Below are positions 1-61,925 of a DNA stretch of 61,925 nucleotides, in pieces. Origin of the DNA: Planctomycetota bacterium (GTDB taxonomy: Bacteria; Planctomycetota; Phycisphaerae; Phycisphaerales; SM1A02). The position numbers and the translations under genes are program-made. The notes beneath the pieces were generated by a model, which had not been told where the DNA came from, searched no databases, and worked only from the letters and a program-made list of their open reading frames with translations. Location of the stretch: contig JAQCEQ010000013.1 of assembly GCA_027618565.1 (NCBI GenBank), positions 1-61,925 on the forward strand, read 5' to 3'. The stretch's first letter is position 1. Every line of letters begins with the position of its first letter.

Positions 1-127
1 CGAGGCTCACGCACGATTGCGCACGAACTCTGTGCTTGGCGCGATGCGGGCTATGGCTGGCGAGCGTGCGCTCAGGGCGTTGCGGGTTGGGCATGCAGCG
101 CGGGTGCAGCCCGATTCAAGCGGTCAG
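1..127. other. Window edge without a recognisable gene
   Basis: This short stretch lies downstream of the stop of the thioredoxin-like gene. I see no coding frame that looks real, no RNA gene and no terminator hairpin. Long plus-strand frames that cross it continue antisense into the thioredoxin gene and are shadows. Confidence 0.5.
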
Positions 128-1333
128 TCAGTCTTTCGGCTCGACGCTCGTCGCCTTGAACCGGCCGCCCTCAAGCGTCCCCGTGGCGATGGCGTGGCAC
201 TTGCGATCGCAGAAGTCGTGCACGGGCCACTCGAACCCATCGACCAGCTGCGGGGTCCCGTCGATCACCACCGCCAGCGGGCAGCCTTCGAGGCCGGGCA
301 TGTTGTAGATGCAGACGCCGCAGCCGAACTCGAGGTGTGCGGCGGTGAGCTGGCGACGCTCCTGCGGGGTCAGGGAGTCCTTGAGCGCCGCGATGTCCGC
401 CGCACTCAACTTCGTGCCCGCCTTCGTGAGCATGTCCGCGAACCATGCGATCTCCTCTGGTGCGACTGGAAAGCCGACATTTCCCTCGGGGCCAGTCGAG
501 TGAGCCAACGCTGCGCCGGTGCCGTCGAGGAACTCGAACCAGGGAATGCCTTGCTGCGCACCCTTCGTGTGCGCTGTGAGCAATGCTTGCCCACCAGTCA
601 TGCGGTCGGTGTCGATCTTGACGATCACAAAGGCTTTGGAGAGGATGGCCGACACCTCCGGCTGCGAAATCCATGCATCCATCTTGTGGCACCAGCCGCA
701 CCATGGTGCACCAAATCGCAGGAAGACCTGCTTGCCCGACGCACTGGCCTCAGCGACACTGGCAGAGAGCACCGACGGTGCGTCAAGCGACGGCGCCTGG
801 TTCTTCGTGAGGAACGCCAGCACCTTTTCCGGATCGTGGCCTCGGGGCTCGTCCCCCGCCGGCTTCTCCAGCGAGCCGGTCTCGTGGTTGGCGACCACGG
901 AACCATCTTCGGCAAGGATCGTCAGGTAGGGAATGCCCTCCTTGGAGAGAGCCGCGCCGTACTTCGTGGCAAGCTCCGAAGCCTTGTCTAATCTCCCGAC
1001 ATCCACAGAGACGACTTCGTACTCGTTGCGGAGTTCTTGCGCGATGGCGGCATCCTGGCGGAAGGTGCCGTGAAGCAGGGTGCACCAACCGCACCAGTTG
1101 GCACCCCACTGAATCAAGACGCGCGTGTGTTCGCGCTTCGCCTTTGCGAGCGCGGCGGCGATTTGCGCGCCGGCATCCGCCGATTCGTCGTAGACCTTTG
1201 CTGCAGCGCGCGGTTCGGCGTGCACGGCGGTTCCCTGAGCTGAGGCAACGCTGGTCAAACCTCCGACGAGCAGGTCGGTGGTAGCCGTGGCGGCGAAGGT
1301 GGTGGCGAGGGCGGCGAAGGCGATCTTTCTCAT
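128..1333 (-). CDS. Exported tandem thioredoxin-domain protein with Cys-rich C-terminal domain
   Basis: Predicted 401-residue exported thiol-disulfide protein. I start it at the ATG ending at 1333 because it opens with a signal peptide (MRKIAFAALATTFAATA, cleavage near SVASA). Two thioredoxin folds follow, each with a WCGWC active site (Cys81/Cys84 and Cys212/Cys215) and a cis-proline loop (GIPYL, GIPWF). The last ~65 residues hold conserved cysteines (CGVC, GCPLAV, CDRKC) and resemble the small Cys-rich DUF6370 domain. The likely role is disulfide reduction or isomerisation in the envelope; the substrate is unknown. The frame stays open upstream to 1531, but that part lacks an export signal and overlaps the divergent gene at 1435. 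The gene is monocistronic and divergent from that gene. Confidence 0.85.
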   Translation of the reverse strand: MRKIAFAALATTFAATATTDLLVGGLTSVASAQGTAVHAEPRAAAKVYDESADAGAQIAAALAKAKREHTRVLIQWGANWCGWCTLLHGTFRQDAAIAQELRNEYEVVSVDVGRLDKASELATKYGAALSKEGIPYLTILAEDGSVVANHETGSLEKPAGDEPRGHDPEKVLAFLTKNQAPSLDAPSVLSASVAEASASGKQVFLRFGAPWCGWCHKMDAWISQPEVSAILSKAFVIVKIDTDRMTGGQALLTAHTKGAQQGIPWFEFLDGTGAALAHSTGPEGNVGFPVAPEEIAWFADMLTKAGTKLSAADIAALKDSLTPQERRQLTAAHLEFGCGVCIYNMPGLEGCPLAVVIDGTPQLVDGFEWPVHDFCDRKCHAIATGTLEGGRFKATSVEPKD

Positions 1334-1434
1334 GGCGTGACCAATCCTTTCCTGCCGCTGCGGCAGACTGCCGACCACGATACGCCATGAGACCGTCGCC
1401 ACGACATCGGTCGGACAGGTCGTAGCCTTCCCGT

Positions 1435-2730
1435 ATGCGGTGTATCGCTCGATTTCTCGTTGGCATCGCCTGTTCCTCCCCCGCCGCCGCGCCCATCGAA
1501 CAACCCAACATGCCCCAGTGGGTCCTCGCACAGTGCCCCTTCCAACTGGAGGTGACCGTGCTCTCCATCGAGGAGAAGGCGCTCACGGATCAGATCACGA
1601 ATGTCTGGCACCGCGTGCGCATCGAGCGCGTGCTGCTGGGAGACGGGCTTGAGGCGGGTGACGAGACGGCGGTGGTGTCGCAGGTCCGATCCCTCGCGCC
1701 TGGCACCGTTGGCTCAACCGGTGATCGTGGCCCTGGCTCAACCGGTGATCGTGGCCCGTTCAGCGGACCCAATGGCCTGCCGATCAAGGGTGACCGTGCG
1801 CGGATCTTCGCCGATGGCACCGCTGCAATCCTCAAGACTCGGTCCCCCAATGGATGGCAACGTGCCAAGCCCCTGCTCGCCTTCGTCGCCGCGGACGACG
1901 AGTATCGCAGCGAGATCACGATGCCCTTCCTGGCCGGGCTTGTGGAGCGCGCCGGAATCGCCCGGACCATGGTGCACTACGCGACCGCCGACGATGGCCG
2001 CGGCTCGCCGCTTGCCACGCCGGACTTCGCGGCGCGGACGAGCTTGACTGAGTCCCATGGACTTCGCAGCGCGGATGGCTCCGTGCTCTACATGCGGTTT
2101 CGCGAACTTCAGTCCAACCCCCTGAGTGACTTTGCGGATGCAACGACTCGCGGGTTGCCCTTGGTGGGCTTCCGGACATCGACCCACGCGTTTCGATATG
2201 CCGCGAACAGTGGCCCCGGCGCTGACCAATGGAATGAACAGTTCCCGCGCCAGCAGTTTGGCACCGGCTGGAGCTTCCATCATGGGCACAGTTCGAAGAC
2301 TCGAATCCTCCCGCCGACGGTTGAAGCCGCTCGACATCCCGTGCTGAGTGGAGTGAGCATTCCTCCCGAGGGCGTGATCGTGCCGAGTTGGCTCTACAAC
2401 GTGGAACCGCTCGCGGCGGACTGTCGCGTGTTGTTGTGGGGCGAGTCGGTGGACAGCGAGCGCCCCAACGCGCCGCAGCGCCAGCCCATCCTGTGGGTGC
2501 GCGAGGTGCCTCGAACATCATCGACGCAGGGGTCGCGGGAAGCGCCTGCAGAGTTCACCCTCCCGCCACAACGAATCGCCTTTTCCACGCTTGGCCATCC
2601 TGGCGACTTTGCCAACGCCGAAGTGCGGCTCATCGCCGTGCACATGTGCGCGTGGGCGATGCGGGAAGAGGCAGCGTTGACGGACGCCGTGCGGGCGGTG
2701 GTACGGGGCACGGCGTTTGAGGCGCCGTGA
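1435..2730 (+). CDS. Exported protein of unknown function
   Basis: A 431-residue protein that I do not recognise. It begins with a short hydrophobic stretch (RFLVGIACSSPAAA) that could be a signal peptide, and the mature part has no obvious membrane segments. A perfect 24-base tandem duplication (1711-1757) encodes GSTGDRGP twice, next to PFSGPNGLP, giving a short collagen-like Gly/Pro patch. Later parts contain mixed beta-type sequence and an isolated RILPPTVEAARHPVLSGV stretch. The gene is divergent from the thioredoxin gene with a 101-base gap that should carry both promoters, and it converges on the His-rich lipoprotein gene with only 6 bases between the stops. Reading-frame length and codon use support a real gene. 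Confidence 0.65.
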   Translation: MRCIARFLVGIACSSPAAAPIEQPNMPQWVLAQCPFQLEVTVLSIEEKALTDQITNVWHRVRIERVLLGDGLEAGDETAVVSQVRSLAPGTVGSTGDRGPGSTGDRGPFSGPNGLPIKGDRARIFADGTAAILKTRSPNGWQRAKPLLAFVAADDEYRSEITMPFLAGLVERAGIARTMVHYATADDGRGSPLATPDFAARTSLTESHGLRSADGSVLYMRFRELQSNPLSDFADATTRGLPLVGFRTSTHAFRYAANSGPGADQWNEQFPRQQFGTGWSFHHGHSSKTRILPPTVEAARHPVLSGVSIPPEGVIVPSWLYNVEPLAADCRVLLWGESVDSERPNAPQRQPILWVREVPRTSSTQGSREAPAEFTLPPQRIAFSTLGHPGDFANAEVRLIAVHMCAWAMREEAALTDAVRAVVRGTAFEAP

Positions 2731-2736
2731 CGACCG

Positions 2737-3273
2737 TCAACTGGTGATCGGCTTCGCGGAACCGACGGCCTTCGAGCCATCCGGCTTCTCGATCTCGATC
2801 CACCACATCGCATCGGCGGCCAGTGGGTCGGGCGCGACGGCATGCGCGTCGTAGTCATTGTGTGACGCTGCGTACTCGCCCTTCCCAACATAGGACATGG
2901 TCCGGTCCGAGGAACCGATCCACACGCGAACGACGGTCGCCCCCTTGTCGCTGTACGGCAACTTCACCACGAGGTGTCCCTCCTTGCCGGCAGCGATGGC
3001 GCCGTGCCCCTGGGCCAACTCCACCACGATGTCACCGACTGTCGCGGTGCCGAGAGACACTTCCGCGTCGTGGTCGTGGCCGGCTTCCGCACCGTGGTCG
3101 TGGCCGGCTTCCGCACCGTGGTCGTGGCCGGCTTCCGCACCGTGGTCATGGTCGTTGGTATCGGCGCTCGTGTGGTCCCCACCGTCCCCGCAGCCGCCAA
3201 GGGCGAAGGCGATCAGTGCGATGAACGAGAGGATGAGGGAGCGGATCGGTGTGGGGCGTGATGTGAGTTGCAT
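2737..3273 (-). CDS. His-rich lipoprotein at the end of the metal-efflux operon
   Basis: A 178-residue predicted lipoprotein. The ATG ending at 3273 gives MQLTSRPTPIRSLILSFIALIAF followed by lipobox LGGC, so it should be lipid-anchored in the envelope. Directly after the cysteine comes a metal-binding-looking segment, HDHGAEAG repeated three times with a fourth degenerate copy. The remainder is a small beta-rich domain (DIVVELAQGHGAIAAGKEGH, then IGSSDRTMSYVGKGEY) that resembles no family I can name. It lies 50 bases downstream of the RND pump and is the last gene of the minus-strand run, so a periplasmic metal-sequestering or delivery role is inferred. The repeat copies are nearly identical at the DNA level, so their number may vary between strains. 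Confidence 0.75.
   Translation of the reverse strand: MQLTSRPTPIRSLILSFIALIAFALGGCGDGGDHTSADTNDHDHGAEAGHDHGAEAGHDHGAEAGHDHDAEVSLGTATVGDIVVELAQGHGAIAAGKEGHLVVKLPYSDKGATVVRVWIGSSDRTMSYVGKGEYAASHNDYDAHAVAPDPLAADAMWWIEIEKPDGSKAVGSAKPITS
3069..3150. repeat. 24-bp tandem repeat, three full copies plus a partial
   Basis: Units begin at 3069, 3093 and 3117, and a degenerate fourth copy begins at 3141. Each unit encodes one GHDHGAEA block of the His-rich lipoprotein. Because the unit is a multiple of three, copy-number change would keep the frame and alter the number of histidine blocks. Confidence 0.9.
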
Positions 3274-3323
3274 AATTGGGCCGAAGGTGAAGACTAGTGG
3301 GAGACGCACTCAGCCGCGGCGCG

Positions 3324-6300
3324 TCATCGCAATCGATGCAGTGCTGCGTAGCCTACAGGAACGACGATCAGGTTGAGGAAGGTCGAGCTCAGCAGGCCTC
3401 CAAGGATCACCACCGAGAGCGGTGCGAGGAGTTCGTTTCCGGAGCGATGTCCCTGCCAAATGATGGGGATCAACGCGAGTGCTGCGCAGAGCGCCGTCAT
3501 CAGGATGGGCACGAGCCGCTCCATGGAGCCGCGCACGATGGCCTCGCGCAGGCCGATACCGTCCACCTCCGTAAGGTGGCGGTAGTGATTCACCAGCAGG
3601 ATTCCATTCCTCACCGCGATCCCAAAGAGCGTGATGAATCCGACCAGGCTAGCGATGGAGATCACCGGCGCGACATAGGTTCCGCCCCCGACGAGCGCTC
3701 CCATGTTGTGGATGACATCCGGCGACTCGGTCACGAAGATCGCGACGACGCCACCGATGAGCGCCAGCGGCAAGTTGACCAGCACGAGCAGCGATACGCG
3801 AAGCGATCCCGTGGCCAGGTGCAGGAGCAGGAGGACGAGGATGCCAACCAGTCCACCGTACACAAGCATCGTCCGGCTGGCGGACTGCTGGGCCTCGAAC
3901 TGGCCGCCATAGTGGACGGAATAGCCGTGACGCTGCACGATCGGATCCACGCGCTCCCTGACGGCCGCGATCAGGTCACCCAGGTTGGCGCCATCCGCCA
4001 CATTGAGCGTGACGACCGCGCGGCGTTGCCCGCCTTCTCTTGCGATGAGGTTGGATGCCATCTCCGGACCGATCGTCGCCACCTCGCCCAGCTGCACAAT
4101 CGCCCCGCCCTGGCCACGAAGTTCCACGCGCCTGATGTCCTCCACTCCATCGCGTTCCGACTCCACAGAACGCACGACGAGTGAGAGTCGCGTGGCCCCC
4201 TCATTGACCTCAGCCACGCGAACACCCTGCACCGCAGCTTGCACCTGCGCCGCAGCCGAAGCGGGGGTGAGCCCGTAGGCCGCCAGTTCGCGTGGCCTGT
4301 AGATGACCGGGAGCGACTGGATCATCACCTCGCGGTTGGCGGCGATGTCGCGCGCCCCAGGAACCTCCCCGAGCGCGGCGTCCACCTCCTTGGAGATGGC
4401 GCGAAGCACATCAAGGTCATTGCCGGAGATGCTGATCGCGATCGCCGCGGGCGTCCCTGAGAGGATGTGGCTCAGCCTGTGCTCAATCGGCTGGCCGATG
4501 TTGGTGGTGATCCCCGGAATGCCCGCGAGGAGGCGTCGCACCTCGGCGCGGACGCTTTCCATGTCTGCCTCTGGCGCGAGGATGACATCCATCTCCGAAT
4601 TGCTGACGGGCTCCGCATGCTCATCTCGCTCCGCCCGGCCAGTGCGACGGGTGACGCTCACGATCCCGTCGATCTGGAGGAGTTGTCTCTCCACCGACGA
4701 AGCCAGGCGATCAGTGGAGTCCAGCGAGGTTCCCGGCGGCGAGAACAGGAAGACCGTCATCGTCCCCTCATTGAAGGATGGGAGGAACGAGGTGCCAAAG
4801 GTGGACGCCAGCCAGAGGGACAGTGCCGTGGCCACGCCCGCGCCAATCATCACCGCGGCACGCCATCGGAGGGCGAGCTCGATCGCCGGGCGGTACGCGC
4901 GCTTGAGGACTCGCACCAGCGGGCCGTCGCCGTGGCCAGAGGTCTGTCCCGCAGGATGGATCCCACCGTCCCCGACACTCGCCCCACTCACCCCACGGAC
5001 CACGCGGCCCAGCAACAGCCGGCACATCGCCGGCGTCACCGTGAGGGCCACGAGGAGCGACGCCATCAGCGCGATCACGAACGCGATTCCCAGCGGCCGG
5101 AAGAACCGTCCCTCGATGCCCTCCAAGAACATCAGCGGCAGGAAGACCATGGCAATGATGACGGTCGCAAAGACCATCGCGGGCCGAATCTCGTTGCTGG
5201 CGGCAAAGATCACTTCTTGCGCTGAGCGCTGGCGGTCCGGCGGGAGCGCAGCATTCTCGCGCAGGCGTCGAACGACATTCTCCACATCGATGATGGCGTC
5301 ATCCACCAGGCTGCCCACGGCGATCGCCAGCCCACCCAGCGTCATGACATTGACCGTCTCGCCCATCCACTCCATTGCCAGGAGCGCGGCGGCGATGGAG
5401 AGCGGGAGCGCCGTGAGCGTGATGAGTGTGGTCCGGACGCTGAGCAGGAAGAGCAGGATGATCACCGCCACGATGATCGCGGCGTCGCGCAGTGCATGGA
5501 CAACATTGTCGATCGAGCGGCTGATGAAATGCGACTGGCGAAACACTTCGCGGTTGACCTGGATCCCCGCCGGAGTGGAGGTGTCCAGTCCGTCCAGCAT
5601 CGCATCGATCTTCCCGGTGACGACCAGCGTGTTCGTGCCGGGCGCCTTCTGCACCGTCAGCACGATCGCGGGACGGCCATCGTAGCTCCCTGTCCCACGC
5701 CGCGGTGCCGGACCCACCCGCACCTCAGCCACTTGCCCGATGGTGACTGCCACGCCGTCCCGGTACGCCACCAGGGTCTGCGCGATGTCCTGCGCACTCT
5801 GCACGCGCCCGGTCTGCCGAATGGGGATCTCGTGGTGGTCCGCGTCCGGCAGATAGCCCGCGCTCGCGGTCGTGTGGGACTCGCCGGCCGCGTCAATGAC
5901 ATCGGTCAGCGTCAGTCCGTGGAGTCGAAGCCGAGCCCGGTCGACCAGCACCTGGTACTCCGGCAGCTCGCCGCCGATGACGCTCACCTGCGCAACACCC
6001 TGGACGGCCAGCAACTTCTTCCGCAGGTCGAACTCCGCGTAGGCCCGCAGGTCCAACGCTGACACGGAACCGTCGGGCGACGCCACGGCCAGGAGCATGA
6101 TCTCCCCCGTGATGCTGGTCACCGGCGTCATCTCGGCATGGACATCGGGCGGCAATTCCTCGCGGATGGCGTCCAGCCGTTCGGAGACCAACTGCCGCGC
6201 GCGATACACATCGGTTCCCCAATCAAACTCGACATAGGTCACGCCGAGCCCGATGGCGCTGGTCGTCCTCACGCGGCGGACACCCGGGATGCCGTTGACG

Positions 6301-6515
6301 GACGACTCGATCGGAATGGTGACATACTGCTCCACCTCATCGGCGGCCAGACCAGGCGATTCCGTCATGATGACGACCGTCGGCGCGTTCAGTTCAGGGA
6401 AGACATCGACGGGAATGCCGGGCAGTCGCATCGCAGCCCATGCCAGCACCGCACCGGCCACCACCAGAACGAGCGCGGCGTGGTCAATGGAGAACTTGAT
6501 GAGCCTGGTCAGCAT
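3324..6515 (-). CDS. Heavy-metal-type RND efflux pump (CzcA/CusA family)
   Basis: A 1063-residue inner-membrane proton/substrate antiporter, full length for RND pumps. It starts MLTRLIKFSIDHAALVLVVAG (first membrane helix) and continues with the family signature IPVDVFPELNAPTVVIMTESPGL. It has the two large periplasmic porter loops and twelve predicted membrane helices. The helix-4 relay region carries adjacent acidic residues Asp405-Asp406 and then IIDVEN (410-413), as in heavy-metal RND pumps. Which metal is moved cannot be read from the sequence; the His-rich proteins around the operon favour a soft or borderline divalent cation. It lies 12 bases downstream of the adaptor gene and is certainly co-transcribed with the adaptor and outer-membrane factor. 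Confidence 0.93.
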   Translation of the reverse strand: MLTRLIKFSIDHAALVLVVAGAVLAWAAMRLPGIPVDVFPELNAPTVVIMTESPGLAADEVEQYVTIPIESSVNGIPGVRRVRTTSAIGLGVTYVEFDWGTDVYRARQLVSERLDAIREELPPDVHAEMTPVTSITGEIMLLAVASPDGSVSALDLRAYAEFDLRKKLLAVQGVAQVSVIGGELPEYQVLVDRARLRLHGLTLTDVIDAAGESHTTASAGYLPDADHHEIPIRQTGRVQSAQDIAQTLVAYRDGVAVTIGQVAEVRVGPAPRRGTGSYDGRPAIVLTVQKAPGTNTLVVTGKIDAMLDGLDTSTPAGIQVNREVFRQSHFISRSIDNVVHALRDAAIIVAVIILLFLLSVRTTLITLTALPLSIAAALLAMEWMGETVNVMTLGGLAIAVGSLVDDAIIDVENVVRRLRENAALPPDRQRSAQEVIFAASNEIRPAMVFATVIIAMVFLPLMFLEGIEGRFFRPLGIAFVIALMASLLVALTVTPAMCRLLLGRVVRGVSGASVGDGGIHPAGQTSGHGDGPLVRVLKRAYRPAIELALRWRAAVMIGAGVATALSLWLASTFGTSFLPSFNEGTMTVFLFSPPGTSLDSTDRLASSVERQLLQIDGIVSVTRRTGRAERDEHAEPVSNSEMDVILAPEADMESVRAEVRRLLAGIPGITTNIGQPIEHRLSHILSGTPAAIAISISGNDLDVLRAISKEVDAALGEVPGARDIAANREVMIQSLPVIYRPRELAAYGLTPASAAAQVQAAVQGVRVAEVNEGATRLSLVVRSVESERDGVEDIRRVELRGQGGAIVQLGEVATIGPEMASNLIAREGGQRRAVVTLNVADGANLGDLIAAVRERVDPIVQRHGYSVHYGGQFEAQQSASRTMLVYGGLVGILVLLLLHLATGSLRVSLLVLVNLPLALIGGVVAIFVTESPDVIHNMGALVGGGTYVAPVISIASLVGFITLFGIAVRNGILLVNHYRHLTEVDGIGLREAIVRGSMERLVPILMTALCAALALIPIIWQGHRSGNELLAPLSVVILGGLLSSTFLNLIVVPVGYAALHRLR

Positions 6516-6527
6516 GGGGGGAGTGCC

Positions 6528-7925
6528 TCAGTCGGGTTCGCCGTGAAAGGTGCCGTCGGCGTGGAAGTGGCCGCCCTGTTGCTGCGTTCCACCCAGCGCC
6601 GAGGCAAGCATCAGTTCGTATGCGCCATCGACGACCACGATGTCGTTGGGGGATAGGCCGCTGCTGATCGCCACCCATTGACCGTCATCGGGCCCAAGGT
6701 CCGCCTCGACGCGAATGGCCACATTCGGATCGCTGGGATCTCGCCGGAAGAAGACATGCCTCAGACCGTCGCGCACGACGGCCGCCCTGGGAATGGCCAG
6801 CATCGGCGCGGCCGAGCCGTCGGTCACGACCTCAAGGAACGCGGACACTCCCGGGCGCACCCAGGCGCGTGACGGACCCCGCAGCGTGGATTCTGCGTCG
6901 CTCCCCGTGACAGGCGCGGCAAACACATCGATCGTGCGCGCTTCCGGCTGGGCCTCAAGGCCGATCGTCACGGTGACGGGGAGCGAATCCGAGGCCGCGG
7001 CCGCGCCCTGGCCGGGTGGCACGATCCGCGCGTCAGCGATGCTGGCGAACAAGGCCATGTCAGCCTGCGGCGCCCGCGCACGGAAGCGCACCTTCGAGGG
7101 GTCGATCGTCGTCAGCACGATGGCGGACGCCTCCGCGAATGCCCCATCGGTGGTCGCGAGCGACTCCACCACGCCATCCGCCGCGGCGGCGACCTCAAAC
7201 TCGTCCATGTTGCGGTAGAGAGGCAGGCCATCAGTGTCGAACTCCATCAGTCGCGCTTGAGGAATGCCGCTCGCCGCCGAAGCGTGGTGAGCCGCATGCA
7301 CCAGCGTTGATTCCGTCGCGGCCCGTGCGAACTCGGCCTGCCTGAGCGACGCCTCGAGCCGTGGCACGCTCGCGCGGAGTTCCCCGAGTCGTTCCTCAAG
7401 TTCGGCATTGCGCACGCCTGCGGATTCCAGCGCGTCGCGGCGCTGCTGCGTCGCGGCAATGCGAGCCATCACCTCCTCGACCGATGCACGCGCAACCTCG
7501 ACAGCGGCCATTGCAGCGGGGATCGCCTGCTCCGCCTCAATGAGCTCCTCCTGGATCGCAAGCCACGCCGACGACCGTAGCCGATACAGCGGGTCTCCCG
7601 ACCTGACCGCCTGGTGCTGGTCGACCAGCAGATCCACCGTGCCCGCGAGCGACAACGTGTAGTCGCGGCGTGCGCGTGGCTGCAGTTCGAACACACCCGG
7701 AAGGCGAACGGTGGTCTCCACCTGCCGACGCTCCACCGACGCAAAGGTCATGCCCAGGTTGGCTCGAACGGTCGCGGGAATCGAAATGCGATTGGCGTCC
7801 TGGGGCGCCGCCGGCTGCTCCTGCTCCGCGACGGGCGATGGCTGGGTCGTGTCGGTGCAGCCGACGGCGAGACCGCTGGCCACGAGCGCGGCGACAAGAG
7901 AATGTGTGCGATGCTTGTTCTTCAT
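6528..7925 (-). CDS. RND periplasmic adaptor (membrane fusion) lipoprotein
   Basis: A 465-residue adaptor linking the RND pump to the outer-membrane channel. The N-terminus has a lipobox (LVASGLAVGC), so it is probably a lipoprotein. A lipoyl/barrel-sandwich half (LSLAGTVDLLVDQHQAVRSG) and a long helical hairpin rich in Glu/Ala/Arg follow, then the second half-motif (AAAADGVVESLATTDGAF) and beta-barrel and membrane-proximal domains. The last ~20 residues form a Gln/His tail (QQQGGHFHADGTFHGEPD), which could bind metal as in other heavy-metal adaptors. Its start overlaps the stop of the outer-membrane factor gene by four bases (ATGA), indicating translational coupling. Confidence 0.9.
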   Translation of the reverse strand: MKNKHRTHSLVAALVASGLAVGCTDTTQPSPVAEQEQPAAPQDANRISIPATVRANLGMTFASVERRQVETTVRLPGVFELQPRARRDYTLSLAGTVDLLVDQHQAVRSGDPLYRLRSSAWLAIQEELIEAEQAIPAAMAAVEVARASVEEVMARIAATQQRRDALESAGVRNAELEERLGELRASVPRLEASLRQAEFARAATESTLVHAAHHASAASGIPQARLMEFDTDGLPLYRNMDEFEVAAAADGVVESLATTDGAFAEASAIVLTTIDPSKVRFRARAPQADMALFASIADARIVPPGQGAAAASDSLPVTVTIGLEAQPEARTIDVFAAPVTGSDAESTLRGPSRAWVRPGVSAFLEVVTDGSAAPMLAIPRAAVVRDGLRHVFFRRDPSDPNVAIRVEADLGPDDGQWVAISSGLSPNDIVVVDGAYELMLASALGGTQQQGGHFHADGTFHGEPD

Positions 7926-9361
7926 GGGGTCGGCTCCGTGCGGTCAGGTTCTGTCGGCCCGAGGATCGAGGCACTCTCAACGCTTGCCAATGACTCCCCC
8001 AGCCGAGCCTCGACCAGGTTCAGCTGGGTTTCCGCGACACGCTTCAGGCTCTCAAGGAGGACCAACGCGCCGCTCTCGCCCAGGGAGAGCAGCGCACGGG
8101 CATCAGCCAACTGCGCGTCGACAAGCGGCGCGATCTCCAGCTCGATGACTTCGCGCTGGGCTCGTTCGGATCGCGTGCGCACCATGGCTACTTCCAGCGC
8201 ACCGGCCAGCGTGGTGAAGGAGCTCTCGAACGCCGCTCGGGCCAACTCGCGCTTGGCGTGGGCCTCGGCGATGCCCTGCTGGTTGGCATTGAGGATTGGA
8301 ACGGGCAACGCCACGGAGAAACCGGCGAGCGTGTCGCCGCGGTCAAACTCCAGGAGCGGTCCGATGGTGACATCCGGGTACTGCTTGCGAATCTCCAGTG
8401 CCAGGGCCCGCTCGGCCACGATGTACTCATCCCTCAGCCGAGCAAGCTCCATGTTGCCAGCCGCCATGGCATCAAGAGTCGCAGCGTCCTCCGCGACATC
8501 GATGGCCAGGGTGGGGATCAACTCAATCGGCGCCGCGGGCGAGAGTCCCAGCAGCGTCCGCAGCTCCTGCTCGCGCTCCCCGGCCTCACCGGTAGCGCGG
8601 CGAAGAGCCACCTGCTGTGAGGCCCGTTCGATGGCAAAGAGCGCTGACTCCGTTCGCACCATTTCGCCGACTTCCGTCAGCGCCGCCGTGGACGCCACCA
8701 ATGGATCGATCATCCCAAGCAACGCTTGGATCTGCTCCATCCGAATCGTGGAAGCCGACCATCGGCACCACGCGCGGCGGACGGCGATCCGCACGGCCCA
8801 CTCTTGCTCGGCCACCGCCGTGAGTGTCGCGGCAAGCGCCGCATCCGCTTCAGCCTTGGCCGCCTCGAGGCGACCGGAGACGGGGATCGTGAACGCCAGC
8901 CCAGGCGTGACGGGGAATGGCTCGCCGGAGCTGCCGCCTGAACTCAAGAAGTCAATCGCAAGCTGCGGATCGTCCCAGAGTCCGGCGTACTTCGCCGTTG
9001 CCGCGCTCACGCCGGCCTCAAGCCGCGCCAGCCGCAGCGAGGGATTCAGGACAAGCGCGACGACTTCTGCTTCGCTGAGCGAGAGCCCGTCACCTGGGTC
9101 GAATGGGCCGTCCGATGCGCCCTGGCGTAACCCCGCGGCGAACTCCCGCACCGGCTCGTCACCCGGCGTCTGGCGCAGCCACGCCTCGCGATGCGCCGCG
9201 AGGTCAAGCGGCTTGGGCTCGTACGACTGGCACCCGACCACCGCACTGAGCGCGACGATCGCGACAGCGCGTGCGGCCGCGCCCGTGAGAGCGCCGGGCC
9301 CAGTGCCGCAGACAGCGACAACGCCGACGCCGACGCCGGTCGGGCGACACCAGCCATGCAT
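7922..9361 (-). CDS. TolC-family outer-membrane efflux lipoprotein
   Basis: A 479-residue outer-membrane factor. I choose the ATG ending at 9361 because the segment after it has a lipoprotein signal with lipobox SAVVGC; the frame extends upstream to 9481 without signal character. Two repeated helical hairpins of the OEP type are visible (for example LSEAEVVALVLNPSLRLARL in the first and FSVALPVPILNANQQGIAEA in the second), matching CzcC/CusC-like channels. It is the promoter-proximal member of the channel-adaptor-pump trio, and its stop overlaps the adaptor start. The 153-base gap up to the His-rich gene upstream could hold an extra promoter, but I saw no convincing -35/-10 pair. Confidence 0.87.
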   Translation of the reverse strand: MHGWCRPTGVGVGVVAVCGTGPGALTGAAARAVAIVALSAVVGCQSYEPKPLDLAAHREAWLRQTPGDEPVREFAAGLRQGASDGPFDPGDGLSLSEAEVVALVLNPSLRLARLEAGVSAATAKYAGLWDDPQLAIDFLSSGGSSGEPFPVTPGLAFTIPVSGRLEAAKAEADAALAATLTAVAEQEWAVRIAVRRAWCRWSASTIRMEQIQALLGMIDPLVASTAALTEVGEMVRTESALFAIERASQQVALRRATGEAGEREQELRTLLGLSPAAPIELIPTLAIDVAEDAATLDAMAAGNMELARLRDEYIVAERALALEIRKQYPDVTIGPLLEFDRGDTLAGFSVALPVPILNANQQGIAEAHAKRELARAAFESSFTTLAGALEVAMVRTRSERAQREVIELEIAPLVDAQLADARALLSLGESGALVLLESLKRVAETQLNLVEARLGESLASVESASILGPTEPDRTEPTP

Positions 9362-9514
9362 ACTGTGAATCAGTTCAGACAATCCAGAGTTCCAAATAGA
9401 GGCATGCGTCGTGGGTGGCGCTGGACAGATGGGTCCGCGCGCAACCCGCACGATGAACGGCAGCAACCGGAGGCAATGCACTGATCGCCTCGAGGTGCTG
9501 CACTCCCATTCGGG

Positions 9515-9985
9515 TCAAGTCTGAATGATGACGGTGCGCAAGTGCTGGAGATGGCCGGGCGGCCGCACTTGGACGAACTCCCCTGTCGCGGCTCGCGCCC
9601 GGCGTGGGGGGATCACGGAGAACACTGCGCGCGATTGAGCGTGTGCGAGCTGAGCCCGCTGCGCGATCTGACCCGCAGATCGGGCACGAACGCCGCTTGG
9701 AACGCCTTCGATCGCACCGAGCGGCGCGTGCGTGTGGGAGCAGCAGCAGGCCAGCTCAAGGTCGGGGTGGCCGGTGGGGCATGGGGCTTGCGCTGCCGCG
9801 TCCTGAGAAGGGCGGTGGTGGTGGTGGTGGTGGTCGCTGTCGTGGTGCGACGCGAGCGTGTGGCCGGCCGCCGGAGTCGCCTCATGTGCCTGCACGCGAG
9901 TGAGACCCGCGGCTGCCAAGAGCAGCGACAAGGCAAGTCCAAGCCATGGGCCGGGGACGCGAATCACAGCGCAAAGTATAGCCAC
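9515..9985 (-). CDS. Histidine- and cysteine-rich exported protein ahead of the efflux operon
   Basis: A predicted 156-residue protein (start uncertain) of no family I recognise. A GTG at 9985 has a good ribosome site on the minus strand (GGAAGG, complement of 9993-9998) seven bases upstream and leads into a clear signal peptide (PWLGLALSLLLAAAGLTRVQA). A second GTG at 9967 would leave a more compact signal; the frame also opens further upstream to 10078. The mature part has a histidine run (HHDSDHHHHHHRP) and a Cys/His cluster (CPTGHP, CCCSHTHAP), typical of metal-binding or metal-sensing leader proteins next to copper or zinc resistance genes. It lies upstream of the channel-adaptor-pump genes on the same strand. 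Confidence 0.62.
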   Translation of the reverse strand: MAILCAVIRVPGPWLGLALSLLLAAAGLTRVQAHEATPAAGHTLASHHDSDHHHHHHRPSQDAAAQAPCPTGHPDLELACCCSHTHAPLGAIEGVPSGVRARSAGQIAQRAQLAHAQSRAVFSVIPPRRARAATGEFVQVRPPGHLQHLRTVIIQT

Positions 9986-10081
9986 GGTCAACCCTTCCAA
10001 TCGTGCACATCGCTTGACGCGGTGGGAATCATCCCGTTTCGGGAGAAAGACCACCGCTTCAGAAGGGTCAGCCCCCACGAG

Positions 10082-10788
10082 TCACTGACGCACCAATCGC
10101 TCGTACGCCTCGTTGACCTGCTGGATGGCGATGACCTCGACGGTGGAGGTGATGTTGTGCTTGCCGCAGAACGCCAGCATCTCTTCCGTCTCCTTGTTGC
10201 CGCCCACACCCGAACCCGACAGGGACATCTGCCCCAGCATGAGCTGAAACGCCGTGACTTCGAATGGCTCCTCAGGCAATCCCACCATCGTCATGTTCGA
10301 GTTGGGGGCCAGCATCTCGAGATACCTGCCAACATCATGCTTTCCCGACACGCAGTCAAGGATGAAGTCGCACGACCCGGCGTGCTTCGCGGTGGCGGCC
10401 GTAGGTCACGGGCGCGGTGCCGTGGGGGGTCCGGCGTGTTGTAGGTCAGCACATGCGTGGCGCACAGGTGCTCTTGGTGGGATCGACACAATGCACATGA
10501 TCGGCACGAGTCCACGAACACGCCCACGGCCACCAAGTCCCCCACGCTGTGTCGCGTGACCCCGCTGCCCACCTTGGTGACTCGACCCACGGCTTCATGC
10601 CCAGGCACCACGGGATAGATGGCGCGGAACTTGCTCCACTCATCGCGCACGACATGGAGGTCCGAGTGGCACACCCCGCAGTGCGTGATCTCGATCTGGA
10701 CATCTTGGGCGGTGGGATCGCGCCGGGGAATGCTGAGTTGCGCGAGTGGCGACGCGACCAAGCGCAATCCCGCAGGTGACCATGGCAT
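10082..10788 (-). pseudogene. Zinc alcohol dehydrogenase (YahK/cinnamyl-ADH type), internally deleted
   Basis: Remnant of an NADP-dependent medium-chain dehydrogenase. The N-terminal part (10788 to about 10440) keeps the catalytic zinc motif GVCHSDLH, the PGHEAVGRVTKVG loop and part of the structural-zinc region (DSCRSCALCRS), ending at LTYNTPDP. A frameshift near a run of cytosines follows; GTAPVTYG can be read in the next frame. The sequence then jumps directly to the C-terminal part in a third frame (GSCDFILDCVSGKHDV to AYERLVRQ). About 130 residues covering the nucleotide-binding core are missing, and the extreme C-terminus stops shortly after YERL. Enzyme activity is not expected. Its 5' end overlaps the small membrane-protein gene on the other strand. 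Confidence 0.88.
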
Positions 10789-11144
10789 CTCAGTCCATCA
10801 AAGAGGTCTTCGGAGGGCAAGCGCCCAAGTATCCACCAGTCTCGGCGTTTGGCTGGTACATGTGCTGCTCCGGCGGAGTCTGGTCGACCATTGTCGAGAT
10901 GCAGTTGGTTGGCTCGATCAACAAGGTATCGGGCGCCCCTGCAATCCCGGTGTTTGCCGTGTTCGTGCCCATCTGGCAAATTTTGATTTCTTACGAGCTG
11001 ATCAAGAATATGAACAAGGTGATCAGCGATCGTTCATTGTCCGTCCCCCCGCTGGAGGCAAACCACCTCTTCATCTGGTTGCTGTACCCAGTTGCGCTCT
11101 ACCAGATGATCAACCACTGGAACGCCATCGTCGACGCGGAGTGA
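10782..11144 (+). CDS. Small membrane protein of unknown function
   Basis: A 120-residue protein. I start it at the ATG at 10782 (MASQSIKEVFGGQ) rather than the in-frame 10746 position, which lies deeper inside the dehydrogenase remnant. Two to three hydrophobic segments are visible (around SAFGWYMCCSGGVWST, then FAVFVPIWQILISYELI, then LFIWLLYPVALYQMI), so it is probably an inner-membrane protein. The pattern of a polar loop KNMNKVISDRSL between hydrophobic segments recalls small DUF4234-like membrane proteins, but I cannot assign it firmly. The DNA here is less GC-rich than its neighbours. It stands alone between the pseudogene and the convergent ABC-F gene. Confidence 0.65.
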   Translation: MASQSIKEVFGGQAPKYPPVSAFGWYMCCSGGVWSTIVEMQLVGSINKVSGAPAIPVFAVFVPIWQILISYELIKNMNKVISDRSLSVPPLEANHLFIWLLYPVALYQMINHWNAIVDAE

Positions 11145-11208
11145 GTTCTTGCAACACGCCTGAGCAATGACGGGAGCGGTTGTGCGGGTGGCTCGCACGA
11201 CTCCGGCA

Positions 11209-13125
11209 CTACCGCAACTTCGCTTCCAGTTCTTCCCATCGCAAGTAGAGCGCCGAGACCACGCGGTGCGCCGCACCCGCGGCCCCGCACGCCTTGGCGT
11301 ACGCGACGTGGTCCGCAATGAGCTCAGGGTCGTTGAGTCGCGCGTCCACCGCAATTGCCGTGGCTTCCGCGGCGGCGATTGTCCCCTCGATCCCGTCATA
11401 CTCCCGCTGGTCCTTGTACGACAGTTTCTTGCGTCCCGGCGCGACTGACGCCGCGGCTTCAGTCGTCACACCTGGCACAGTCGCCTGCTGTACCGCGACT
11501 GCACCCACGGGCGCGGTCGAGAGGGCACGCGACGCTCGGGCAGCCGCTTCCGCAGCCGCATCAAACTGCTTGTGCGCCCGCAGCGCCTGCGCCAGGTCTG
11601 TGACCTGGGCCACCTGCCCCTGTGGGCCGCCGAGGACAATCACCTGCGTGGCGAGTCGCTCCAGCATGGCTCGATCATGCGTGACCAGCAGCACCGGACC
11701 CGCAAAGTCCTCGATGGACTGCTCAAGGAGTTCCAGCGTGGGAAGGTCCAGGTCGTTGGTCGGTTCGTCGAGGACCAGCACATCGGCCGGCTCCAACATC
11801 ATCCTGGCGATGTGCACGCGCGCCAGCTCACCACCGGAGAGTGTCGACACCTGCTGCAGCAACTGGTCGTCGTCAAAGAGGAATCGGCGCGACCATGCGG
11901 TGATGTGCATCTCGCCATCACGGAATCGCACCTTGGTGCCGACTGGACACAACACCTCCTTGAGACTCAGGGCAGGGTCGATCTCTGCTCGCTGCTGCGA
12001 GAGCATCACCACTCGAGGGGCAGGATCGGCTCGCCCGACCGTACCGGTGTCGGGAGGGCACTCGCCAATCAGCGTGCGCAGAAGGGTTGTCTTGCCACTG
12101 CCGTTGGCGCCCATCACCGCGATGCAATCGCCTGGAGTGAGTTCCAATTCGACATCGCGGAAGAGCAGTCGACCCCCTCGGACGGCGCTGACCCCCTGCC
12201 CCCACAGCAATCGCCGTGTACGGCGCCCGCTCCCAGAGAAGTCGACTCGTGCGCCGCCGGATCCTGCAGCGGCATTTCGCTCGGCGAGTTTGGCCAGTTC
12301 CGCGCGGCGCGCGGCACTTTCCTCGATCCGCCCCTTCGCCTTGGTGCGCCTGGCCTGCGCTCCTCGGCCCAGCCACGCGTTGTCCACGCGAACCTCGTTG
12401 GCTAAGGATGCGTGCTGCTTGGATTGGGCCTCCAGGAACTCCGACTTGCGCCGGGCAAACTCGTCCACGCCGCCATCGGCCATGAAGATCCCGCCGGGGT
12501 ACGCCCGCGAGAGTTCCCCCACCCGCGTGGCCACGCGCTCCAGGAACACTCGATCGTGCGTGATGCAGATGCTGGTCTTGGCGCGGATGTCCTGGGCTCC
12601 GCGCACCAGGAATCGCTCCAACCATTCAAGGCCGTCGACATCCAAGTGGTTGGTCGGTTCGTCAAGGAGCAGGAGGTCAGGTGCACCACCCGCTTGTGCG
12701 ATCCCCGTCGCGATCGAACAGCGCTTGCGCCAGCCACCGGAGAGTGTCTCCAGCGGCGCGTTCATGCGCTCCTCGTCAAACCCGAACTTCCCCAGCACGA
12801 TGCCCGCGAGCACCGCCGCCTCGTGCACATCGCCGTGACACCGGGCCGACCCGCGCGCCGCATCCGTCGCAGCGTCTCTGGCGCACTGGCCTTCAGGAAA
12901 CTCGTCCCGCTGCGGCACATACACGCTCACCAACCCACGCGCCGTGAGCACCGAGCCGGCGTCGGGCACCTCCTGCTGTGCCAACAGGCGCAAGAGTGTG
13001 CTCTTCCCCGCTCCATTGGGACCGATGATCCCAACTCGATCGCCTTCGTCGATCGACAGGCACACGCCCCGGAACAGCGCGCGCATGCCATGCGATTTTG
13101 ACAGTTCAGTGGCGGTGAGCAGCAT
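11209..13125 (-). CDS. uup: ABC-F family ATPase, Uup-like
   Basis: A 638-residue cytosolic protein with two ATP-binding cassettes and no membrane segments. The first cassette has GPNGAGKST, LSGGWRKR and LLLDEPTNHLD; the second has GANGSGKTT, LSGGELARVHIARMM and VLDEPTNDLD. The NDLD(L)PTLELLE ending of the second Walker B is typical of Uup. The ~80-residue C-terminal tail (YKDQREYDGIEGTIAAAEA to RWEELEAKL) is the coiled-coil domain that separates Uup from other ABC-F proteins. Uup relatives act on ribosomes and on branched DNA intermediates. The ATG ending at 13125 (MLLTATELSKSHG) begins right at the first cassette; the longer frame upstream to 13695 is antisense to the cytochrome gene. Monocistronic, divergent from the cytochrome gene. 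Confidence 0.9.
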   Translation of the reverse strand: MLLTATELSKSHGMRALFRGVCLSIDEGDRVGIIGPNGAGKSTLLRLLAQQEVPDAGSVLTARGLVSVYVPQRDEFPEGQCARDAATDAARGSARCHGDVHEAAVLAGIVLGKFGFDEERMNAPLETLSGGWRKRCSIATGIAQAGGAPDLLLLDEPTNHLDVDGLEWLERFLVRGAQDIRAKTSICITHDRVFLERVATRVGELSRAYPGGIFMADGGVDEFARRKSEFLEAQSKQHASLANEVRVDNAWLGRGAQARRTKAKGRIEESAARRAELAKLAERNAAAGSGGARVDFSGSGRRTRRLLWGQGVSAVRGGRLLFRDVELELTPGDCIAVMGANGSGKTTLLRTLIGECPPDTGTVGRADPAPRVVMLSQQRAEIDPALSLKEVLCPVGTKVRFRDGEMHITAWSRRFLFDDDQLLQQVSTLSGGELARVHIARMMLEPADVLVLDEPTNDLDLPTLELLEQSIEDFAGPVLLVTHDRAMLERLATQVIVLGGPQGQVAQVTDLAQALRAHKQFDAAAEAAARASRALSTAPVGAVAVQQATVPGVTTEAAASVAPGRKKLSYKDQREYDGIEGTIAAAEATAIAVDARLNDPELIADHVAYAKACGAAGAAHRVVSALYLRWEELEAKLR

Positions 13126-13251
13126 GGGCCGAGCCGCACAATTTACTTGATTGCGGTCCTGTGAACACGCTTTCGGCGCGTTCAAGGGCGATCTTGATGG
13201 AATGGAGGTGCCCAGTGCATCGACACGCCCGCCCCTTGCTCTACTACAAGG

Positions 13252-16125
13252 ATGCGACTCACCAGTCTCCTTGCCCCGGTCGCTTGTGGTGTCGGTGCCA
13301 CGATCCTCTTGCTGTCCACCTTGGGGGCCGCCGGCTCCGACCGCGACGAGAGCTCTCCCCCCCGCGCCTTCCACGACCTCACCCGCGAGGAGGCGCTGGC
13401 GCTCATCGACCAGGTCGTCCGCGCGGAGCGAGCGGCCGGCAAGGACTCGCGCGTCGATCACCCTGCCATGCGCGCCACCAGCGCGCCCTTCTGGAACTGG
13501 GAAACGCCGCTGGTTCATCCGCTGGAACTCACACCGGACCGGTCGCGACTTCTTGCGGTCAACCTCCCCGATGGTGTCCTTGAGGTGTTTGATGTCACCA
13601 GCGGCTCGCCTGTGTCGATGGGTGCCGTGGCGGTCGGGGTCGATCCGGTGTCGGTGCGGGCGCGGTCCAATTCGGAAGCGTGGGTGGTCAATCACATTTC
13701 CGACTCGATCTCCATCGTCGACTTGACCACGATGCGCGTGCGCGCGACGCTTGCGACCGGGGACGAGCCGTGCGATGTGGTGTTCGCGGGTTCGCCCTCA
13801 CGAGCCTTTGTCTCGGTGAGCCAGCTCAACCAGGTGCGCGTGTTTGATCCCGGCAATCTGAGCGCCGCACCAACCATCATCGCCATCGAAGGTGAAGACC
13901 CCCGCGCGCTGGCCACCGACGGCACTCGCGTCTACGCGGCCATCTTTGAGAGCGGCAACAACACCACACTGGTGCCCCTCGCCGCGGTCAGCAGCACGGC
14001 GAATCCCTACCCGGGCGACCCCAACCCGCCGCCCAACTCGGGAAACTCTTTTGATCCGCCCATCGCCACTGGATTGCCATCGGCCCCCGATGTGAGCGTC
14101 ATCGTGCGACGCCAGGCCTCCGACAACACCTGGCGCGACGACAACAACGGCAACTGGACCAGTTCCATCACCTGGGGCATGCACGACCACGACCTGGCGA
14201 TCATCAACGCCAGTTCGCTCGCCGTGACCTACGCCAACGGCCTCATGAACACCAACATGGCGGTGGCTGTTGGACCGGGCGGTCGCGCAACCGTGGTCGG
14301 CACGGAGGCCACCAACGAGGTGCGCTTTGAGCCCAATATCCAGGGCACCTTCGTGCACATGCGGATGGCCAGCGTCGATCCCACTGCGCCGGGCGGCGCC
14401 GGCGGAACCTCCATCGTGGACCTCAATCCCCACCTGAACTATTCCACGCCGACTGTCCCACAGTCTCAGCGCGACCTGAGCGTCGGTGACCCGCGCGCGG
14501 TTGTATGGAACGCGGCGGGCACGGCCGGATGGATCGCCGGCATGGGTTCCGACAATGTGGTGGCGATTTCGGCGGCTGGTGTACCCACCGCACGAGTCAC
14601 TGTTGGTGCAGGCCCGGCGGGGCTGGCGCTGGACGAGGCGCGTGATCGCGTCTATGCGCTCAACCGGTTCGACGGATCGATCAGTGTGGTGAGCGCAAGT
14701 GGAGCCACGGAGCTGTCCCGGATCCCCTTGCATGACTCCACCCCCCAGACGATTCGCGGGGGTCGCCCCTTCCTCTATGACACGCATCGCACCAGCGGAC
14801 TGGGGCATGCGTCGTGCGGCAGCTGCCATGTCGACGCTCGCATCGACTTCCTCGCGTGGGACCTCGGGAATCCCGCAGGCTCTCTCGAGGACTTTGACCA
14901 AGTCTGCAACTTCGGACTTGTGGGTGGTTGCGAGGACTTCCACCCGATGAAGGGGCCGATGACGACGCAGACGCTGGTAGGCATCATTGGGGCGGAACCT
15001 CTGCACTGGCGAGGCGATCGCGGTGGGATTGAGGAGTTCAACCCCGCATTCATGGGGCTGCTCGGGGACGATGCGGAGCTCACCAACGAAGAGATGGCGG
15101 CCTTTGCACAGTTCCTGGCCACACTTCGATTTCCTCCCAATCCCAACCGGAACCTGGACAACTCGCTCAAGACCAGCCTGGCCGCGTCTTCCGGCACTGG
15201 CAATCCTGCCAACGGGCACTCCCTCTTCCTCACCCTCAACACCGACGGCGCCGCCACCAACTGCAACACCTGCCACCAGCTCCCCACCGGCGGACTGGGC
15301 ATGATCATCAGCGGCAACCTCCTGCAGGAGCCGCAGAGCATGAAGGTGCCCCAGCTGCAGAACATGCACGAGAAGACTGGCTTCAGCAAGAGCAGCCAGA
15401 ACAACAACCGCGGGTTTGCGTTCACGCATGATGGGGCGGATGACACGCTGCAGGCGTTCCTGAGCCGGTCGGTCTTCACCTTCTCCAGTGGCTCAACAGG
15501 GCAGCAGCAGCGGCGTGACCTAGAGACATTCATGTTCAGCCTGGCGACCGACACCCACGCGGCAGTCGGCGCGCAGGTGACGATTGAGTCGATCGGATCG
15601 GCCTCCGTGGCGGATGTGGCTCGGCTCGATCTCCTGGAGTCGCTGGCACAGGGGGGAGACATCGAACTCATCGTGAAGGGGCGCGTGGCTGGCCTCGCGC
15701 GCGGCGGCGAGTTCCTCCCCAGCGTGGGCGGCGGCCCCGCGGAGTGGCACATGGATCGATCGGGAGAGCTGCTCTCGTCAGCGGCGCTGCGCGCGATGGC
15801 TGCACCCGGCGGCGAACTCACCTTCACCGCTGTGGCTAACGGCACCAGCGAGCGGCTGGGCATCGACCGTGACCTGGACGGTTACCTCGACCGGGACGAA
15901 GTGGACGCGGGGAGCGATCCCGCCGACGCGGATTCCGTGCCACAACCATGCGCCGCCGACATCAACGGCGACGGCCTCATCAACGGCGCGGACTTGGCGT
16001 ATGTGCTTGGCGATTGGGGCGCGTGCTCGGGCGGCGCCGGCACCTGCCCCGGCGACATCGATGGTGACGGTACGGTCGCCGGACCGGACTTGGCGCTGAT
16101 GCTGGCGGCGTGGGGTCCGTGCTGA
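13252..16125 (+). CDS. Secreted beta-propeller / di-haem cytochrome c / dockerin-like protein
   Basis: A 957-residue exported protein. A signal peptide (MRLTSLLAPVACGVGATILLL) precedes roughly 400 residues of YVTN/NHL-type propeller blades (for example HISDSISIVDLTTMRVRATL and NRFDGSISVVSASGATELSR). Two c-type haem sites follow, CGSCH at 522-526 and CNTCH at 671-675, flanked by MauG/di-haem-peroxidase-like sequence (NEEMAAFAQFLATLRFP). The last ~60 residues carry two dockerin-like calcium loops (DINGDGLINGADLAYVLGDW and DIDGDGTVAGPDLALMLAAW). This order is typical of planctomycete surface electron-transfer or oxidase proteins; the substrate is unknown. The 126-base divergent gap to uup should hold the promoter. 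It is followed at once by a methyltransferase fragment. Confidence 0.85.
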   Translation: MRLTSLLAPVACGVGATILLLSTLGAAGSDRDESSPPRAFHDLTREEALALIDQVVRAERAAGKDSRVDHPAMRATSAPFWNWETPLVHPLELTPDRSRLLAVNLPDGVLEVFDVTSGSPVSMGAVAVGVDPVSVRARSNSEAWVVNHISDSISIVDLTTMRVRATLATGDEPCDVVFAGSPSRAFVSVSQLNQVRVFDPGNLSAAPTIIAIEGEDPRALATDGTRVYAAIFESGNNTTLVPLAAVSSTANPYPGDPNPPPNSGNSFDPPIATGLPSAPDVSVIVRRQASDNTWRDDNNGNWTSSITWGMHDHDLAIINASSLAVTYANGLMNTNMAVAVGPGGRATVVGTEATNEVRFEPNIQGTFVHMRMASVDPTAPGGAGGTSIVDLNPHLNYSTPTVPQSQRDLSVGDPRAVVWNAAGTAGWIAGMGSDNVVAISAAGVPTARVTVGAGPAGLALDEARDRVYALNRFDGSISVVSASGATELSRIPLHDSTPQTIRGGRPFLYDTHRTSGLGHASCGSCHVDARIDFLAWDLGNPAGSLEDFDQVCNFGLVGGCEDFHPMKGPMTTQTLVGIIGAEPLHWRGDRGGIEEFNPAFMGLLGDDAELTNEEMAAFAQFLATLRFPPNPNRNLDNSLKTSLAASSGTGNPANGHSLFLTLNTDGAATNCNTCHQLPTGGLGMIISGNLLQEPQSMKVPQLQNMHEKTGFSKSSQNNNRGFAFTHDGADDTLQAFLSRSVFTFSSGSTGQQQRRDLETFMFSLATDTHAAVGAQVTIESIGSASVADVARLDLLESLAQGGDIELIVKGRVAGLARGGEFLPSVGGGPAEWHMDRSGELLSSAALRAMAAPGGELTFTAVANGTSERLGIDRDLDGYLDRDEVDAGSDPADADSVPQPCAADINGDGLINGADLAYVLGDWGACSGGAGTCPGDIDGDGTVAGPDLALMLAAWGPC

Positions 16126-16933
16126 CCGATCACGAATCACGGTCGTCTCGACGTTGGTCGGCGATGTGGAAGGTGCGCCGATCACGCTCTCGGTGGATCC
16201 CACATGGTCCGGCACAGGCACGGCGGTGGCCTCGGCGCATCACCCTGGCCGACAGAACTACCAGCTCCGATCCTCCACGCTTGACTCGATCATCGCCAGG
16301 GAGATTGGTCCCGTCGAAGGGCGCTCGATCCTGCTCAAGATCGACATCGAGGGCTTCGAGGGCGTGGCGCTGCGGGGGTTCAGCTCACTCACCCGCTTCC
16401 AGCAGGTGCTGGGCATCACGGAGTTTGACGACGGATTCCTGGACCGGTCGCCCGTGGACTCGCAGGCCCTGTTTGATTGGCTCGTGGCCCGCTTCACGCT
16501 GTACGACACGCAAAAGCATGGACGCCGACTCACGCGCATCGGATCTCTGGAGCAGCTCCGCGGACTCCACGCACGCCAACTCCGCCGGGGCGAGTCGCTC
16601 CACACCGACATCGTGTTCCACACGCCTGGCATTTCGCCGCCTCCGGGCTGGCGGAGAGGACGCCCCCGTGAAAAGATGAACTTCGACCGAAAAACTGTCG
16701 AATCTCATCCGCTCAACGTGGGAGACAAGCCAAACGCCGTCGCGACACCGTCGAACACCATCCCAACGGCGATCGCGACCAGGATCAGCCCCATGAATCG
16801 GAGGATGATCCCCTGCGTCCGTTCGTTGAGGAAGCGCGCGATCCAGCTGCTGGCCAGGAAGCACGCCAAGAGACACAGGACCAGCGCGGTCGTCCCGATC
16901 GCCGTTCCGATGCGCCCGTCCATCCCCGAGTGA
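16124..16933 (+). pseudogene. FkbM-family methyltransferase, 5'-truncated remnant
   Basis: The frame beginning right at the stop of the cytochrome gene reads TVVSTLVGDVEGAPITLSVD and then the FkbM hallmark LLKIDIEGFEGVALRGF, followed by TDIVFHTPG near the natural C-terminus (about 16630). The N-terminal half, with the SAM-binding glycine motif, is absent: directly upstream is the end of the cytochrome gene in another frame. The only available starts are weak (TTG at 16154). The frame then runs on antisense into the marC-like gene as far as 16933, which is unlikely to be natural. I read this as a leftover of an O-methyltransferase gene whose front was lost when the cytochrome gene arrived or was rearranged. 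Confidence 0.75.
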
Positions 16934-17394
16934 TCTGTTGCGACCATGACGACCGTGGTGATCGAACCGGGTCCGGCGAGGATCGGCATCGCCAGCGGGA
17001 CGACGAGGCGCGAGTCGACATCGGCTTCTTCCGCCGCTTCCGCCGCTTCCGACTTGACCCCAGAGTCTGAAGCTCCGGTCGAACTGGCATTGGCGCGATT
17101 CTCGGTGCCATGAAGCATCTTCAGCCCAATCCCGAGCACGATGATGCCGCCGGCCGCCTGGAAGGCGCCCATCGATATGCCAAACCCCTTGAGGATCGCC
17201 ACTCCTCCGAAGATCGAGCCCACCAAGATGACCCAGACGGCCAGGCACGACTTCAGAGCCGCCCTGCGCTGGAGCGATGCGGGCAATCCCTCCACCATCC
17301 CAACGAAGATTCCCGTGTTCCCGATGGGGTTCATCATGGCGAAGAGGCCAAGGAAGGCGCCGGCGGCCGCGGGCCAGTTGATGGGGAGGTCCAT
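16705..17394 (-). CDS. MarC-family integral membrane protein
   Basis: A 229-residue inner-membrane protein with about six helices. The start at 17394 (MDLPINWPAAAGAFLGLFAM) places the conserved MNPIGN motif (LFAMMNPIGNTGIF) in helix 1, as in MarC/YhgN proteins. The second half has the matching PLAMPILAGPGSITTVV motif and ends in FMGLILVAIAVGMVFDGV. Between the two halves is an acidic, low-complexity cytoplasmic loop (EAAEAAEEADVDSR). The family was once linked to multiple antibiotic resistance, but its true function is unknown. It is followed on the same strand, across a 103-base gap, by the downstream end of the dioxygenase gene, so it may be the second gene of that unit. Confidence 0.88.
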   Translation of the reverse strand: MDLPINWPAAAGAFLGLFAMMNPIGNTGIFVGMVEGLPASLQRRAALKSCLAVWVILVGSIFGGVAILKGFGISMGAFQAAGGIIVLGIGLKMLHGTENRANASSTGASDSGVKSEAAEAAEEADVDSRLVVPLAMPILAGPGSITTVVMVATDHSGMDGRIGTAIGTTALVLCLLACFLASSWIARFLNERTQGIILRFMGLILVAIAVGMVFDGVATAFGLSPTLSG

Positions 17395-17453
17395 TCTGAG
17401 AGTGTCGGCGTTGGTGGACAGGCTGTCAACCCGTGCCGATCCCGCCCACCCTC

Positions 17454-17500
17454 TGAAACGGTCGAGAAGGTGACTTAACCAGCACATTCCCACCGTTTCA
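17454..17500. repeat. 9-bp inverted repeat at the 3' end of the dioxygenase gene
   Basis: TGAAACGGT (17454-17462) is matched by ACCGTTTCA (17492-17500), giving a perfect 9-bp stem with a 29-base loop that overlaps the stop codon of the dioxygenase gene. No T-run follows on the minus strand, so it is not a classic terminator; it could stabilise the mRNA end or be fortuitous. Confidence 0.4.
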
Positions 17501-19132
17501 AGCACTTTGGGACGCGGGCCCCGAGAGCCGCGCCATCCCCAGCGCGTGCAGTGTGGCGGCTCGCGACTGAGAATCCTCCGCTGCATACGCCGCTGCGGCG
17601 TCAATGATCGGCCGCCCAAGGATCGCCTCCAACTGCGCCTGCGAGTACTCCGGCTTCACCGCCGCGGTGCAAGTCGTTCCGTACTGGCTGAGGTTGGAAG
17701 CAAAGATCCCCGCCGCGCTGATGGGAAGGAAGTCTTCGTATCGGATGCCCTCGTAACTGACGAAGCCCAAGTCCACCAACGCCAGGAGGTCGTTCGTCCC
17801 GAACGGTTGGCCCGCGGCGGCGTGCGCAAGCCCGCGGTCCGTCGGTGCAAACCGCGCGTGCGCCATCCCGCGGTCAAGCAGCGCACGCAGGGTGGTTGGC
17901 ACGGGTGCAAACGGTGCGGCGTACGCGCGTTCGTACGCCTCGTGGTCACAACGCGCGAGGAGTGGATCGCCGGCGACCGACTCCTCCGCAGCCGCCACGC
18001 ACGCGTCGTAGATCGCGCGGCCACTCGGCGTGCAGGCGTACCAGCGTTCCTCGATCTCGCCAAAGCGAGCCGCGTGCACGGAGGGCGACTCTGTTCCATC
18101 GTCGCCGACGAAGACCACCGGCTCCACCAGTGCCCGGTAGGCATCCTGCCGAAGGAACACCGGGCGATCCGCGGGCGGTCCCTCTGTCGAATCCTTGAAT
18201 CCGCTGTGCTGCAGCTTCATCAGCTGAAACGGCTCGGCGCGGAACTCGGCCAGCAGGCGTTCGACCAGCTCGATGATGTCGTGGGTCCCGACCTGACCTC
18301 GCTCAAAGCCCGCCAAGTCCGCGTCCGTCAAGTGACGGAAGTGCAACAGCATCCAGTCTCGGTCGCATGTTGCGGCGATCCGATCCAGCGCGCGGCCGGC
18401 GTAGCGTCGGAACGCACCGCCCTCCCACGCACCTAGGCAGTACTTCATGGCCGCGGTGTAGAGGTCGATCGCCAGCGTGTTGGGCGTGAGGTGATTCAGG
18501 TGGTGAGACTCGAAGCACGAGATGTCTGCGGCGATCTTGAACCCAGCGCTGCACAGGGACTCATAGAGATCCTTCCCCCGCGCGCGTCCGGTCCACTTGA
18601 AGATGTGCGTTGTGGCCTCCTCGATCAATGCGTCGGCGTCGGTCCACGCCAACCCCCCCTCCTGCTCGGCTCGCTCGACCAACGCCTTCGCGCGATCGGA
18701 GAAGACTTGCCGCTCGGCCAGCAGTGCCTCGATCCGCGCGCGAGTGTGATCGTCGAAGGAATCGGTCATCAGCAGCGAGGTGAAGACCCGATGCTCGGGC
18801 GACTGCGTGGACCGGAAGGCCGTCGCGATCACGGGCTGGCTCTTCGCCCCGACCGACGTCATGTCGTAGAAATTGTGGGGCTCCATCCCAAAGCACTGGA
18901 AGAACCGCCCGACCCACCTGTACTCATCCACCCGACCGATCCGAATGGCACCGTGCCGCTCGCCTCCCGCCCGGTCCAGCTGCTCTTCCGAAATGGAGAA
19001 TCCGCGGTGCAATCGCCCCACCAGCACACACACCACCGCATTGCAGGCTCGATTGACCAGGAGCGAACGGTCGTACAGGGGCACCTCGCGCCCGAACATT
19101 GACGACAGCGCCGCGAAGAGCTTGTGCTGCAT
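17498..19132 (-). CDS. hglS: 2-oxoadipate dioxygenase/decarboxylase (HglS/YdcJ, DUF1338 family)
   Basis: A 544-residue cytosolic metalloenzyme of the VOC-like DUF1338 family. Characterised members convert 2-oxoadipate to D-2-hydroxyglutarate with O2 and Fe(II) in lysine catabolism. The family landmarks are ERHGAIRIG (His60), HHLNHLTPNTL (His214), ARFGEIEERW (Glu359) and the late YEDFLPISAAGIFASNL; the His/His/Glu set matches the iron site. The start at 19132 (MQHKLFAALSSMFGREVPLY) aligns with YdcJ. An insert of roughly 80 residues (about 222-302) follows the second metal histidine and is absent from E. coli YdcJ as I remember it. The gene is divergent from a small membrane-protein gene, with MarC downstream on the same strand. 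Confidence 0.88.
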   Translation of the reverse strand: MQHKLFAALSSMFGREVPLYDRSLLVNRACNAVVCVLVGRLHRGFSISEEQLDRAGGERHGAIRIGRVDEYRWVGRFFQCFGMEPHNFYDMTSVGAKSQPVIATAFRSTQSPEHRVFTSLLMTDSFDDHTRARIEALLAERQVFSDRAKALVERAEQEGGLAWTDADALIEEATTHIFKWTGRARGKDLYESLCSAGFKIAADISCFESHHLNHLTPNTLAIDLYTAAMKYCLGAWEGGAFRRYAGRALDRIAATCDRDWMLLHFRHLTDADLAGFERGQVGTHDIIELVERLLAEFRAEPFQLMKLQHSGFKDSTEGPPADRPVFLRQDAYRALVEPVVFVGDDGTESPSVHAARFGEIEERWYACTPSGRAIYDACVAAAEESVAGDPLLARCDHEAYERAYAAPFAPVPTTLRALLDRGMAHARFAPTDRGLAHAAAGQPFGTNDLLALVDLGFVSYEGIRYEDFLPISAAGIFASNLSQYGTTCTAAVKPEYSQAQLEAILGRPIIDAAAAYAAEDSQSRAATLHALGMARLSGPASQSA

Positions 19133-19277
19133 CGCGAGGGGTGGAGCAAGTGGCGTGGGGGGTTGCACCAAGCGGTCCGGGAAACTACCTGAGCGAGGCT
19201 TCCGGAGCCGGCGACGCCAACTAGACTGGCACGATCCCCAGCCACCACCGTGCGGGCGAGCCACGGGAAGGACCTCC

Positions 19278-19916
19278 ATGCAAGCACACTCCGCCCGGCT
19301 TGATTACCTGCGAGCACTCCGAGCGAGCAGCCAGTATCGATGGTTTCGAATCGCGCTGCTCACCGGCTTCATCCTTGCCTTGTCTGCGGCTGCCCTGACC
19401 GTCTTGGGTGGGCTGGCGATGGCCACGCTCCTGATGGTTGGAAGCGCTGGGAGTGTCCCCAGTTCCATCGCTCCTGATGTGGCACTTGGGGTGGGTGTGG
19501 GCGCCGGCTTGGCGGTGTTGCTCTACACGATGTTCTTGGCCACGGTGATCATGATCCTCGCCTTCATGATCTTCACACCGCTCCAGATGCTGGCCGATTT
19601 CCTGGACATGCGCATCGATGCGGCGGCGAGCGGTGAACCTGCCGGCACCGCAGGCGTTGCGGCGAGTGCGAGAACTCATGGAGCCGCCCACCCCACTCCC
19701 ACGTCACCCCCGGGGGTTGACCCATCGCCCACGCACGCCCCGCAGAGCGCCGCTCCCGTTCCTCGCCAGCCCACCATCGAAGACCGAGCGTCCGCGCTGC
19801 TTGCCCAGGCTCGCGAAGCCTTCGCTCGGGGGGACCACGCCCAGGCATCCAAGCTCTTGAACCTCCTCCGCGAGCGCTTCCCCACCAGCAAGGCGGCCGC
19901 GTCGGTTCGGACCTAG
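19278..19916 (+). CDS. Membrane protein with TPR-like C-terminal tail
   Basis: A 212-residue protein starting at the ATG at 19278 (MQAHSARLDYLRALRAS), preceded by a GGAAGGA ribosome site. Two strongly hydrophobic segments (IALLTGFILALSAAALTVL and GLAVLLYTMFLATVIMILAF) are followed by a Pro/Thr/Ala-rich linker. The last ~45 residues resemble one TPR hairpin (ALLAQAREAFARGDHAQASK, then LLRERFPTS). This points to an inner-membrane protein with a small cytoplasmic interaction module. I do not recognise the family. Twelve bases separate it from the MFS gene, so the two are probably co-transcribed. Confidence 0.7.
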   Translation: MQAHSARLDYLRALRASSQYRWFRIALLTGFILALSAAALTVLGGLAMATLLMVGSAGSVPSSIAPDVALGVGVGAGLAVLLYTMFLATVIMILAFMIFTPLQMLADFLDMRIDAAASGEPAGTAGVAASARTHGAAHPTPTSPPGVDPSPTHAPQSAAPVPRQPTIEDRASALLAQAREAFARGDHAQASKLLNLLRERFPTSKAAASVRT

Positions 19917-19928
19917 AACTCCGCTGAC

Positions 19929-21169
19929 ATGACTGCGTCGATCCACGCCCCCGCAACTCGATTGCGCATGGTTCTCACGGTGCTCGTCGCTGCGCTGGGC
20001 TATTTCGTCGACCTCTTCGACCTCGTACTCTTTTCGATCGTCCGCATCCCGTCTCTCAAGTCGCTCGGCATCACGGATCCGGACGAACTCACTCGCGTTG
20101 GCCTCCACCTCCTCAACATCCAGCTCATCGGCATGCTGCTCGGCGGGATCGCCTTTGGGGTGATGGGAGATCGCGTGGGGCGGCTGAAGACCCTGTTCGG
20201 CTCGATTCTCCTCTACTCCGTCGCCAACATCCTCAACGCGTTCGTCACCGAAGTCTGGCAGTACGAGGTCCTGCGATTCGTGGCGGGATTCGGGCTCGCC
20301 GGAGAACTGGGCGCGGGAGTGACTCTGGTTGCGGAGATCCTGCCGACCAAGTGGCGCGGCATCGGCACCACGGTCGTCGCGACGGTGGGGCTTGCCGGCG
20401 CGGTCGCGGCGGGCGTTGTCGGCAACTTTGTCGAGTGGCATGTCTGCTACTTGATCGGAGGGGTCCTTGGCCTCTTGCTCTTGTTCCTCCGCCTCGGTGT
20501 CGCCGAGAGCGGGCTGTTTGAGAGGACGCGCCTGGCCACGGGCCACTCGCGCGGCAACCCACTGCAGTTGCTCTGGCCCCCCGTCGATGCCTCCGATTCG
20601 TCGGCGTCGTGCTCATGGGGATGCCGATCTGGTTTGTCGGCGGGGTGATGTTCGTGTTTGCCCCTGAACTGGGCCGAGCGATGGGCGTGCCAACACCCGT
20701 TGAGCCGGCGAAAGTGATTCTCTGGGCGTACTCCGGAGTCGTGGTGGGCGATCTCGCCAGCGGGCTGCTCTCGCAGGTGCTCCAGAGCCGCGTACGCGCG
20801 ATCATCACCTTCCAGGCAGCGCTCGCGGCGTCGATTGCGCTCTTCTTTTCGTTCGCGGGAGAGAGCGCCGAACGCTTCTACTGGATGATGGCCGTCGTCG
20901 GCGCCGCGACCGGCTACTGGGCCGTGTTCGTCACCACGGCCAGCGAGCAGTTCGGCACCAACCTTCGCGCCACCGCTGCCACCAGCGCCCCCAACTTCGT
21001 GCGCGCCAGCGCGGTCATCGTGACGGGCATCTGGTTTGCGATGAAGGACTCGATGAACACCACGATCGCCACCATGGCGCTGGGCGTAACCTGCGTCGCC
21101 ATCGGCGTTGTCGCCACGATCTTCCTCACGGACACCTTCAGCCGTGACCTGGACTTTGTTGAGAAGTAG
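19929..21169 (+). pseudogene. MFS transporter interrupted by a one-base frameshift
   Basis: A major facilitator of about 413 residues if the frame is restored. The first half (19929 to about 20580) begins MTASIHAPATRLRMVLTVLV and has helices 1-6 with the loop 2-3 signature GVMGDRVGRLKTLFG and the GFGLAGELGAGVTLVAEILP motif of the sugar/acid symporter type. From the six-cytosine run at 20577-20582 the homologous sequence continues in the -1 frame (LRFVGVVLMGMPIWFVGG) through helices 7-12 to DTFSRDLDFVEK at 21169. The first frame ends at 20648. A single missing C in the homopolymer explains the break, so a sequencing or assembly error is as likely as real inactivation. The upstream neighbour is the small membrane protein. 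Confidence 0.85.
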
Positions 21170-21310
21170 ACCCTCACTTCTCGGCCTCCTCCAGTGTGAT
21201 GCGCGTGGTGGCGGGCAGGACTCGCCAGACCCTCGGCAATCAACCTCCGAGCCCGCGCGAATCACCCGGATTTCTTTCCCCACCGGCCCGGCGGAGCTAC
21301 ATTCGTTCCC

Positions 21311-22378
21311 ATGAGACACGCCACCCTCCTCGTTGCAACCACGCTCACGACCGCCACGATCGGGATCTCCGGGGCCTCTGCCCAGATGGGCTCAAACTCA
21401 TGCGCCTCGCCCAACGCGATTTCCGGAATCGGATCGTTTCCATGGTCCACCGTGGGAGCCACGACGGACGGCACCGCGGCGGTCCTCTGCAACTTCTTCA
21501 ACAACTCGCAGGTCTACAACGATGTCTGGTTCTGCTGGACGGCGTCGGAGTCGGGCTTGCTGAAGTTCACGACCTGCGGCGCGAGCTTTGACACCAAGCT
21601 GGCGGTGTACCTCGGCTGCAACCCCTGCCCTGACGAGTCCACCCTGATCGCGTGCAACGATGACGCCACGTGCGCCAGTGGCCCCACCCTCCGGTCAATC
21701 GTGACGGTCGGCGTCGAGGCTGGCGAGTCGTACACGGTGCGGATTGGCGCGTACGCCGCGACCGTGACTGGAACAGGCAATCTCACCATCGAGTCGGGCG
21801 CCATGGGAGAGTCGATCAATCCCGCCAACAACCACCGGTATGTCCTCTACTCCGCGACGACCTGGTCGGGCGCGGAAGCGACGGCACAGATGCTGGGCGG
21901 GCACTTGGTGGCGATCAATGATGCCGAGGAGAGCGCATGGATCCAGACGGAGTTCGGGCTCTTCGGCGGGGTCAATCGCCGCATCTGGATTGGCGCCAAC
22001 GACGTGGCGTCAGAGGGCGTGTGGGCGTGGACCACCGGTGAGCCCTTCACATTCTCGGCCTGGAATGCAGGCGAACCCAATAATGCGAGCGGCATCGAGC
22101 ACTACGCCGAGTTCTTCGGCGATGTCGCACTCTGGAACGACATGCCGGACTCCGGGGGCACGCCGGTTCATGTCGCGCTCGCCGAGATCAGCGAGGGCGG
22201 CGGTGGCGGCAACACCTGCCCCGCCGACATCGACAACGACGGCTGGGTCGCCGGCTCCGACATGGCCGCGGTCCTGAGCTCCTGGGGCGGCACTGGTACC
22301 GCGGACATCGACGGCGACGGCATCGTCGGCGGCGCGGACATGGCGGCCATCCTCGGGTCGTGGGGCGAGTGCCCCTGA
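21311..22378 (+). CDS. Secreted C-type lectin-like protein with dockerin-like tail
   Basis: A 355-residue exported protein. The signal peptide is MRHATLLVATTLTTATIG, cleaved near ASA. A beta-sandwich of ~135 residues with paired cysteines follows (NDVWFCWTASESGLLKFTTC, SFDTKLAVYLGC, LIACNDDATC), resembling the pre-peptidase C-terminal type. Next is a C-type lectin-like domain of ~120 residues (YSATTWSGAEATAQMLGGHL, AINDAEESAWI, IWIGANDVASEGVWAWTTGE, WNAGEPNN). Two dockerin-like loops end the protein (DIDNDGWVAGSDMAAVLSSW and DIDGDGIVGGADMAAILGSW). The EPN and WND-type carbohydrate-binding tripeptides are visible (EPNN; ALWNDMP), which favours calcium-dependent glycan binding. It stands alone and converges on the nuclease-fold lipoprotein gene 22 bases away. 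Confidence 0.85.
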   Translation: MRHATLLVATTLTTATIGISGASAQMGSNSCASPNAISGIGSFPWSTVGATTDGTAAVLCNFFNNSQVYNDVWFCWTASESGLLKFTTCGASFDTKLAVYLGCNPCPDESTLIACNDDATCASGPTLRSIVTVGVEAGESYTVRIGAYAATVTGTGNLTIESGAMGESINPANNHRYVLYSATTWSGAEATAQMLGGHLVAINDAEESAWIQTEFGLFGGVNRRIWIGANDVASEGVWAWTTGEPFTFSAWNAGEPNNASGIEHYAEFFGDVALWNDMPDSGGTPVHVALAEISEGGGGGNTCPADIDNDGWVAGSDMAAVLSSWGGTGTADIDGDGIVGGADMAAILGSWGECP

Positions 22379-22400
22379 ATTCGCGCGCCGCACGACCCGC

Positions 22401-23369
22401 TCACCATTCAACCACCGCCACCACCGGGTCATGGTCGCTGGCGGGTCGACCGTCTCGTCGTGGGCGGAGGATCGCGGACTCCACCACACGCGGCCTGCCC
22501 TCCACGGGACGCAGCCAGATCCCGTCGATTTTCTCGCCGTCGGTGGTGCCGCGGAAGGCGTGGAAGGTGCCGGTTGAGCCGGCGGCCACCGCGACATCCG
22601 CGTGCAACACCCGGAAGGTGTCCACGAATCCAGCGCCGCGAAACACCGCCATCGGCGCCGACGATTCCCCCGCGTTGAAGTCGCCCATGACCACGCAGGG
22701 AATCGCGCCGTCGCCGATGCCGTCACCGATGCCGGTGCCGATGCCGGTGCCGATGCCGTCAGCAGTCACTGCATCCAACCGCGCCACTATCAACCTCGCC
22801 GAATGTTCGCGAGCGACTGCGCCTCGATGGTCAAGGTGCGTGCCCAGCACGACGAATCGCCGGTCGGGCGACCCTCGGAACTGCAGCTCCGCCCAAGACG
22901 CTGTTCGGTGGAGCGCCGTATCCCACGACCTGGACCGCGGCACCTGGGGCGTCTCGGAGAGCCAGAAGTGGTCCGAACGGTTGATGTCCAATCGCCGCGA
23001 GTCGACCAGCAGGCCGCTGAACTCCCCGTCGCGAGCACCATCTCGGTGTTCCCCAACCACCTGCATCCACGGCATTCGACCCAAGATCGCATCGACCTGG
23101 AAGTTCAGTGCTTCCTGCACTGCGAGGACATCGGGCGCATGTTCGGCGATCGCGTCTAGGACATGGTCCCGACGACGCATCCAATGGTGCTCGCCGTCCT
23201 CGGCGGTGCCATACCGAATGTTGAAGGTCATCAGGCGGAGGGTGCTCGAGTCCGCGGTCGTGGGGATCGCGTTCACGGCAGCACCCTCAGCAGGCCCCTT
23301 CGGCGTGTCGCACGCCGCGAGCACCCAACACAGCATCACGCCGAGCAATGTGGTGGCGGTGCGGGTCAC
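22401..23369 (-). CDS. Endonuclease/exonuclease/phosphatase-fold lipoprotein
   Basis: A 322-residue lipoprotein (lipobox LAAC, Cys20) of the EEP metal-dependent phosphodiesterase/phosphatase superfamily. The catalytic motifs are present: MTFNIRYG (Asn50), AVQEAL (Glu86), GTHLDHRG, VMGDFNAGE and the closing ASDHDPV. Secreted members of this subgroup act on sugar phosphates, nucleic acids or phospholipids; the substrate cannot be read here. A surface loop before the GDFN motif contains a 12-base tandem repeat (about 22711-22760) encoding GIGTGIGTGIGDGIGDG. The ATG overlaps the stop of the Dabb gene by four bases (23366-23369), so the two genes are translationally coupled. Confidence 0.85.
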   Translation of the reverse strand: MTRTATTLLGVMLCWVLAACDTPKGPAEGAAVNAIPTTADSSTLRLMTFNIRYGTAEDGEHHWMRRRDHVLDAIAEHAPDVLAVQEALNFQVDAILGRMPWMQVVGEHRDGARDGEFSGLLVDSRRLDINRSDHFWLSETPQVPRSRSWDTALHRTASWAELQFRGSPDRRFVVLGTHLDHRGAVAREHSARLIVARLDAVTADGIGTGIGTGIGDGIGDGAIPCVVMGDFNAGESSAPMAVFRGAGFVDTFRVLHADVAVAAGSTGTFHAFRGTTDGEKIDGIWLRPVEGRPRVVESAILRPRRDGRPASDHDPVVAVVEW

Positions 23370-23833
23370 GTGTTCGCAGGGCTGGACGGCGCGGGCGGGC
23401 TGGACGGCGCGGGCGGGTTGCCAAAGTCAAAGATCCGGCACGACTTCCACTTTGGCTGCCAGGTCTGAACCAGCTTCTTGTGATGTTCATCCGCGAGATA
23501 GGCGTCATATCCCGCCCGATCCGAGAAGGTCACCATGACGCCAACGGTGTAGGCAGCATCCACATTCGACCGTCCCATGTCCACATGGGGACCACAATCG
23601 AAGTTGATCACGCCCCGGCACCGAGGCAACTGCCGCCAGCAGTCATCCTGCAGCGCCTCCGCATCCGCCGGACTGGCCAGTTCGATGAGCACGACATGCA
23701 CGATGGAGGAACACGCCCGCAGCTGATGTGTTCGCTCAACGGTATTGCCGACCACGGCGATGCAGGCCGCGGGGCCAGCCAAGGTGACCAGGCACGACGC
23801 GAGGCAACTCCACGCACTGAACGGAATGTTCAT
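23366..23833 (-). CDS. Exported Dabb-type (stress-responsive A/B barrel) protein
   Basis: A 155-residue protein with an N-terminal hydrophobic export segment (FSAWSCLASCLVTLAGPAAC) and a ferredoxin-like Dabb domain of about 95 residues. The domain shows the family pattern IVHVVLIELASPADAEALQ, then RGVINFDCGPHVD and MVTFSDRAGYDAYLADEHHK. Dabb proteins form small dimeric barrels; some are cyclases or haem-type enzymes, most are uncharacterised. The C-terminus ends in a duplicated PAPSSP block encoded by an 18-base tandem repeat at 23381-23416. It is the first gene of a two-gene unit with the EEP lipoprotein and starts just downstream of the terminator of the PEP-CTERM gene. Confidence 0.78.
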   Translation of the reverse strand: MNIPFSAWSCLASCLVTLAGPAACIAVVGNTVERTHQLRACSSIVHVVLIELASPADAEALQDDCWRQLPRCRGVINFDCGPHVDMGRSNVDAAYTVGVMVTFSDRAGYDAYLADEHHKKLVQTWQPKWKSCRIFDFGNPPAPSSPPAPSSPANT

Positions 23834-23850
23834 TCGCTCAGCCTAGGTGA

Positions 23851-23890
23851 AAACAAAAGAAAAGCCGGCCCCTTGTGGGAGCCGGCCTTT
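23851..23890 (-). terminator. Rho-independent terminator of the PEP-CTERM gene
   Basis: Read on the minus strand, a GC-rich hairpin (AAAGGCCGGCTCCC, loop ACAA, GGGGCCGGCTTTT) with one bulge is followed by a T-rich tract (complement of about 23850-23863). It lies about 60 bases beyond the stop of the PEP-CTERM gene and 18 bases before the Dabb start, so it should insulate the two. It is the only clear intrinsic terminator I found in the window. Confidence 0.8.
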
Positions 23891-23947
23891 CAGTCAGTTG
23901 TCAGACTGAGTCCCGATCGAGTCGGGGTCAGTCACCGTCCATCGCGA

Positions 23948-24469
23948 TCAGCGACGACGACGGCCAACGAGACCCGCCAAGCCCAAGAGCGCAAGCGCGC
24001 CAGGAGCAGGGACGGCCGTGAGGCCGTGCAGGGTCACGGAACCGGACCACGCAGCGAAATTGGTCGTGCCAGTCCAACCATTCACCACATAGAGGCTGCC
24101 GCTGTTGCCGGTCATGTCGAAGCTCGCAGACTTGTACGAGCTGTAGGAACCGAACTCGTAGGACCAGCTGAACCCACCGAGGTCGGTGAATCCAAAGCCC
24201 ATGTTGTAGCCGCCGGCCGAGACGCCCGAGGTACCGTTGGAAACGGCAACCAGCATATCGGACGCCCACGAGGAGCTACTAGCGGCGTTGTAGAAATTCG
24301 CCACGACCGTCATGCCGGTCATTGTGCCTGTGTAGCCACTGAGGTCAAAAGAAACGCCGTCGCCACCATACACCATCCCGGTGTCGTAGTTAACGGTCAC
24401 GTCAGCAACGCTGGCGCCAGCGATCGCCGCGGAGGCGAAGCCAGCTGCAGTAAGAGCAAAACGCTTCAT
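23948..24469 (-). CDS. PEP-CTERM sorting-domain protein
   Basis: A 173-residue exported protein. The ATG ending at 24469 gives the signal peptide MKRFALTAAGFASAAIAGAS; a GGAG ribosome site lies nine bases upstream. The mature part is rich in Gly, Ser, Thr, Tyr and Trp, without cysteine, and looks like a single beta-sandwich (SFDLSGYTGTMTGMTVVANF, SYEFGSYSSYKSASFDMTGN). The C-terminus is a PEP-CTERM-type tail: VPAPGA, a short hydrophobic helix ALALLGLAGLVG and a terminal RRRR, the signal processed by exosortase. No exosortase gene is in the window. The base composition is lower in GC than its neighbours, and the gene has its own promoter-like site and terminator, so it is probably strongly and separately expressed. 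Confidence 0.85.
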   Translation of the reverse strand: MKRFALTAAGFASAAIAGASVADVTVNYDTGMVYGGDGVSFDLSGYTGTMTGMTVVANFYNAASSSSWASDMLVAVSNGTSGVSAGGYNMGFGFTDLGGFSWSYEFGSYSSYKSASFDMTGNSGSLYVVNGWTGTTNFAAWSGSVTLHGLTAVPAPGALALLGLAGLVGRRRR

Positions 24470-24496
24470 GTGTAAATTCTCCAATTGGGGAGGAAC

Positions 24497-24518
24497 GGAA
24501 GACCCTTGAGGGACTTCC
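24497..24518. promoter_or_regulatory. 22-bp near-palindrome in the leader of the PEP-CTERM gene
   Basis: GGAAG-A-CCC-TTGA-GGG-A-CTTCC is symmetrical apart from one A/A pair and the centre. It ends 28 bases before the start codon. It could be a repressor operator or, in the mRNA, a hairpin upstream of the ribosome site. Confidence 0.45.
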
Positions 24519-24579
24519 TCAAACAACCCAGTTCCAACGCTCCCGTGGAGAAGGCAACACACCCTCTCGGGACAGTCTC

Positions 24580-24607
24580 AATGTATCCCCGTTCCACAGA
24601 AGTCCAA
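24580..24607 (-). promoter_or_regulatory. Putative sigma-70-type promoter of the PEP-CTERM gene
   Basis: On the minus strand TTGGAC is followed after 16 bases by TACATT in an AT-richer stretch, placing transcription start about 100 bases before the start codon at 24469. The rest of the 215-base gap up to the sulfotransferase stop holds no gene that I can see. The match is reasonable but not checked by any model. Confidence 0.35.
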
Positions 24608-24684
24608 GCATTTTGAGCAATATCGTTGAATAAGTATGTGAGTTATAGGACTTTCAGCAGTCCCGGAATCGCCGACCGCCCGCA

Positions 24685-26148
24685 TTACAGCCCCAATACC
24701 TCCATCGCCGGTCCGAGGTGCTTTTCGTACCGCTTCCAACGCTCCACGCTGGAGGTGTACATCTTCTTGTTCACTTGGTCGAAGGAGATCGTCGAGGCGA
24801 TCCGATCGCTCTTGTAAAACTCCAGGCAGCGCTGCTCCCAGGGTAGTCCCAAGTACTCCAACAGGCGTCTGGTCTCCGCCTCCTGGTTGGCGACCAACTG
24901 CTCGTAGTGGAGTTTGATCGGGGCCGGGTCCAGGTTCTCCATCCAGAAGTCCTGGAGCTCTCGTCGGATCTTCCACACCTTGGCCAGCGTGCCAAGGTCA
25001 CTGGTGTACGAGTGCCCCAGGCACGCCAAATGCGTCGTGTAGCAGGACACGATGTTGTCCAGCGCATTGCGGTGCAGCATGATGGACCGTGCACCGGGCA
25101 GCGTCAGGGTCAGGAGCCCCATCTGGTAGACGAGGAGGAGCGACTTGTCGGTGACTCGCACCTTCCCCTCCCCCAGCGCCCCGATGGCCTTGGCGTATAT
25201 CGCCTGCAGTCGATCCGCGTCCCGCTCTTGCATGTCGGCGATGCAGTACGGCCACGACAGGAAGGAATCCGTCATCTTGGAGAGTCGCCTCTGCATCAAG
25301 GACGGGGCTGACAACTCGCCAGCGTTGGCGACATCTGGATGCATCGAGAGAATCTGCTCAAGGAGCGATGTGCCGCTTCTTGGCATCCCTACGACAAAGA
25401 CGACCTTCTCGTAGTTGTGTGTCGCGCGAGCCCAGCCCGCCAGCGCCTTGCGACTCATGACCTCCTTGAGGGCATCCACATCCGCGCGGTGCTTCTCGGC
25501 GGAGATCCTCCGGGGCAGCACGGCGTGCGCGGCAGCGGCGGCGGCCCAGGCACCGTCATAATCCTTCTGCATTTCCAGCGACTTGCACAGTTGGAACCAG
25601 GCGTACGCCTTGCCGGTGGGCGTTGTGCGGGACGAGTCGATGACGCCACGGAGTGCCACCTCGGCCTCGTCGTGGCGCTTCGCGGCGACCAACGCCGTCC
25701 CCATGACCACTCCCCACTCGTCGGGGTTTCGCAGGTCCGGTTCGACCGAGGTGAGGGCCTCGATGCACTGGTCGTACCGGTTGTTTTTGAGGTGAATCTG
25801 CGCCACCTGCATTCCGGGAAACGGGTGTGCCGGATTCACGGCTCGCAGGTGACGAGCCAACTCCATTGCCCGGTCGCTCTCGCCCAGAGAAAGGCAATTA
25901 AGCGACATCTGCGCCATGATGTCTGGGTTGCCGGGACTGAGAATCAGGGCTCTGTCCAGGTACTCCTGCGCCTCCACGAAGTCTCGGCACTCGATGCAGA
26001 CTCGTGCCAGGTCAATCATCGCCGCAACGTCTTTCGGGCGTTTCTCAAAAGCATCCTGGGCTTGCTCAAGCGCCAATTCCACCATCCCCCGTTCAAGTAG
26101 CGATTGAATCGACGGCGTGCCGCCGCCATGCGGCGTGCGCTGGACCAT
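24685..26148 (-). CDS. TPR-repeat sulfotransferase
   Basis: A 487-residue protein that starts at the ATG ending at 26148 (MVQRTPHGGGTPSIQ). Residues ~15-235 are TPR-type helical hairpins (for example ARVCIECRDFVEAQEYLDRA, LSLGESDRAMELARHLRAV). A PAPS-dependent sulfotransferase domain follows, with the 5'-phosphosulfate loop GMPRSGTSLLEQ (254-265) and a 3'-phosphate motif MLHRNALDNIVSCY. This fusion resembles bacterial and tyrosylprotein sulfotransferase-like enzymes, with TPRs presumably binding the acceptor. The acceptor is unknown; extracellular sulfated polymers are common in planctomycetes. Divergent from the trigger-factor-like gene with a 53-base gap. Confidence 0.87.
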   Translation of the reverse strand: MVQRTPHGGGTPSIQSLLERGMVELALEQAQDAFEKRPKDVAAMIDLARVCIECRDFVEAQEYLDRALILSPGNPDIMAQMSLNCLSLGESDRAMELARHLRAVNPAHPFPGMQVAQIHLKNNRYDQCIEALTSVEPDLRNPDEWGVVMGTALVAAKRHDEAEVALRGVIDSSRTTPTGKAYAWFQLCKSLEMQKDYDGAWAAAAAAHAVLPRRISAEKHRADVDALKEVMSRKALAGWARATHNYEKVVFVVGMPRSGTSLLEQILSMHPDVANAGELSAPSLMQRRLSKMTDSFLSWPYCIADMQERDADRLQAIYAKAIGALGEGKVRVTDKSLLLVYQMGLLTLTLPGARSIMLHRNALDNIVSCYTTHLACLGHSYTSDLGTLAKVWKIRRELQDFWMENLDPAPIKLHYEQLVANQEAETRRLLEYLGLPWEQRCLEFYKSDRIASTISFDQVNKKMYTSSVERWKRYEKHLGPAMEVLGL

Positions 26149-26201
26149 TCGGCGAGTATAGAGGCGGCACACCCGCGCTTCGCCGCGATAGCATCGCTCG
26201 C

Positions 26202-27518
26202 GTGTCCAAGACAGAGTCCCCGATCGATCCCGCCGAGTGCCACTTGATCTATTCGCCGGCCTCTGGGGTGCACGGCGCACTCACCGCGCGCGTCCCCTCC
26301 AGCCTGGTGCGCCGCTTCCGCAAGAAGATGCGGCGCACCGGCGCCGATGCGGAACTCTCCGATGTGAAACTGGCGCTCCTGCGGTTCCTGTGCGGGGCGG
26401 CCTCGGAGCAGTTCAAGATCCGAATCGTGACCCCGCCGATGGTCCGCAAGGGCGTGAAGGAGCCTCGGCTCAGCCTGGACCATGACTTCGTGCTGGATGT
26501 GGAGGTTGATACCGCGGCTGCGCTGAAGTTTCCCGATTGCTCCGGCGTGGAACTCCTGCAGCCGGAGTCGCCGGTCACCGAGGCGATGATCGATGAGGAG
26601 ATGAACAACCAGTGCCTCCAAGCTGGAAAGCGCGCCTCCGCGACGGCGGTCTCGGCCCCGTGCGAATGCGTGGCTCGCGTCCAGATGCGGCTGGCACCTG
26701 AAGAGTCTCCCTTCTACGCGGCGGAGAGGGATCAGCTGCTCATTGCTGCGACGGATTCGACGCTGCTGGTGGCCGGCGTGGCGTTTCCCGGTGTCACCGC
26801 GGCCCTGATTGGAGTGGCCGCGGGCTCGACGACCTCCATCGAAGCCTCATTCCCGCTGGATCACCCAAGTGCCTTGCTTCGCGGACGACCGGTGTCGATA
26901 TCGATCACGCTGGACAGCGTGCAGTCGATCCAACCAGCGACCGTCGACGAGGTGTTGAAGCAGTACGGGTCCACGACGGAAGCTCGGCTCCGCACACAGG
27001 TCAAGTTTGCGCTGGAGCAGAGACGGGTCCAGTCCATCCGGTCCACCCTTCGGGAGCAGATGGAGCGCGCCCTGCCCACGCTGTGTCCCATCGACCGGCC
27101 GGAGTGTCGGATCAGATTGCTCGCCGCGCGCGCCGAGGGCGAGTTTCGCGGCCTGGCGCGCGCGCGCGGATGGAGCGACGAGCGCACGCTCCAGGAACTG
27201 GAGGCACACAAGGCTCGGGCGCTGGCGGTCGCCGAGCGCCAAGCGCGCCTGCGCGTCATCCTCCAGTCGATCCCGCTCGCCTCCAGCCAGGTAGACATCA
27301 ATGAAACCACGCTGACTGATCGAATCGCGTCGCTTGCCGCCGAGCGGGGTGTCCGCCCCGAAGAGTATCGAAACGCACTGGTCAAGTCCGGGAAGTTTGA
27401 GGAGTTCGTCGCGGATGTGGCAGCCGAGGCGCTGCTTGATGCCCTGGTGCGCAGCGCGACCATCAAGAAAGTCTCCGAGGCAGAGTGGCGCGCGGCGATG
27501 GAGGCCCAACGGGCGTGA
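26202..27518 (+). CDS. tig: Divergent trigger factor (ribosome-associated chaperone)
   Basis: A 438-residue protein from the GTG at 26202 (VSKTESPIDPAEC). The three trigger-factor parts can be traced. The N-terminal domain is highly diverged, with RVPSSLVRRFRKKMRRTGAD where most have the ribosome-binding GFRxGKxP loop, but keeps FVLDVEVDTAAALKFPDCSG and PVTEAMIDEEMN. An FKBP-like middle part (VAFPGVTAALIGVAAGSTTS) follows, then the long helical C-terminal domain (SSQVDINETTLTDRIASLAA). The missing GFRKGK-like tip makes normal ribosome docking doubtful. Its stop overlaps the next gene's GTG start by four bases, so it is coupled to an exported CRTAC1-like protein, which suggests a chaperone for secreted clients. 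The longer open frame back to 26004 is antisense to the sulfotransferase gene. Confidence 0.75.
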   Translation: MSKTESPIDPAECHLIYSPASGVHGALTARVPSSLVRRFRKKMRRTGADAELSDVKLALLRFLCGAASEQFKIRIVTPPMVRKGVKEPRLSLDHDFVLDVEVDTAAALKFPDCSGVELLQPESPVTEAMIDEEMNNQCLQAGKRASATAVSAPCECVARVQMRLAPEESPFYAAERDQLLIAATDSTLLVAGVAFPGVTAALIGVAAGSTTSIEASFPLDHPSALLRGRPVSISITLDSVQSIQPATVDEVLKQYGSTTEARLRTQVKFALEQRRVQSIRSTLREQMERALPTLCPIDRPECRIRLLAARAEGEFRGLARARGWSDERTLQELEAHKARALAVAERQARLRVILQSIPLASSQVDINETTLTDRIASLAAERGVRPEEYRNALVKSGKFEEFVADVAAEALLDALVRSATIKKVSEAEWRAAMEAQRA

Positions 27519-29209
27519 ACGGAGTCGCGGCTGCGATTGCGCTCGCGCTGGCGACGGCCGGTTTGACTCATCCGGCCCCCCAGTCAGAACCGGTCACCGC
27601 ACCAGCGTGGCTTCAGGCGGTTCCGCCGACCGAAAGTGGAGTTGCATTCACGCATCGTTCGGGGCATGTGGATGGCAAGTACCCGATCGCCGAGGAAGTC
27701 TCAGGCGGCGTGGCGCTCATCGACTTTGACGGCGACGGCGACCTGGACCTGTTCTTGGGGCAGGCTGGAGCCATTCCGCTGGCCCGAGGCGCCGCGACCG
27801 CTGACGCCACCGCGCAAAGCGCCCTCTACCGAAATGACGGCGGCTGGCACTTTGTGGATGTCAGCACGGAGTTCCTGCCCGCGATCAGCGCGTACACCGT
27901 GACCGTAACGGCCGGTGATTTTGACGCCGACGGCGATGACGACCTCTACCTGAGCAACATCGGCCCCGATCTCCTGCTCCGCAACGAGGGCGGTCGATTC
28001 GTGGACGGGACCGCGGCGGCACGACTGGGCGACCCCGGATTTTCGGCCAGCGCCGCGTTCTCAGACATCGATGGCGACCGCGACCTTGACCTCTTCGTGA
28101 CGCGATACCTGGACTGGGGACCCGAGATCGAGAAGGAGTGCACAGGACCCGGGGGCTTGGCGGACTACTGTTCGCCCGCGTCCATCAATGCGCCGGTGCG
28201 CGACTTGCTCTACCGCAACAACGGCGACGGCACCTTTGAGGAAATCGGGGTGTTGGCAGGGATTGGTGAGGCGAAGGGCACTGGACTAGGTGTCGTGGCA
28301 CTGGACTGGAATGGAGACGGGCACCCGGACTTCTTCGTGGCCAACGACGGCATGCCCAATCGACTGTGGACATGGACGGCGACTCCGGATGGCTTCACCT
28401 ATCAGGACGCGGCGCCCCGCCTGGGCTGTGCCATCGATCTCTCCGGCATCATGAAGGCCGGCATGGGGATCGCGGTCAGTGACCTGGATGGGAATGGTCG
28501 CGACGATGTGATCGTCACCAACATGGAACGGCAGTCGGACACCGCGTACCTCAACATGGGTCATTTCTTTCAGGACGCGACGGCGAAGCTGGGGCTGAGT
28601 GCCGCCACACGCGAGCGCACTCGTTGGGGCATCCTGCTGGTGGACCTGGATCTTGACGGGGATGATGACCTCTTCGAGGCCTGCGGACGTGTCAGCCTCA
28701 AGCGCGACGCGCCCGCTGGCATTCACCCGTTGGCCGAGCCGGACGCCGTCTTTGAGCGCGGCGACGGCGGCAAGTTCAGGCGATTGGATGGTGGCGTGGC
28801 CTTGGGTGGCACGGCCATTCAGTCGGGTCGAGGCGCGGCCGCCGGAGACCTCGATGGTGACGGCGACCTGGACATCATCGTCGGGAACATGGATGGACCG
28901 CCGATGCTCCTGCGCAATGATGTGCCTCGTCAAGGTCACTGGCTGGGCCTTGACCTGCGCGACGAACGCGGCGTGCGCGCGGTGGGAGCCACTGCGACCG
29001 TTACTTCGGGGACTCTCACCCAGCGCGACACTATTCGCAACGGCAGCAGTTATGCCTCTTCAAGCGATCCGCGCCTTCACTTTGGGATCGGTGCCGCCAC
29101 TACGGTCGACCAGATTCAGATTCGCTGGCCCGATGGCACGACGCAGACGGTCGGCCCTCTCGCGGCGGACCAATGGCACACGATCAAGAAGGATGTGGTG
29201 ACGCCATGA
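27515..29209 (+). CDS. Exported CRTAC1-like FG-GAP repeat protein with ASPIC/UnbV domain
   Basis: A 564-residue exported protein. The GTG at 27515 overlaps the trigger-factor stop (GTGA) and opens directly on a signal peptide (NGVAAAIALALATAGLTHPA), so I prefer it to the GTG at 27485. Several FG-GAP/integrin-like blades with calcium loops follow (LIDFDGDGDLDLFLG, DFDADGDDDLYLSN, DIDGDRDLDLFVTR, DWNGDGHPDFFVAND, DLDGDGDLDIIVGN). The protein ends in an ASPIC/UnbV domain (GHWLGLDLRDERG, then VDQIQIRWPDGTTQ). Such proteins are secreted or surface-bound; their ligand is unknown. The ATGA overlap with the next gene couples it to the TPR lipoprotein. Confidence 0.88.
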   Translation: MNGVAAAIALALATAGLTHPAPQSEPVTAPAWLQAVPPTESGVAFTHRSGHVDGKYPIAEEVSGGVALIDFDGDGDLDLFLGQAGAIPLARGAATADATAQSALYRNDGGWHFVDVSTEFLPAISAYTVTVTAGDFDADGDDDLYLSNIGPDLLLRNEGGRFVDGTAAARLGDPGFSASAAFSDIDGDRDLDLFVTRYLDWGPEIEKECTGPGGLADYCSPASINAPVRDLLYRNNGDGTFEEIGVLAGIGEAKGTGLGVVALDWNGDGHPDFFVANDGMPNRLWTWTATPDGFTYQDAAPRLGCAIDLSGIMKAGMGIAVSDLDGNGRDDVIVTNMERQSDTAYLNMGHFFQDATAKLGLSAATRERTRWGILLVDLDLDGDDDLFEACGRVSLKRDAPAGIHPLAEPDAVFERGDGGKFRRLDGGVALGGTAIQSGRGAAAGDLDGDGDLDIIVGNMDGPPMLLRNDVPRQGHWLGLDLRDERGVRAVGATATVTSGTLTQRDTIRNGSSYASSSDPRLHFGIGAATTVDQIQIRWPDGTTQTVGPLAADQWHTIKKDVVTP

Positions 29210-30681
29210 GTGGTACTCGATGTGGCCTTTCCGTTCACGCGCTCGCGCTTGCATCCGCCTTGACGCAGGCGTGCCTCATGCTTGGCTGCGGGGACGACTC
29301 GCCGCCCACCCCACCAACACCACCACCCGCACCGCCAACCACGGTGCCCACGCCCGTCGACCCAGCAGCGCTGGATCCAGCGGTGCGAGCGCATCTTGAA
29401 CAGTTGGCTGGCGCCGTCAAGGCGAACGCCTCGGGCGGCGATTCGTGGCTTGCCTACGCCGACTCACTGCTTGCCCACAGCGAGCCCGCCGCAGCGGCGC
29501 AGGCCTATCAGGGCGCGATGGCCACGCTTCCGGACGGAGACCTATCGCTTGAGCGTGCGGCGTACCTGCGCGGGCTGGCGTTGGATGAGTCGACGCAGTC
29601 CGCGGCAGCGCTGGAAGCGATCGCCACGCTCGCGACTCGTTCCAAGCAGGCCCATGTGCACTGGCGTCTCGCGCTCCTCTTGGCGGCCGATGGGCAACTT
29701 GAGAGCGCGCTCACCGCGGCGGGCCGCGCCGTTTCACTTGATCCTCGCGACATGCGCGCTCGTGCAGCGGTCGCGCAGGTGGCGAGCGAAGCCGGCGATT
29801 GGGAAACGGCCGAGGGGGCGGCCCGCGTGGGACTCCGCATGAACCCGCGCAACGGACACCTCTACGGCATCCTGGCCGCGGCACTTCGGGCGCAGGGCAA
29901 GCCAGAGGAGGCTGCTCGGTACTCCGGTGCGGGACGATTCACCCGAGCCGACTGGCTGGACCCGTGGCTGCAAGACCTTCGAGCGCTTCGGCTCGGCGAG
30001 GCTGCCGCGCAGGATCGCTTCTACGGCTCGCTCGGTGCTGGGCAGTTGGATGCCGCGCGCGCGGCTCTGGCCACGGTCGAGGCGTCACCCTCCGCTGCCC
30101 CCTCCAGGACGGCGCTCATGCGAGCCCAGGTCGCTGTTGCTGCTGGCGATGTCGTCCTCGCGGCCGCCGCGGCCGACTCCGCGGCCGAGCTGGGGGCAAC
30201 CTCCTGTGAACTGGCACTGGTCCGCGCCAGCATCGACGCCAAGAAAGCGATCGGCCCTGCTGCGCTTGACGGCATCGTCCGAATGCTGGAGGCGTCTCCG
30301 TGCGAGGGGGACAACGAGAGCGCCCGGCTGGAGCTCATTGGCAATCTCAAGTTGGTGCAGCGGGAGTTCCCTGAAGGCGTGGACGCGCTCCTTGCTGCCG
30401 ATCGAGCGCGCGAGGTGGGCATCACGCCAACGCTGAAGCGTGCCGCGTCGACCTTGGAAAAGGAGATGGAGTACGCGCAGGCCGCCCGGCTGGCGCACCG
30501 TTTCTACGAAGCCGAGCCGCTGAATCCAGAGGCATGCTTCCTGCTCACGGTCATCTCACTGCGGTCAGGCGACATCGAAGGCGCGCGGCGATGGGGCGCG
30601 GAGCTGGCAGCACTTGCGCCCAACAACCCGACCACCAAGCAGCTGCTGGCGGAAATCGGGGCGGCGTCCGCGGCCAAGTGA
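29206..30681 (+). CDS. TPR-repeat lipoprotein
   Basis: A 491-residue lipoprotein starting at the ATG at 29206, which overlaps the preceding stop by four bases. The signal ends in lipobox LMLGC and is followed by a Pro/Thr spacer (PPTPPTPPPAPPTTVPTPV). The remainder is an all-helical alanine-rich solenoid of TPR units (for example SEPAAAAQAYQGAMATLPDG, DWETAEGAARVGLRMNPRN, SGDIEGARRWGAELAALAPN). It should sit in the periplasm as a scaffold. Third gene of the trigger factor / CRTAC1-like / TPR unit; TPR plus CRTAC1 neighbours recur in planctomycetes. It converges on the MuiA-like gene 35 bases downstream. Confidence 0.82.
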   Translation: MSGTRCGLSVHALALASALTQACLMLGCGDDSPPTPPTPPPAPPTTVPTPVDPAALDPAVRAHLEQLAGAVKANASGGDSWLAYADSLLAHSEPAAAAQAYQGAMATLPDGDLSLERAAYLRGLALDESTQSAAALEAIATLATRSKQAHVHWRLALLLAADGQLESALTAAGRAVSLDPRDMRARAAVAQVASEAGDWETAEGAARVGLRMNPRNGHLYGILAAALRAQGKPEEAARYSGAGRFTRADWLDPWLQDLRALRLGEAAAQDRFYGSLGAGQLDAARAALATVEASPSAAPSRTALMRAQVAVAAGDVVLAAAAADSAAELGATSCELALVRASIDAKKAIGPAALDGIVRMLEASPCEGDNESARLELIGNLKLVQREFPEGVDALLAADRAREVGITPTLKRAASTLEKEMEYAQAARLAHRFYEAEPLNPEACFLLTVISLRSGDIEGARRWGAELAALAPNNPTTKQLLAEIGAASAAK

Positions 30682-30716
30682 GGTCGCGTCCAGGGCGAAG
30701 CACCTTCGGGCCAGCG

Positions 30717-32468
30717 TCACTGAGGGATCGGTGTCGTCTGCACCTTGTCGCCGCGCGACACATCCACGCCCCAGGTGAGCACTGACTTGGCTGGGCCTTC
30801 CGCGGCGGCCGCGGCCAACAGGAGCACCCACTTGAGAATGCCCTGCTTCTTGGCCAGATCCGTGTACTCGGCGTCGGTGGCGAGTGGCGCGGAGGCGTCC
30901 ACCAGCTTCACCTTGATCTCGTCATTGCGAGACACTGGCATGCGGTCCCACACTTCCAGGGTCACGGCGTTGGCACTCGCGTTCTGGAGATCGATCCGGT
31001 AGCGGATCTTTGTGTCCTTCGTCCCGCCAAAGAGCCCCGAGGTCTCCGTCTTGCTGCTCACGACCGTGCGAGTCGCCGTGACATTGGGGTCAATGCCGAA
31101 AAAGACCTCGAACTCGGCGCCGGATGGCACTTCCACCATCGCGGTTGGACCGATGAAATCGCCGTCCAAAAAGATGCGCGCCTCGCCGGCGAGCAGGAGG
31201 AACTGGCTGGCGTTCTTGGCATCGCCTCGGAGATAGACGCCCTCGGCAACGACTGGCTGAGCGGCGTGGACGAACTTGGGCTCACAGTCGATCGTCGTGA
31301 TGCGGGTGGTCTGACTTGAGTTGCCGTCGCTGGGGACGGTGACGGCGCGAGGGAGCGCAAAGGTCACGGCGGTGCCGGTGGAATCCACGGCGGCGGCGCT
31401 GCTGGCACGTTCAAGTGACTTCTTGCGCACTCCCAACGCGTACCCCCCCGCCCTCCCCCCAGCGTCGCCGAGGGTTCCGCCTTCTGACCGGTCAAACCTG
31501 TCCGCGACCATCTCCGCCGGAGCCATGGCAGCGGGCGGCGGTGGCACAGACACATCCACATAGACCGGCCGGACCACCGGTGGATTGGCTGCCGTTGACG
31601 GCTCCGCGGTGGAGAGGGTCATCGCCACCTTGTCCCACGATTCGCCGGTCGATTGCATGATGACGGCGTCGTACTCCAGCGTGATGGCGCCGGGCACACG
31701 ATTGGCTCGAATCGCGTAGGTGGGCGTCCACGATGCGTCGTTCACCAGATGTTGGAGGGAGACGGAGACCTCTCCCTGCTCGACAACGACCAGGCTCACG
31801 ACGGCGAGTCGGTCCACGAATTGGCCGCCGCCCATCGCGGCCATCTTGCGCTGGACGGCACTGAGCGACTCGGTCGCCGCCTTCACTTCCAGTTCGTTCT
31901 GCTGGAGCTGCTGGAAGATCGTGCCACGCGCGACGGCGACAAACTCCAGTTGCTTGGTGGCGGCCTCGATGTCGAATGCTGCCTTGCCAGCCTCGTCAGA
32001 CTTGCCCTGCGCACTCTCCGCGAGGAGGCGATCCAGGTACTTGCTCCCGAACTCAATCCCGGCGCGGGCGGAATGAAGTTCGCGGATCTTGGCTTCAATG
32101 CCGTCGGCTTCCTTCTTCAGCGCCGCCCACTCGGGGCTCCCCAGGCGAGACGCCGACGGCACTTCCTTGAACTGCACATCCATGAGGCGACCGCCGGTCA
32201 CCCGCGCCTGCAACGACTCGGGCTCCAACGATTCCGGGAGTCCCGCAAACTCCACTTGGTAGTAGTCAGGCGCCAGCCCCAGTTCGGCGGTGCGCGTCAC
32301 TTGTGCGCGGCCCTGATAGAGGACCACCGCATCGACCGGCTCGGTCACTCGATGCACCGTCGGTTCGCCAAGGTCCTCCTGTGCGGCGGCCGTTCCAGAC
32401 CATCCACACACAGTGGCGAGGCACAACCCGACGATGGCGGTCATGGGACGCGGCGTGGTCATTGGCAT
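30717..32468 (-). CDS. Exported MuiA-type protein (DUF4139 family)
   Basis: A 583-residue exported protein with signal peptide MPMTTPRPMTAIVGLCLATV, cleaved near AAAQ. The N-terminal DUF4140-like part begins VDAVVLYQGRAQVTRTAELG and is followed by a helical coiled segment (KKEADGIEAKIRELHSARAG). The DUF4139 region follows (SLQHLVNDASWTPTYAIRAN and GAITLEYDAVIMQSTGESWD), with the late FIGPTAMVEVPSGAEFEVFF and TKIRYRIDLQNASANAVTLE. The family is named after a mucoidy inhibitor, but its biochemical role is unknown. A glycine-rich insert (LGDAGGRAGGYALG) breaks the domain near its middle. Divergent from asnB with a 61-base gap. Confidence 0.85.
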   Translation of the reverse strand: MPMTTPRPMTAIVGLCLATVCGWSGTAAAQEDLGEPTVHRVTEPVDAVVLYQGRAQVTRTAELGLAPDYYQVEFAGLPESLEPESLQARVTGGRLMDVQFKEVPSASRLGSPEWAALKKEADGIEAKIRELHSARAGIEFGSKYLDRLLAESAQGKSDEAGKAAFDIEAATKQLEFVAVARGTIFQQLQQNELEVKAATESLSAVQRKMAAMGGGQFVDRLAVVSLVVVEQGEVSVSLQHLVNDASWTPTYAIRANRVPGAITLEYDAVIMQSTGESWDKVAMTLSTAEPSTAANPPVVRPVYVDVSVPPPPAAMAPAEMVADRFDRSEGGTLGDAGGRAGGYALGVRKKSLERASSAAAVDSTGTAVTFALPRAVTVPSDGNSSQTTRITTIDCEPKFVHAAQPVVAEGVYLRGDAKNASQFLLLAGEARIFLDGDFIGPTAMVEVPSGAEFEVFFGIDPNVTATRTVVSSKTETSGLFGGTKDTKIRYRIDLQNASANAVTLEVWDRMPVSRNDEIKVKLVDASAPLATDAEYTDLAKKQGILKWVLLLAAAAAEGPAKSVLTWGVDVSRGDKVQTTPIPQ

Positions 32469-32529
32469 GGTGGGATGCTAGCCCTATCGACCGCGCCGCC
32501 CGCAGAGGGGATCGGCGTACGCTCCAAGC

Positions 32530-34500
32530 GTGTGTGGCATCGCTGGTCTCTTGGATCCCTCGCGTACCCGCCGCGAGTGGGAGCAGGAACTGTCCGCGAT
32601 GGCGCGGGCACTGGCGCATCGGGGACCCGATGAAGAGCGGACATGGCATGACGCGTCGCTTGGCATTGGGCTCGCGTTTCGCCGTCTCCGCGTGGTGGAC
32701 CTCACGGAGGCGGCCAGTCAGCCGATGCACTCCCGCTCCGGCCGTTACACGATCGCGCTCAACGGCGAGATCTACAACTTTCGCGAGTGGCGCGATGAGT
32801 TGACTCGTGCGGGCGCGCAGTGGCGAGGTCACGGAGATGTGGAGGCCTTTCTTGAGTTGATCGACCAGCGCGGGCTGGACGAGGCGCTCTCGCGCGCTGC
32901 CGGGATGTTCGCCTTCGCGCTGCTGGATCGGGAGCGCCGCGTCGTGTGTCTGGTCCGGGATCGGCTGGGCGTCAAGCCGCTTGTGTGGTCTCGGCTGCGG
33001 GATGGCTCGATCGCATTCGCCAGCGAGTTGCGCGCGCTGCGGACGCTCCCAGGGTTTGATGCTGCACTGGACGACTCCGCGGTCACCGCCTTTCTCCGGT
33101 TTGGCTGCATCCCGGCGCCACGGACGATTCACGCCGCTGCGCACAAGGTGATGCCGGGGGAAATGGTGGAAGTACCGCTGGCCGATGCCGTGCATGCCGG
33201 CGAAGTGCGGGCGCGTCGATGGTGGAGCCCGCTTTCGGCGCTGGATAGCGGGTCCGGGGCTGGCCCAGTTTCCTTCGCGGCGGCGGTGGACCAGATCGGA
33301 GCCTTGCTCGCGGCGGCAACAGGGGATCGACTCCTCTGCGATGTCCCGCTCGGTGCCTGGCTCTCCAGCGGAGTCGACAGCAGCTTGGTGTGTGCCACCG
33401 CACAGCGCGAGTTGCGTGGGCCACTCCAGACCTTTTCGGCGCGGGTCATGGACCCTGCCTACGACGAGTCATCCGGAGCCGCGGCGATCGCCAGGCATCT
33501 GGGGACGGCGCACACCTCGCTCAAAGTGACCGGCGCCGACGCCCTTTCGCTCGCGACGGAACTCCCCGCGCTCCTGGACGAACCCTTCGGTGACTCCAGC
33601 GTGATTCCGACGATGCTCCTTGCACGCGCCACCCGCCCTCATGCGACAGCCGTCTTGAGTGGCGATGGCGGCGACGAACTCTTCGCTGGCTACGACAGAC
33701 AGTCCTGGTACGCGCGACTCTCCCGCTGGTGTGGGTGGATGCCAAGGCCCGTGCGCCTGGTGCTGGCGGCGATGACCTCGGCCAGCGGACACCCTCCGCT
33801 CTCGTGGGCAGCCGCGCCATTCATGGGATCGCTCCCCGGCGGGCGTCGCAGCGCGCACACGGGAGATCGGGTGGCCCTCCTTGCTGCGGTGCTGCGTGAA
33901 CCAGGGTGGGAGCAGATTCCGGTGCTCCTTGCGCAGACCAGCCTGGACCCCGCCGCGCTCCTGACGCAACCGGAGTCGTGGCAGCCCGAGGCGAGCGAGT
34001 TGCTGTCGCTCCGCTCGCTGGCACATCTGTCGCCGCTGCGTCGTTCCATGCTGTGCGACCTGACACTTGGGCTCCCCAACGACCTCCTGACGAAGGTGGA
34101 CTGGGCCTCGATGCAGTGTGGACTGGAGGTTCGATCCCCCCTCCTGGATCACCGACTCTACGAACTCTCGGCATCGTTCCAGCAGCAAGCACTGCTGCAC
34201 GGGGGTCGATCCAAGGCGATCCTTCGGAGCCTCTTGGCTCGAAGTGTGCCATCAGCAATGATCGAACCCCGCAAGCGCGGCTTCGGCGTGCCCCTGGCGT
34301 CGTGGCTCCGCGGCGACTTGCGCTCCTGGATGGACGAGACGTTCAGCGACGCCAGCCTCGGCGCGGTGCCGTTGCTGCGGACCGACGCCCTGCAATCGCT
34401 CTGGCGCGCTCACCTCGCTCATCGAACAGACGCGCACGCCACGCTGTGGAACGCCGCCGTCTTGGTGCGGTGGCTGGGGCGATCGTCGCGGTTGGGCTGA
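32530..34500 (+). CDS. asnB: Asparagine synthetase, glutamine-hydrolysing (AsnB type)
   Basis: A 656-residue cytosolic amidotransferase. The GTG at 32530 is fixed by the following Cys2, the catalytic nucleophile of class II glutaminases (CGIAGLL). The glutaminase domain shows HRGPDE, ALNGEIYNFREW and GDVEAFLEL; the synthetase domain has the pyrophosphate loop LSSGVDSSLVCA and LSGDGGDELFAGYDRQSW, then VRSPLLDHRLYELSASF. It makes asparagine, or amidates another carboxylate, from aspartate, ATP and glutamine. AsnB paralogues of this length are often linked to polysaccharide or exosortase loci, but no such genes are adjacent here. Its stop lies 11 bases from the convergent dockerin-tailed gene. 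Confidence 0.92.
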   Translation: MCGIAGLLDPSRTRREWEQELSAMARALAHRGPDEERTWHDASLGIGLAFRRLRVVDLTEAASQPMHSRSGRYTIALNGEIYNFREWRDELTRAGAQWRGHGDVEAFLELIDQRGLDEALSRAAGMFAFALLDRERRVVCLVRDRLGVKPLVWSRLRDGSIAFASELRALRTLPGFDAALDDSAVTAFLRFGCIPAPRTIHAAAHKVMPGEMVEVPLADAVHAGEVRARRWWSPLSALDSGSGAGPVSFAAAVDQIGALLAAATGDRLLCDVPLGAWLSSGVDSSLVCATAQRELRGPLQTFSARVMDPAYDESSGAAAIARHLGTAHTSLKVTGADALSLATELPALLDEPFGDSSVIPTMLLARATRPHATAVLSGDGGDELFAGYDRQSWYARLSRWCGWMPRPVRLVLAAMTSASGHPPLSWAAAPFMGSLPGGRRSAHTGDRVALLAAVLREPGWEQIPVLLAQTSLDPAALLTQPESWQPEASELLSLRSLAHLSPLRRSMLCDLTLGLPNDLLTKVDWASMQCGLEVRSPLLDHRLYELSASFQQQALLHGGRSKAILRSLLARSVPSAMIEPRKRGFGVPLASWLRGDLRSWMDETFSDASLGAVPLLRTDALQSLWRAHLAHRTDAHATLWNAAVLVRWLGRSSRLG

Positions 34501-34511
34501 TCGACGCGGAC

Positions 34512-36092
34512 TCAGCCCGTCCAGGCCGCCAGCAGGATTGACAAATCTCCGGCGTCGACCAATCCGCTGCCGTCGATATCCGCTGCGCCGGCTGCACCGC
34601 CCGATTGACCCCACGCGCTGAGCAGGAGGGCCAAGTCGGAGCCGCTCACGGCGCCGTCGCCGTCGATGTCCCCAAGCACACCGTTGTCCGGCGGACCGAG
34701 GGAACCATCGGCATTCTGTCGAGCGGCGTAAATGTCGGACGTACCGCTGCGAAAGTCCATCCAGACCCACACCACGCCGCCGTCCACGCCCAGTGCGGCG
34801 GGCCGGCTCTGCGATCCGGTGGCGGAGCAGATCGGGAGCGGGTTGAGACCCCACTCCGAGGCGCCATTGGCATCGAATCGAAGCGAGCCCATCGTGGACA
34901 CCGTCGCAGTGGACCAACGCAACGCGCTGGCGACCGCCTGTCCATCCAGCAATGAGACTCGCGTCCAGAAGGTGTCGTAGGTCGTCGTCGACATGGGGTA
35001 GACCGCAACGCCATTCTCGCCCCACAGCCGCACACCCGCCGCGTTAAACGCCTGGATGGCGGAGCCATTGCTGGAGCTGGGGGCCGGCAGCCCCTGGTCC
35101 CAGGTGACAAAGGTGCGACCCGTCGCCGCGTCAAAGACCACATCGGGAGAAGTGCGATCGACCCCGGTGCTGGTCGAAGTCACGGTCACGCCGTTGGTGC
35201 CCCACAGCCGAGTCCCGCTGGCATTCAAGCGCTGCGCCTGGCACTGGAGTGGCGAACTGGTGTACCACGCGAAGATCGCCCCACCCGCATCGTCGATCAC
35301 GAAGCCGGGAAAGTTGCCAAACTGCAAGGACCCCGTCGAGAACACCGGCAGCGTGACCGCGCCCCACAAGGCCGTCCCGTCAGCCGCGAACTTCTGTGCC
35401 TTGAGTGTCTTGGCTCCCGTGAAGGTCGTGTAGTGCACCACGCTCACGATGGTGCTTCCGTCCGTGCCGCCGCTCTTGACATCGCTCGCGATTTGAGTCC
35501 CTGCGCCGCCGATGGCGATGCGGGTGGGCCACGCAAGCTGGCCGTCAGCCTTGATCCGGTGCACATAGGAAGTCGCCGCGCCGCCATTCCAGGCCACGAC
35601 GACATCGCCGTTGCTGGCCACCCCCACCTTGGGCTGGTTTGCGAACTCCGTCGATGGGCTCACCTGCACGCCATTGGCGCCCCAGGCCATCGATCCATCG
35701 GCATTGACGGCTGCGACCGTCACTCGATCACCGCCGAAGCGTGGATCCCGGAACGCCAGGATGGCTCGGCCCTGGAGGTCCGCGGCCAATCCGTAGTCCT
35801 GAGTGCTTGAGTAGGTCCGATCGGCCACCAGCACGCCGTTCGCCGCCCACATTGCATTGCCCATGGCGTCCATGCGCTGGAGGTAGACGTCGTACCCGCC
35901 AATGCGATTGTCAAACCAGGAGATGTAGCACCCCCCCTGACCATCGGGGACGATCTTGGGCTGGGTCTGTTCACCGGTGGCGGTGCAGATCCCATTGTCG
36001 GCGGCAGCGTCCGTTGACCAGTCCGCGTGGACCGAGCCGATAATGGGTGACACGAAGAGTGCGAGGACGATGGATGTCAATGACTTGCTCAT
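34512..36092 (-). CDS. Secreted propeller-like repeat protein with dockerin-like tail
   Basis: A 526-residue exported protein with signal peptide MSKSLTSIVLALFVSPIIGS, starting at the ATG ending at 36092. About 420 residues form repeating beta-blades, each with a Gly-Gly-x-Trp-like core (QTQPKIVPDGQGGCYISWFD, NQPKVGVASNGDVVVAWNGG, NFPGFVIDDAGGAIFAWYTS, SRPAALGVDGGVVWVWMDFR), probably a seven- or eight-bladed propeller. The C-terminus has two dockerin-like loops (DIDGDGAVSGSDLALLLSAW and DIDGSGLVDAGDLSILLAAW). The binding partner is unknown. No enzyme motif is visible. Confidence 0.83.
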   Translation of the reverse strand: MSKSLTSIVLALFVSPIIGSVHADWSTDAAADNGICTATGEQTQPKIVPDGQGGCYISWFDNRIGGYDVYLQRMDAMGNAMWAANGVLVADRTYSSTQDYGLAADLQGRAILAFRDPRFGGDRVTVAAVNADGSMAWGANGVQVSPSTEFANQPKVGVASNGDVVVAWNGGAATSYVHRIKADGQLAWPTRIAIGGAGTQIASDVKSGGTDGSTIVSVVHYTTFTGAKTLKAQKFAADGTALWGAVTLPVFSTGSLQFGNFPGFVIDDAGGAIFAWYTSSPLQCQAQRLNASGTRLWGTNGVTVTSTSTGVDRTSPDVVFDAATGRTFVTWDQGLPAPSSSNGSAIQAFNAAGVRLWGENGVAVYPMSTTTYDTFWTRVSLLDGQAVASALRWSTATVSTMGSLRFDANGASEWGLNPLPICSATGSQSRPAALGVDGGVVWVWMDFRSGTSDIYAARQNADGSLGPPDNGVLGDIDGDGAVSGSDLALLLSAWGQSGGAAGAADIDGSGLVDAGDLSILLAAWTG

Positions 36093-36156
36093 GGCGAAAT
36101 CCGATCGGCAAAGATAACTCCGGCAGCGGGGGATTGCCTCAAATCCAGAACAATCC

Positions 36157-37039
36157 ATGCAAAGTCGTGTCTGTGGCGGTGAGCGAGGCGTCCGGAAGCA
36201 CACCTCTCCCGAGTCACCAGCCGTGGCATTGATCCCCAGCGCGGCGGGCGGGTGGCGAGGTGCGCTCGCCTTCTGTTCTGGGCTGGGGGCCGGTCATGTC
36301 TCCCTGCTGGTCTTCCCTCTGGGAAGTGTGCCTCTGGCATCTGGCTGGGCGCGGAAGCCACAGGCTGGCGCCCCACCCTCTCATCGATGGCGTGGCCTCC
36401 ATCCAAGAGGCTCGTGGCAGGTCGATCACGGCCTCCATCTCGCAACTCCTCCACAATCCAAGGATTAGGGCCCTGGCGATCACCTACTTCTGTTCCGCAG
36501 GATTGGTCTTTGGTCTGGCCGGATACTGGAACCTCACCCTCCAGCTGGCGTACGGTCGATCGACCGAGCTGGCGGGGTGGTTTGGCACCGCGTTCTTCCT
36601 CGGCCTGGCCATAGGCGCCCCGCTCTCGGGCGCGTTGGTGGGTCGATCCATGAAGCCGCTTCGCCTCCTGGTATGGGGCGCGGCACTCAGCGCCATTGCC
36701 TGTGCGATCATCATCTATGTCCCTCGGGTGGACAACCTTGCAGTACCCATCTCTTTCTGGGGAATCCTCGGTCTCTCGCTGGGAACCAGCATGCTCCTCT
36801 TCCCATTGGCGGTCAGGGAGGGAGGTCCATCGACCGCTGCCACCGCCGTCACCCTCATCAATACGGCGGGACTGGTCGGCGCGGGGCTCTTTCAGTGTCT
36901 GCCGTCCATGATCATGCGGTTCGAACCAGCGATGGGCGAACTCGCTTCCATTCGATTGGCCCTCAGCGTGCAGATGATCGGTGCCTTCGTCGCATGGTTC
37001 GTGTTGATCCACTTGTCAAGATCGATGGACAACGGCTAG
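36157..37039 (+). pseudogene. MFS transporter remnant, front half lost and frame broken
   Basis: The stretch from about 36470 to 37039 encodes six clean helices of an MFS C-terminal half (ALAITYFCSAGLVFGLAGYW, GTAFFLGLAIGAPLSGALVG, SFWGILGLSLGTSMLLFPLA, LALSVQMIGAFVAWFVLIHL). Upstream, in another frame (36157-36468), a helix-6-like piece remains (GWRGALAFCSGLGAGH, LLVFPLGSV). Helices 1-5 are missing altogether, and the two pieces are joined by a shift somewhere between about 36300 and 36400. I regard it as non-functional. A longer frame that starts at 36260 would give a 259-residue protein whose first ~60 residues look like noise. The SET-domain gene begins 17 bases after the stop. Confidence 0.78.
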
Positions 37040-37056
37040 CATCGCACCACTCCGAC

Positions 37057-37557
37057 ATGCCGCAGGTCATCCACGCCTCGCATGGCACGATGCTGATCTC
37101 CAGCCGTGCCTATGCCCACAACGACATCATCCTCTCCATCGATGTTGGTGTCGGCATTTCGCTGGCGCCAAATCGGTACAGCGTCCAGATCGGCGTGAGG
37201 GCACATGTCTTGCCGCCACGCGACTTGCCCCAGGACGCACCTCCCTACTGGAGATACCTGAACCATGCGTGCAACCCGAGCGGCCGCTGGGTCGGCTTGG
37301 ACCTACGCGCACGCCGGCCCATCGCCAAGGGCGACGAGCTGACCTTCGATTACCTCACCACCGAGTGGGAGATGAACGAGCCGTTCCAGTGTCGGTGCGG
37401 CTCCTGCGGCGGTCGCCGCATCTCCGGGTTTCGCCACGCCAGCGCCGAGGACCGACACGCGGTCGACGCCGAGCTGTCCCCGCACATCCGAGAGTTGTGG
37501 GCGACGCATGGTCTAACCAAACCGGCCCATGCGGCTGCTGCAGCACATATTCGCTGA
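37057..37557 (+). CDS. SET-domain protein-lysine methyltransferase homologue
   Basis: A 166-residue cytosolic protein, ATG at 37057 (MPQVIHASHG). It is a minimal SET domain: an N-terminal start with a G-rich turn, the knot motifs YLNHACNPS (67-75) and GDELTFDYLTTEW (92-104), and a post-SET-like Cys cluster (CRCGSC, Cys112/114/117) followed by GGRRISGF. These residues bind SAM and the target lysine in eukaryotic and bacterial SET enzymes. The substrate is unknown. Its last 29 bases overlap the start of the peptide synthetase gene, so the two are surely co-expressed, and a role in modifying that enzyme or its lysine-like product is an inference. Frames reading upstream from 36577 are shadows of the MFS remnant. 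Confidence 0.85.
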   Translation: MPQVIHASHGTMLISSRAYAHNDIILSIDVGVGISLAPNRYSVQIGVRAHVLPPRDLPQDAPPYWRYLNHACNPSGRWVGLDLRARRPIAKGDELTFDYLTTEWEMNEPFQCRCGSCGGRRISGFRHASAEDRHAVDAELSPHIRELWATHGLTKPAHAAAAAHIR

Positions 37558-40500
37558 GGCCGTCCGGCGACATGGCGACCAGGTCGCCGTCGACACGGCC
37601 TGCGCACACGCGCGGCGACGCGTGACCTACGACGAGTTGGCACGGGAGGTCGCCGGACTCGCCACCCAGATCCTCCCCGCATGCCGAAGTGCGGAACCGG
37701 AGCCCATCGTGGCGATCTGCTGCTCCCGCGAGGACGAGTGGCTCTATGTCGCGCAGTTGGCGGCCAACGCCGCGGGCGCTGCGTGGACGGTGATCGAGCC
37801 GGGAGCCCCCGATGCGCACCTCGAGCGCATCCTCAGGCTGGCGAAGCCCGTGGTGGTGCTCTGCACGCCGGATGAGATGGACCGCCTCCGCAGGATCACC
37901 TCCGCCCCCATCAGCCCACTGGGGCCCCTGCGCGAGCTCCCATCACTCGTGGAGGCGCTGTCGCTCCTGGAGCAACATCGGAGCGCCAGCCAATTGGCGT
38001 ATGTGATCTTCACTTCTGGAACCACTGGCTCGCCGAAGGGCGTTGAGATCGAACACCGCAGCATCGTCCAACTGGTGGATGGTGACCTGAAGGAATTCGG
38101 GCTTGGACCAAGCGACCGAGTCGCCCAATGTTCCTCGGGTGCGTACGACTCCTCGGTCGAAGAGGTGTGGCTTGCTCTCGCATCGGGCGCGGCACTGGTC
38201 CCCATTGACGATGTCACGCTACGAGGGGGACCCGATCTGGCCGAGTTTCTCCGCCGCGAACGCATTACGGTCTTCTGCCCACCTCCCACTCTCCTACGAT
38301 CGATGGGCTGCGCCGATCCCGCGCGCGAGCTTCCCGACGTTCGATTCGTGTACGTCGGCGGCGAGCAACTTCCACAAGACATCGCGGACGCTTGGAGCGT
38401 CGGGCGTCGGCTGGAGAATGGCTACGGGCCCACGGAGTGCACCGTCACGGTCGTGCGTGCGACCATCCGTCCCGGCGAGTCAGTCTCCATCGGCCGACCG
38501 ATTCCCGGCTCAGCGGTGCACATCCTCGCTCTTGACGGGGACGGAATCGTTGCCGACGATGCCGCAGGGGAATTGTGCGTGTCAGGCGCGTCTCTGGCAC
38601 GAGGGTATCGCGGCGCAACCGATGCTGATGCCTCTCGATTCACGACACACCCGGTTTCGCGGCTGCGGCTCTATCGAACGGGCGACCTCGCGAGGCGACG
38701 CGGCGATGGCACGCTGGAATGCCTGGGTCGCGTGGATGGCCAGGTCAAGGTTCGCGGCCATCGAATCGAACTGGGCGCGATTGAAGCAGCCTGCGCGTCG
38801 GCGCCGGGCGTTCGGGAGGCAGGGGCGCGCCTCCACGGGAGCGGAACGGGTGCGCGACTCGCGGCCTACTTGGTATCCGAGGGCACTGCGGGCGCGGGTG
38901 CAGTGGAATTGCAACGTGTCCGAGATCACCTTCTGCGCACGCTTCCGCCGCCCCAGGTGCCATCACACCTTGAGTGGATCAAGGCGCTCCCGAGATCGAC
39001 CAGCGGCAAGCTGGATCGCCTTGCGCTTCCCGAGGCTCCCAGCCGCCCCAGCCACCCCAGCGCACCCTTAGGGCACGACGACACTGCCGCCGGACTCGTC
39101 CTCCTCGCCTTTGCCAGCGCCGTGTCGGTTCCCGAGGGCGTGCCCCCATCGACCCTTGTGGACTTGGACTTCTTCCACGACTTGGCGGGCGACTCACTGG
39201 CCGTCACAGCCGTTGTGGTGGCGCTCCGGCGCCACCACAACTGGTCACGCACGAGTGTGCGCGATGTCGTGCAACACCCAACCGCGCGTTCGCTCGCAGC
39301 ACATCTGGAGTCGCGCACCGGACCGGCTCCGTCGACTGCTCCCACGGAGGCAGCTGAGTGGCATGCAACGGCGGGAGCGGGGAGCACACACACTCCCAGG
39401 CGAACAACGTGGCAGGTCGAGGCTCGACCAGCGACCTCCACCGCCGTTCAAGTGTCGGTCATCGCGGTTGGCTGGATCGTGCACGGCGTCATCGGCGCGT
39501 GGCTCATCTTCGCCGCCTTGCCCTGGTCACTCGATCGGTTGGGTCTGGGGCTGACTGTGCTCCTCATTGGCATCGCCACGCCCCTCGCGCGCACACTCTG
39601 GCTCCTCACAACGGTGCTGGCCACGGTCGTCACAAAGCGAGTGCTGGTGGGACGCGTCGAACCGGGTCGGGTTGCTGTCTGGAGCCATCGATGGACGCGA
39701 CTCTGGATCGTCGGGAGAGTGTCGCGCTCGATCCCGTGGGGACTCATCTCCAGCACCACCATGCAGGGCTGGGTGCTGCGATCGCTGGGTGCACGCGTCG
39801 GTGAACGCGTGGAGTTCGACCCCGGCGTGGCGTTTCCGCGCGCCACCTGGGACCTGCTGGACATTGGGGACGATGCCGTGATTGGCACCGATGCCCTCCT
39901 TCAGATGAGTCGGCTGGAAGACGGACTGCTGATCCTGGATCGGGTGTCCATCGGAGCCCGGGCGGTCATCGACACACGCGCAGTTGTCGGGACTGGCGCC
40001 GTGGTTGGTGCGGACACCACCGTCGCGCCGCTCGCGGTGCTGGCGAAAGACACTCGGACGGGCGACCGCGAACACTGGGCTGGAAATCCGGCGAAGAAGA
40101 GTGGAGGAGCGCATTCGACCCCTGCTCCGGACGCGCCTTCCAACGCCGACTCTCCATTCCGCCACGCCGCCATGATCTTCGGGATGCGACTTTTTGCGGG
40201 GACCATTCCGCTCTTGGCGCTTGTCGCGTTCCTGGATCGCACCGGGATCGGTCGACGAGTCAGCGACCTGGTCGAGGGATGGCTGCTCATTCCGCAATTT
40301 GACTTGGGTGTGGCGCTCGCCATAGGGCTGGGGACCGGCGTGATCTCCGGAGGGTGGCTCCTCTATGAAGCAGTCTCATGCCGCGTGATGGGACGGTGCC
40401 GCCCGGGTTGGCATCCTCGGTTCGGGACTGAGTCCGTCCGAGTGCAGCGCAAGTTGGACCGAGTGGCGCACGCCGCGTGTTGGCTCAGCGGATCCCTGCT

Positions 40501-41548
40501 GTGGACCGCGTGGCTCCGACTCGCCGGCATGAGAATTGGCAAGCAGTCCGAAGTCTCCACGGTCGTCGGCGCCATCCCGGAGTTGGTGAGCCTCGGAGAC
40601 CGGTGCTTCCTGGCCGATGGCACGTACTTCCAGTGTGCATCGGGCGGGTCCACTGGACTGTGCCTCTCGGAGGTGCAACTTGGAGATCACACGTTCATAG
40701 GGAACTACGCCGTTGTCGACGCAGGTCGCCAAGAGGCAGGATTGTTCCTCGGTGTCGCCACGCATTCCCCCGACCCCATCCACCAGCAGGACAACCCCAA
40801 GACTGCTTGGGTCGGCAATCCTCCGCTGGCGTTCCCTCGCATGACCGGCGCCGCCGACCCTGCGGCCTTTCACCCAGGCGGTGTGGCGATCGGCCGCCGG
40901 CTCGGGTGGGAACTGGGGCGATTCGCTCTGCCAATCGTTCCGGTCACGCTGACACTCTTTGCGTACGCGATCTTGATTCCCGCGGCTGTGGGAGTGGGTT
41001 GGATCACCCGGTTCGCGGTGACCGGCGCCGTCGCGCTGGCGATCAGCGTGATGATGCTGGTCTGCGCCATTGCGCTCAAGTGGCTGCTGCTTGGCCGCGT
41101 GCGGCCGGGAACGCGCGGATTCTGGTCCGGCTGGACCTGCCGTTGGGAGTTCCAGTACATGGCGTGGGAGATTTGGGCTCCTGCTCTCATAAAGGACCTG
41201 GAGAACACGCTGGCGTGGAACTGGGTACTGAGGCTTCTAGGCGCGCGCATTGGCACCGGCGTCGTCGTGGCGACCAACGCGGGTGAGGTGGTCGACCCCG
41301 ACCAGATTGAGTACGACGACCATGCCACGGTGGCCGGACTCATCCAGGCACACACCTTTGAAGATCGACTCCTCAAGGTGGACCGCGTGCGTATCGGCCG
41401 AGGTGCCACGCTGGGTGAACACGCACTGCTGATGGCTGGTGCGTCGCTTGGCGACCACGCGATCGCTCACCCAGGAGCATTACTGCTCAAGGGCGAATCA
41501 ATCGCGAATCATGCGGTCGTTGCCGGGAGCCCATCGGTTCCGGCGTGA
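37529..41548 (+). CDS. Pls/PosA-type single-module non-ribosomal peptide synthetase
   Basis: A 1339-residue membrane synthetase. Residues 1-500 are an adenylation domain: YVIFTSGTTGSPKGVE (A3, 158-173), AYDSSVEEVW (A4), NGYGPTECTV (A5), YRTGDLARRRGDG (A7) and PRSTSGKLDRL (A10). A carrier domain follows with phosphopantetheine Ser556 (FFHDLAGDSLAV). After a Thr/Ala linker the C-terminal ~690 residues alternate predicted helix pairs with left-handed-beta-helix hexapeptide segments (IGDDAVIGTDALLQ, LGDHTFIGNYAVV, IGRGATLGEHALLM). There is no condensation or thioesterase domain. This is the epsilon-poly-lysine synthetase (Pls) and PosA layout, which polymerises one amino acid via isopeptide bonds. 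Against the GrsA numbering I place Glu211 and Glu296 in the pocket, favouring a basic substrate (manual alignment). Confidence 0.9.
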   Translation: MRLLQHIFAEAVRRHGDQVAVDTACAHARRRVTYDELAREVAGLATQILPACRSAEPEPIVAICCSREDEWLYVAQLAANAAGAAWTVIEPGAPDAHLERILRLAKPVVVLCTPDEMDRLRRITSAPISPLGPLRELPSLVEALSLLEQHRSASQLAYVIFTSGTTGSPKGVEIEHRSIVQLVDGDLKEFGLGPSDRVAQCSSGAYDSSVEEVWLALASGAALVPIDDVTLRGGPDLAEFLRRERITVFCPPPTLLRSMGCADPARELPDVRFVYVGGEQLPQDIADAWSVGRRLENGYGPTECTVTVVRATIRPGESVSIGRPIPGSAVHILALDGDGIVADDAAGELCVSGASLARGYRGATDADASRFTTHPVSRLRLYRTGDLARRRGDGTLECLGRVDGQVKVRGHRIELGAIEAACASAPGVREAGARLHGSGTGARLAAYLVSEGTAGAGAVELQRVRDHLLRTLPPPQVPSHLEWIKALPRSTSGKLDRLALPEAPSRPSHPSAPLGHDDTAAGLVLLAFASAVSVPEGVPPSTLVDLDFFHDLAGDSLAVTAVVVALRRHHNWSRTSVRDVVQHPTARSLAAHLESRTGPAPSTAPTEAAEWHATAGAGSTHTPRRTTWQVEARPATSTAVQVSVIAVGWIVHGVIGAWLIFAALPWSLDRLGLGLTVLLIGIATPLARTLWLLTTVLATVVTKRVLVGRVEPGRVAVWSHRWTRLWIVGRVSRSIPWGLISSTTMQGWVLRSLGARVGERVEFDPGVAFPRATWDLLDIGDDAVIGTDALLQMSRLEDGLLILDRVSIGARAVIDTRAVVGTGAVVGADTTVAPLAVLAKDTRTGDREHWAGNPAKKSGGAHSTPAPDAPSNADSPFRHAAMIFGMRLFAGTIPLLALVAFLDRTGIGRRVSDLVEGWLLIPQFDLGVALAIGLGTGVISGGWLLYEAVSCRVMGRCRPGWHPRFGTESVRVQRKLDRVAHAACWLSGSLLWTAWLRLAGMRIGKQSEVSTVVGAIPELVSLGDRCFLADGTYFQCASGGSTGLCLSEVQLGDHTFIGNYAVVDAGRQEAGLFLGVATHSPDPIHQQDNPKTAWVGNPPLAFPRMTGAADPAAFHPGGVAIGRRLGWELGRFALPIVPVTLTLFAYAILIPAAVGVGWITRFAVTGAVALAISVMMLVCAIALKWLLLGRVRPGTRGFWSGWTCRWEFQYMAWEIWAPALIKDLENTLAWNWVLRLLGARIGTGVVVATNAGEVVDPDQIEYDDHATVAGLIQAHTFEDRLLKVDRVRIGRGATLGEHALLMAGASLGDHAIAHPGALLLKGESIANHAVVAGSPSVPA

Positions 41549-41553
41549 GGTCT

Positions 41554-42795
41554 CTACCGCACCACGATGTGCAGCACGCTGACATCATCATCAAAGTCCG
41601 CACGGCCTGAATAGGCGCGCGCCTCGGCGAGCACTGGTTCGACCGCGGCGACGCCCTGCCGCGCGGCGGCATCCAATGCGGCACGCCCCACCTCCAGGAA
41701 CTCCTCGATCGGCCGCACCCCCAACGGAGGTACCGCGCCCGCCGGCACGAAAGGCTGCAGTTCGTGAATGCCGTCGCTATAGACCATGAGATGCGAGCCC
41801 GCCGGAACGCTTGCTGAGCCGGATTGATACGCCAGTCCCTTGATCGCCCCCATGACGAGCCCCGACACTTCTTCCTCGCCACCCAAGAGCCGGAATGCCC
41901 CATCAGGCAATCGCAGGAGGACGGGGGGATGTCCGCCGCAGCCGTAGCGCAGCTCGTGCGTGGTGATGTCGATGACGCCGTACCACAGCGTGAAGAACAT
42001 GCCGTTGTGCATGGACATCGGGTACATCACATTGAGCGCAGTAAGCACCGCCCCCGGGTCGCCAGGATCTGCCCCCGCCACTACGCCAGCGCCAAGTGCA
42101 TTCATGACGCTCACTCCCAACAGCGCTGGGCCAACGCCATGGCCGCAGACATCCAAGAGATAGATCGCGAAGTGTGTGTCGTCGATCCATCGGTAGCCGA
42201 AGGCATCGCCACCAAGACTTGCGGAGGGGAGGAATTCCCAGTGGGTCTCAATGGATCCGGTGATCGGAGCGGGGATGAGTCGTCGAACATAGGCCGCGGC
42301 ACTTTCCAGCTCCGCTCGAAGGGCGTCAAAGGCCCGGTCGCGCTCCACCTGCGCTCTGTTGACACGCGCGTGGTATCGGATGCGTGCCACCAGCTCCACG
42401 GGGTCCGGCAACTTGACGAGGTAGTCGTTCGCGCCGCGCGCGAAGGCCTCTGCCTTCGTCGCGGCATCTTCCTTGGTGCTCAGCACAATGAGGGGCACGC
42501 GGGCCATCGCGGCGTCGGCTCGATACGCGCGCACCAGGTCAAGCCCATCGGCGTCCGGCATCACCAGGTCCTGGAGGATCACATCGGGCTGCTCGGCCCG
42601 CGCACGCTCCACGGCCTCGGCTCCCTTGAGGCACGCCACGAGGGAAAGGTCGGCTTGTGATGCAAGCATCCGACGAACCGCCTCGGCGATCATGGCTTGG
42701 TCATCCACGATCATGACCTTGAGTGGTGCGTCCAGTGCGACGGAGCTGGCGGGAATGGCGACGCTTCTGATGGGGGCGGTGGCTGGAGAACTCAT
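41554..42795 (-). CDS. Response regulator with SpoIIE/PP2C-type phosphatase output
   Basis: A 413-residue cytosolic protein, last gene of the Wsp-like operon. A receiver domain (about 24-150) has the acidic pair Asp31-Asp32, phospho-acceptor Asp76 (VILQDLVMP) and the conserved Thr/Ser and Lys (LIVLSTKED, YLVKLPDP). A linker and a PPM/SpoIIE-type Ser/Thr phosphatase domain follow (GGDAFGYRWIDD, LLDVCGHGVGPALLG, FTLWYGVIDITTHELRYGCG, LMVYSDGIHE, DFDDDVSVL), with the metal-binding aspartates in place. RsbU-type enzymes dephosphorylate STAS anti-sigma antagonists. In Pseudomonas Wsp this position is held by the diguanylate cyclase WspR. The start codon shares its A with the stop of the CheB-like gene (TGATG). 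Confidence 0.9.
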   Translation of the reverse strand: MSSPATAPIRSVAIPASSVALDAPLKVMIVDDQAMIAEAVRRMLASQADLSLVACLKGAEAVERARAEQPDVILQDLVMPDADGLDLVRAYRADAAMARVPLIVLSTKEDAATKAEAFARGANDYLVKLPDPVELVARIRYHARVNRAQVERDRAFDALRAELESAAAYVRRLIPAPITGSIETHWEFLPSASLGGDAFGYRWIDDTHFAIYLLDVCGHGVGPALLGVSVMNALGAGVVAGADPGDPGAVLTALNVMYPMSMHNGMFFTLWYGVIDITTHELRYGCGGHPPVLLRLPDGAFRLLGGEEEVSGLVMGAIKGLAYQSGSASVPAGSHLMVYSDGIHELQPFVPAGAVPPLGVRPIEEFLEVGRAALDAAARQGVAAVEPVLAEARAYSGRADFDDDVSVLHIVVR

Positions 42796-43922
42796 CAGGG
42801 CACTCTCTTCACAGTTGAATCGGCCATCGCGTGAACCACGGCGGCGCCGATGGTCTCGATGGCGTGACATCGATCGACTGCGCCGATCGACTTGGCCTCA
42901 CCGGGCATTCCCCACACGACGCTCGTGTTCCGATCTTGCGCGAACGTCTGCCACCCAGCGCGGCGGAGCGTGAGCAGTCCGCTGGCACCATCGCGCCCCA
43001 TGCCGGTGAGGAGCACGGCGGCACCTCCACCTGGACGCACACGCGCTGCTGACTCGAACATCGTGTTGATCGACGGGCTGTGCACATCTGAGGGCTTGCC
43101 TGGGAGCGACACCACCGCGCCCGAGGGACCGATGGCGAGATGCTTTCCGCCCTCCGCGACCAGCACGTCCCCGGCGACTGGTTCCTGTCCTGCGCGCGCC
43201 AGGCTCACGCGATGGCCGATCCTGCCTGCGAGCCAGGTCGCAAACCCCGGCAGGAATTGTGGGTCCATGTGTTGGACGATGATCGATGCCACCGATCGAG
43301 ATCCAGCGCCGACCGCGATTCCCGCTCGCGCCCGGTCCCATCCCGCGAAGAAGTCAACGATCGCCTGAGGGCCTCCTGTCGACGCCCCGATGAGCAGCAA
43401 CGAGTCGACCACCGTCGAGGAACCGGGTTCTGCCGATCGTCGAAGAAGAGAATCGACCGCCACCGGAGAAGCCGCGGGTGGAGCAGACGCTGGACCAGCC
43501 TTGGCTCGGAAAGCCTCAGACTCGATCGCCGCGCGAACCGCAGCGATCTTTCCAAGCAACTTGCCTGCATCGCCGCCCGCCGCACCGCCCGACGACATCC
43601 GTGGCGTATCGACGGCATCCAGCGCCCCCGCAGAGATGGCCTCATATACGCCGGGAGCGTTTCCCTCCACCGTGGCGGTGACCACGATCACCGGGCACGC
43701 AGACTGTCCCATGATCTGACGAGTCGCCTCAACACCGCCCATGCGGGGCATCACAAGGTCCATGAGCACCAAGTCGGGAGTGTCAGCGCGACACTTGGCC
43801 ACGGCCTCGTCTCCGTCGTTGGCCACCCAGGCCAGCTCCGCACCAGGCACCAACGCGACCGCTCGCTTGAGGGCTTCCCGGGCCATGGCCAGGTCGTTCA
43901 CGATTGCAATTCGGTAGACCAT
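42795..43922 (-). CDS. wspF: CheB/WspF-type protein-glutamate methylesterase
   Basis: A 375-residue chemotaxis adaptation enzyme. The receiver has phospho-acceptor Asp55 (LVLMDLVMPRMGG). A ~50-residue linker leads to the catalytic domain with Ser181 (GASTGGPQA), His218 (IVQHMDP) and Asp311 (LLTGMGRDGASGL), the CheB triad. The methylesterase removes methyl groups from the MCP and resets signalling; phosphorylation by the CheA-like kinase activates it. It lies 27 bases downstream of the kinase gene and one base overlaps the next gene, matching the wspE-wspF-wspR order of Pseudomonas. Confidence 0.92.
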   Translation of the reverse strand: MVYRIAIVNDLAMAREALKRAVALVPGAELAWVANDGDEAVAKCRADTPDLVLMDLVMPRMGGVEATRQIMGQSACPVIVVTATVEGNAPGVYEAISAGALDAVDTPRMSSGGAAGGDAGKLLGKIAAVRAAIESEAFRAKAGPASAPPAASPVAVDSLLRRSAEPGSSTVVDSLLLIGASTGGPQAIVDFFAGWDRARAGIAVGAGSRSVASIIVQHMDPQFLPGFATWLAGRIGHRVSLARAGQEPVAGDVLVAEGGKHLAIGPSGAVVSLPGKPSDVHSPSINTMFESAARVRPGGGAAVLLTGMGRDGASGLLTLRRAGWQTFAQDRNTSVVWGMPGEAKSIGAVDRCHAIETIGAAVVHAMADSTVKRVP

Positions 43923-43949
43923 ACGGTAGTGCGCGATCAGCAGGAGAGA

Positions 43950-46208
43950 CTACGGCGCGCCGATCAGGTTCGTGATCGTGGCGGCGAAGGTTTGGTCGTG
44001 AAACGAACCCTTGGTGAGGTAGGCATTGGCGCCGGCATCCAGTCCCGCGCGGCGGTCCTCTTCTCGATCCTTATAGGACACGACGGCAATCGGGAAATGG
44101 GCGAACCGCTGGTCGGCGCGCACCAGCTTGACCAGCTCGATGCCATTCATGCGCGGCATGTCGATGTCGGTCACCATCAAGTCAAACGCGCCAGCGCGGA
44201 GTTGGTTCCACGCGTCGATGCCATCGACGGCCACCGCGACTTGGTACCCCATCCGGGTCAGCAACTGTCGCTCCACCTCCCGCACGGTGATGGAATCGTC
44301 GACCACCAGCACGCGCTTCAACGCAGCGGCGAGGTGGATCTCGTGGCTGGCCGCACCCAAGCCGCGGAGTGTGCCCTCCGTGAGCCCCTTTCGGAGCGTC
44401 GCCAGCATGTCTTCCACATCCACGATGAGAGCCGGCGCGCCGTCATCCAGGATCGCGGCACTGCTGATGTGCGGCACCTTGCCCAGTCGTCGGTCAAGGC
44501 TGCGCACCACCAGGTCCTGTTCGCCAAGGAATCGATTCACAACGAGGCCGACGGACCCATGCTCGTCACCGAGCAGGACCACGCTGGTCACCTCGCTCCG
44601 CGACGCTTCACCAAAGCCCAGGACCGCCGCGCCATCCAGAAGTCCGACCGACTCGCCATCGACCTGGCATTGCAGTCGTCCCTGCACGGTGGTGACATCG
44701 TCCCCCTCCAATCGCAGCACGCGTTCAATCCGTGCCAGCGGGAAGGCGTAGGGCTCCCCGCCGATCTCGACCAGTGCCGCCCGGAGCACGCTGAGCGTGA
44801 CTGGAAGCGTGAGCGAAAAAGTGGTCCCGATGCCTAGTCGACTCTCTAGGCGCACGGTTCCGGCGGTTGACGTGACCATCTGTTGCACAACATCCAGCCC
44901 CACGCCGCGCCCGGAGACTTCCGTCACCGAACTGGCGGTCGAGAATCCGGGGAGGAAGAGGAAGTCAAACAGCTCGCGTTCACCAAGCGTGTTGGCGACT
45001 TCACGCGTCTGCATGCCGCGCTCGATGACGCGTTCCCGAATGCGTTCTACCGGAATGCCGCGACCATCGTCGGAGACAAGGACCAGCAGTTGCCCGGCCT
45101 GATGTCGCGCCTCCACAACGAGTCGCGCCTGCGATGGCTTGCCCGCCGCTCGACGGTCGTCCGGCCTCTCGACACCGTGATCCAGCGCATTGCGGATGAT
45201 GTGGTTGAGCGGTGCCTCCAGCCGCGCCAGGATGTCGCGATCAACGGGGACATGGCCGCCGACGATGTCCAGGTGCACATCCTTCCCAAGCTTCCGCGCC
45301 AAGTCCCGAACCATTCGCGGGAAGCCGGCCACGCCCTCTCGGAATGGGCGCATCCGACTCCCGACCACTTCGTAGTAGAGCGCGGTGGAGACCTCTTCCG
45401 TGCGTCGAAAGAACGCCTCCAGCTCGGCGATGCGTGCGACCAGCGCCGCTTCGACCTCGGCCACCGACTCGTCCACCTCTCGCAGCGACTCCACTCCCGC
45501 GCGGCGGACGGCTTCTTCCACGGCGCTGCGAAGTCGACGGGTGTCACTGCGGAGCGAGGCGAGGGCACGGCGCAATGCCGGTGAACGACGACCCTCCACC
45601 ATCGATTCACCCGCCAGCTGCATCATTCGATCCAAGTTCTCGGCGTTCACCCGCACAGTCCGCGCGTCGGGGATTTCCGCGGCGCTGGCCCCTCCCGACG
45701 ATGCTGCCTCGACGCGCGGTATCGCCGCGGGTTCGGTCAGCAGTTCGCTGGGCTTTGCCGCCACTTCCACCAACCCTGGGGCCGCGGTCACCGTGGTATC
45801 GCCCGATGCCGGAGGCGCAGCGCCAAGGGCTACGACAAGCCTGTCGATCTCGGCGCGATGCCGATCGGCCCATCCGGCAATCTCGGCCTCGTCCTGCCGC
45901 GAAAGCCGCTCCAGCAGGTCCGTGCCGGCGAGCAGTTGGTCGATCCGGCCACGAGTGGCCGTTTCAGCTCCCTTCTGCATGCGAACGAGCGCGTCTTCCA
46001 TATGGTGCGCCACGGAAACCGCGGCGTCCACGCCGACAATCCTCGCCGCCCCCTTCATGGAGTGCGCGGCACGCATGAGCGGCACGATCACGCCAAGGTC
46101 CGTCGGCGCCTGCTCCAGCTGGATCAATCCCTCGTTGAGGGCAGCACAGTGCGTCTCCACCTCGGCACGGAAGAGCTCAAAGAGGCTGAAGCCCGACAGG
46201 TCGCTCAT
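43950..46208 (-). CDS. wspE: WspE-type hybrid CheA histidine kinase/response regulator
   Basis: A 752-residue soluble kinase starting at the ATG ending at 46208. The Hpt domain holds phospho-His49 (MRAAHSMKGAARIVG). The dimerisation and ATPase core shows N-box HIIRNALDHGVE, DDGRGIPVERI and GRGVGLDVV with FSTASSVTEVSG. A CheW-like regulatory domain follows (VLRAALVEIGGEPYAFPLAR), then a C-terminal receiver with Asp681 (DLMVTDIDMPRMNG). There is no separate CheY-binding P2 domain, as in WspE. It probably phosphorylates the CheB-like protein and the phosphatase regulator, with its own receiver as a sink. Its ATG overlaps the stop of the CheW-like gene by four bases. Confidence 0.93.
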   Translation of the reverse strand: MSDLSGFSLFELFRAEVETHCAALNEGLIQLEQAPTDLGVIVPLMRAAHSMKGAARIVGVDAAVSVAHHMEDALVRMQKGAETATRGRIDQLLAGTDLLERLSRQDEAEIAGWADRHRAEIDRLVVALGAAPPASGDTTVTAAPGLVEVAAKPSELLTEPAAIPRVEAASSGGASAAEIPDARTVRVNAENLDRMMQLAGESMVEGRRSPALRRALASLRSDTRRLRSAVEEAVRRAGVESLREVDESVAEVEAALVARIAELEAFFRRTEEVSTALYYEVVGSRMRPFREGVAGFPRMVRDLARKLGKDVHLDIVGGHVPVDRDILARLEAPLNHIIRNALDHGVERPDDRRAAGKPSQARLVVEARHQAGQLLVLVSDDGRGIPVERIRERVIERGMQTREVANTLGERELFDFLFLPGFSTASSVTEVSGRGVGLDVVQQMVTSTAGTVRLESRLGIGTTFSLTLPVTLSVLRAALVEIGGEPYAFPLARIERVLRLEGDDVTTVQGRLQCQVDGESVGLLDGAAVLGFGEASRSEVTSVVLLGDEHGSVGLVVNRFLGEQDLVVRSLDRRLGKVPHISSAAILDDGAPALIVDVEDMLATLRKGLTEGTLRGLGAASHEIHLAAALKRVLVVDDSITVREVERQLLTRMGYQVAVAVDGIDAWNQLRAGAFDLMVTDIDMPRMNGIELVKLVRADQRFAHFPIAVVSYKDREEDRRAGLDAGANAYLTKGSFHDQTFAATITNLIGAP

Positions 46209-46825
46209 CGAATGGCCCCCTGCGCCACACACCCAAGGGCCTTCGCATCAAGCACGATCACCTCGCGACCGCTCAGTCGCGCCAGCGCGTCAGTGCATCC
46301 ATTGTGTGCCGCCGCCAGCGTGAGTGGCGGCTTGCGCAGTTCCGCAGCGTCCAGGTCCTCGACACCAAAGATGCGGTCGACCTCGATCGCCCAACGACGT
46401 CGCGACTCCTCGATGACGACAAGCGGCCGATTCGGGACGGCACTCCCGGGCACTGCCTTCCCAGCCTGCTGCGCGCCGGCATCCAAGCCGAGCGCTCGCT
46501 CAAGGGCAAAGCACAGCAACAGCTCGCCTTCGTGGTTGGCGATGCCGCGGAAGATGCTGTTGGTGCGGTGCGGGACTCGATGACGCGGCGCGCGCGCGAT
46601 CACCATCGCAACATCGGCGGCACGGAACGCCATCGTTTCACCACCGCATTCAACAAGGAGCAGGCTCACCCGGTCAAGTCCCACCTCGATGATGGGCGCT
46701 GCCAGGGCTCGCGTGGCAGCGTCCAGATCTGCGTCGGACAACGGCTTGCCAAAGAGTTCGCGCATTCCGGGACGTGCCAATGCTCGGGAATCAGCGGGCT
46801 GGGGGCCACGAGGAGGCTGCGTCAC
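46205..46825 (-). CDS. wspD: WspD-type CheW coupling protein
   Basis: A 206-residue CheW-family adaptor that docks the kinase to the receptor. After an N-terminal helical extension (MRELFGKPLSDADLDAATRA) typical of WspD, the CheW core follows: VSLLLVECGGETMAFRAADV, VIARAPRHRVPHRTNSIFRG, IANHEGELLLCFALERALGL and VIEESRRRWAIEVDRIFGVE. Start and stop both overlap their neighbours by four bases (46822-46825 and 46205-46208), showing strict translational coupling. Confidence 0.9.
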   Translation of the reverse strand: MTQPPRGPQPADSRALARPGMRELFGKPLSDADLDAATRALAAPIIEVGLDRVSLLLVECGGETMAFRAADVAMVIARAPRHRVPHRTNSIFRGIANHEGELLLCFALERALGLDAGAQQAGKAVPGSAVPNRPLVVIEESRRRWAIEVDRIFGVEDLDAAELRKPPLTLAAAHNGCTDALARLSGREVIVLDAKALGCVAQGAIR

Positions 46826-48045
46826 GATTCACCTCCGGCGCCGAGGCTGGCGCGTTGGCGGAAGCGACGACCACCCTCCATGTCACCGCGACGCTCCGCC
46901 AGCACCGCCATCGTGAGGAGCGCCTCGTCGTGATTCGGCTCGGCGTAAACCACTTGCCTGAGCCACTGCTCGGCGGCGGGGTCGTCGCCCGCGGCGAGGG
47001 CCAGTGTCCCCAGCAGGTGGAGCAGCGCGGGCTCACGCGCGCCACCCGCGTGCAAGGCCGTTGCTGCAGTGCGAGCCTCGTCCAATCGACCCTCGTCCGC
47101 GGCACGCTGGGCGCCCAGGAAGGTGGCTTGGCTGCCCCCCCCATTCGGGGCCGCTGCAATATCTCCGCCACGCGATGATGGAGCGGGTGGCCGCGGCTCT
47201 GCGTGCGTGTCGTGACGGCGTCGAAACATGAACGCCGAGGCCGGGGCGGCCTGAAGCGAGACCAGTTCAGCGTCGAGCCCCAAGAGTGCGGGCCGATCGG
47301 CGTGGCCGAGGAGCACGATTCCGTGCGCCGCCAACAGTCGCGTGATCTGCACGCCGATCTCCCTCCGACCAGCCTCGTTGAGGTAGATGGCGAGGTTTCG
47401 GCAATAGACCACGTCATAGATGGCCGCCGGCCGCTGGAGCAGGCACATCGGTGCCGACCCGCATTCGAAGGTGCATCGCTCCCTCACTTGTGGATCGATC
47501 CGTGGCATCCCATTGTGCATGGTGACCCAGCGCTGAGCCCAGGCGGGAAGTTCTGCACGGAGCGCCATGCGCGGCAACTGACCCGACGTAGCCGCCTCGA
47601 TCGCCGCCGCGTTCGGGTCGAGCGCGTCCGCCTGTACGGTGCGAACAGCCATTGAGGGATCCAGTCCACACTCCACGAGTGCGGACGCTGACGCAATCAT
47701 GGCCGAGAGCGGCTCGGCGCCGCTCGCGCACGCGATGCTGAGGATGCGCAGGGGTCGTTGCTCCGACCAACGGTGCCGGTGTTCCACCACCCAGCGTCGC
47801 AAGTACTCAAATGAATCCGGGTACCGAAACAGCCAGGTCTCCGGCACGGCGATCTGCGCGCGAAGCCAGCCCACCTCCTCGTCGCTGCGCTCCACGAGCT
47901 CGGCGTACTGCACCGGCGAATCCATCCGATGCTTCGAACATCGCTCCGCAACGAGAGCCGACAGCGACGGCGTGCGCACCAACTCCGGCTGCAGTCGCTC
48001 CCTGATGAGCCGATGCGCAATGCGATCCAATGCATCATCGCTCAT
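46822..48045 (-). CDS. wspC: WspC-type CheR methyltransferase with TPR tail
   Basis: A 407-residue SAM-dependent methyltransferase that methylates glutamates on the chemoreceptor. The N-terminal all-alpha part (MSDDALDRIAHRLIRERLQP) is followed by the CheR core: ETWLFRYPDSFEYLRRWVV, SAM motif ILSIACASGAEPLSAMIA and VVYCRNLAIYLNEAGRRE. The last ~110 residues, after a Pro/Gly linker, form TPR-like helices (EGRLDEARTAATALHAGG, AAEQWLRQVVYAEPNHDEAL) as in WspC. It starts at 48045, overlapping the wspB-like stop by four bases; upstream-extended frames to 48207 are not needed. Confidence 0.92.
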   Translation of the reverse strand: MSDDALDRIAHRLIRERLQPELVRTPSLSALVAERCSKHRMDSPVQYAELVERSDEEVGWLRAQIAVPETWLFRYPDSFEYLRRWVVEHRHRWSEQRPLRILSIACASGAEPLSAMIASASALVECGLDPSMAVRTVQADALDPNAAAIEAATSGQLPRMALRAELPAWAQRWVTMHNGMPRIDPQVRERCTFECGSAPMCLLQRPAAIYDVVYCRNLAIYLNEAGRREIGVQITRLLAAHGIVLLGHADRPALLGLDAELVSLQAAPASAFMFRRRHDTHAEPRPPAPSSRGGDIAAAPNGGGSQATFLGAQRAADEGRLDEARTAATALHAGGAREPALLHLLGTLALAAGDDPAAEQWLRQVVYAEPNHDEALLTMAVLAERRGDMEGGRRFRQRASLGAGGES

Positions 48046-48563
48046 GCCGTCCGACTCCTGGCCAGTTCGGAGGTCGCGTGCGGTGCCGGAGCGGTCAACT
48101 GCGCGTGCGCGCGAGCAAGCATCGCTGGGTGGAATCGCTGGAGCGCCTGTCCATCGAGCCGCTCCACCGCACCGATCCAGGCGGCGGCGCCGGGACCGGA
48201 TTCCCACCGACCAGCCTCAGGAACCACAGCGTCATCCTCCAAGGCGTCCACGGACATCGCGAATCGAAACACTCGAGCCTCAGTCGGTGAGCCGGCCATC
48301 TCCGCGCCCCCCTCCCCCGAGCCGAGCGACGACTCCATGACCAAGACTCGCGCGCCGAGGGTTGGCGCCACTGATCCCGTGCCCAGAAGGAGTCGCGCGC
48401 CGTCCACGAGTGGGAGCAGGCTGCCGTGCACGTCGATGACTCCCGTCACGAAGGGGGGCGCCGCTTGCACCGGCTGTGCGCGCACCAGCGGATGCACCGA
48501 CTTCACGATCGACGACTCGATCGCGAACCGGTACCCGCCAACAACTACGACGAAGGACCGCAT
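48042..48563 (-). CDS. wspB: WspB-type CheW coupling protein
   Basis: A 173-residue CheW-like adaptor, shorter than the WspD-like protein. The core is recognisable: FVVVVGGYRFAIESSIVKSV, FVTGVIDVHGSLLPLVDGAR, ARVLVMESSLG, then FRFAMSVDALEDDA. Two CheW-type adaptors per operon are a hallmark of Wsp systems. It shares one base with the receptor gene's stop and four with the CheR-like start. Confidence 0.88.
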   Translation of the reverse strand: MRSFVVVVGGYRFAIESSIVKSVHPLVRAQPVQAAPPFVTGVIDVHGSLLPLVDGARLLLGTGSVAPTLGARVLVMESSLGSGEGGAEMAGSPTEARVFRFAMSVDALEDDAVVPEAGRWESGPGAAAWIGAVERLDGQALQRFHPAMLARAHAQLTAPAPHATSELARSRTA

Positions 48564-50671
48564 CAGTCTCCTCGCAACCGGAATGCGGCGACGGCCGTGC
48601 GAAGCGTGCCGACCGCGGTGCGAAGTTGTTCCGAGGCCTTGCCAAACTCGCTGACCACATCCGCCGTCGTGCGGGCGTTTGCAGAGAGCGTTCCCATGGC
48701 ATCGCAGATCTGCGTGGCTCCCGCGGCTTGGCTCCGCATGCCTTCGCGCACCGTGGCGAAACTTCGCGAGTTCTCGGCCACGGCCGCGATGATGCCGGAC
48801 ACCCGTTGTCCCACTTCCTTGACCTCTTCCACGTTGCGTCGGACCTGGTCGTTGAATCGATCCATCTCCATCACGCCGCTGGACACGGCTCCGCGCATCT
48901 CCTTCACCATGCGCTCGATGTCCAGCGTGGCCTGTGCGGTCTGGTCGGCCAGCCTGCGGATCTCGCGGGCGACCACCAAGAACCCGCGGCCGTACTCGCC
49001 CGCCTTTTCAGCTTCGATCGCGGCATTCACGGAGAGCAGGTTTGTCTGGTCGGCAACCTTGGTGATCGTCACCACGACGCTGCCGATGTTTACCGCCTTC
49101 TCATTGATCGTGGCCAGCCGGTCGGCGATACCGACCGTGGCAGCGTTGAGCGCCTGCATCGCATGCTCCATCGCATCCAGCCGCTGCGTCCCTTCCTGCG
49201 CCCCCTTCGCCGACGCCTGCGCGCGCTCGTTGACGGCATCCATCTCGTGCGCAAGCTCCTGCCCCGTGGTGGTGATCTGGCGGGCGGCCACCGCGATCTC
49301 GGCGCTGCTGGAGCCAAAGGTCGCCACCACTTCCTCTTGCCGCTTGGACGACGCAGCCAACTGGTTGCTGGTGGAACCAATCTCCAGGCCGGCCTCGCGC
49401 ACTTGCCCCACCAGCCTGTTCAGGTCGCTGGTCATGCTGTCCAGCGCACGGAGCAGGTCGCCCGTCTCGTCAATCTCCGTGCTGCCCGAGGGTACCGAAG
49501 TGAGGTCACCCTGCGCGACGCATTGAGCTGAGGTGGCCGCCACCAACATGCGGCCGGCGACTCGCCGCGCAGCGAACAGCACCAATCCCGCAATGAGCAC
49601 CATCCCAAGCCCCGCGACGCCAAGTGTCTTGGCGGTGCTCGCCATGATGGGACCCAGGATTCGATCCGATGGCACGCTCATCACGAGGTACCAGTTGCCC
49701 GTGGCGATGTGCGCGACCGAGAAGAACGACTCGCCACCCGCGGCGGGATCCTCTCGTTCCGTCGTTACTTTGCGAGCCGAGAGTTCTCCCCAGATCGGCC
49801 CGTATGCCGTCTCCGCGACCTGCACTGTTCGCCAGTCGCGGAGCGGAACGCCATACGTGCGATCGGTTCCGTCCGACGCCACGACGACGCGGCCGCGGCC
49901 CGTGACCACGACGATGTCCACATCCAACTCCGCAGCTTGGCGATCGATTTCGACCTGAAGGTCTTCCAGAGCACGATCCGCTCCGATGACGCCGACAAAG
50001 GCGCCGTCTCGGATGATCGGGGTCATGTTCTCGACCATCAGCTTGCCCTCATACGCGTAGGGCTCGGTGAGAATCGTGCTGGCATCGTGCCGCTTGGTCC
50101 AGTTCTCCAACGGCAGCTGGTACCACATGTCCGAGTCCATGCCGGTGAGCGCCTTCAAGCCGATCGCATTGCCGTTCTTCCAATCTCGGAACCAATAGGC
50201 AAGCATCCGGCCGTCCTCGTCGATCGCGCCAGCGGGAACCATCGACGCGTCATTTCCGTCGGCGTTTGGCTCGTAGCCGATGCCGATTCCAGTGATCTGC
50301 GGTGCGGCCTCAAGTGCGGCACGGCCGAGCCGAAGGGTGGCCTCACGACTCCCGAAAAATCCACCAGCCTCCATTTGCGAGGCCGCCAGCGACCGCGAGA
50401 CCTGGAAGTTGCGCGCAATGTCCGCCTCCACCCAACTGGCCAGGCTTCTGGCTTCCCACTCCAGAATGTCCTTCGCGTCGTCAAGCGTTCTGTTGTAGGT
50501 ATCCCACGCCGCGACTCCGGCGACGGCGAGCATCACCACGATTGTGGGCGCAAGACTGGCCAGCAGCAACTTGCCCAGCAGGCTTCGATGAAATGCCCGT
50601 TGGCGGTGGTCCTGCGTGAGGGTCACCGCGTGAGAATAGGTTGAATTGAACTCAGGGCGGCGAGCCTGCAA
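48563..50671 (-). CDS. wspA: WspA-type methyl-accepting chemoreceptor
   Basis: A transmembrane receptor of up to 702 residues. A first helix (KLLLASLAPTIVVMLAVAGV) leads to a ~280-residue periplasmic dCache-like sensor (ITGIGIGYEPNADGND, YAYEGKLMVENMTPIIRDGA, GADRALEDLQVEID). The second helix (LGVAGLGMVLIAGLVLFAAR), a HAMP-like segment and the cytoplasmic signalling hairpin follow, with tip TNLLSVNAAIEAEKAGEYGR and LVVAREIRRLADQ. The ligand is unknown; WspA of Pseudomonas senses surface contact. The start is uncertain: a TTG at 50671 or a GTG at 50626, neither with a strong ribosome site. First gene of the seven-gene unit; the promoter should lie between here and 51030, but the 42-base gap to the zinc-ribbon gene is short. 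Confidence 0.9.
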   Translation of the reverse strand: MQARRPEFNSTYSHAVTLTQDHRQRAFHRSLLGKLLLASLAPTIVVMLAVAGVAAWDTYNRTLDDAKDILEWEARSLASWVEADIARNFQVSRSLAASQMEAGGFFGSREATLRLGRAALEAAPQITGIGIGYEPNADGNDASMVPAGAIDEDGRMLAYWFRDWKNGNAIGLKALTGMDSDMWYQLPLENWTKRHDASTILTEPYAYEGKLMVENMTPIIRDGAFVGVIGADRALEDLQVEIDRQAAELDVDIVVVTGRGRVVVASDGTDRTYGVPLRDWRTVQVAETAYGPIWGELSARKVTTEREDPAAGGESFFSVAHIATGNWYLVMSVPSDRILGPIMASTAKTLGVAGLGMVLIAGLVLFAARRVAGRMLVAATSAQCVAQGDLTSVPSGSTEIDETGDLLRALDSMTSDLNRLVGQVREAGLEIGSTSNQLAASSKRQEEVVATFGSSSAEIAVAARQITTTGQELAHEMDAVNERAQASAKGAQEGTQRLDAMEHAMQALNAATVGIADRLATINEKAVNIGSVVVTITKVADQTNLLSVNAAIEAEKAGEYGRGFLVVAREIRRLADQTAQATLDIERMVKEMRGAVSSGVMEMDRFNDQVRRNVEEVKEVGQRVSGIIAAVAENSRSFATVREGMRSQAAGATQICDAMGTLSANARTTADVVSEFGKASEQLRTAVGTLRTAVAAFRLRGD

Positions 50672-50712
50672 CTTTGATCGCTACCGGACCGACGTCGAGC
50701 TGGCCTCGCTCC

Positions 50713-51030
50713 TCAGGACTTGCCGAAAAGCTTGCCCAGAATGCTGCGGCCCGCCTTCTCGTGCCGCACCAGAATCTCCAGTTCGCCGGCGTCAAAGAAG
50801 ACGCCGCCGCAGCCGGCGCACTTGTCGATCATGACGCCGCCCTGCGCGACCTCGCTCATGGTCCCGCCGCACTTGGGGCATCGCATCCAGTGGGCTTCCT
50901 TGGCTGCGGACGCGGCAGCGTCAACACGCTGCGCGCTCAGCTTCTCACGCAACTTTGCAAGCGCCTCCAGCTCCTGCTGCTTGAAGACGGCCTCTTCATG
51001 GTCGTATCCGGTTGGTTCGGTGGAATTCAT
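50713..51030 (-). CDS. zf-TFIIB zinc-ribbon protein
   Basis: A 105-residue protein starting at the ATG ending at 51030 (MNSTEPTGYDHEEAVF). A charged helix (KQQELEALAKLREKLSAQ) precedes a zinc ribbon with CPKCGGTMSE and KCAGCGGVFFDAGELEIL, the zf-TFIIB pattern of small bacterial proteins; a basic helix (HEKAGRSILGKLFGKS) ends it. Function unknown. It lies upstream of the chemosensory operon on the same strand and may share its promoter, although nothing else ties it to that pathway. Confidence 0.83.
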   Translation of the reverse strand: MNSTEPTGYDHEEAVFKQQELEALAKLREKLSAQRVDAAASAAKEAHWMRCPKCGGTMSEVAQGGVMIDKCAGCGGVFFDAGELEILVRHEKAGRSILGKLFGKS

Positions 51031-51227
51031 GACGCGGCCGATTCTAGCGACGGAATCTCTCCTCGTAGAGCGCGATCCACGCCTTGGGGGACATGCGCCT
51101 GCGCACCGACACACACATCCATCGGCATCTGGGCCAGGTGGTGGCCATGTGCGCCATCATCAGGAAGCCTGCGCCGGCTGGGCTCGATTTCCCGCTTCGC
51201 GACTAGGCCACTCGCTACCCTATCCCA

Positions 51228-51527
51228 ATGCTTCCCGATCGACCGAAGAAGCCCCCGCTGAGCATGCACGCCACAATGCGTCGACAGCAACGCGGAATCT
51301 CGGACGAAGCCATCCACGCGCTTTTGCAGCACTCCGACCGATACCACGCGGGGGATGGTGCGCTGGCGTACTTCATGAGCAAACGAGCGGTGCAGCGCGC
51401 GCGCCGTTTCTATGGGATCAACCTGAGCGAGTGGGCCAACATCGCGCTCATCATGTCGCCCGAGGGCGTCGTGATCACGGTGCAGCATGTTGCGCGGCCC
51501 AAGCGGAGTTGGCGAGGGAAGCACTAG
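51228..51527 (+). CDS. Small protein of unknown function, DUF4258-like
   Basis: A 99-residue protein beginning MLPDRPKKPPLSMHATMRRQ. The pattern HATMRRQQRGISDEAIHALL resembles the start of DUF4258 or RelE-like small domains, and the remainder alternates strands (GALAYFMSKRAVQRARR, NIALIMSPEGVVITVQH). No antitoxin-like partner is adjacent. It is divergent from the zinc-ribbon gene; the 197-base gap between them shows no other gene and only antisense frames. Confidence 0.6.
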   Translation: MLPDRPKKPPLSMHATMRRQQRGISDEAIHALLQHSDRYHAGDGALAYFMSKRAVQRARRFYGINLSEWANIALIMSPEGVVITVQHVARPKRSWRGKH

Positions 51528-51528
51528 C

Positions 51529-51577
51529 GCGGAGCACGAACGCGGAGCACGAACGCGGAGCACGAACGCGGAGCACG
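51529..51577. repeat. 13-bp direct tandem repeat, three copies plus a partial
   Basis: GCGGAGCACGAAC is repeated perfectly at 51529, 51542 and 51555, with ten matching bases at 51568. It begins one base after the stop of the small gene and lies just before the convergent oxidoreductase stop. The unit is not a multiple of three and the location is non-coding, so it may be slippage-derived or a protein-binding iteron-like site; no replication genes are nearby. Confidence 0.85.
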
Positions 51578-51598
51578 CTCAACGCGCCCGATCATGGC

Positions 51599-52762
51599 TC
51601 AGCGCGCTGCCGCATACGCCTCGTACACCACGCGGACGACTTCCGCCCCCAGAGCGCCATCGCAGTGGGTCACCGTCCCGTTCGCCGCGCACTCGGCCAC
51701 GTGCTGCACAAGTCCCTGTTGCCCTGACGACATATCCTCGTCGGGCATCGCGTGATTCCAGCCGGCCTGGCCGCTGGCCTTTTCCATCATGTACTCGTTG
51801 CCAAACGTCCCGTCGCGAGCGGAGTAGGTTCGCAGCGCATCGTTGGGCGAGAGTGCCACCTCCAGTCGGTGATCACTGGCGAGGATCGTCATGTGGCTCT
51901 GCATGCCGCCCATCATGACATCGCTTCCAAAGACGGTGCCGACACTGCCATCGCTGAACTGCATCGTCGCCGTGCCCCAGGACTCGACATCGTGCCAGCC
52001 AGTGGCGACATCGCAGGTCGCACCCGGTGACATCGCGCGAGTGACATCCGCGACGGCGCCGGTGACTCGCGTCACGCTCACCGCACCTGCGCCACGGCGG
52101 GCGGCCTCGCGCGCCTTGAGCCACAGCATCGCGCCAATGGGATGCGACCCAAGTCGCAGCAGCGCCCCGCCGCCCACATGTCGCCACTCCTTGGCATAGG
52201 CCGAATGTGAGCCGGAGTGGCTCTCCCAGCCTCGCATCTCCAGGATCACGCCGTTGCTGGCGGCGTTCAGCGCGGCGGCTCGCTGGAAGGCGGGCGCGAA
52301 GATCCAGTTCTCGCCATAGAAGAGCTGGACGCCCGCGCGCTTGCAGCCATCGATCATGGCTTGAGCGTCCTCGCACGCACGCGAGAGCATGATTCGCGGG
52401 GCGGTCTTCGCAATCTCCTCGCGAGGCGCTCCAGGCGCGCACCCCTGCCCGGTACACGCGGTCAACGGCTTCGTGCAGAGGACATGCTTGCCGGCCGCAG
52501 CGGCTCGCGCGCAAAGTTCGCGGTGGGCGGATTGCGGGACGCAGAGGTCAACCACCGTGATGGATGGATCGGAGAGGAGTTCTTCGATCGATCCCCCACG
52601 CGACCACCCGTGATCCGCGGCGAAGGCTCGCGCGCGCGACGGATCACGGCCGGCCACCATGGACTTTGCAACGTCGATCCCAAAGACTCGCGCCCAACAT
52701 CTGGATCGTGTCTTGGCGAGGAAACCGTGTCCGATGATGCCAATCCCAACGCGTGTGCTCAT
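51599..52762 (-). CDS. Gfo/Idh/MocA-family oxidoreductase
   Basis: A 387-residue NAD(P)-dependent sugar or cyclitol dehydrogenase-type enzyme. The Rossmann start is GIGIIGHGFLA (6-16), followed by VVDLCVPQSAHRELCARAAA and the family catalytic lysine in VLCTKPL (Lys98; usually EKP). The C-terminal beta-sheet half has GGGALLRLGSHPIGAMLWL and TATMQFSDGSVGTVFGSD. A short insert (CTGQGCAPGAPREEIAKTAP) after the KPL motif is unusual. The ATG ending at 52762 overlaps the transporter stop (52759-52762) by four bases, so the two genes are coupled, hinting that the substrate is imported or the product exported by that transporter. Confidence 0.85.
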   Translation of the reverse strand: MSTRVGIGIIGHGFLAKTRSRCWARVFGIDVAKSMVAGRDPSRARAFAADHGWSRGGSIEELLSDPSITVVDLCVPQSAHRELCARAAAAGKHVLCTKPLTACTGQGCAPGAPREEIAKTAPRIMLSRACEDAQAMIDGCKRAGVQLFYGENWIFAPAFQRAAALNAASNGVILEMRGWESHSGSHSAYAKEWRHVGGGALLRLGSHPIGAMLWLKAREAARRGAGAVSVTRVTGAVADVTRAMSPGATCDVATGWHDVESWGTATMQFSDGSVGTVFGSDVMMGGMQSHMTILASDHRLEVALSPNDALRTYSARDGTFGNEYMMEKASGQAGWNHAMPDEDMSSGQQGLVQHVAECAANGTVTHCDGALGAEVVRVVYEAYAAAR

Positions 52763-54192
52763 GACGATCCTTCGAAGAGAGTTCGGAGATGCGAGAGGTA
52801 GTCGGGACCCTTGGTCATTGCATACCACGCAAGGAAGGTCCCGAGCACGATGGTCGCCAAGGCTAGAGCGCCAGCCCAGGCGACCAACTTACCGCCAGTC
52901 GGCCGGTCGCGACCCAAGTACGCGCCACTGCACTGAAGCTTCAGGAACGCAACATACACCAGCGGCAGGAGGAATCCGGTAACCACCCCCGTCGGCACGG
53001 CGAGCCAGATCGACAGGTCACTCCAGTAGAGGCTGCCCACGACGGCCGGCGCGGGGATCATCGCCCCCCAACGGAATGCTCGCCCACCGAACGGTCGATT
53101 CGCCATCTCCGAGACTGCCACGCCGCAGCAGACCATGTGAAGCACGATGGTGGAGCTCACCATCGCCAGGATGCCAAGGTCGAAGAGCACTCGACCCCAG
53201 ATCGGGCCCACCATCGCGCCAAGCGATTGAGCCGCCTCGACTGGACCGATGGATTTCCCAGTGAATGTCGCCGAAAGCGTGATGGCCGCCACGACCGTCA
53301 TCAGCGTGGTCACGATGATGTACGGCAGCACCATCCCGAACGCGATGTCGGTCCGAGCCAGTTCTCGATGGGATCGACCCCACCCGCGCGCCAACAGCGT
53401 GTAGGGATAGAGAAAGGTCATGTTGATGCCGACCGCGGCGGCAAGTCCCGCGATGATGACGCCCAATGCGGGAACTCCATCGCGGTCGTCGGGGATTCGG
53501 AACGAGAGGAATCCGTCCACGATCTCCCCGCCGTGGCCCAACCCGACGCGCACGAACACCAGGGCAAAGAGACCGACGATGCTCCACACCATCCATCGCA
53601 TGGCTCGTTCAAACGCGCCGCGCCACTTCGCACCGGAGCCAAATCCAAGCGCCATGGGGATCGCCCAGGCGAGCACGAGGAGTCCCATGCCAAATCGCGG
53701 CACTTCCCATCCGGCGACTGCGGCGAGATCGACCAGCACCGCCGAGGCGAGCGAGTACTGCGCGAGATGCCACACGACAGAAGCCACGATTGTCCCGATC
53801 GCCCAGCCCCACGCAAAGACCGGGCCGGCAAATCGGCGCATCGCCGTGAATGGTCGCATGCCAGTGGACAGCGTCTGGTGCGCGATCGCCGCGAAGACGA
53901 TCCCGCCAAGGACCATGCCCAGCGCGGGGACCCACAGCAAGTCGAACCCGAATGCGGCGCCGGCGATGAGGCACGACGAGGCCGTTCCGCCTCCCATTGT
54001 GAGCGCACTCTGCAAGTAGCCGGGGCCTCCGTGGCGCATGTAGGCCCACTGCCTTGACAGCCACGGGCGCCGCAGGGCTTGCTCAAGCCACACGTTCTCT
54101 GCAGCGAGTTGCTCGGGCGGAGTTGACCCCAGAAATGACAGGTCCGACGGCGCGGAGGTCTTTGATGCGTTGACGCGGGCCTCGTCGAACAT
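52759..54192 (-). CDS. Nramp-fold membrane transporter lacking the metal-site motifs
   Basis: A 477-residue protein with about eleven helices. The layout and helix-1 context match Nramp transporters (HGGPGYLQSALTMGGGTASS, AGAAFGFDLLWVPALGM), but the diagnostic DPGN of helix 1 is replaced by GGGT (67-70), and the helix-6 MPH motif by NMTFLYPYTLLARG (257-270). The residues that bind Mn2+/Fe2+ are therefore absent, so the substrate is probably not a classic divalent transition metal; Nramp-related Mg2+ or other transporters are possible. A soluble ~40-residue N-terminal extension precedes helix 1. It is translationally coupled to the oxidoreductase and divergent from the sugar-kinase gene. Confidence 0.82.
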   Translation of the reverse strand: MFDEARVNASKTSAPSDLSFLGSTPPEQLAAENVWLEQALRRPWLSRQWAYMRHGGPGYLQSALTMGGGTASSCLIAGAAFGFDLLWVPALGMVLGGIVFAAIAHQTLSTGMRPFTAMRRFAGPVFAWGWAIGTIVASVVWHLAQYSLASAVLVDLAAVAGWEVPRFGMGLLVLAWAIPMALGFGSGAKWRGAFERAMRWMVWSIVGLFALVFVRVGLGHGGEIVDGFLSFRIPDDRDGVPALGVIIAGLAAAVGINMTFLYPYTLLARGWGRSHRELARTDIAFGMVLPYIIVTTLMTVVAAITLSATFTGKSIGPVEAAQSLGAMVGPIWGRVLFDLGILAMVSSTIVLHMVCCGVAVSEMANRPFGGRAFRWGAMIPAPAVVGSLYWSDLSIWLAVPTGVVTGFLLPLVYVAFLKLQCSGAYLGRDRPTGGKLVAWAGALALATIVLGTFLAWYAMTKGPDYLSHLRTLFEGSS

Positions 54193-54227
54193 GCTTGGAT
54201 GAGGCTACGCCAGTACCCTGCCATGCT

Positions 54228-55160
54228 GTGAGTCCGCGCAACTCGTTCACTACCACGGCCCATGCTCGCGTTGGGCTCTTGGGCAATCCATCGGACATCT
54301 ATGGAGGTGCGGGGATTGGATTTGCTGTGAGTGAATTGGCGGCGACGGTGACCGTGCGGGCTGATGAGCGATGGTCCGCGCCTGGCGAAGCTGGTCAACT
54401 GCTGGAGGCCGCGTGGCAGGCATTCGCCCGTGAACTGGGCATGCTTCACGACGGCGCGCTCCCCGCGTGCTCGCTCTCGATGCAGACAACGATTCCCATG
54501 CAGTCCGGGCTCGGCGGCTCCAGCGCCATCGTGATCGCGGCGATGAGGGCGTGGGGAATGTGGTTGGGCACGCAGCTCGCGCCGATGCGACTGGCTCACG
54601 CGGCGTGGGTCGCCGAGCACACGATCTTGGGGACGATCGCGGGGCCGCTGGATCGATTGGTGCAAGCGCATGAGGGGTTGTGCGTGATGGAGTTTCAGGA
54701 CCCCTTCGCCGCGGCTTCCTTGGAGCACCTCCCACCAGGCATCCTCCCGCCAATGCTCCTCGCGTGGCATCGGGAGGCGGGCCACCCCAGCGGCGATGTG
54801 CACCGTGCGGTGTTTGAGCGATGGGAGCAGGGTGACGCGCAGGTTCGCCGTGTCATGGAGTCGCTGGCCCAACTCGCGAGAGAGGGTGCGGGGCGCCTGC
54901 GCGCTGGGGATCGGCCCAGATTCCTCGAATGCATCGATCGCAACTTCGCGCTGCGCACCAAACTCTTCGATGTCGATCCTCGAGACATCCAGTTGATCCA
55001 GTGTGCTCGCTCGTGCGGAGCCGCTGCAAAGTTGCCCGGCTCCGGCGGCGCGGTGCTGGTGGTGGCGCCAGACCGGCAGTTGCTGGACGATGCGGAAGGC
55101 GCGCTGAGGCAGCTAGGCGCTTCCACTCTCCGGCCAACGGTGAAGGAGCCGACGCCATGA
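54228..55160 (+). CDS. GHMP kinase resembling plant glucuronokinase
   Basis: A 310-residue small-molecule kinase. I start at the GTG at 54228 (SPRNSFTTTAHARVGLLGNP); a TTG at 54195 would add eleven residues. The front motif ARVGLLGNPSDIYGG is close to that of plant glucuronokinase, the ATP loop is QSGLGGSSAIV (92-102) and the C-terminal GHMP motif is KLPGSGGAVLVV. Other remembered similarities to Arabidopsis GlcAK are GTIAGPLDRLVQAHEGLCVM, PPMLLAWHREAG and NFALRTKLFD. If the assignment holds, it makes glucuronate 1-phosphate; another sugar acid is possible. Its stop overlaps the GNAT start by four bases. Confidence 0.8.
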   Translation: MSPRNSFTTTAHARVGLLGNPSDIYGGAGIGFAVSELAATVTVRADERWSAPGEAGQLLEAAWQAFARELGMLHDGALPACSLSMQTTIPMQSGLGGSSAIVIAAMRAWGMWLGTQLAPMRLAHAAWVAEHTILGTIAGPLDRLVQAHEGLCVMEFQDPFAAASLEHLPPGILPPMLLAWHREAGHPSGDVHRAVFERWEQGDAQVRRVMESLAQLAREGAGRLRAGDRPRFLECIDRNFALRTKLFDVDPRDIQLIQCARSCGAAAKLPGSGGAVLVVAPDRQLLDDAEGALRQLGASTLRPTVKEPTP

Positions 55161-55675
55161 GCGGAGATTCCCGCACTCCGACGAGTGTGCCAACGGCAAT
55201 GGCGACGATTGAACTTCGATGGACGCAGGAGATGACGCAAGCGCACCTTGATTTGCGCCATGAACAACTGCGAGTTGGCATGCCGCGCGGCAGCGAGCGC
55301 TATCCCGGCGTGGACGACGATCCGAGCACTCGGTTCTTGCTCGCGTTTGATGCGACGACAGGCAAGCTCGTTGGCTGCGCCACGATGCAGGCGGCTGCGT
55401 GCCCTCACCATGCGCATGACCCTCACGCGCAACACACCCCCTGCCGATTCCGAATCCGCGCGATGGCCGTTGCCGCCCACCACCAGAACCGCGGCATCGG
55501 ATCAGCGCTGGTACGCGAACTCCAGCGACAGGCGACAGCGGATGGCTCCGGTCTCTGGTGCAACGCGCGGCTGAGAGCCGTCCCGATGTATGAGCGGTGC
55601 GGATTCCGGTGCGTCACGGCGGCGTATGAGCTGCCCAACATCGGCCCGCATCGGGATATGGTGTGGGGGGACTAG
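55157..55675 (+). CDS. GNAT-family N-acetyltransferase
   Basis: A 172-residue cytosolic acyl-CoA-dependent acetyltransferase, translationally coupled to the kinase. Core motifs are FRIRAMAVAAHHQNRGIGSA (acetyl-CoA pyrophosphate loop QNRGIG, then ALVRELQ) and the late AVPMYERCGFRCV of motif B. An inserted His-rich loop (CPHHAHDPHAQHTP) sits between strands 2 and 4 and might bind metal. The substrate is unknown. The ATG at 55157 lies in the ATGA overlap; the longer frame from 54929 is a shadow of the kinase. Confidence 0.85.
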   Translation: MSGDSRTPTSVPTAMATIELRWTQEMTQAHLDLRHEQLRVGMPRGSERYPGVDDDPSTRFLLAFDATTGKLVGCATMQAAACPHHAHDPHAQHTPCRFRIRAMAVAAHHQNRGIGSALVRELQRQATADGSGLWCNARLRAVPMYERCGFRCVTAAYELPNIGPHRDMVWGD

Positions 55676-55708
55676 CTTTCCCGAATCGGCCGCGCTAGCT
55701 TGCCATGC

Positions 55709-56227
55709 ATGATCGAATGGGCCTACTTCCCGCGGTCGGCGGCTGCACCAGCGCTGGTGCTGGATCTGGTCGACCTGTTTCGACAGGAGCAGGCATCGAT
55801 CGACTCTCATAGGCACAAGCTCGAGAGCAATCATGTGCTCAACTGCTTGCGGCCGGGACTCCACCGACTTGGATTTGACGTTGAAACTGGCAAGTCCGCC
55901 GGCAAGAAGGTCCGGGTGCCCGTGCTCTACGGCAATCGTGGCGAAGTGTCCAAGGCATTCGATGCGGACGCTCATCACCGCGCGCGCGGTTTTGTCTTGG
56001 AGGTGGAAGCGGGGCGCGCCGTGGTCAACAACCAATTCTTGAAGGATCTCTTCCAGGCTTGCATGATGGAGGGAGTTACTCACCTCGGCATCGCCGTCCG
56101 GCAGGTCTACGGCACCAACAGATCACTCCGACACGACTTCGACACCGTCGTCACCTTCATGGACACGCTTTACGCAAGCCAGCGGCTGAAGCTCCCGCTC
56201 CAAGGCGTGCTCATCGTCGGCTACTGA
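55709..56227 (+). CDS. Protein of unknown function with possible nuclease-like core
   Basis: A 172-residue soluble protein (ATG at 55709, MIEWAYFPRSAAAP). It belongs to a group of small bacterial proteins I remember as hypothetical: the conserved stretch AFDADAHHRARGFVLEVEAG, then NNQFLKDLFQACMMEGVTHL and the end LYASQRLKLPLQGVLIVGY. The D-x-D followed by GFVLEVEAG recalls the strand arrangement of PD-(D/E)xK nucleases with Glu in place of Lys, but this is a weak resemblance and other roles are equally possible. Its 3' end overlaps the SAM-synthetase-like gene on the opposite strand by 17 bases. Confidence 0.65.
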   Translation: MIEWAYFPRSAAAPALVLDLVDLFRQEQASIDSHRHKLESNHVLNCLRPGLHRLGFDVETGKSAGKKVRVPVLYGNRGEVSKAFDADAHHRARGFVLEVEAGRAVVNNQFLKDLFQACMMEGVTHLGIAVRQVYGTNRSLRHDFDTVVTFMDTLYASQRLKLPLQGVLIVGY

Positions 56228-57368
56228 CCGCCTCCGCTTCCCGTCCGCTCGCGGCGAAGTGCCCCCACCTCGCCCAGGAGTGCGCTGAGCGAAGCCCGCG
56301 CTGCATCTCTTCCGCACCGAACAGCTCGCCGACCGCGGCTAGACGGAGGTCGCCGGGAAGGCAGAGCCCGGTCGCGTCGATCGACTCCCCACGCCCATCC
56401 AGCGCACTCTCCAGCGTGAACTCGCGATCCCCGGGCCGGATCGACAGCGTCACCGCGCACTCCTCCACGCCGCGCGAGTGGGCGATTTCCCACGCGAGGT
56501 CGCGCGCAAGGAACGGTCCTGCGCGATCGACCTTCCAGATGTCCTTGCCCGACATCGCGCCGCCGCCAATGGGAACTCGCGGACCATAGAAGTCCATCAC
56601 GAGCTTCTTGCCGGAGAGGCCGTTGTCACCGTGAGGTCCGCCCTCGACAAAGTCGCCGCCGCCGTTGATGATGAACTCCAAGTCGCCGCTGGTGGAGAGA
56701 CCCGGCACGGTCACCGACATGCGCTCGCACTCGGACCGCATTGCACCCTCCACGGCTCGTCGAGCGCGAACGCCATCCCAGCCGGCGCGGTGCTGGACTG
56801 ACACCGAGATCCTGGTAATGACCCACGCTCGAGGCTCCCGATGCTCTTGCACGGACACGATCACCTTTCCGTCGGGGCCGAAGCCCAGCGACGCGTCCTG
56901 CCGAAGCCCGTGGAGCGCCAACGCCAGGCGCCGCACCAACGCCTGCTCCACCGGCATCCCGTCCGTGCCGGGAATCGTGTTTGCATAGCCCGCGACAATG
57001 GACTGGTCGTCCGCCACCTCTCGGAACTCCGCCTCCATCGCAAGCAGCGGCCCGACGCAGAGGTCCATGGACACATGAAGCGAGCCGCGCCTGGGCGGAA
57101 ACACGGCGCAGTAGCCCAGCTCCGCGTACACATCCTTCGCGAGCGCAGCGATGTCAATCCCCGCCGCGTTCCGGCAGGCGATGCGTCCGTCGATGAACAC
57201 ACGGTCGCGATGCACCGCCACTTCCACGCCGACCAGCGCGCGGGATTCGCGCCGCCATGCTTCGAGGACGATTGAATCGGCGATGGCATCGGCCACCTTG
57301 TCCGGGTGACCCGGAAGCACCCACTCGGCGGTGCGGGAGGGTGGCGCTCGTGATGGGGTCGAGATCAT
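56211..57368 (-). CDS. Divergent S-adenosylmethionine synthetase (MetK-like)
   Basis: A 385-residue methionine adenosyltransferase homologue. It keeps GHPDK (20-24), ADDQSIVAGYA (the GDQG region, here DDQ), NGGGDFVEGG, GGPHGDNGLSGKK (243-255) and GGGAMSGKDIWKVDR (268-282), which bind ATP, methionine and the metals. Overall it is clearly more diverged than a housekeeping MetK: the usual SESVxEGHPDK reads EWVLPGHPDK. The N-terminal dozen residues are disordered-looking. It is the last gene of the MoxR/VWA unit, with its ATG in a four-base overlap with the VWA stop. Either a second MAT in this genome or an enzyme using another substrate. Confidence 0.86.
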   Translation of the reverse strand: MISTPSRAPPSRTAEWVLPGHPDKVADAIADSIVLEAWRRESRALVGVEVAVHRDRVFIDGRIACRNAAGIDIAALAKDVYAELGYCAVFPPRRGSLHVSMDLCVGPLLAMEAEFREVADDQSIVAGYANTIPGTDGMPVEQALVRRLALALHGLRQDASLGFGPDGKVIVSVQEHREPRAWVITRISVSVQHRAGWDGVRARRAVEGAMRSECERMSVTVPGLSTSGDLEFIINGGGDFVEGGPHGDNGLSGKKLVMDFYGPRVPIGGGAMSGKDIWKVDRAGPFLARDLAWEIAHSRGVEECAVTLSIRPGDREFTLESALDGRGESIDATGLCLPGDLRLAAVGELFGAEEMQRGLRSAHSWARWGHFAASGREAEAVSSRR

Positions 57369-58753
57369 GCTGCATTCCTTTCATGGCGCGCCGAGCGAAG
57401 TTGCCCGACATGGTTGACATAGTCCTTCATGAATTCGTGCGTGGCGCCGTAGCCACCCGCATCGTTGGGCGTGAGCGCCACCGCGATCCGCGCCGCTCTC
57501 AGCGCGTCCAGGCCCCTGCCGTGCGGCTGCTCCACATGGCCGTCGGTGATGATCACGGCTCGATTCACCCGATTGGCCACCATATGGTCCGCGACGCACT
57601 GAATGCAGGTCCCACCGGTCGTGGGGCATTCGCCCCGCGCCAACGCCGAGAGCGAGACATCGGCCACGGTTGTGGAGAAGAGGTGAATCACTGGATGGAT
57701 GAGTTCGCGGCACGACAGCACGGCTCCATACAGGTCGCCCTTCAGTTCACCGATGCTGCCAGAGACATCCAGATAGATGTGAACCGTTTCCGTCGCCGCG
57801 CCGCGCTGTCTCGCGAGGACCTCGCCACGGTAGAGCATCGGGCGCACGTGGAGCTGCCGCAGGATTCCGGCACGACGGTCCAGCGATGGCAGTGGCGACT
57901 CCACCTCGCGCGGCGAGAAGTGACTCTCGGGGACGCGTCCCGTCAACGATCGACGCGCCACCGCCCGAATCAACCTGGACAGCAACTCGCGGTTGGTGGG
58001 GGGAGCGACCCTGATCGTTTCACGCCGCAGCATCGCGTCGTAGGAGAGGCCGGTGATGGGATTGGGCGGCTGCGGCCATCCCTGCACGATGTCGCGGACT
58101 CGCTGCAGCAAGGCAGGCGCCCGCGACTCCAGATCTCCTGCGCTGGATGCTCCACCCGACTCCGGGCGATGGTCTCCCAAGAGGCGCCCCACATCGACCT
58201 CCTCGTCTGCCTGCTGTGACGAGAGCGCCTCGCGCAGTTGGTCGTAGGTGACCGACTGCGAGTGGTAGAGCGCCGTGTACAGCATCGCCAGGTCACCTCG
58301 CTCCGTCGACATGAGCGCGCCCGGGATCTGGATCGCCGCCCCCGGGGTCCAGTCCTCGGGCGGTCGCAAGAAGCACTCTGGGAATCGGTCAAGGCGGTAG
58401 GTGCTCCGGAACAGCGCCGTGTACGGTGGATCCGGGAACAGGTGGCAGAGCATGGCGTTGATCACCGCGTCGAACACCAGGTTGTCGATCGGCGTCACGC
58501 GCGAGTAGAGACGCGTGTGTCCAAGAATGACATGGTGCAGTTCATGCAGGATGAGCATGACCAGCTTCTCGGGGGTGTTCGCGTGCTGCGACACCCACTC
58601 GGGGTTGATCCGCAGACGCGGACGACCAGCGCATTCGACCGCCGCGGTTGGGACGTCAGTCGTCTCCACGATCTCCACGATTTCCAGGAATGCCGGGAAG
58701 CAGTAGACGCCGGAGGGGAACGAGTTGATGATGGTGTCGGTGAGGGATGGCAT
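57365..58753 (-). CDS. HExxH metallopeptidase-like plus VWA domain protein (DUF2201-like)
   Basis: A 462-residue cytosolic protein. Residues 70-79 are HELHHVILGH, the zinc-binding helix of the putative metallopeptidase half (DUF2201-like). After a linker that contains an acidic segment (SSQQADEEVDVGRLLGDHRP), a VWA domain begins; its MIDAS motif is DVSGSIG (329-335, DxSxS), and the late RAVIITDGHVEQPHG completes it. Proteins of this kind work with MoxR AAA ATPases in substrate remodelling or peptide maturation. Eleven bases separate it from the small gene upstream; its stop overlaps the SAM-synthetase-like ATG. The ATG ending at 58753 (MPSLTDTIINSF) is preferred to the longer frame to 58873. 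Confidence 0.86.
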   Translation of the reverse strand: MPSLTDTIINSFPSGVYCFPAFLEIVEIVETTDVPTAAVECAGRPRLRINPEWVSQHANTPEKLVMLILHELHHVILGHTRLYSRVTPIDNLVFDAVINAMLCHLFPDPPYTALFRSTYRLDRFPECFLRPPEDWTPGAAIQIPGALMSTERGDLAMLYTALYHSQSVTYDQLREALSSQQADEEVDVGRLLGDHRPESGGASSAGDLESRAPALLQRVRDIVQGWPQPPNPITGLSYDAMLRRETIRVAPPTNRELLSRLIRAVARRSLTGRVPESHFSPREVESPLPSLDRRAGILRQLHVRPMLYRGEVLARQRGAATETVHIYLDVSGSIGELKGDLYGAVLSCRELIHPVIHLFSTTVADVSLSALARGECPTTGGTCIQCVADHMVANRVNRAVIITDGHVEQPHGRGLDALRAARIAVALTPNDAGGYGATHEFMKDYVNHVGQLRSARHERNAA

Positions 58754-58764
58754 GAGTGTGGGTC

Positions 58765-59316
58765 CTAGGAGTGTGATGGGTTCGATCGTGGGAGCAGTAG
58801 GTGAAGTTCGCGGAGGAGCTGCGCCGTGGTCACCAATGGCGGCCCATCCCGGATAAAGACCGAGCCAGCGCATCGAGTCAGGACGCAGATAGCCCAGTGG
58901 ATGTCGAATGGATCAATGAGTGTCATCTCCCCCGCGAGGCGACTCCACGGCTGCACTCGCACGACCGTCGCGCACGGGGGAAGTTCGAGGTACACCATGG
59001 GTGTCTCCTCTGCCGCCGACATGATGTAATCGAAGGCGTCGGAGTTCTTCCGAAACCGCGTCCCAAGATCCACGACGGATCCCTCGCGGAGTCGGTCGGC
59101 AATGGCGCACAGCGTTGGCGGCGACTTCGCGTCCCACCGTTTCGGCCCCTCGCCCGCCCTCCGGTCCCGCGTGTCGGCACGATCCGCCAGGCACACGCGA
59201 CTCGCATTGCACAGCGGCACACCCGCGCGCCTCGCCACCGCGTCGGGACGAACGCTCATGTTGGCCAGCCAGCGCGACGCGCCAGCCGCAGTGCTGCGTG
59301 ATCGATCTCCACTCAT
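58765..59316 (-). CDS. Small protein of unknown function in the MoxR/VWA cassette
   Basis: A 183-residue soluble protein with no family I recognise. The start at 59316 (MSGDRSRSTAAGASR) overlaps the MoxR stop by four bases. Four cysteines are spread over the length (PLCNASRVC, TLCAIADR, LPPCATVV, CVLTRCAG). The second half alternates strands and helices (TPMVYLELPPC, GEMTLIDPFDIHWAICVLTR, GPPLVTTAQLLRELHLLL). Located between the ATPase and the VWA gene, it is a candidate substrate or adaptor. The coding frame is supported by coupling on both sides; long frames in other frames here are shadows. Confidence 0.65.
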   Translation of the reverse strand: MSGDRSRSTAAGASRWLANMSVRPDAVARRAGVPLCNASRVCLADRADTRDRRAGEGPKRWDAKSPPTLCAIADRLREGSVVDLGTRFRKNSDAFDYIMSAAEETPMVYLELPPCATVVRVQPWSRLAGEMTLIDPFDIHWAICVLTRCAGSVFIRDGPPLVTTAQLLRELHLLLPRSNPSHS

Positions 59317-61043
59317 GCGTCGGCGCTCCCCTTCCCGACCACGAGCACGGACCTGTCGCACATGCCCCACACGGACTCCCACTGCGCAATGGCGCGATCC
59401 ACATCCGCCGCCGCTACGACCGTCGCGCCCCGAAACAACTCCGTGAGGAGGTTGGCCAGCGCCGGGAAGTCGCGCCGTGCTGGGTCGATCGCGGCGAGCG
59501 AAGCCTCGATGTGCCGCCACAGCTGGAATCGCGGCCCAGCCGACTGGATCGGCAGTTCGATGCCAGCGCCCTCAGCGCACATCGCATGCAGCTGCGCCAG
59601 TTGGTCAAGGACCGGGACGATCAGCCGTTCTGGGTTGCATCGAGTCATCAGGTGGAACGCCAAGGCATGACGGCCGCCCGCCGGAAGTCCCGAGAGCGCG
59701 TCCGCGCAGTACGAAGAGAGCTCCTGCGATGTCAGGCACTGCAGTGACATCGCCTGAAGGCAACGCTGCACTCGGTCTGGGATTGCCGCAAGGACTCGAC
59801 GCGGGTCGGCATCTTCCGTTGACACCAGCGCGAAGGCCGCACGGTGCGCCGCCAGCATGCGCGCCAGGTCCAGTTTCTTGGCGCGGGCCCGTTGCGGGAT
59901 CGATGACGACAGCGCCATCCAGATGGAGTCCCCAATCTCCGGCGACTGACCCAGTGCCTGCCGAGCCGCATGCACCGCCACGATGTTCTGGAACAGCATG
60001 GTTGCTCGACGCCCGCTGAGCGCGATCCCCAGCGACGACAATCGCCCCATGATGTCCACCACATAGGCCGTCACCGCGTTTCCAAGGACGGCTTCCCATC
60101 GTGGCATCCAGTCCTGAGTGAGTGAGATCAGCGAGGCGAGCCGTTCGCGCACCGGAGTCGTGACTGGCGTGATCGAATGCCTGGCGACTGCGGCTTGGTC
60201 GCCTGCGCTGAGCCCTCGCCACGCGGGCACTTCCACCACGAACGGGAAGCGATCGGCCAGCGCCGGGTCCAGTTCCTCGCTGCCCAGGTAGTGGTCGGGG
60301 CTACCCCCAATGGTTGCGCCGACCGAGCCAAGGTCGATCGCATCCGCATCGACCGGAGGATTCATCGCGGCCCATCGGTAGCGCAACTTCTCAAGCGGCA
60401 GACCCTGCACCTTGCGCTCGTGGATGATGGGGAACAGGCGATTGAGCATGTCGGGACGAGCGCGAGAGAGTTCGTCAATGAACACGGCCTCCGCGCCCCA
60501 CACCGATGCCGGAGTCTGCACAAATCGCAGCGAACCATCCGCGTCGGGCACTGGGTAGCCGATCAAATCGTCGTAGTTGACGAGGGCCGCGTTGAAGTGC
60601 CGCCACTCCAGGCCAAACGCCTCCGCGAGCCGGCAGAGAAGAAAACTCTTTGCGGTGCCGTGCTCACCCACCAGGAGGAGTGGCGCCTCAAGGGCTAGCG
60701 CGGCAATGATGACCGGCTCAAGGTGGTCGTAGCCGATGACGCCGAGCTCGCGGAGGATGTGGGTGGGCGCGGGAGCGGGTGCGGTGGTGGTGGCGGGTGT
60801 GGGCGCCTCGGAGGCTGACGGAGCGAGCGTGCTTGCGCGAATGGTGGCGGCTGCATTACCGCTTCTACGCCGCGATTCACGCCACCGGCGAAGCGTGGCG
60901 AAGGCGGAGCCGGCGGCAGGCGCGGCCGGGAGCTGCGGCGGTGCGGCGGGCGCTGGAAGTGCGCTCCCCTTGGTGGTCTGGGTCGGGCTGAAGGTCGCGG
61001 TCGAGTCGCCAGCAATCGGCGACCTCAGGGCATGTCTCGACAT
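59313..61043 (-). CDS. MoxR-family AAA ATPase with Pro/Ala-rich N-terminal extension
   Basis: A 576-residue AAA ATPase starting at the ATG ending at 61043 (MSRHALRSPIAGDST). Residues 1-95 are low-complexity Pro/Ala/Thr, probably a flexible tether. The ATPase then has Walker A GEHGTAKS (126-133), Walker B AVFIDELSRA (186-195), the sensor-like WAAMNPP and the arginine-containing ELDPALADRFPFVVEVPAWR, as in MoxR/YifB-type proteins. About 250 further C-terminal residues are helical. MoxR ATPases usually power the remodelling of a VWA-containing partner, here the HExxH/VWA protein encoded two genes downstream. Divergent from the DUF3883-type gene; the 286-base gap shows no gene but should hold both promoters. 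Confidence 0.88.
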   Translation of the reverse strand: MSRHALRSPIAGDSTATFSPTQTTKGSALPAPAAPPQLPAAPAAGSAFATLRRWRESRRRSGNAAATIRASTLAPSASEAPTPATTTAPAPAPTHILRELGVIGYDHLEPVIIAALALEAPLLLVGEHGTAKSFLLCRLAEAFGLEWRHFNAALVNYDDLIGYPVPDADGSLRFVQTPASVWGAEAVFIDELSRARPDMLNRLFPIIHERKVQGLPLEKLRYRWAAMNPPVDADAIDLGSVGATIGGSPDHYLGSEELDPALADRFPFVVEVPAWRGLSAGDQAAVARHSITPVTTPVRERLASLISLTQDWMPRWEAVLGNAVTAYVVDIMGRLSSLGIALSGRRATMLFQNIVAVHAARQALGQSPEIGDSIWMALSSSIPQRARAKKLDLARMLAAHRAAFALVSTEDADPRRVLAAIPDRVQRCLQAMSLQCLTSQELSSYCADALSGLPAGGRHALAFHLMTRCNPERLIVPVLDQLAQLHAMCAEGAGIELPIQSAGPRFQLWRHIEASLAAIDPARRDFPALANLLTELFRGATVVAAADVDRAIAQWESVWGMCDRSVLVVGKGSADA

Positions 61044-61329
61044 GTCGTTCCTCACGACATCGAGAGCGCCAGCAGTTGGAAAGAAGCCGTTCCCCACCGG
61101 GGGAACTGTTTGCCGAGGCACCGGACTGCGTTCAGGATCGCAGTCAGGACTTTGGCCGCATCGCCCTTTCCTGGGCTGGTCTCAGCACCGTGCGCCGCTG
61201 TGCGGGGTCGGTTGCTACTCGGGCTTGAAGAGACCTGCCCGAGACTCTGGATGCTGGGGGGAAGTGTAGCACCGGCGCGGGGTGTATGCAAGATGGGGAC
61301 GGGAATTGCCGAGGGGTTATCCTGGGGGG

Positions 61330-61925
61330 ATGCCCGGCGCCGGGGACACTTGGAACCAAGAAGAGATCGATGCTGCGATCGATCTGTACTTTCGGATGTA
61401 CGACGCTCAGCTGGCGGGGGCATCGACCAACAAGGCAGCCGCGTATCAAGGTTTTGTCCTGCTGTTTCCGGTTCGATCGGTGAAATCGATTGAGCGCAAG
61501 TGCCAGAACATCTCGGCCTGCCTCGAGCGCATGCACTTTCCATGGCTTCAGGGGCTCGCTCCTCTGAGAAACATCCAAACTGCGCTCTACGACCCAGTCT
61601 CTCAACGAGTAGCCGCGCGCGGCGAAGCACTCTCCGCCCTCGCCTCAGCTGCACCGGAGTTGCAGGTTCCCACGGAGGCCGATCCTTTTGTGGATCCCCC
61701 TGCCCCCCTTCCAGGACTGGACCGACTCCCGCCGGCTACGGCGCGCGTCTGCCAGCGCATTGATTGGATCGCCCGAGAGGTCTCAAACCGTGCCCTTGGC
61801 ACCGCTGGAGAACGATGGGTACTCGACATCGAGCGCACCGCCCTTCGACAGGCTGGGCGGCTGGATCTCGCCGAGAGGGTCCGCCATGTCGCGGAGGAGG
61901 ATGATGGTGCGGGCTTCGACATCGA
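61330..61925 (+). CDS. DUF3883-type protein, cut by the window end
   Basis: An open frame of 198 residues without a stop that continues past the window. It starts at the ATG at 61330 after a G-rich stretch. The first ~95 residues (WNQEEIDAAIDLYFRMYDAQ, STNKAAAYQGFVLLFPVRSV, SIERKCQNISACLERM) match the N-terminal segment seen before DUF3883 domains, with KCQNISAxL as the most conserved piece. The following part (LGTAGERWVLDIERTALRQA, then RLDLAERVRHVAEEDDGAG and FDI) is the beginning of DUF3883 itself, the AGExxVLxxE pattern. DUF3883 is found in restriction-like or defence proteins, but its biochemistry is unknown. It is divergent from the MoxR cassette. Confidence 0.8.
   Translation, partial: MPGAGDTWNQEEIDAAIDLYFRMYDAQLAGASTNKAAAYQGFVLLFPVRSVKSIERKCQNISACLERMHFPWLQGLAPLRNIQTALYDPVSQRVAARGEALSALASAAPELQVPTEADPFVDPPAPLPGLDRLPPATARVCQRIDWIAREVSNRALGTAGERWVLDIERTALRQAGRLDLAERVRHVAEEDDGAGFDI

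Follow-up and report, generated by a model that had tools for sequence, protein, structure and literature searches.

The Wsp surface-sensing system is usually presented as a pathway to c-di-GMP, and a chemosensory operon that carries the Wsp gene order and ends in a different kind of output gene raises the question of what its kinase controls. We analyzed such a locus in a window of 61,925 nucleotides, which corresponds to contig JAQCEQ010000013.1 (assembly GCA_027618565.1) of a bacterium of the Planctomycetota. The original prediction, made from the letters of this stretch, had placed a receiver fused to a SpoIIE/PP2C phosphatase (REC-PP2C) at the end of a Wsp-type operon, and had proposed that the system acts on a STAS-type protein rather than through c-di-GMP.

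A Wsp-type operon that ends in a phosphatase

The operon consists of seven co-directional genes on the minus strand (window positions 41554-50626). It starts with a chemoreceptor (MCP) in the WspA position (48563..50626; Pfam MCPsignal, 2.5e-31), whose sensor region weakly resembles a periplasmic PDC domain (MCP-like_PDC_1, 26.5 bits against a Pfam cutoff of 27). The likeliest start of this gene is a tentatively assigned GTG at 50626; the prediction had extended the operon to 50671, which is the position of an upstream TTG. There follow a first CheW coupling protein in the WspB position (48042..48563; Pfam CheW, 1.5e-9), whose start overlaps the MCP stop, a CheR methyltransferase with a C-terminal TPR-like region in the WspC position (46822..48045; Pfam CheR, 6e-22), and a second CheW in the WspD position (46205..46825; 1.3e-16). 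The WspE position is taken by a hybrid CheA kinase with Hpt, dimerization, HATPase, CheW and receiver domains (43950..46208), identified by Pfam and by its motifs, which include Hpt His49, the ATPase boxes and the receiver acceptor aspartate in TDIDMP. In the WspF position lies a CheB methylesterase with a receiver (42795..43922; Pfam CheB_methylest, 2.4e-42) and with the catalytic motifs GASTGG, QHM and GMGRDG, and in the WspR position the 413-residue REC-PP2C response regulator (41554..42795; Pfam Response_reg, 1.1e-21, and SpoIIE, 4.7e-28).

This is the order that had been predicted, and Pfam supports every domain in it except the TPR of CheR, for which TPR_19 (4.9e-4) stays below its curated cutoff and a second TPR model covers the same region at 3e-4. 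Start and stop codons overlap at five of the six junctions, in keeping with the coupling anticipated for most members: from MCP to REC-PP2C these read TGATG, ATGA, GTGA, ATGA and, beyond the 27 nt that separate CheA from CheB, TGATG, where the ATG of REC-PP2C overlaps the CheB stop. All recognizable catalytic residues checked in the operon proteins are intact. Scanned neighbors of the operon encode ApbE, DUF72 and other unrelated proteins.

The source assembly is a 2.26-Mb draft in 62 contigs (96.8% complete), with a single CheB, that of the operon, and two chemoreceptors. No FliG was found in the assembly, so a flagellar output is unlikely; we thus set aside a role in flagellar chemotaxis, and the operon looks like a non-flagellar chemosensory system. 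A multidomain response regulator and a non-flagellar output characterize the ACF class, and the operon agrees with both, through REC-PP2C and the lack of a FliG match in the assembly.

The gene order is identical to that of the Wsp operons of Azoarcus and Mesorhizobium, with which the comparison was made directly and whose last gene encodes a regulator of the diguanylate cyclase/PleD family. The CheA is 44-46% identical to those of these two operons and 31% identical to a non-Wsp CheA (locus L161); it carries both an Hpt domain and a C-terminal receiver, and by identity and in a tree it lies nearest to other Wsp CheAs. With the Wsp systems of Pseudomonas and other Proteobacteria (WspA-B-C-D-E-F-R) the operon thus has in common the seven-gene order, the CheR with a tentatively assigned TPR-like region, the two CheWs, the CheA with a receiver, the CheB and a WspR-type receiver on the last protein, whereas their output domain is GGDEF and here PP2C stands in its place. 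As judged from sequence, it is a Wsp-type core with another output and not Wsp in the strict sense, and its assignment as Wsp-type is borne out by gene order and CheA identity. A Burkholderia Wsp operon (L160) also places a WspR-type receiver on a non-GGDEF output, but there the output is a histidine kinase encoded upstream of the receptor, and here it is a PP2C encoded by the last gene.

The receiver of REC-PP2C (residues 27-140; 42376..42717, minus strand) is of the WspR type. Its best PDB matches are the WspR entries 3bre and 3i5a (137 and 133 bits), with the next entry at 64 bits, and it shares 57-59% identity with the receivers of REC-GGDEF proteins from three Wsp operons (Azoarcus, Mesorhizobium, Cupriavidus). 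The phospho-acceptor is Asp76, as the prediction had it, and neither this residue nor Lys128, which is conserved in receivers, varies among the 48 aligned homologues. In an AlphaFold model of the monomer (pLDDT 92.5), a single continuous helix (residues 132-173; 42277..42402) links the receiver to the phosphatase domain, whose Pfam-matched part spans 41566..42183 (PF07228, 100.8 bits). The metal-binding residues D197, D215, D341, D403 and D404 of the PP2C domain reach a conservation of 90% or more in the 48 homologues and, like all catalytic residues of both domains, are invariant across 12 family orthologues. The fusion of a receiver to a SpoIIE/PP2C phosphatase is therefore as originally described, since both domains are recognized by Pfam.

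The PP2C half is of the SpoIIE/RsbU-like type and has P. aeruginosa RssB as its nearest sequence match; RssB is also the top Foldseek match of the whole model, which in addition matches WspR, the PP2C domain of SiaA, Rv1364c and SpoIIE. This likeness, in both sequence and structure, raises the possibility that REC-PP2C is not an enzyme at all, and acts as a phosphorylation-controlled adaptor in the manner of RssB in sigma-S degradation. We consider this very unlikely: the family shows no change at any catalytic residue, the receiver is of the WspR type (RssB is absent among its listed PDB matches), and the NCBIfam equivalog model for RssB (NF045505) gives 88.7 bits against a cutoff of 700, i.e. 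no match. Moreover, P. aeruginosa RssB is itself stated to retain an active phosphatase domain (PMC12143880).

Conservation and linked partner-switching genes

Among 61 related genomes, orthologues of CheA and of REC-PP2C (E<1e-90 for each) are found in the same 12 and in no others, and are adjacent in all 12. The co-occurrence has a Fisher p of 6e-13 over all 61 genomes and of 5e-10 within the family, values that are only indicative given that genomes are not independent. Wherever the locus is complete in these relatives, its gene order is unchanged; one genome (G036) has a reduced locus, with no adjacent MCP, CheR or CheB.

We then scanned a genome collection with a REC-PP2C alignment and took the best 80 loci (1.24 Mb in total), which come from about ten phyla, namely Planctomycetota, Pseudomonadota, Desulfobacterota, Acidobacteriota, Verrucomicrobiota, Lentisphaerota, Chlamydiota, Ignavibacteriota, Elusimicrobiota and Chloroflexota, as assigned from record titles, some of which may belong to misnamed bins. 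Synteny was scored by HMMs over all open reading frames. Forty-eight loci offer at least 8.5 kb upstream, and 35 of them have the core, either with all six genes co-directional (28) or with only the MCP missing (7); being picked through REC-PP2C, this sample gauges the strength of the tie between REC-PP2C and the core, and not how frequent PP2C is among Wsp cores. Since the arrangement is conserved both across the family and across phyla, it is not due to chance. Methylococcus capsulatus carries an operon of this type, and so does Desulfoferrobacter suflitae, where RsbW and STAS genes are linked to it.

At 11 of the 80 loci (about one in seven) the operon has RsbW-like and/or STAS genes in its vicinity, in several cases directly downstream of REC-PP2C. 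All five STAS matches are near the operon, and the remainder of the 1.24 Mb yielded no STAS and one weak RsbW match (72 bits), with search models that had been partly retrained on matches in these same loci; Pfam upheld all seven of the linked proteins submitted to it (five RsbW-like, two STAS). That relatives have STAS and RsbW-like genes next to this operon supports partner-switching as the probable output.

The proposal of a STAS-type target is only partly sustained. Most of the 80 loci, that of the source genome included, have no linked STAS or RsbW gene, and no STAS or anti-sigma gene was found in the window or beside the family orthologues. The core next to REC-PP2C, which the original prediction suggested searching for together with STAS or anti-sigma genes, does recur, among the 61 relatives (with CheA beside REC-PP2C in 12) and in about ten phyla, but such genes accompany it in 11 of the 80 wider loci and not in the family. 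The candidate targets in the source genome are three STAS genes, all on other contigs: one is paired with an RsbW-like gene on C62, and the others lie on C34 and C41. In the 61 relatives, STAS and RsbW genes show no co-distribution signal with the operon, being spread through the order regardless of it.

A phosphatase with a target other than a STAS protein, for instance a substrate of a Hanks-type kinase or, as feedback, a component of the chemosensory system, would account for the many loci that lack a linked STAS/RsbW gene. Against this, the domain belongs to the SpoIIE type (PF07228) and RsbW/STAS genes are repeatedly found linked to it, which makes such a target decidedly unlikely. To our knowledge, characterized SpoIIE-type phosphatases act on STAS proteins.

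Possible second outputs and c-di-GMP

That the output would exclude c-di-GMP, as had been proposed, goes too far. The source genome encodes an unlinked REC-GAF-HD-GYP protein (contig C19; HD-GYP by Pfam) whose receiver has WspR as its closest PDB match (85/84 bits versus 58 for the next entry) and is also closest to that of REC-PP2C. Among the matches listed, 7 of the 12 operon carriers and 1 of the 49 non-carriers (G007) have HD-GYP proteins with a WspR-type receiver, with p=1e-5 uncorrected for relatedness. The REC-HD-GYP gene is placed between CheB and REC-PP2C in one locus (L086) and immediately upstream of the core in three others (L074, L076 and L077). In a further locus (L090) a WspR-type receiver is fused to a class III cyclase encoded between CheB and REC-PP2C, and L093 probably has the same cyclase gene there, judging from position and size. 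The CheA kinase may thus have two outputs.

The kinase could even act chiefly on c-di-GMP breakdown, through the C19 protein, with REC-PP2C as a second or minor branch. The receiver similarities, the uneven distribution between carriers and non-carriers and the genes within or beside the operon in relatives all speak for this reading, which we nevertheless regard as unlikely. REC-PP2C alone is always in the operon, while HD-GYP is missing among the matches listed in 5 of 12 carriers and present in G007, which has no operon. In addition, the C19 receiver scores far lower against WspR than does the REC-PP2C receiver, and the receivers of the REC-HD-GYP proteins of L074 and L076 look degenerate.

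A GGDEF-containing WspR homologue elsewhere in the genome, phosphorylated by the kinase in place of REC-PP2C, had been named as what would contradict the phosphatase output. A single GGDEF protein was found in the assembly, encoded on contig C4; it does carry a receiver, and this could be an ordinary Wsp system in which WspR has been moved. Its receiver is, however, PleD-like (91 bits to PleD, with WspR absent among the matches listed), and its gene lies among unrelated neighbors, adjoining a RecO-like gene. On the sequence side, then, no such homologue appears in this assembly; that the C4 protein is a displaced WspR is unlikely from its receiver, and as the true target of the kinase we judge it extremely improbable.

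A model for signaling, and its relation to known systems

We favor, with a probability of roughly two in three, the reading that the operon encodes a chemosensory complex of the Wsp type (ACF class) that signals through protein dephosphorylation, by way of CheA, REC-PP2C and a STAS partner switch. The receptor, the two CheWs and CheA would assemble into a kinase array, which CheR and CheB would tune, and CheA would phosphorylate Asp76 of the WspR-type receiver. Phosphorylation is predicted to pair two REC-PP2C subunits through the long linker helix, seen here in a monomer model, and thereby to turn on the phosphatase. Indeed, linker-driven dimerization has been proposed as the activation mechanism of RsbU and extended to receiver-PP2C proteins such as RssB (PMC12143880), and in HsbR the phosphorylated receiver triggers PP2C action on a STAS protein (PMC6482189). 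The putative substrate would be a STAS-domain antagonist, which once dephosphorylated may bind an RsbW-like kinase/anti-sigma protein and free the target of the latter.

This model is favored by the WspR-type receiver, the co-occurrence of CheA and REC-PP2C, the invariant residues, the linkage to the core and the linked RsbW/STAS genes, as well as by the top structural match, RssB, a REC-helix-PP2C protein with a STAS partner (PMC12143880). It is weakened by the lack of STAS/RsbW genes near the operon in the window and in family orthologues, by the missing co-distribution signal, and by the second WspR-type regulator, which could share or take the phosphate.

With the REC-PP2C partner-switching regulators RssB/RssC, HsbR/HsbA and CrsR/CrsA the protein shares the receiver, the helical linker and a PP2C domain, here with intact catalytic residues. 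Those systems are described with two-component kinases or HptB, whereas here the kinase is a CheA array; HsbR and CrsR have an additional kinase/anti-sigma domain, unlike the present protein; and a STAS and/or RsbW-like partner, encoded alongside in such systems, is absent beside REC-PP2C in the source genome and present in the 11 homologous loci.

The claim that the combination differs from described Wsp systems was overstated, as a 2012 survey had already tabulated PP2C among the receiver-fused output domains of ACF cheR-TPR clusters (PMC3447774). The text of that survey, as consulted, names the PP2C type without analyzing its operons, proposing a target or reporting an experiment, and makes no reference to Planctomycetes; in the open-access literature that we searched, no work on a PP2C output of a Wsp-type core turned up. 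This kind of cluster was thus already known and is apparently unstudied. WspE and WspR have been reported in freshwater planctomycetes on the basis of KEGG (PMC6461901, PMC9119077), and we infer that these reports may include proteins of the REC-PP2C type.

In a CheA tree, the GGDEF operons and two Burkholderia operons form a single, fully supported clade among many PP2C operons. This fits PP2C as the older Wsp output, in a quick, mid-point-rooted tree whose sample (loci fetched with REC-PP2C and a few plasmid-borne GGDEF operons) is biased and whose root is uncertain, and which therefore does not show which of the outputs is the earlier one. It is possible, if doubtful at this stage, that among the outputs of the Wsp core PP2C partner-switching is the older and more widespread one, and that the c-di-GMP-making Wsp of Proteobacteria is a derived branch in which GGDEF replaced PP2C, with WspR-type receivers serving as a plug for PP2C, GGDEF, HD-GYP, cyclase and histidine kinase outputs, sometimes two per kinase.

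Complete Wsp cores ending in PP2C occur across phyla, and therefore many operons that are probably annotated as Wsp/WspR would control protein dephosphorylation instead, probably in partner-switching. If the model is true, chemoreceptor arrays with adaptation would be joined to anti-sigma networks.

Receiver-phosphatase genes in other records

The receiver-phosphatase (REC-PP2C) is present in three sampled loci whose record titles name environmental Chlamydiae (L085, L119 and L122), and the che core accompanies it in two of the three. In five other loci (L091, L094, L100, L108 and L112), REC-PP2C is an orphan, with no che core nearby, and is followed by a 399-aa gene; in L091, L100 and L108 the sequence of this gene was judged by eye to be tuf, encoding EF-Tu. 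In the Gemmata and Schlesneria records (L132 and L136), REC-PP2C is divergent from a CheA operon that is a different and more distant one.

Operon neighbour and the STAS/RsbW pair

Convergent to the operon lies a gene (window 37529-41548, + strand) whose 1339-aa product has an AMP-binding, a phosphopantetheine and a hexapeptide-transferase domain. On another contig of the same assembly, a STAS gene is followed directly by one for an RsbW-like HATPase (G000:C62:1514-2370, + strand); such a pair, or parts of it, was found across the whole order.

WspR-type receivers and a possible second output

Between CheB and REC-PP2C, L090 (7687-9174, + strand) and probably L093 (8344-9804, + strand) encode a class III nucleotide cyclase that carries a receiver of the WspR type, with confirmation by Pfam in L090 only. 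Upstream of the receptor in a Burkholderia Wsp operon, a histidine kinase is fused to such a receiver (L160:1083-2222, + strand).

REC-HD-GYP proteins are encoded within the Wsp-type core (L086:6563-7753) or directly upstream of it (L074:123-1895, L076:2699-4483 and L077:2470-4260), all on the + strand, and the receivers of those placed upstream seem to be degenerate. In the window's own genome, a gene not linked to the operon encodes a REC-GAF-HD-GYP protein whose receiver is of the WspR type (G000:C19, L052:10790-12436, + strand); this protein is possibly a second output of the operon's kinase.

Follow-up and report, generated by a model that had tools for sequence, protein, structure and literature searches.

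A conserved MoxR/VWA operon with predicted SAM-family riboswitches and a diverged methionine adenosyltransferase-like partner

An operon found in several bacterial phyla joins a AAA+ machine, made of a MoxR-class ATPase and a VWA protein, to a relative of methionine adenosyltransferase (MAT) whose methionine site is uniformly redesigned, under predicted SAM-riboswitch control. Because SAM-sensing switches appear to stand ahead of it, the operon seems to belong to a part of SAM metabolism that has not been described. Cells use SAM as their main methyl donor, and SAM synthase is among the most conserved enzymes; if our reading is correct, one of the steps in SAM metabolism has so far escaped notice. 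The MoxR-VWA family, for which to our knowledge few clients are known, would also gain one more possible client enzyme. The titles and abstracts searched, together with PMC6850014, PMC7271947, PMC7159879 and PMC3893208 as far as their text was available, contain no description of such an operon, in a search that covered subscription journals in part.

The window, by which we mean the whole stretch of 61,925 nucleotides analysed here, carries the four genes at 56211-61043, all on the minus strand and head to tail in the order MoxR, small protein, HExxH/VWA protein and MAT-like protein, with two 4-base overlaps and one 11-base gap at the junctions. The preliminary description had placed a cassette at these coordinates and considered its genes to be one unit. 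Coordinates, strand, overlaps and gap are all as it claimed, and the view of a single unit is borne out by a gene order that recurs across phyla in this head-to-tail layout.

Scanning genome contigs, we confirmed 285 relatives of the VWA protein. The best 80 of these 285, which we analysed, belong by their record titles to Planctomycetota, Beta-, Gamma- and Alphaproteobacteria, Chloroflexi, Acidobacteria and Opitutia. Among these best 80, the MAT-like gene lies immediately downstream of the VWA gene in 72/76 loci with room for it, MoxR lies upstream in 68/69, and a small open frame fills the MoxR-VWA slot in nearly every locus that has this slot. Within the host order the VWA protein is present in 10/151 genomes, and each of these 10 also has a separate MetK, with a MAT-like gene close to the VWA gene. 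Further, the pairwise distances of MoxR, VWA and MAT-like proteins correlate across 46 loci (r 0.89-0.93, equalled in 0/1000 permutations), a correlation that shared ancestry alone would also produce. Since the order recurs across phyla and the partner distances correlate, the cassette is more than a chance arrangement; the conserved operon is real.

New relative to the preliminary description are the SAM-family riboswitch elements before MoxR, and the SAM riboswitch ahead of the operon ties it to SAM/methionine metabolism. Such an element lies within 1.3 kb upstream in 54/56 cassettes (best 80 of 285 relatives) that include a MoxR start with 120 bases or more ahead of it; this count mixes Rfam matches with matches to our own models R1 and R2, which were built from sets of loci within this collection, and it includes near-copy loci (L175, L177, L178, L184). 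The two cassettes with no element are L164, where MoxR is truncated, and L213. The DNA upstream of many cassettes gives Rfam gathering matches to SAM-I-IV, SAM and SAM_alpha, and model R2 also recovers loci outside its building set, among them L151, L152, L153, L159, L163, L165, L172 and L192 (the last from the cultured Limnohabitans sp. 2KL-51), at E 1e-11 or better. Many proteobacterial loci carry tandem elements, a SAM-I-IV followed by a SAM-II-like one (12 loci). In L148, L174 and L205 a terminator-like sequence was seen by eye after the first aptamer.

The leader of the operon in the window (61153-61256, minus strand) holds a predicted variant of the SAM-I clan that we call class A, recognised by covariance model, covariation and a loop pseudoknot. 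This form, which Rfam does not report, precedes planctomycete cassettes and one Chloroflexi cassette; L141, L142, L143, L146, L161 and L196 have no Rfam report. It has in common with the SAM-I and SAM-I-IV riboswitches (Rfam clan CL00012) the P1-P2-P3 architecture, the GCAACC and GGUGC cores and the P2-loop pseudoknot but, unlike them, the window element does not reach the Rfam gathering score (19.8 bits to SAM-I-IV, against 41.1). When the window element is left out of model building, the resulting model (R3) nevertheless finds it with 89 bits (E 2e-18); no other match in the genome is good, the next scoring 15.2 bits. Across 15 class A elements, 11 of 24 pairs are changed on both sides, 95.8% of cells are paired and 42 cells are doubly changed, and 0/500 shuffles reach either of the last two values. 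The P2-loop pseudoknot, of 4-7 pairs, can be formed in 15/15 elements, as against 0/2000 shuffles.

The riboswitch model matches in 107/301 genomes of the host order. At the 29 loci where the DNA downstream of the element was read, the next gene is MoxR in 15, a PLP enzyme of Cys/Met metabolism in 7 and an SNF2-like helicase in 2 (one confirmed), with 5 giving no identification. The PLP enzyme, Pfam-confirmed in 7/7, follows the same element in a sister family and is a further likeness to the switches of clan CL00012. From these comparisons it is very probable that the operon is regulated by SAM through the predicted riboswitch. The known switches of the SAM-I, SAM-I-IV and SAM-II classes mostly shut genes down at high SAM, so the operon is probably expressed under SAM scarcity; which ligand the putative switch binds, and in which direction it acts, are assigned by analogy. 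The riboswitch offers a direct handle on the system, as expression would be expected to track SAM levels. A hairpin at 61042-61060 (minus strand), which ends at the MoxR start codon and presents a ribosome-binding-like GAGGA in its loop, fits a control of translation; similar hairpins are found in 5/14 relatives examined.

The last gene (56211-57368, 385 aa) encodes a protein with the MAT fold by homology. All three MAT domains score above their Pfam cut-offs, yet the protein reaches only 148-149.5 bits with the NCBIfam metK model TIGR01034, whose cut-off is 309.4. A diverged MAT as a fixed partner, as the preliminary description had it, is what the locus counts given above and this score describe. 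The same description had allowed that the protein might turn out to be the housekeeping enzyme beside a MoxR operon, which is ruled out by a second, true MetK in the source genome (G000:C25, 507 bits to the metK model) and by phylogeny. The tree has 112 rows (66 MAT-like proteins, 21 MetK including that of E. coli, and 25 of 61 phage MetK); a single branch, with SH-aLRT 100, sets all 66 MAT-like proteins apart from the rest, and the program warned that long branches meet there. The MAT-like proteins are a separate clade. True MetK accompanies them in 31/34 MAT-like-bearing genomes, in 3 of the 31 as contig-end fragments, and in most cases metK lies elsewhere in the genome. Viral carriage of the MAT-like protein was considered and dropped, as the viral matches are ordinary-looking MetK.

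The difference from MetK is concentrated in the methionine site. We compared 66 MAT-like rows with 82 rows of ordinary and phage MetK, numbering residues as in mature E. coli MetK. The catalytic residues for ATP and triphosphate are shared with MetK, with 10/11 of those checked kept in 63-66 of 66 proteins: His14, Asp16, Asp118, Lys165, Asp238, Lys245, Lys265 and Asp271 in 66/66, Glu42 in 65/66 and Lys269 in 63/66. Arg244 is replaced by Lys in 66/66. Of the methionine-binding residues that characterize MetK, Glu55 is replaced by Arg in 62/66, Gln98 of the gating loop, which is shortened, is deleted in 66/66, and Ile302, which we take to be a methionine contact, is Pro in 66/66; these three and Arg244 are kept in 82/82 ordinary and phage MetK. 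Such a change, uniform in some 60 diverse proteins, is a mark of specialisation and not of decay.

For comparison with the human enzyme we presume a residue correspondence by numbering offset, which agrees with the alignment. The available portions of two studies describe contacts of Glu70, Gln113 and Asp258 of human MAT with the methionine main chain (PMC7271947, PMC6850014), and one of them counts Glu70, Gln113 and Arg264 among the catalytic residues conserved over 2963 sequences (PMC7271947). In the mutant data available from the other (PMC6850014), Ser114Ala lowers activity to 2.5% and Arg264Ala to 4.5%, while MAT2A Gln113Ala keeps 75.6%, so that losing the counterpart of Gln113 alone does not exclude SAM synthesis. 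Since almost all members have other residues in the places that hold methionine, the proposal of the preliminary description that the protein supplies SAM is disfavoured, at least in its ordinary form, and judging from these alignments the protein is likely not an ordinary SAM synthetase. The exchange of Glu for Arg suggests, if read in terms of charge, an acceptor with a negative instead of a positive group at that place.

Two of the other three proteins resemble a known kind of machine. The MoxR protein (59313-61043, 576 aa) scores 44.5 bits with AAA_5 (Pfam cut-off 22), which places it in the MoxR-class AAA+ ATPases; the Walker A pattern is found in 42/46 loci and Walker B in 45/46, the DRF motif is conserved, and taken alone the protein gives a weak match to RavA. 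The HExxH/VWA protein (57365-58753, 462 aa) combines a metallopeptidase-like domain, whose DUF2201_N score of 23.9 bits is just above the cut-off of 23.2, with a VWA domain that has the MIDAS residues (DxSGS and TDG) in 46/46 loci, making the two proteins a MoxR-VWA pair. In a model of the VWA half, residues 320-458 adopt a VWA fold (rmsd 3.4 for 138 residues, Z up to 11.6), as judged in a structure comparison that was filled by this one domain and barely covered the N-terminal half, and in which NorQD appeared among the weaker matches. Searches of PDB sequences with the VWA-protein and MoxR profiles gave no match at the limits used. The small accessory protein (58765-59316, 183 aa) has no Pfam, NCBIfam or PADLOC match, and its AlphaFold2 model (pLDDT 75.9) no structural match in the PDB. 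It is conserved as a family: an alignment of 52 sequences shows an N-terminal LLHNMSxPP-like motif (LxHNMSxPP-like in looser form) and a C-terminal LRxxxP region. A role for it as a peptidyl-methionine target was dropped, the Met of the N-terminal motif not being conserved.

A MoxR-class ATPase beside a MIDAS-bearing VWA protein is also the arrangement of the MoxR-VWA client systems CbbQ-CbbO, NorQ-NorD, CoxD-CoxE, CobS-CobT and RavA-ViaA. In contrast to such systems, the VWA protein of the cassette has an HExxH domain, and the small protein and the MAT-like partner are fixed. The conserved MIDAS and the modelled VWA fold fit a client-capturing adaptor. In MoxR-VWA pairs, part of the client is captured through the VWA domain, according to the portion of PMC7159879 available to us.

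The explanation that we favour, with about even confidence, is that of an operon for SAM homeostasis, in which the MoxR/VWA machine serves a MAT-like adenosyltransferase whose acceptor site has changed. A riboswitch of the SAM-I clan would control the operon, most likely allowing expression at low SAM. The MAT-like protein would use ATP, with attack on its C5' and release of triphosphate. As the ATP residues are kept and those for methionine are not, we would expect either that the adenosyl group goes to a different acceptor or that the site has been rebuilt; free methionine would no longer fit the acceptor site as it does in the standard enzyme. Activation or loading of the enzyme would fall to the MoxR ring together with the HExxH/VWA adaptor, as it does to CbbQ/CbbO and NorQ/NorD for their clients, and the small protein would be the specificity subunit of the machine. 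The MAT-like protein, nearly always next door, would be the natural client of the VWA adaptor. Judging from its residues, we put the chances that it is an active adenosyltransferase with a changed acceptor near one half, and those that the MoxR/VWA machine acts on it, perhaps as an activase, at much the same level; remodelling by the ATPase, which the preliminary description put forward as a possibility, would be one such action. A more specific version, in which the proteins form a new family of MAT-fold adenosyltransferases with a non-methionine acceptor, a SAM-like product, their own AAA+ activase and SAM-type riboswitches, some of which perhaps sense that product, is offered tentatively and is less probable. 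Besides the activity kept by human Gln113Ala, two observations speak against the favoured reading. L173, L190, L205 and L207 have no MAT-like gene and keep MoxR, the small protein, VWA and the riboswitch (the L190 contig ends 1.1 kb downstream), and ordinary MetK is the only MAT homologue in these genomes. Also, no other MetK is visible in four MAT-like-bearing genomes (G524, G680, G684, G689); if these are complete there, their MAT-like protein would have to make SAM.

The rival that survives best, although we consider it unlikely, makes the MAT-like protein a partner of ordinary MetK: MoxR/VWA would assemble the two into a mixed dimer or tetramer that tunes SAM synthesis at low SAM. The dimer interface is where MAT has its active sites, according to the available part of PMC6850014, and the coexistence of true MetK throughout the host-order carriers and in most MAT-like-bearing genomes is as this rival would have it. 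It is kept alive by L202, where true metK and the MAT-like gene have 4 bases in common, and by L204, where a metK follows closely; the distant position of metK in most genomes weighs against it, as does the invariance of most catalytic residues, which a purely regulatory subunit would not need. Slightly less probable still is a SAM synthetase that accepts free methionine in a site that has been rebuilt, and that the small protein may complete, as a back-up in starvation. The SAM riboswitch control, the retention of Asp118, Asp238 and Lys269, and the four genomes with no visible MetK agree with it, but the replacement of Glu55, the loss in the gating loop and the exchange of Ile302 are uniform, and the score is far below the metK cut-off. 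An anti-phage conflict system of the MoxR-vWA ternary type (VMAP, bpMoxR), with the MAT-like protein as ATP-consuming effector, is very improbable: MoxR and VWA are the core of such systems in the available text of PMC7159879, the distribution in the host order is patchy and L155 adjoins CRISPR type IV-like genes, but the cassette has no matching third component, bpMoxR scores 22 bits against a Pfam cut-off of 27, PADLOC matches none of the four proteins, the 124 of 249 deduplicated flanking proteins that were scanned, with no control set, gave only scattered defence matches, and SAM riboswitch control points to metabolism.

For the VWA protein itself, searches of plasmids and phages gave no match, and those of viral contigs no confirmed one. 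Upstream of MoxR, 0 sigma-54 promoters were found in 54 loci, with 0.56 expected. Among the flanking proteins there are matches to RtcR, which recur in L148 and L203.

The SAM regulon appears to extend to a gene encoding a DUF3293 protein. This gene lies 5' of the cassette at three loci from relatives (L192 4996-5564, L172 3387-3961 and L157 222-798), where its start is directly preceded or overlapped by a riboswitch of the Rfam SAM-I-IV family; because the riboswitch adjoins or overlaps the DUF3293 start, DUF3293 looks like a further member of the regulon. The planctomycete SAM-I-like element, for its part, is followed on its 3' side by an SNF2-like helicase gene at L294 and L297 (G646:C175 and G132:C1, genome and contig), an unusual target for a SAM switch.

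The proteobacterial cassettes are repeatedly adjoined by a gene for a VWA protein, often together with a MerR-like regulator (L179, L192, L180, L167, L163, L165 and L159), and in the L192 pair the domains were assigned with Pfam. At other loci the neighbours are HD-domain, WYL, RtcR and Nudix genes. One cassette, at L155, has CRISPR type IV-like genes (Cas7, Cas5 and DinG) on its 3' side (12596-16697). In the window, an open frame at 54195-55160 resembles a GHMP-type sugar kinase, as judged by visual inspection of its translation.

The cassette or the MAT-like gene occurs twice in some genomes (G105, on contig G105:C7, G679, G688 and G699). MAT homologues at G706:C76 and G712:C5 score 261 and 280 bits, between the scores of the MAT-like clade and those of MetK, and perhaps represent a further subfamily.
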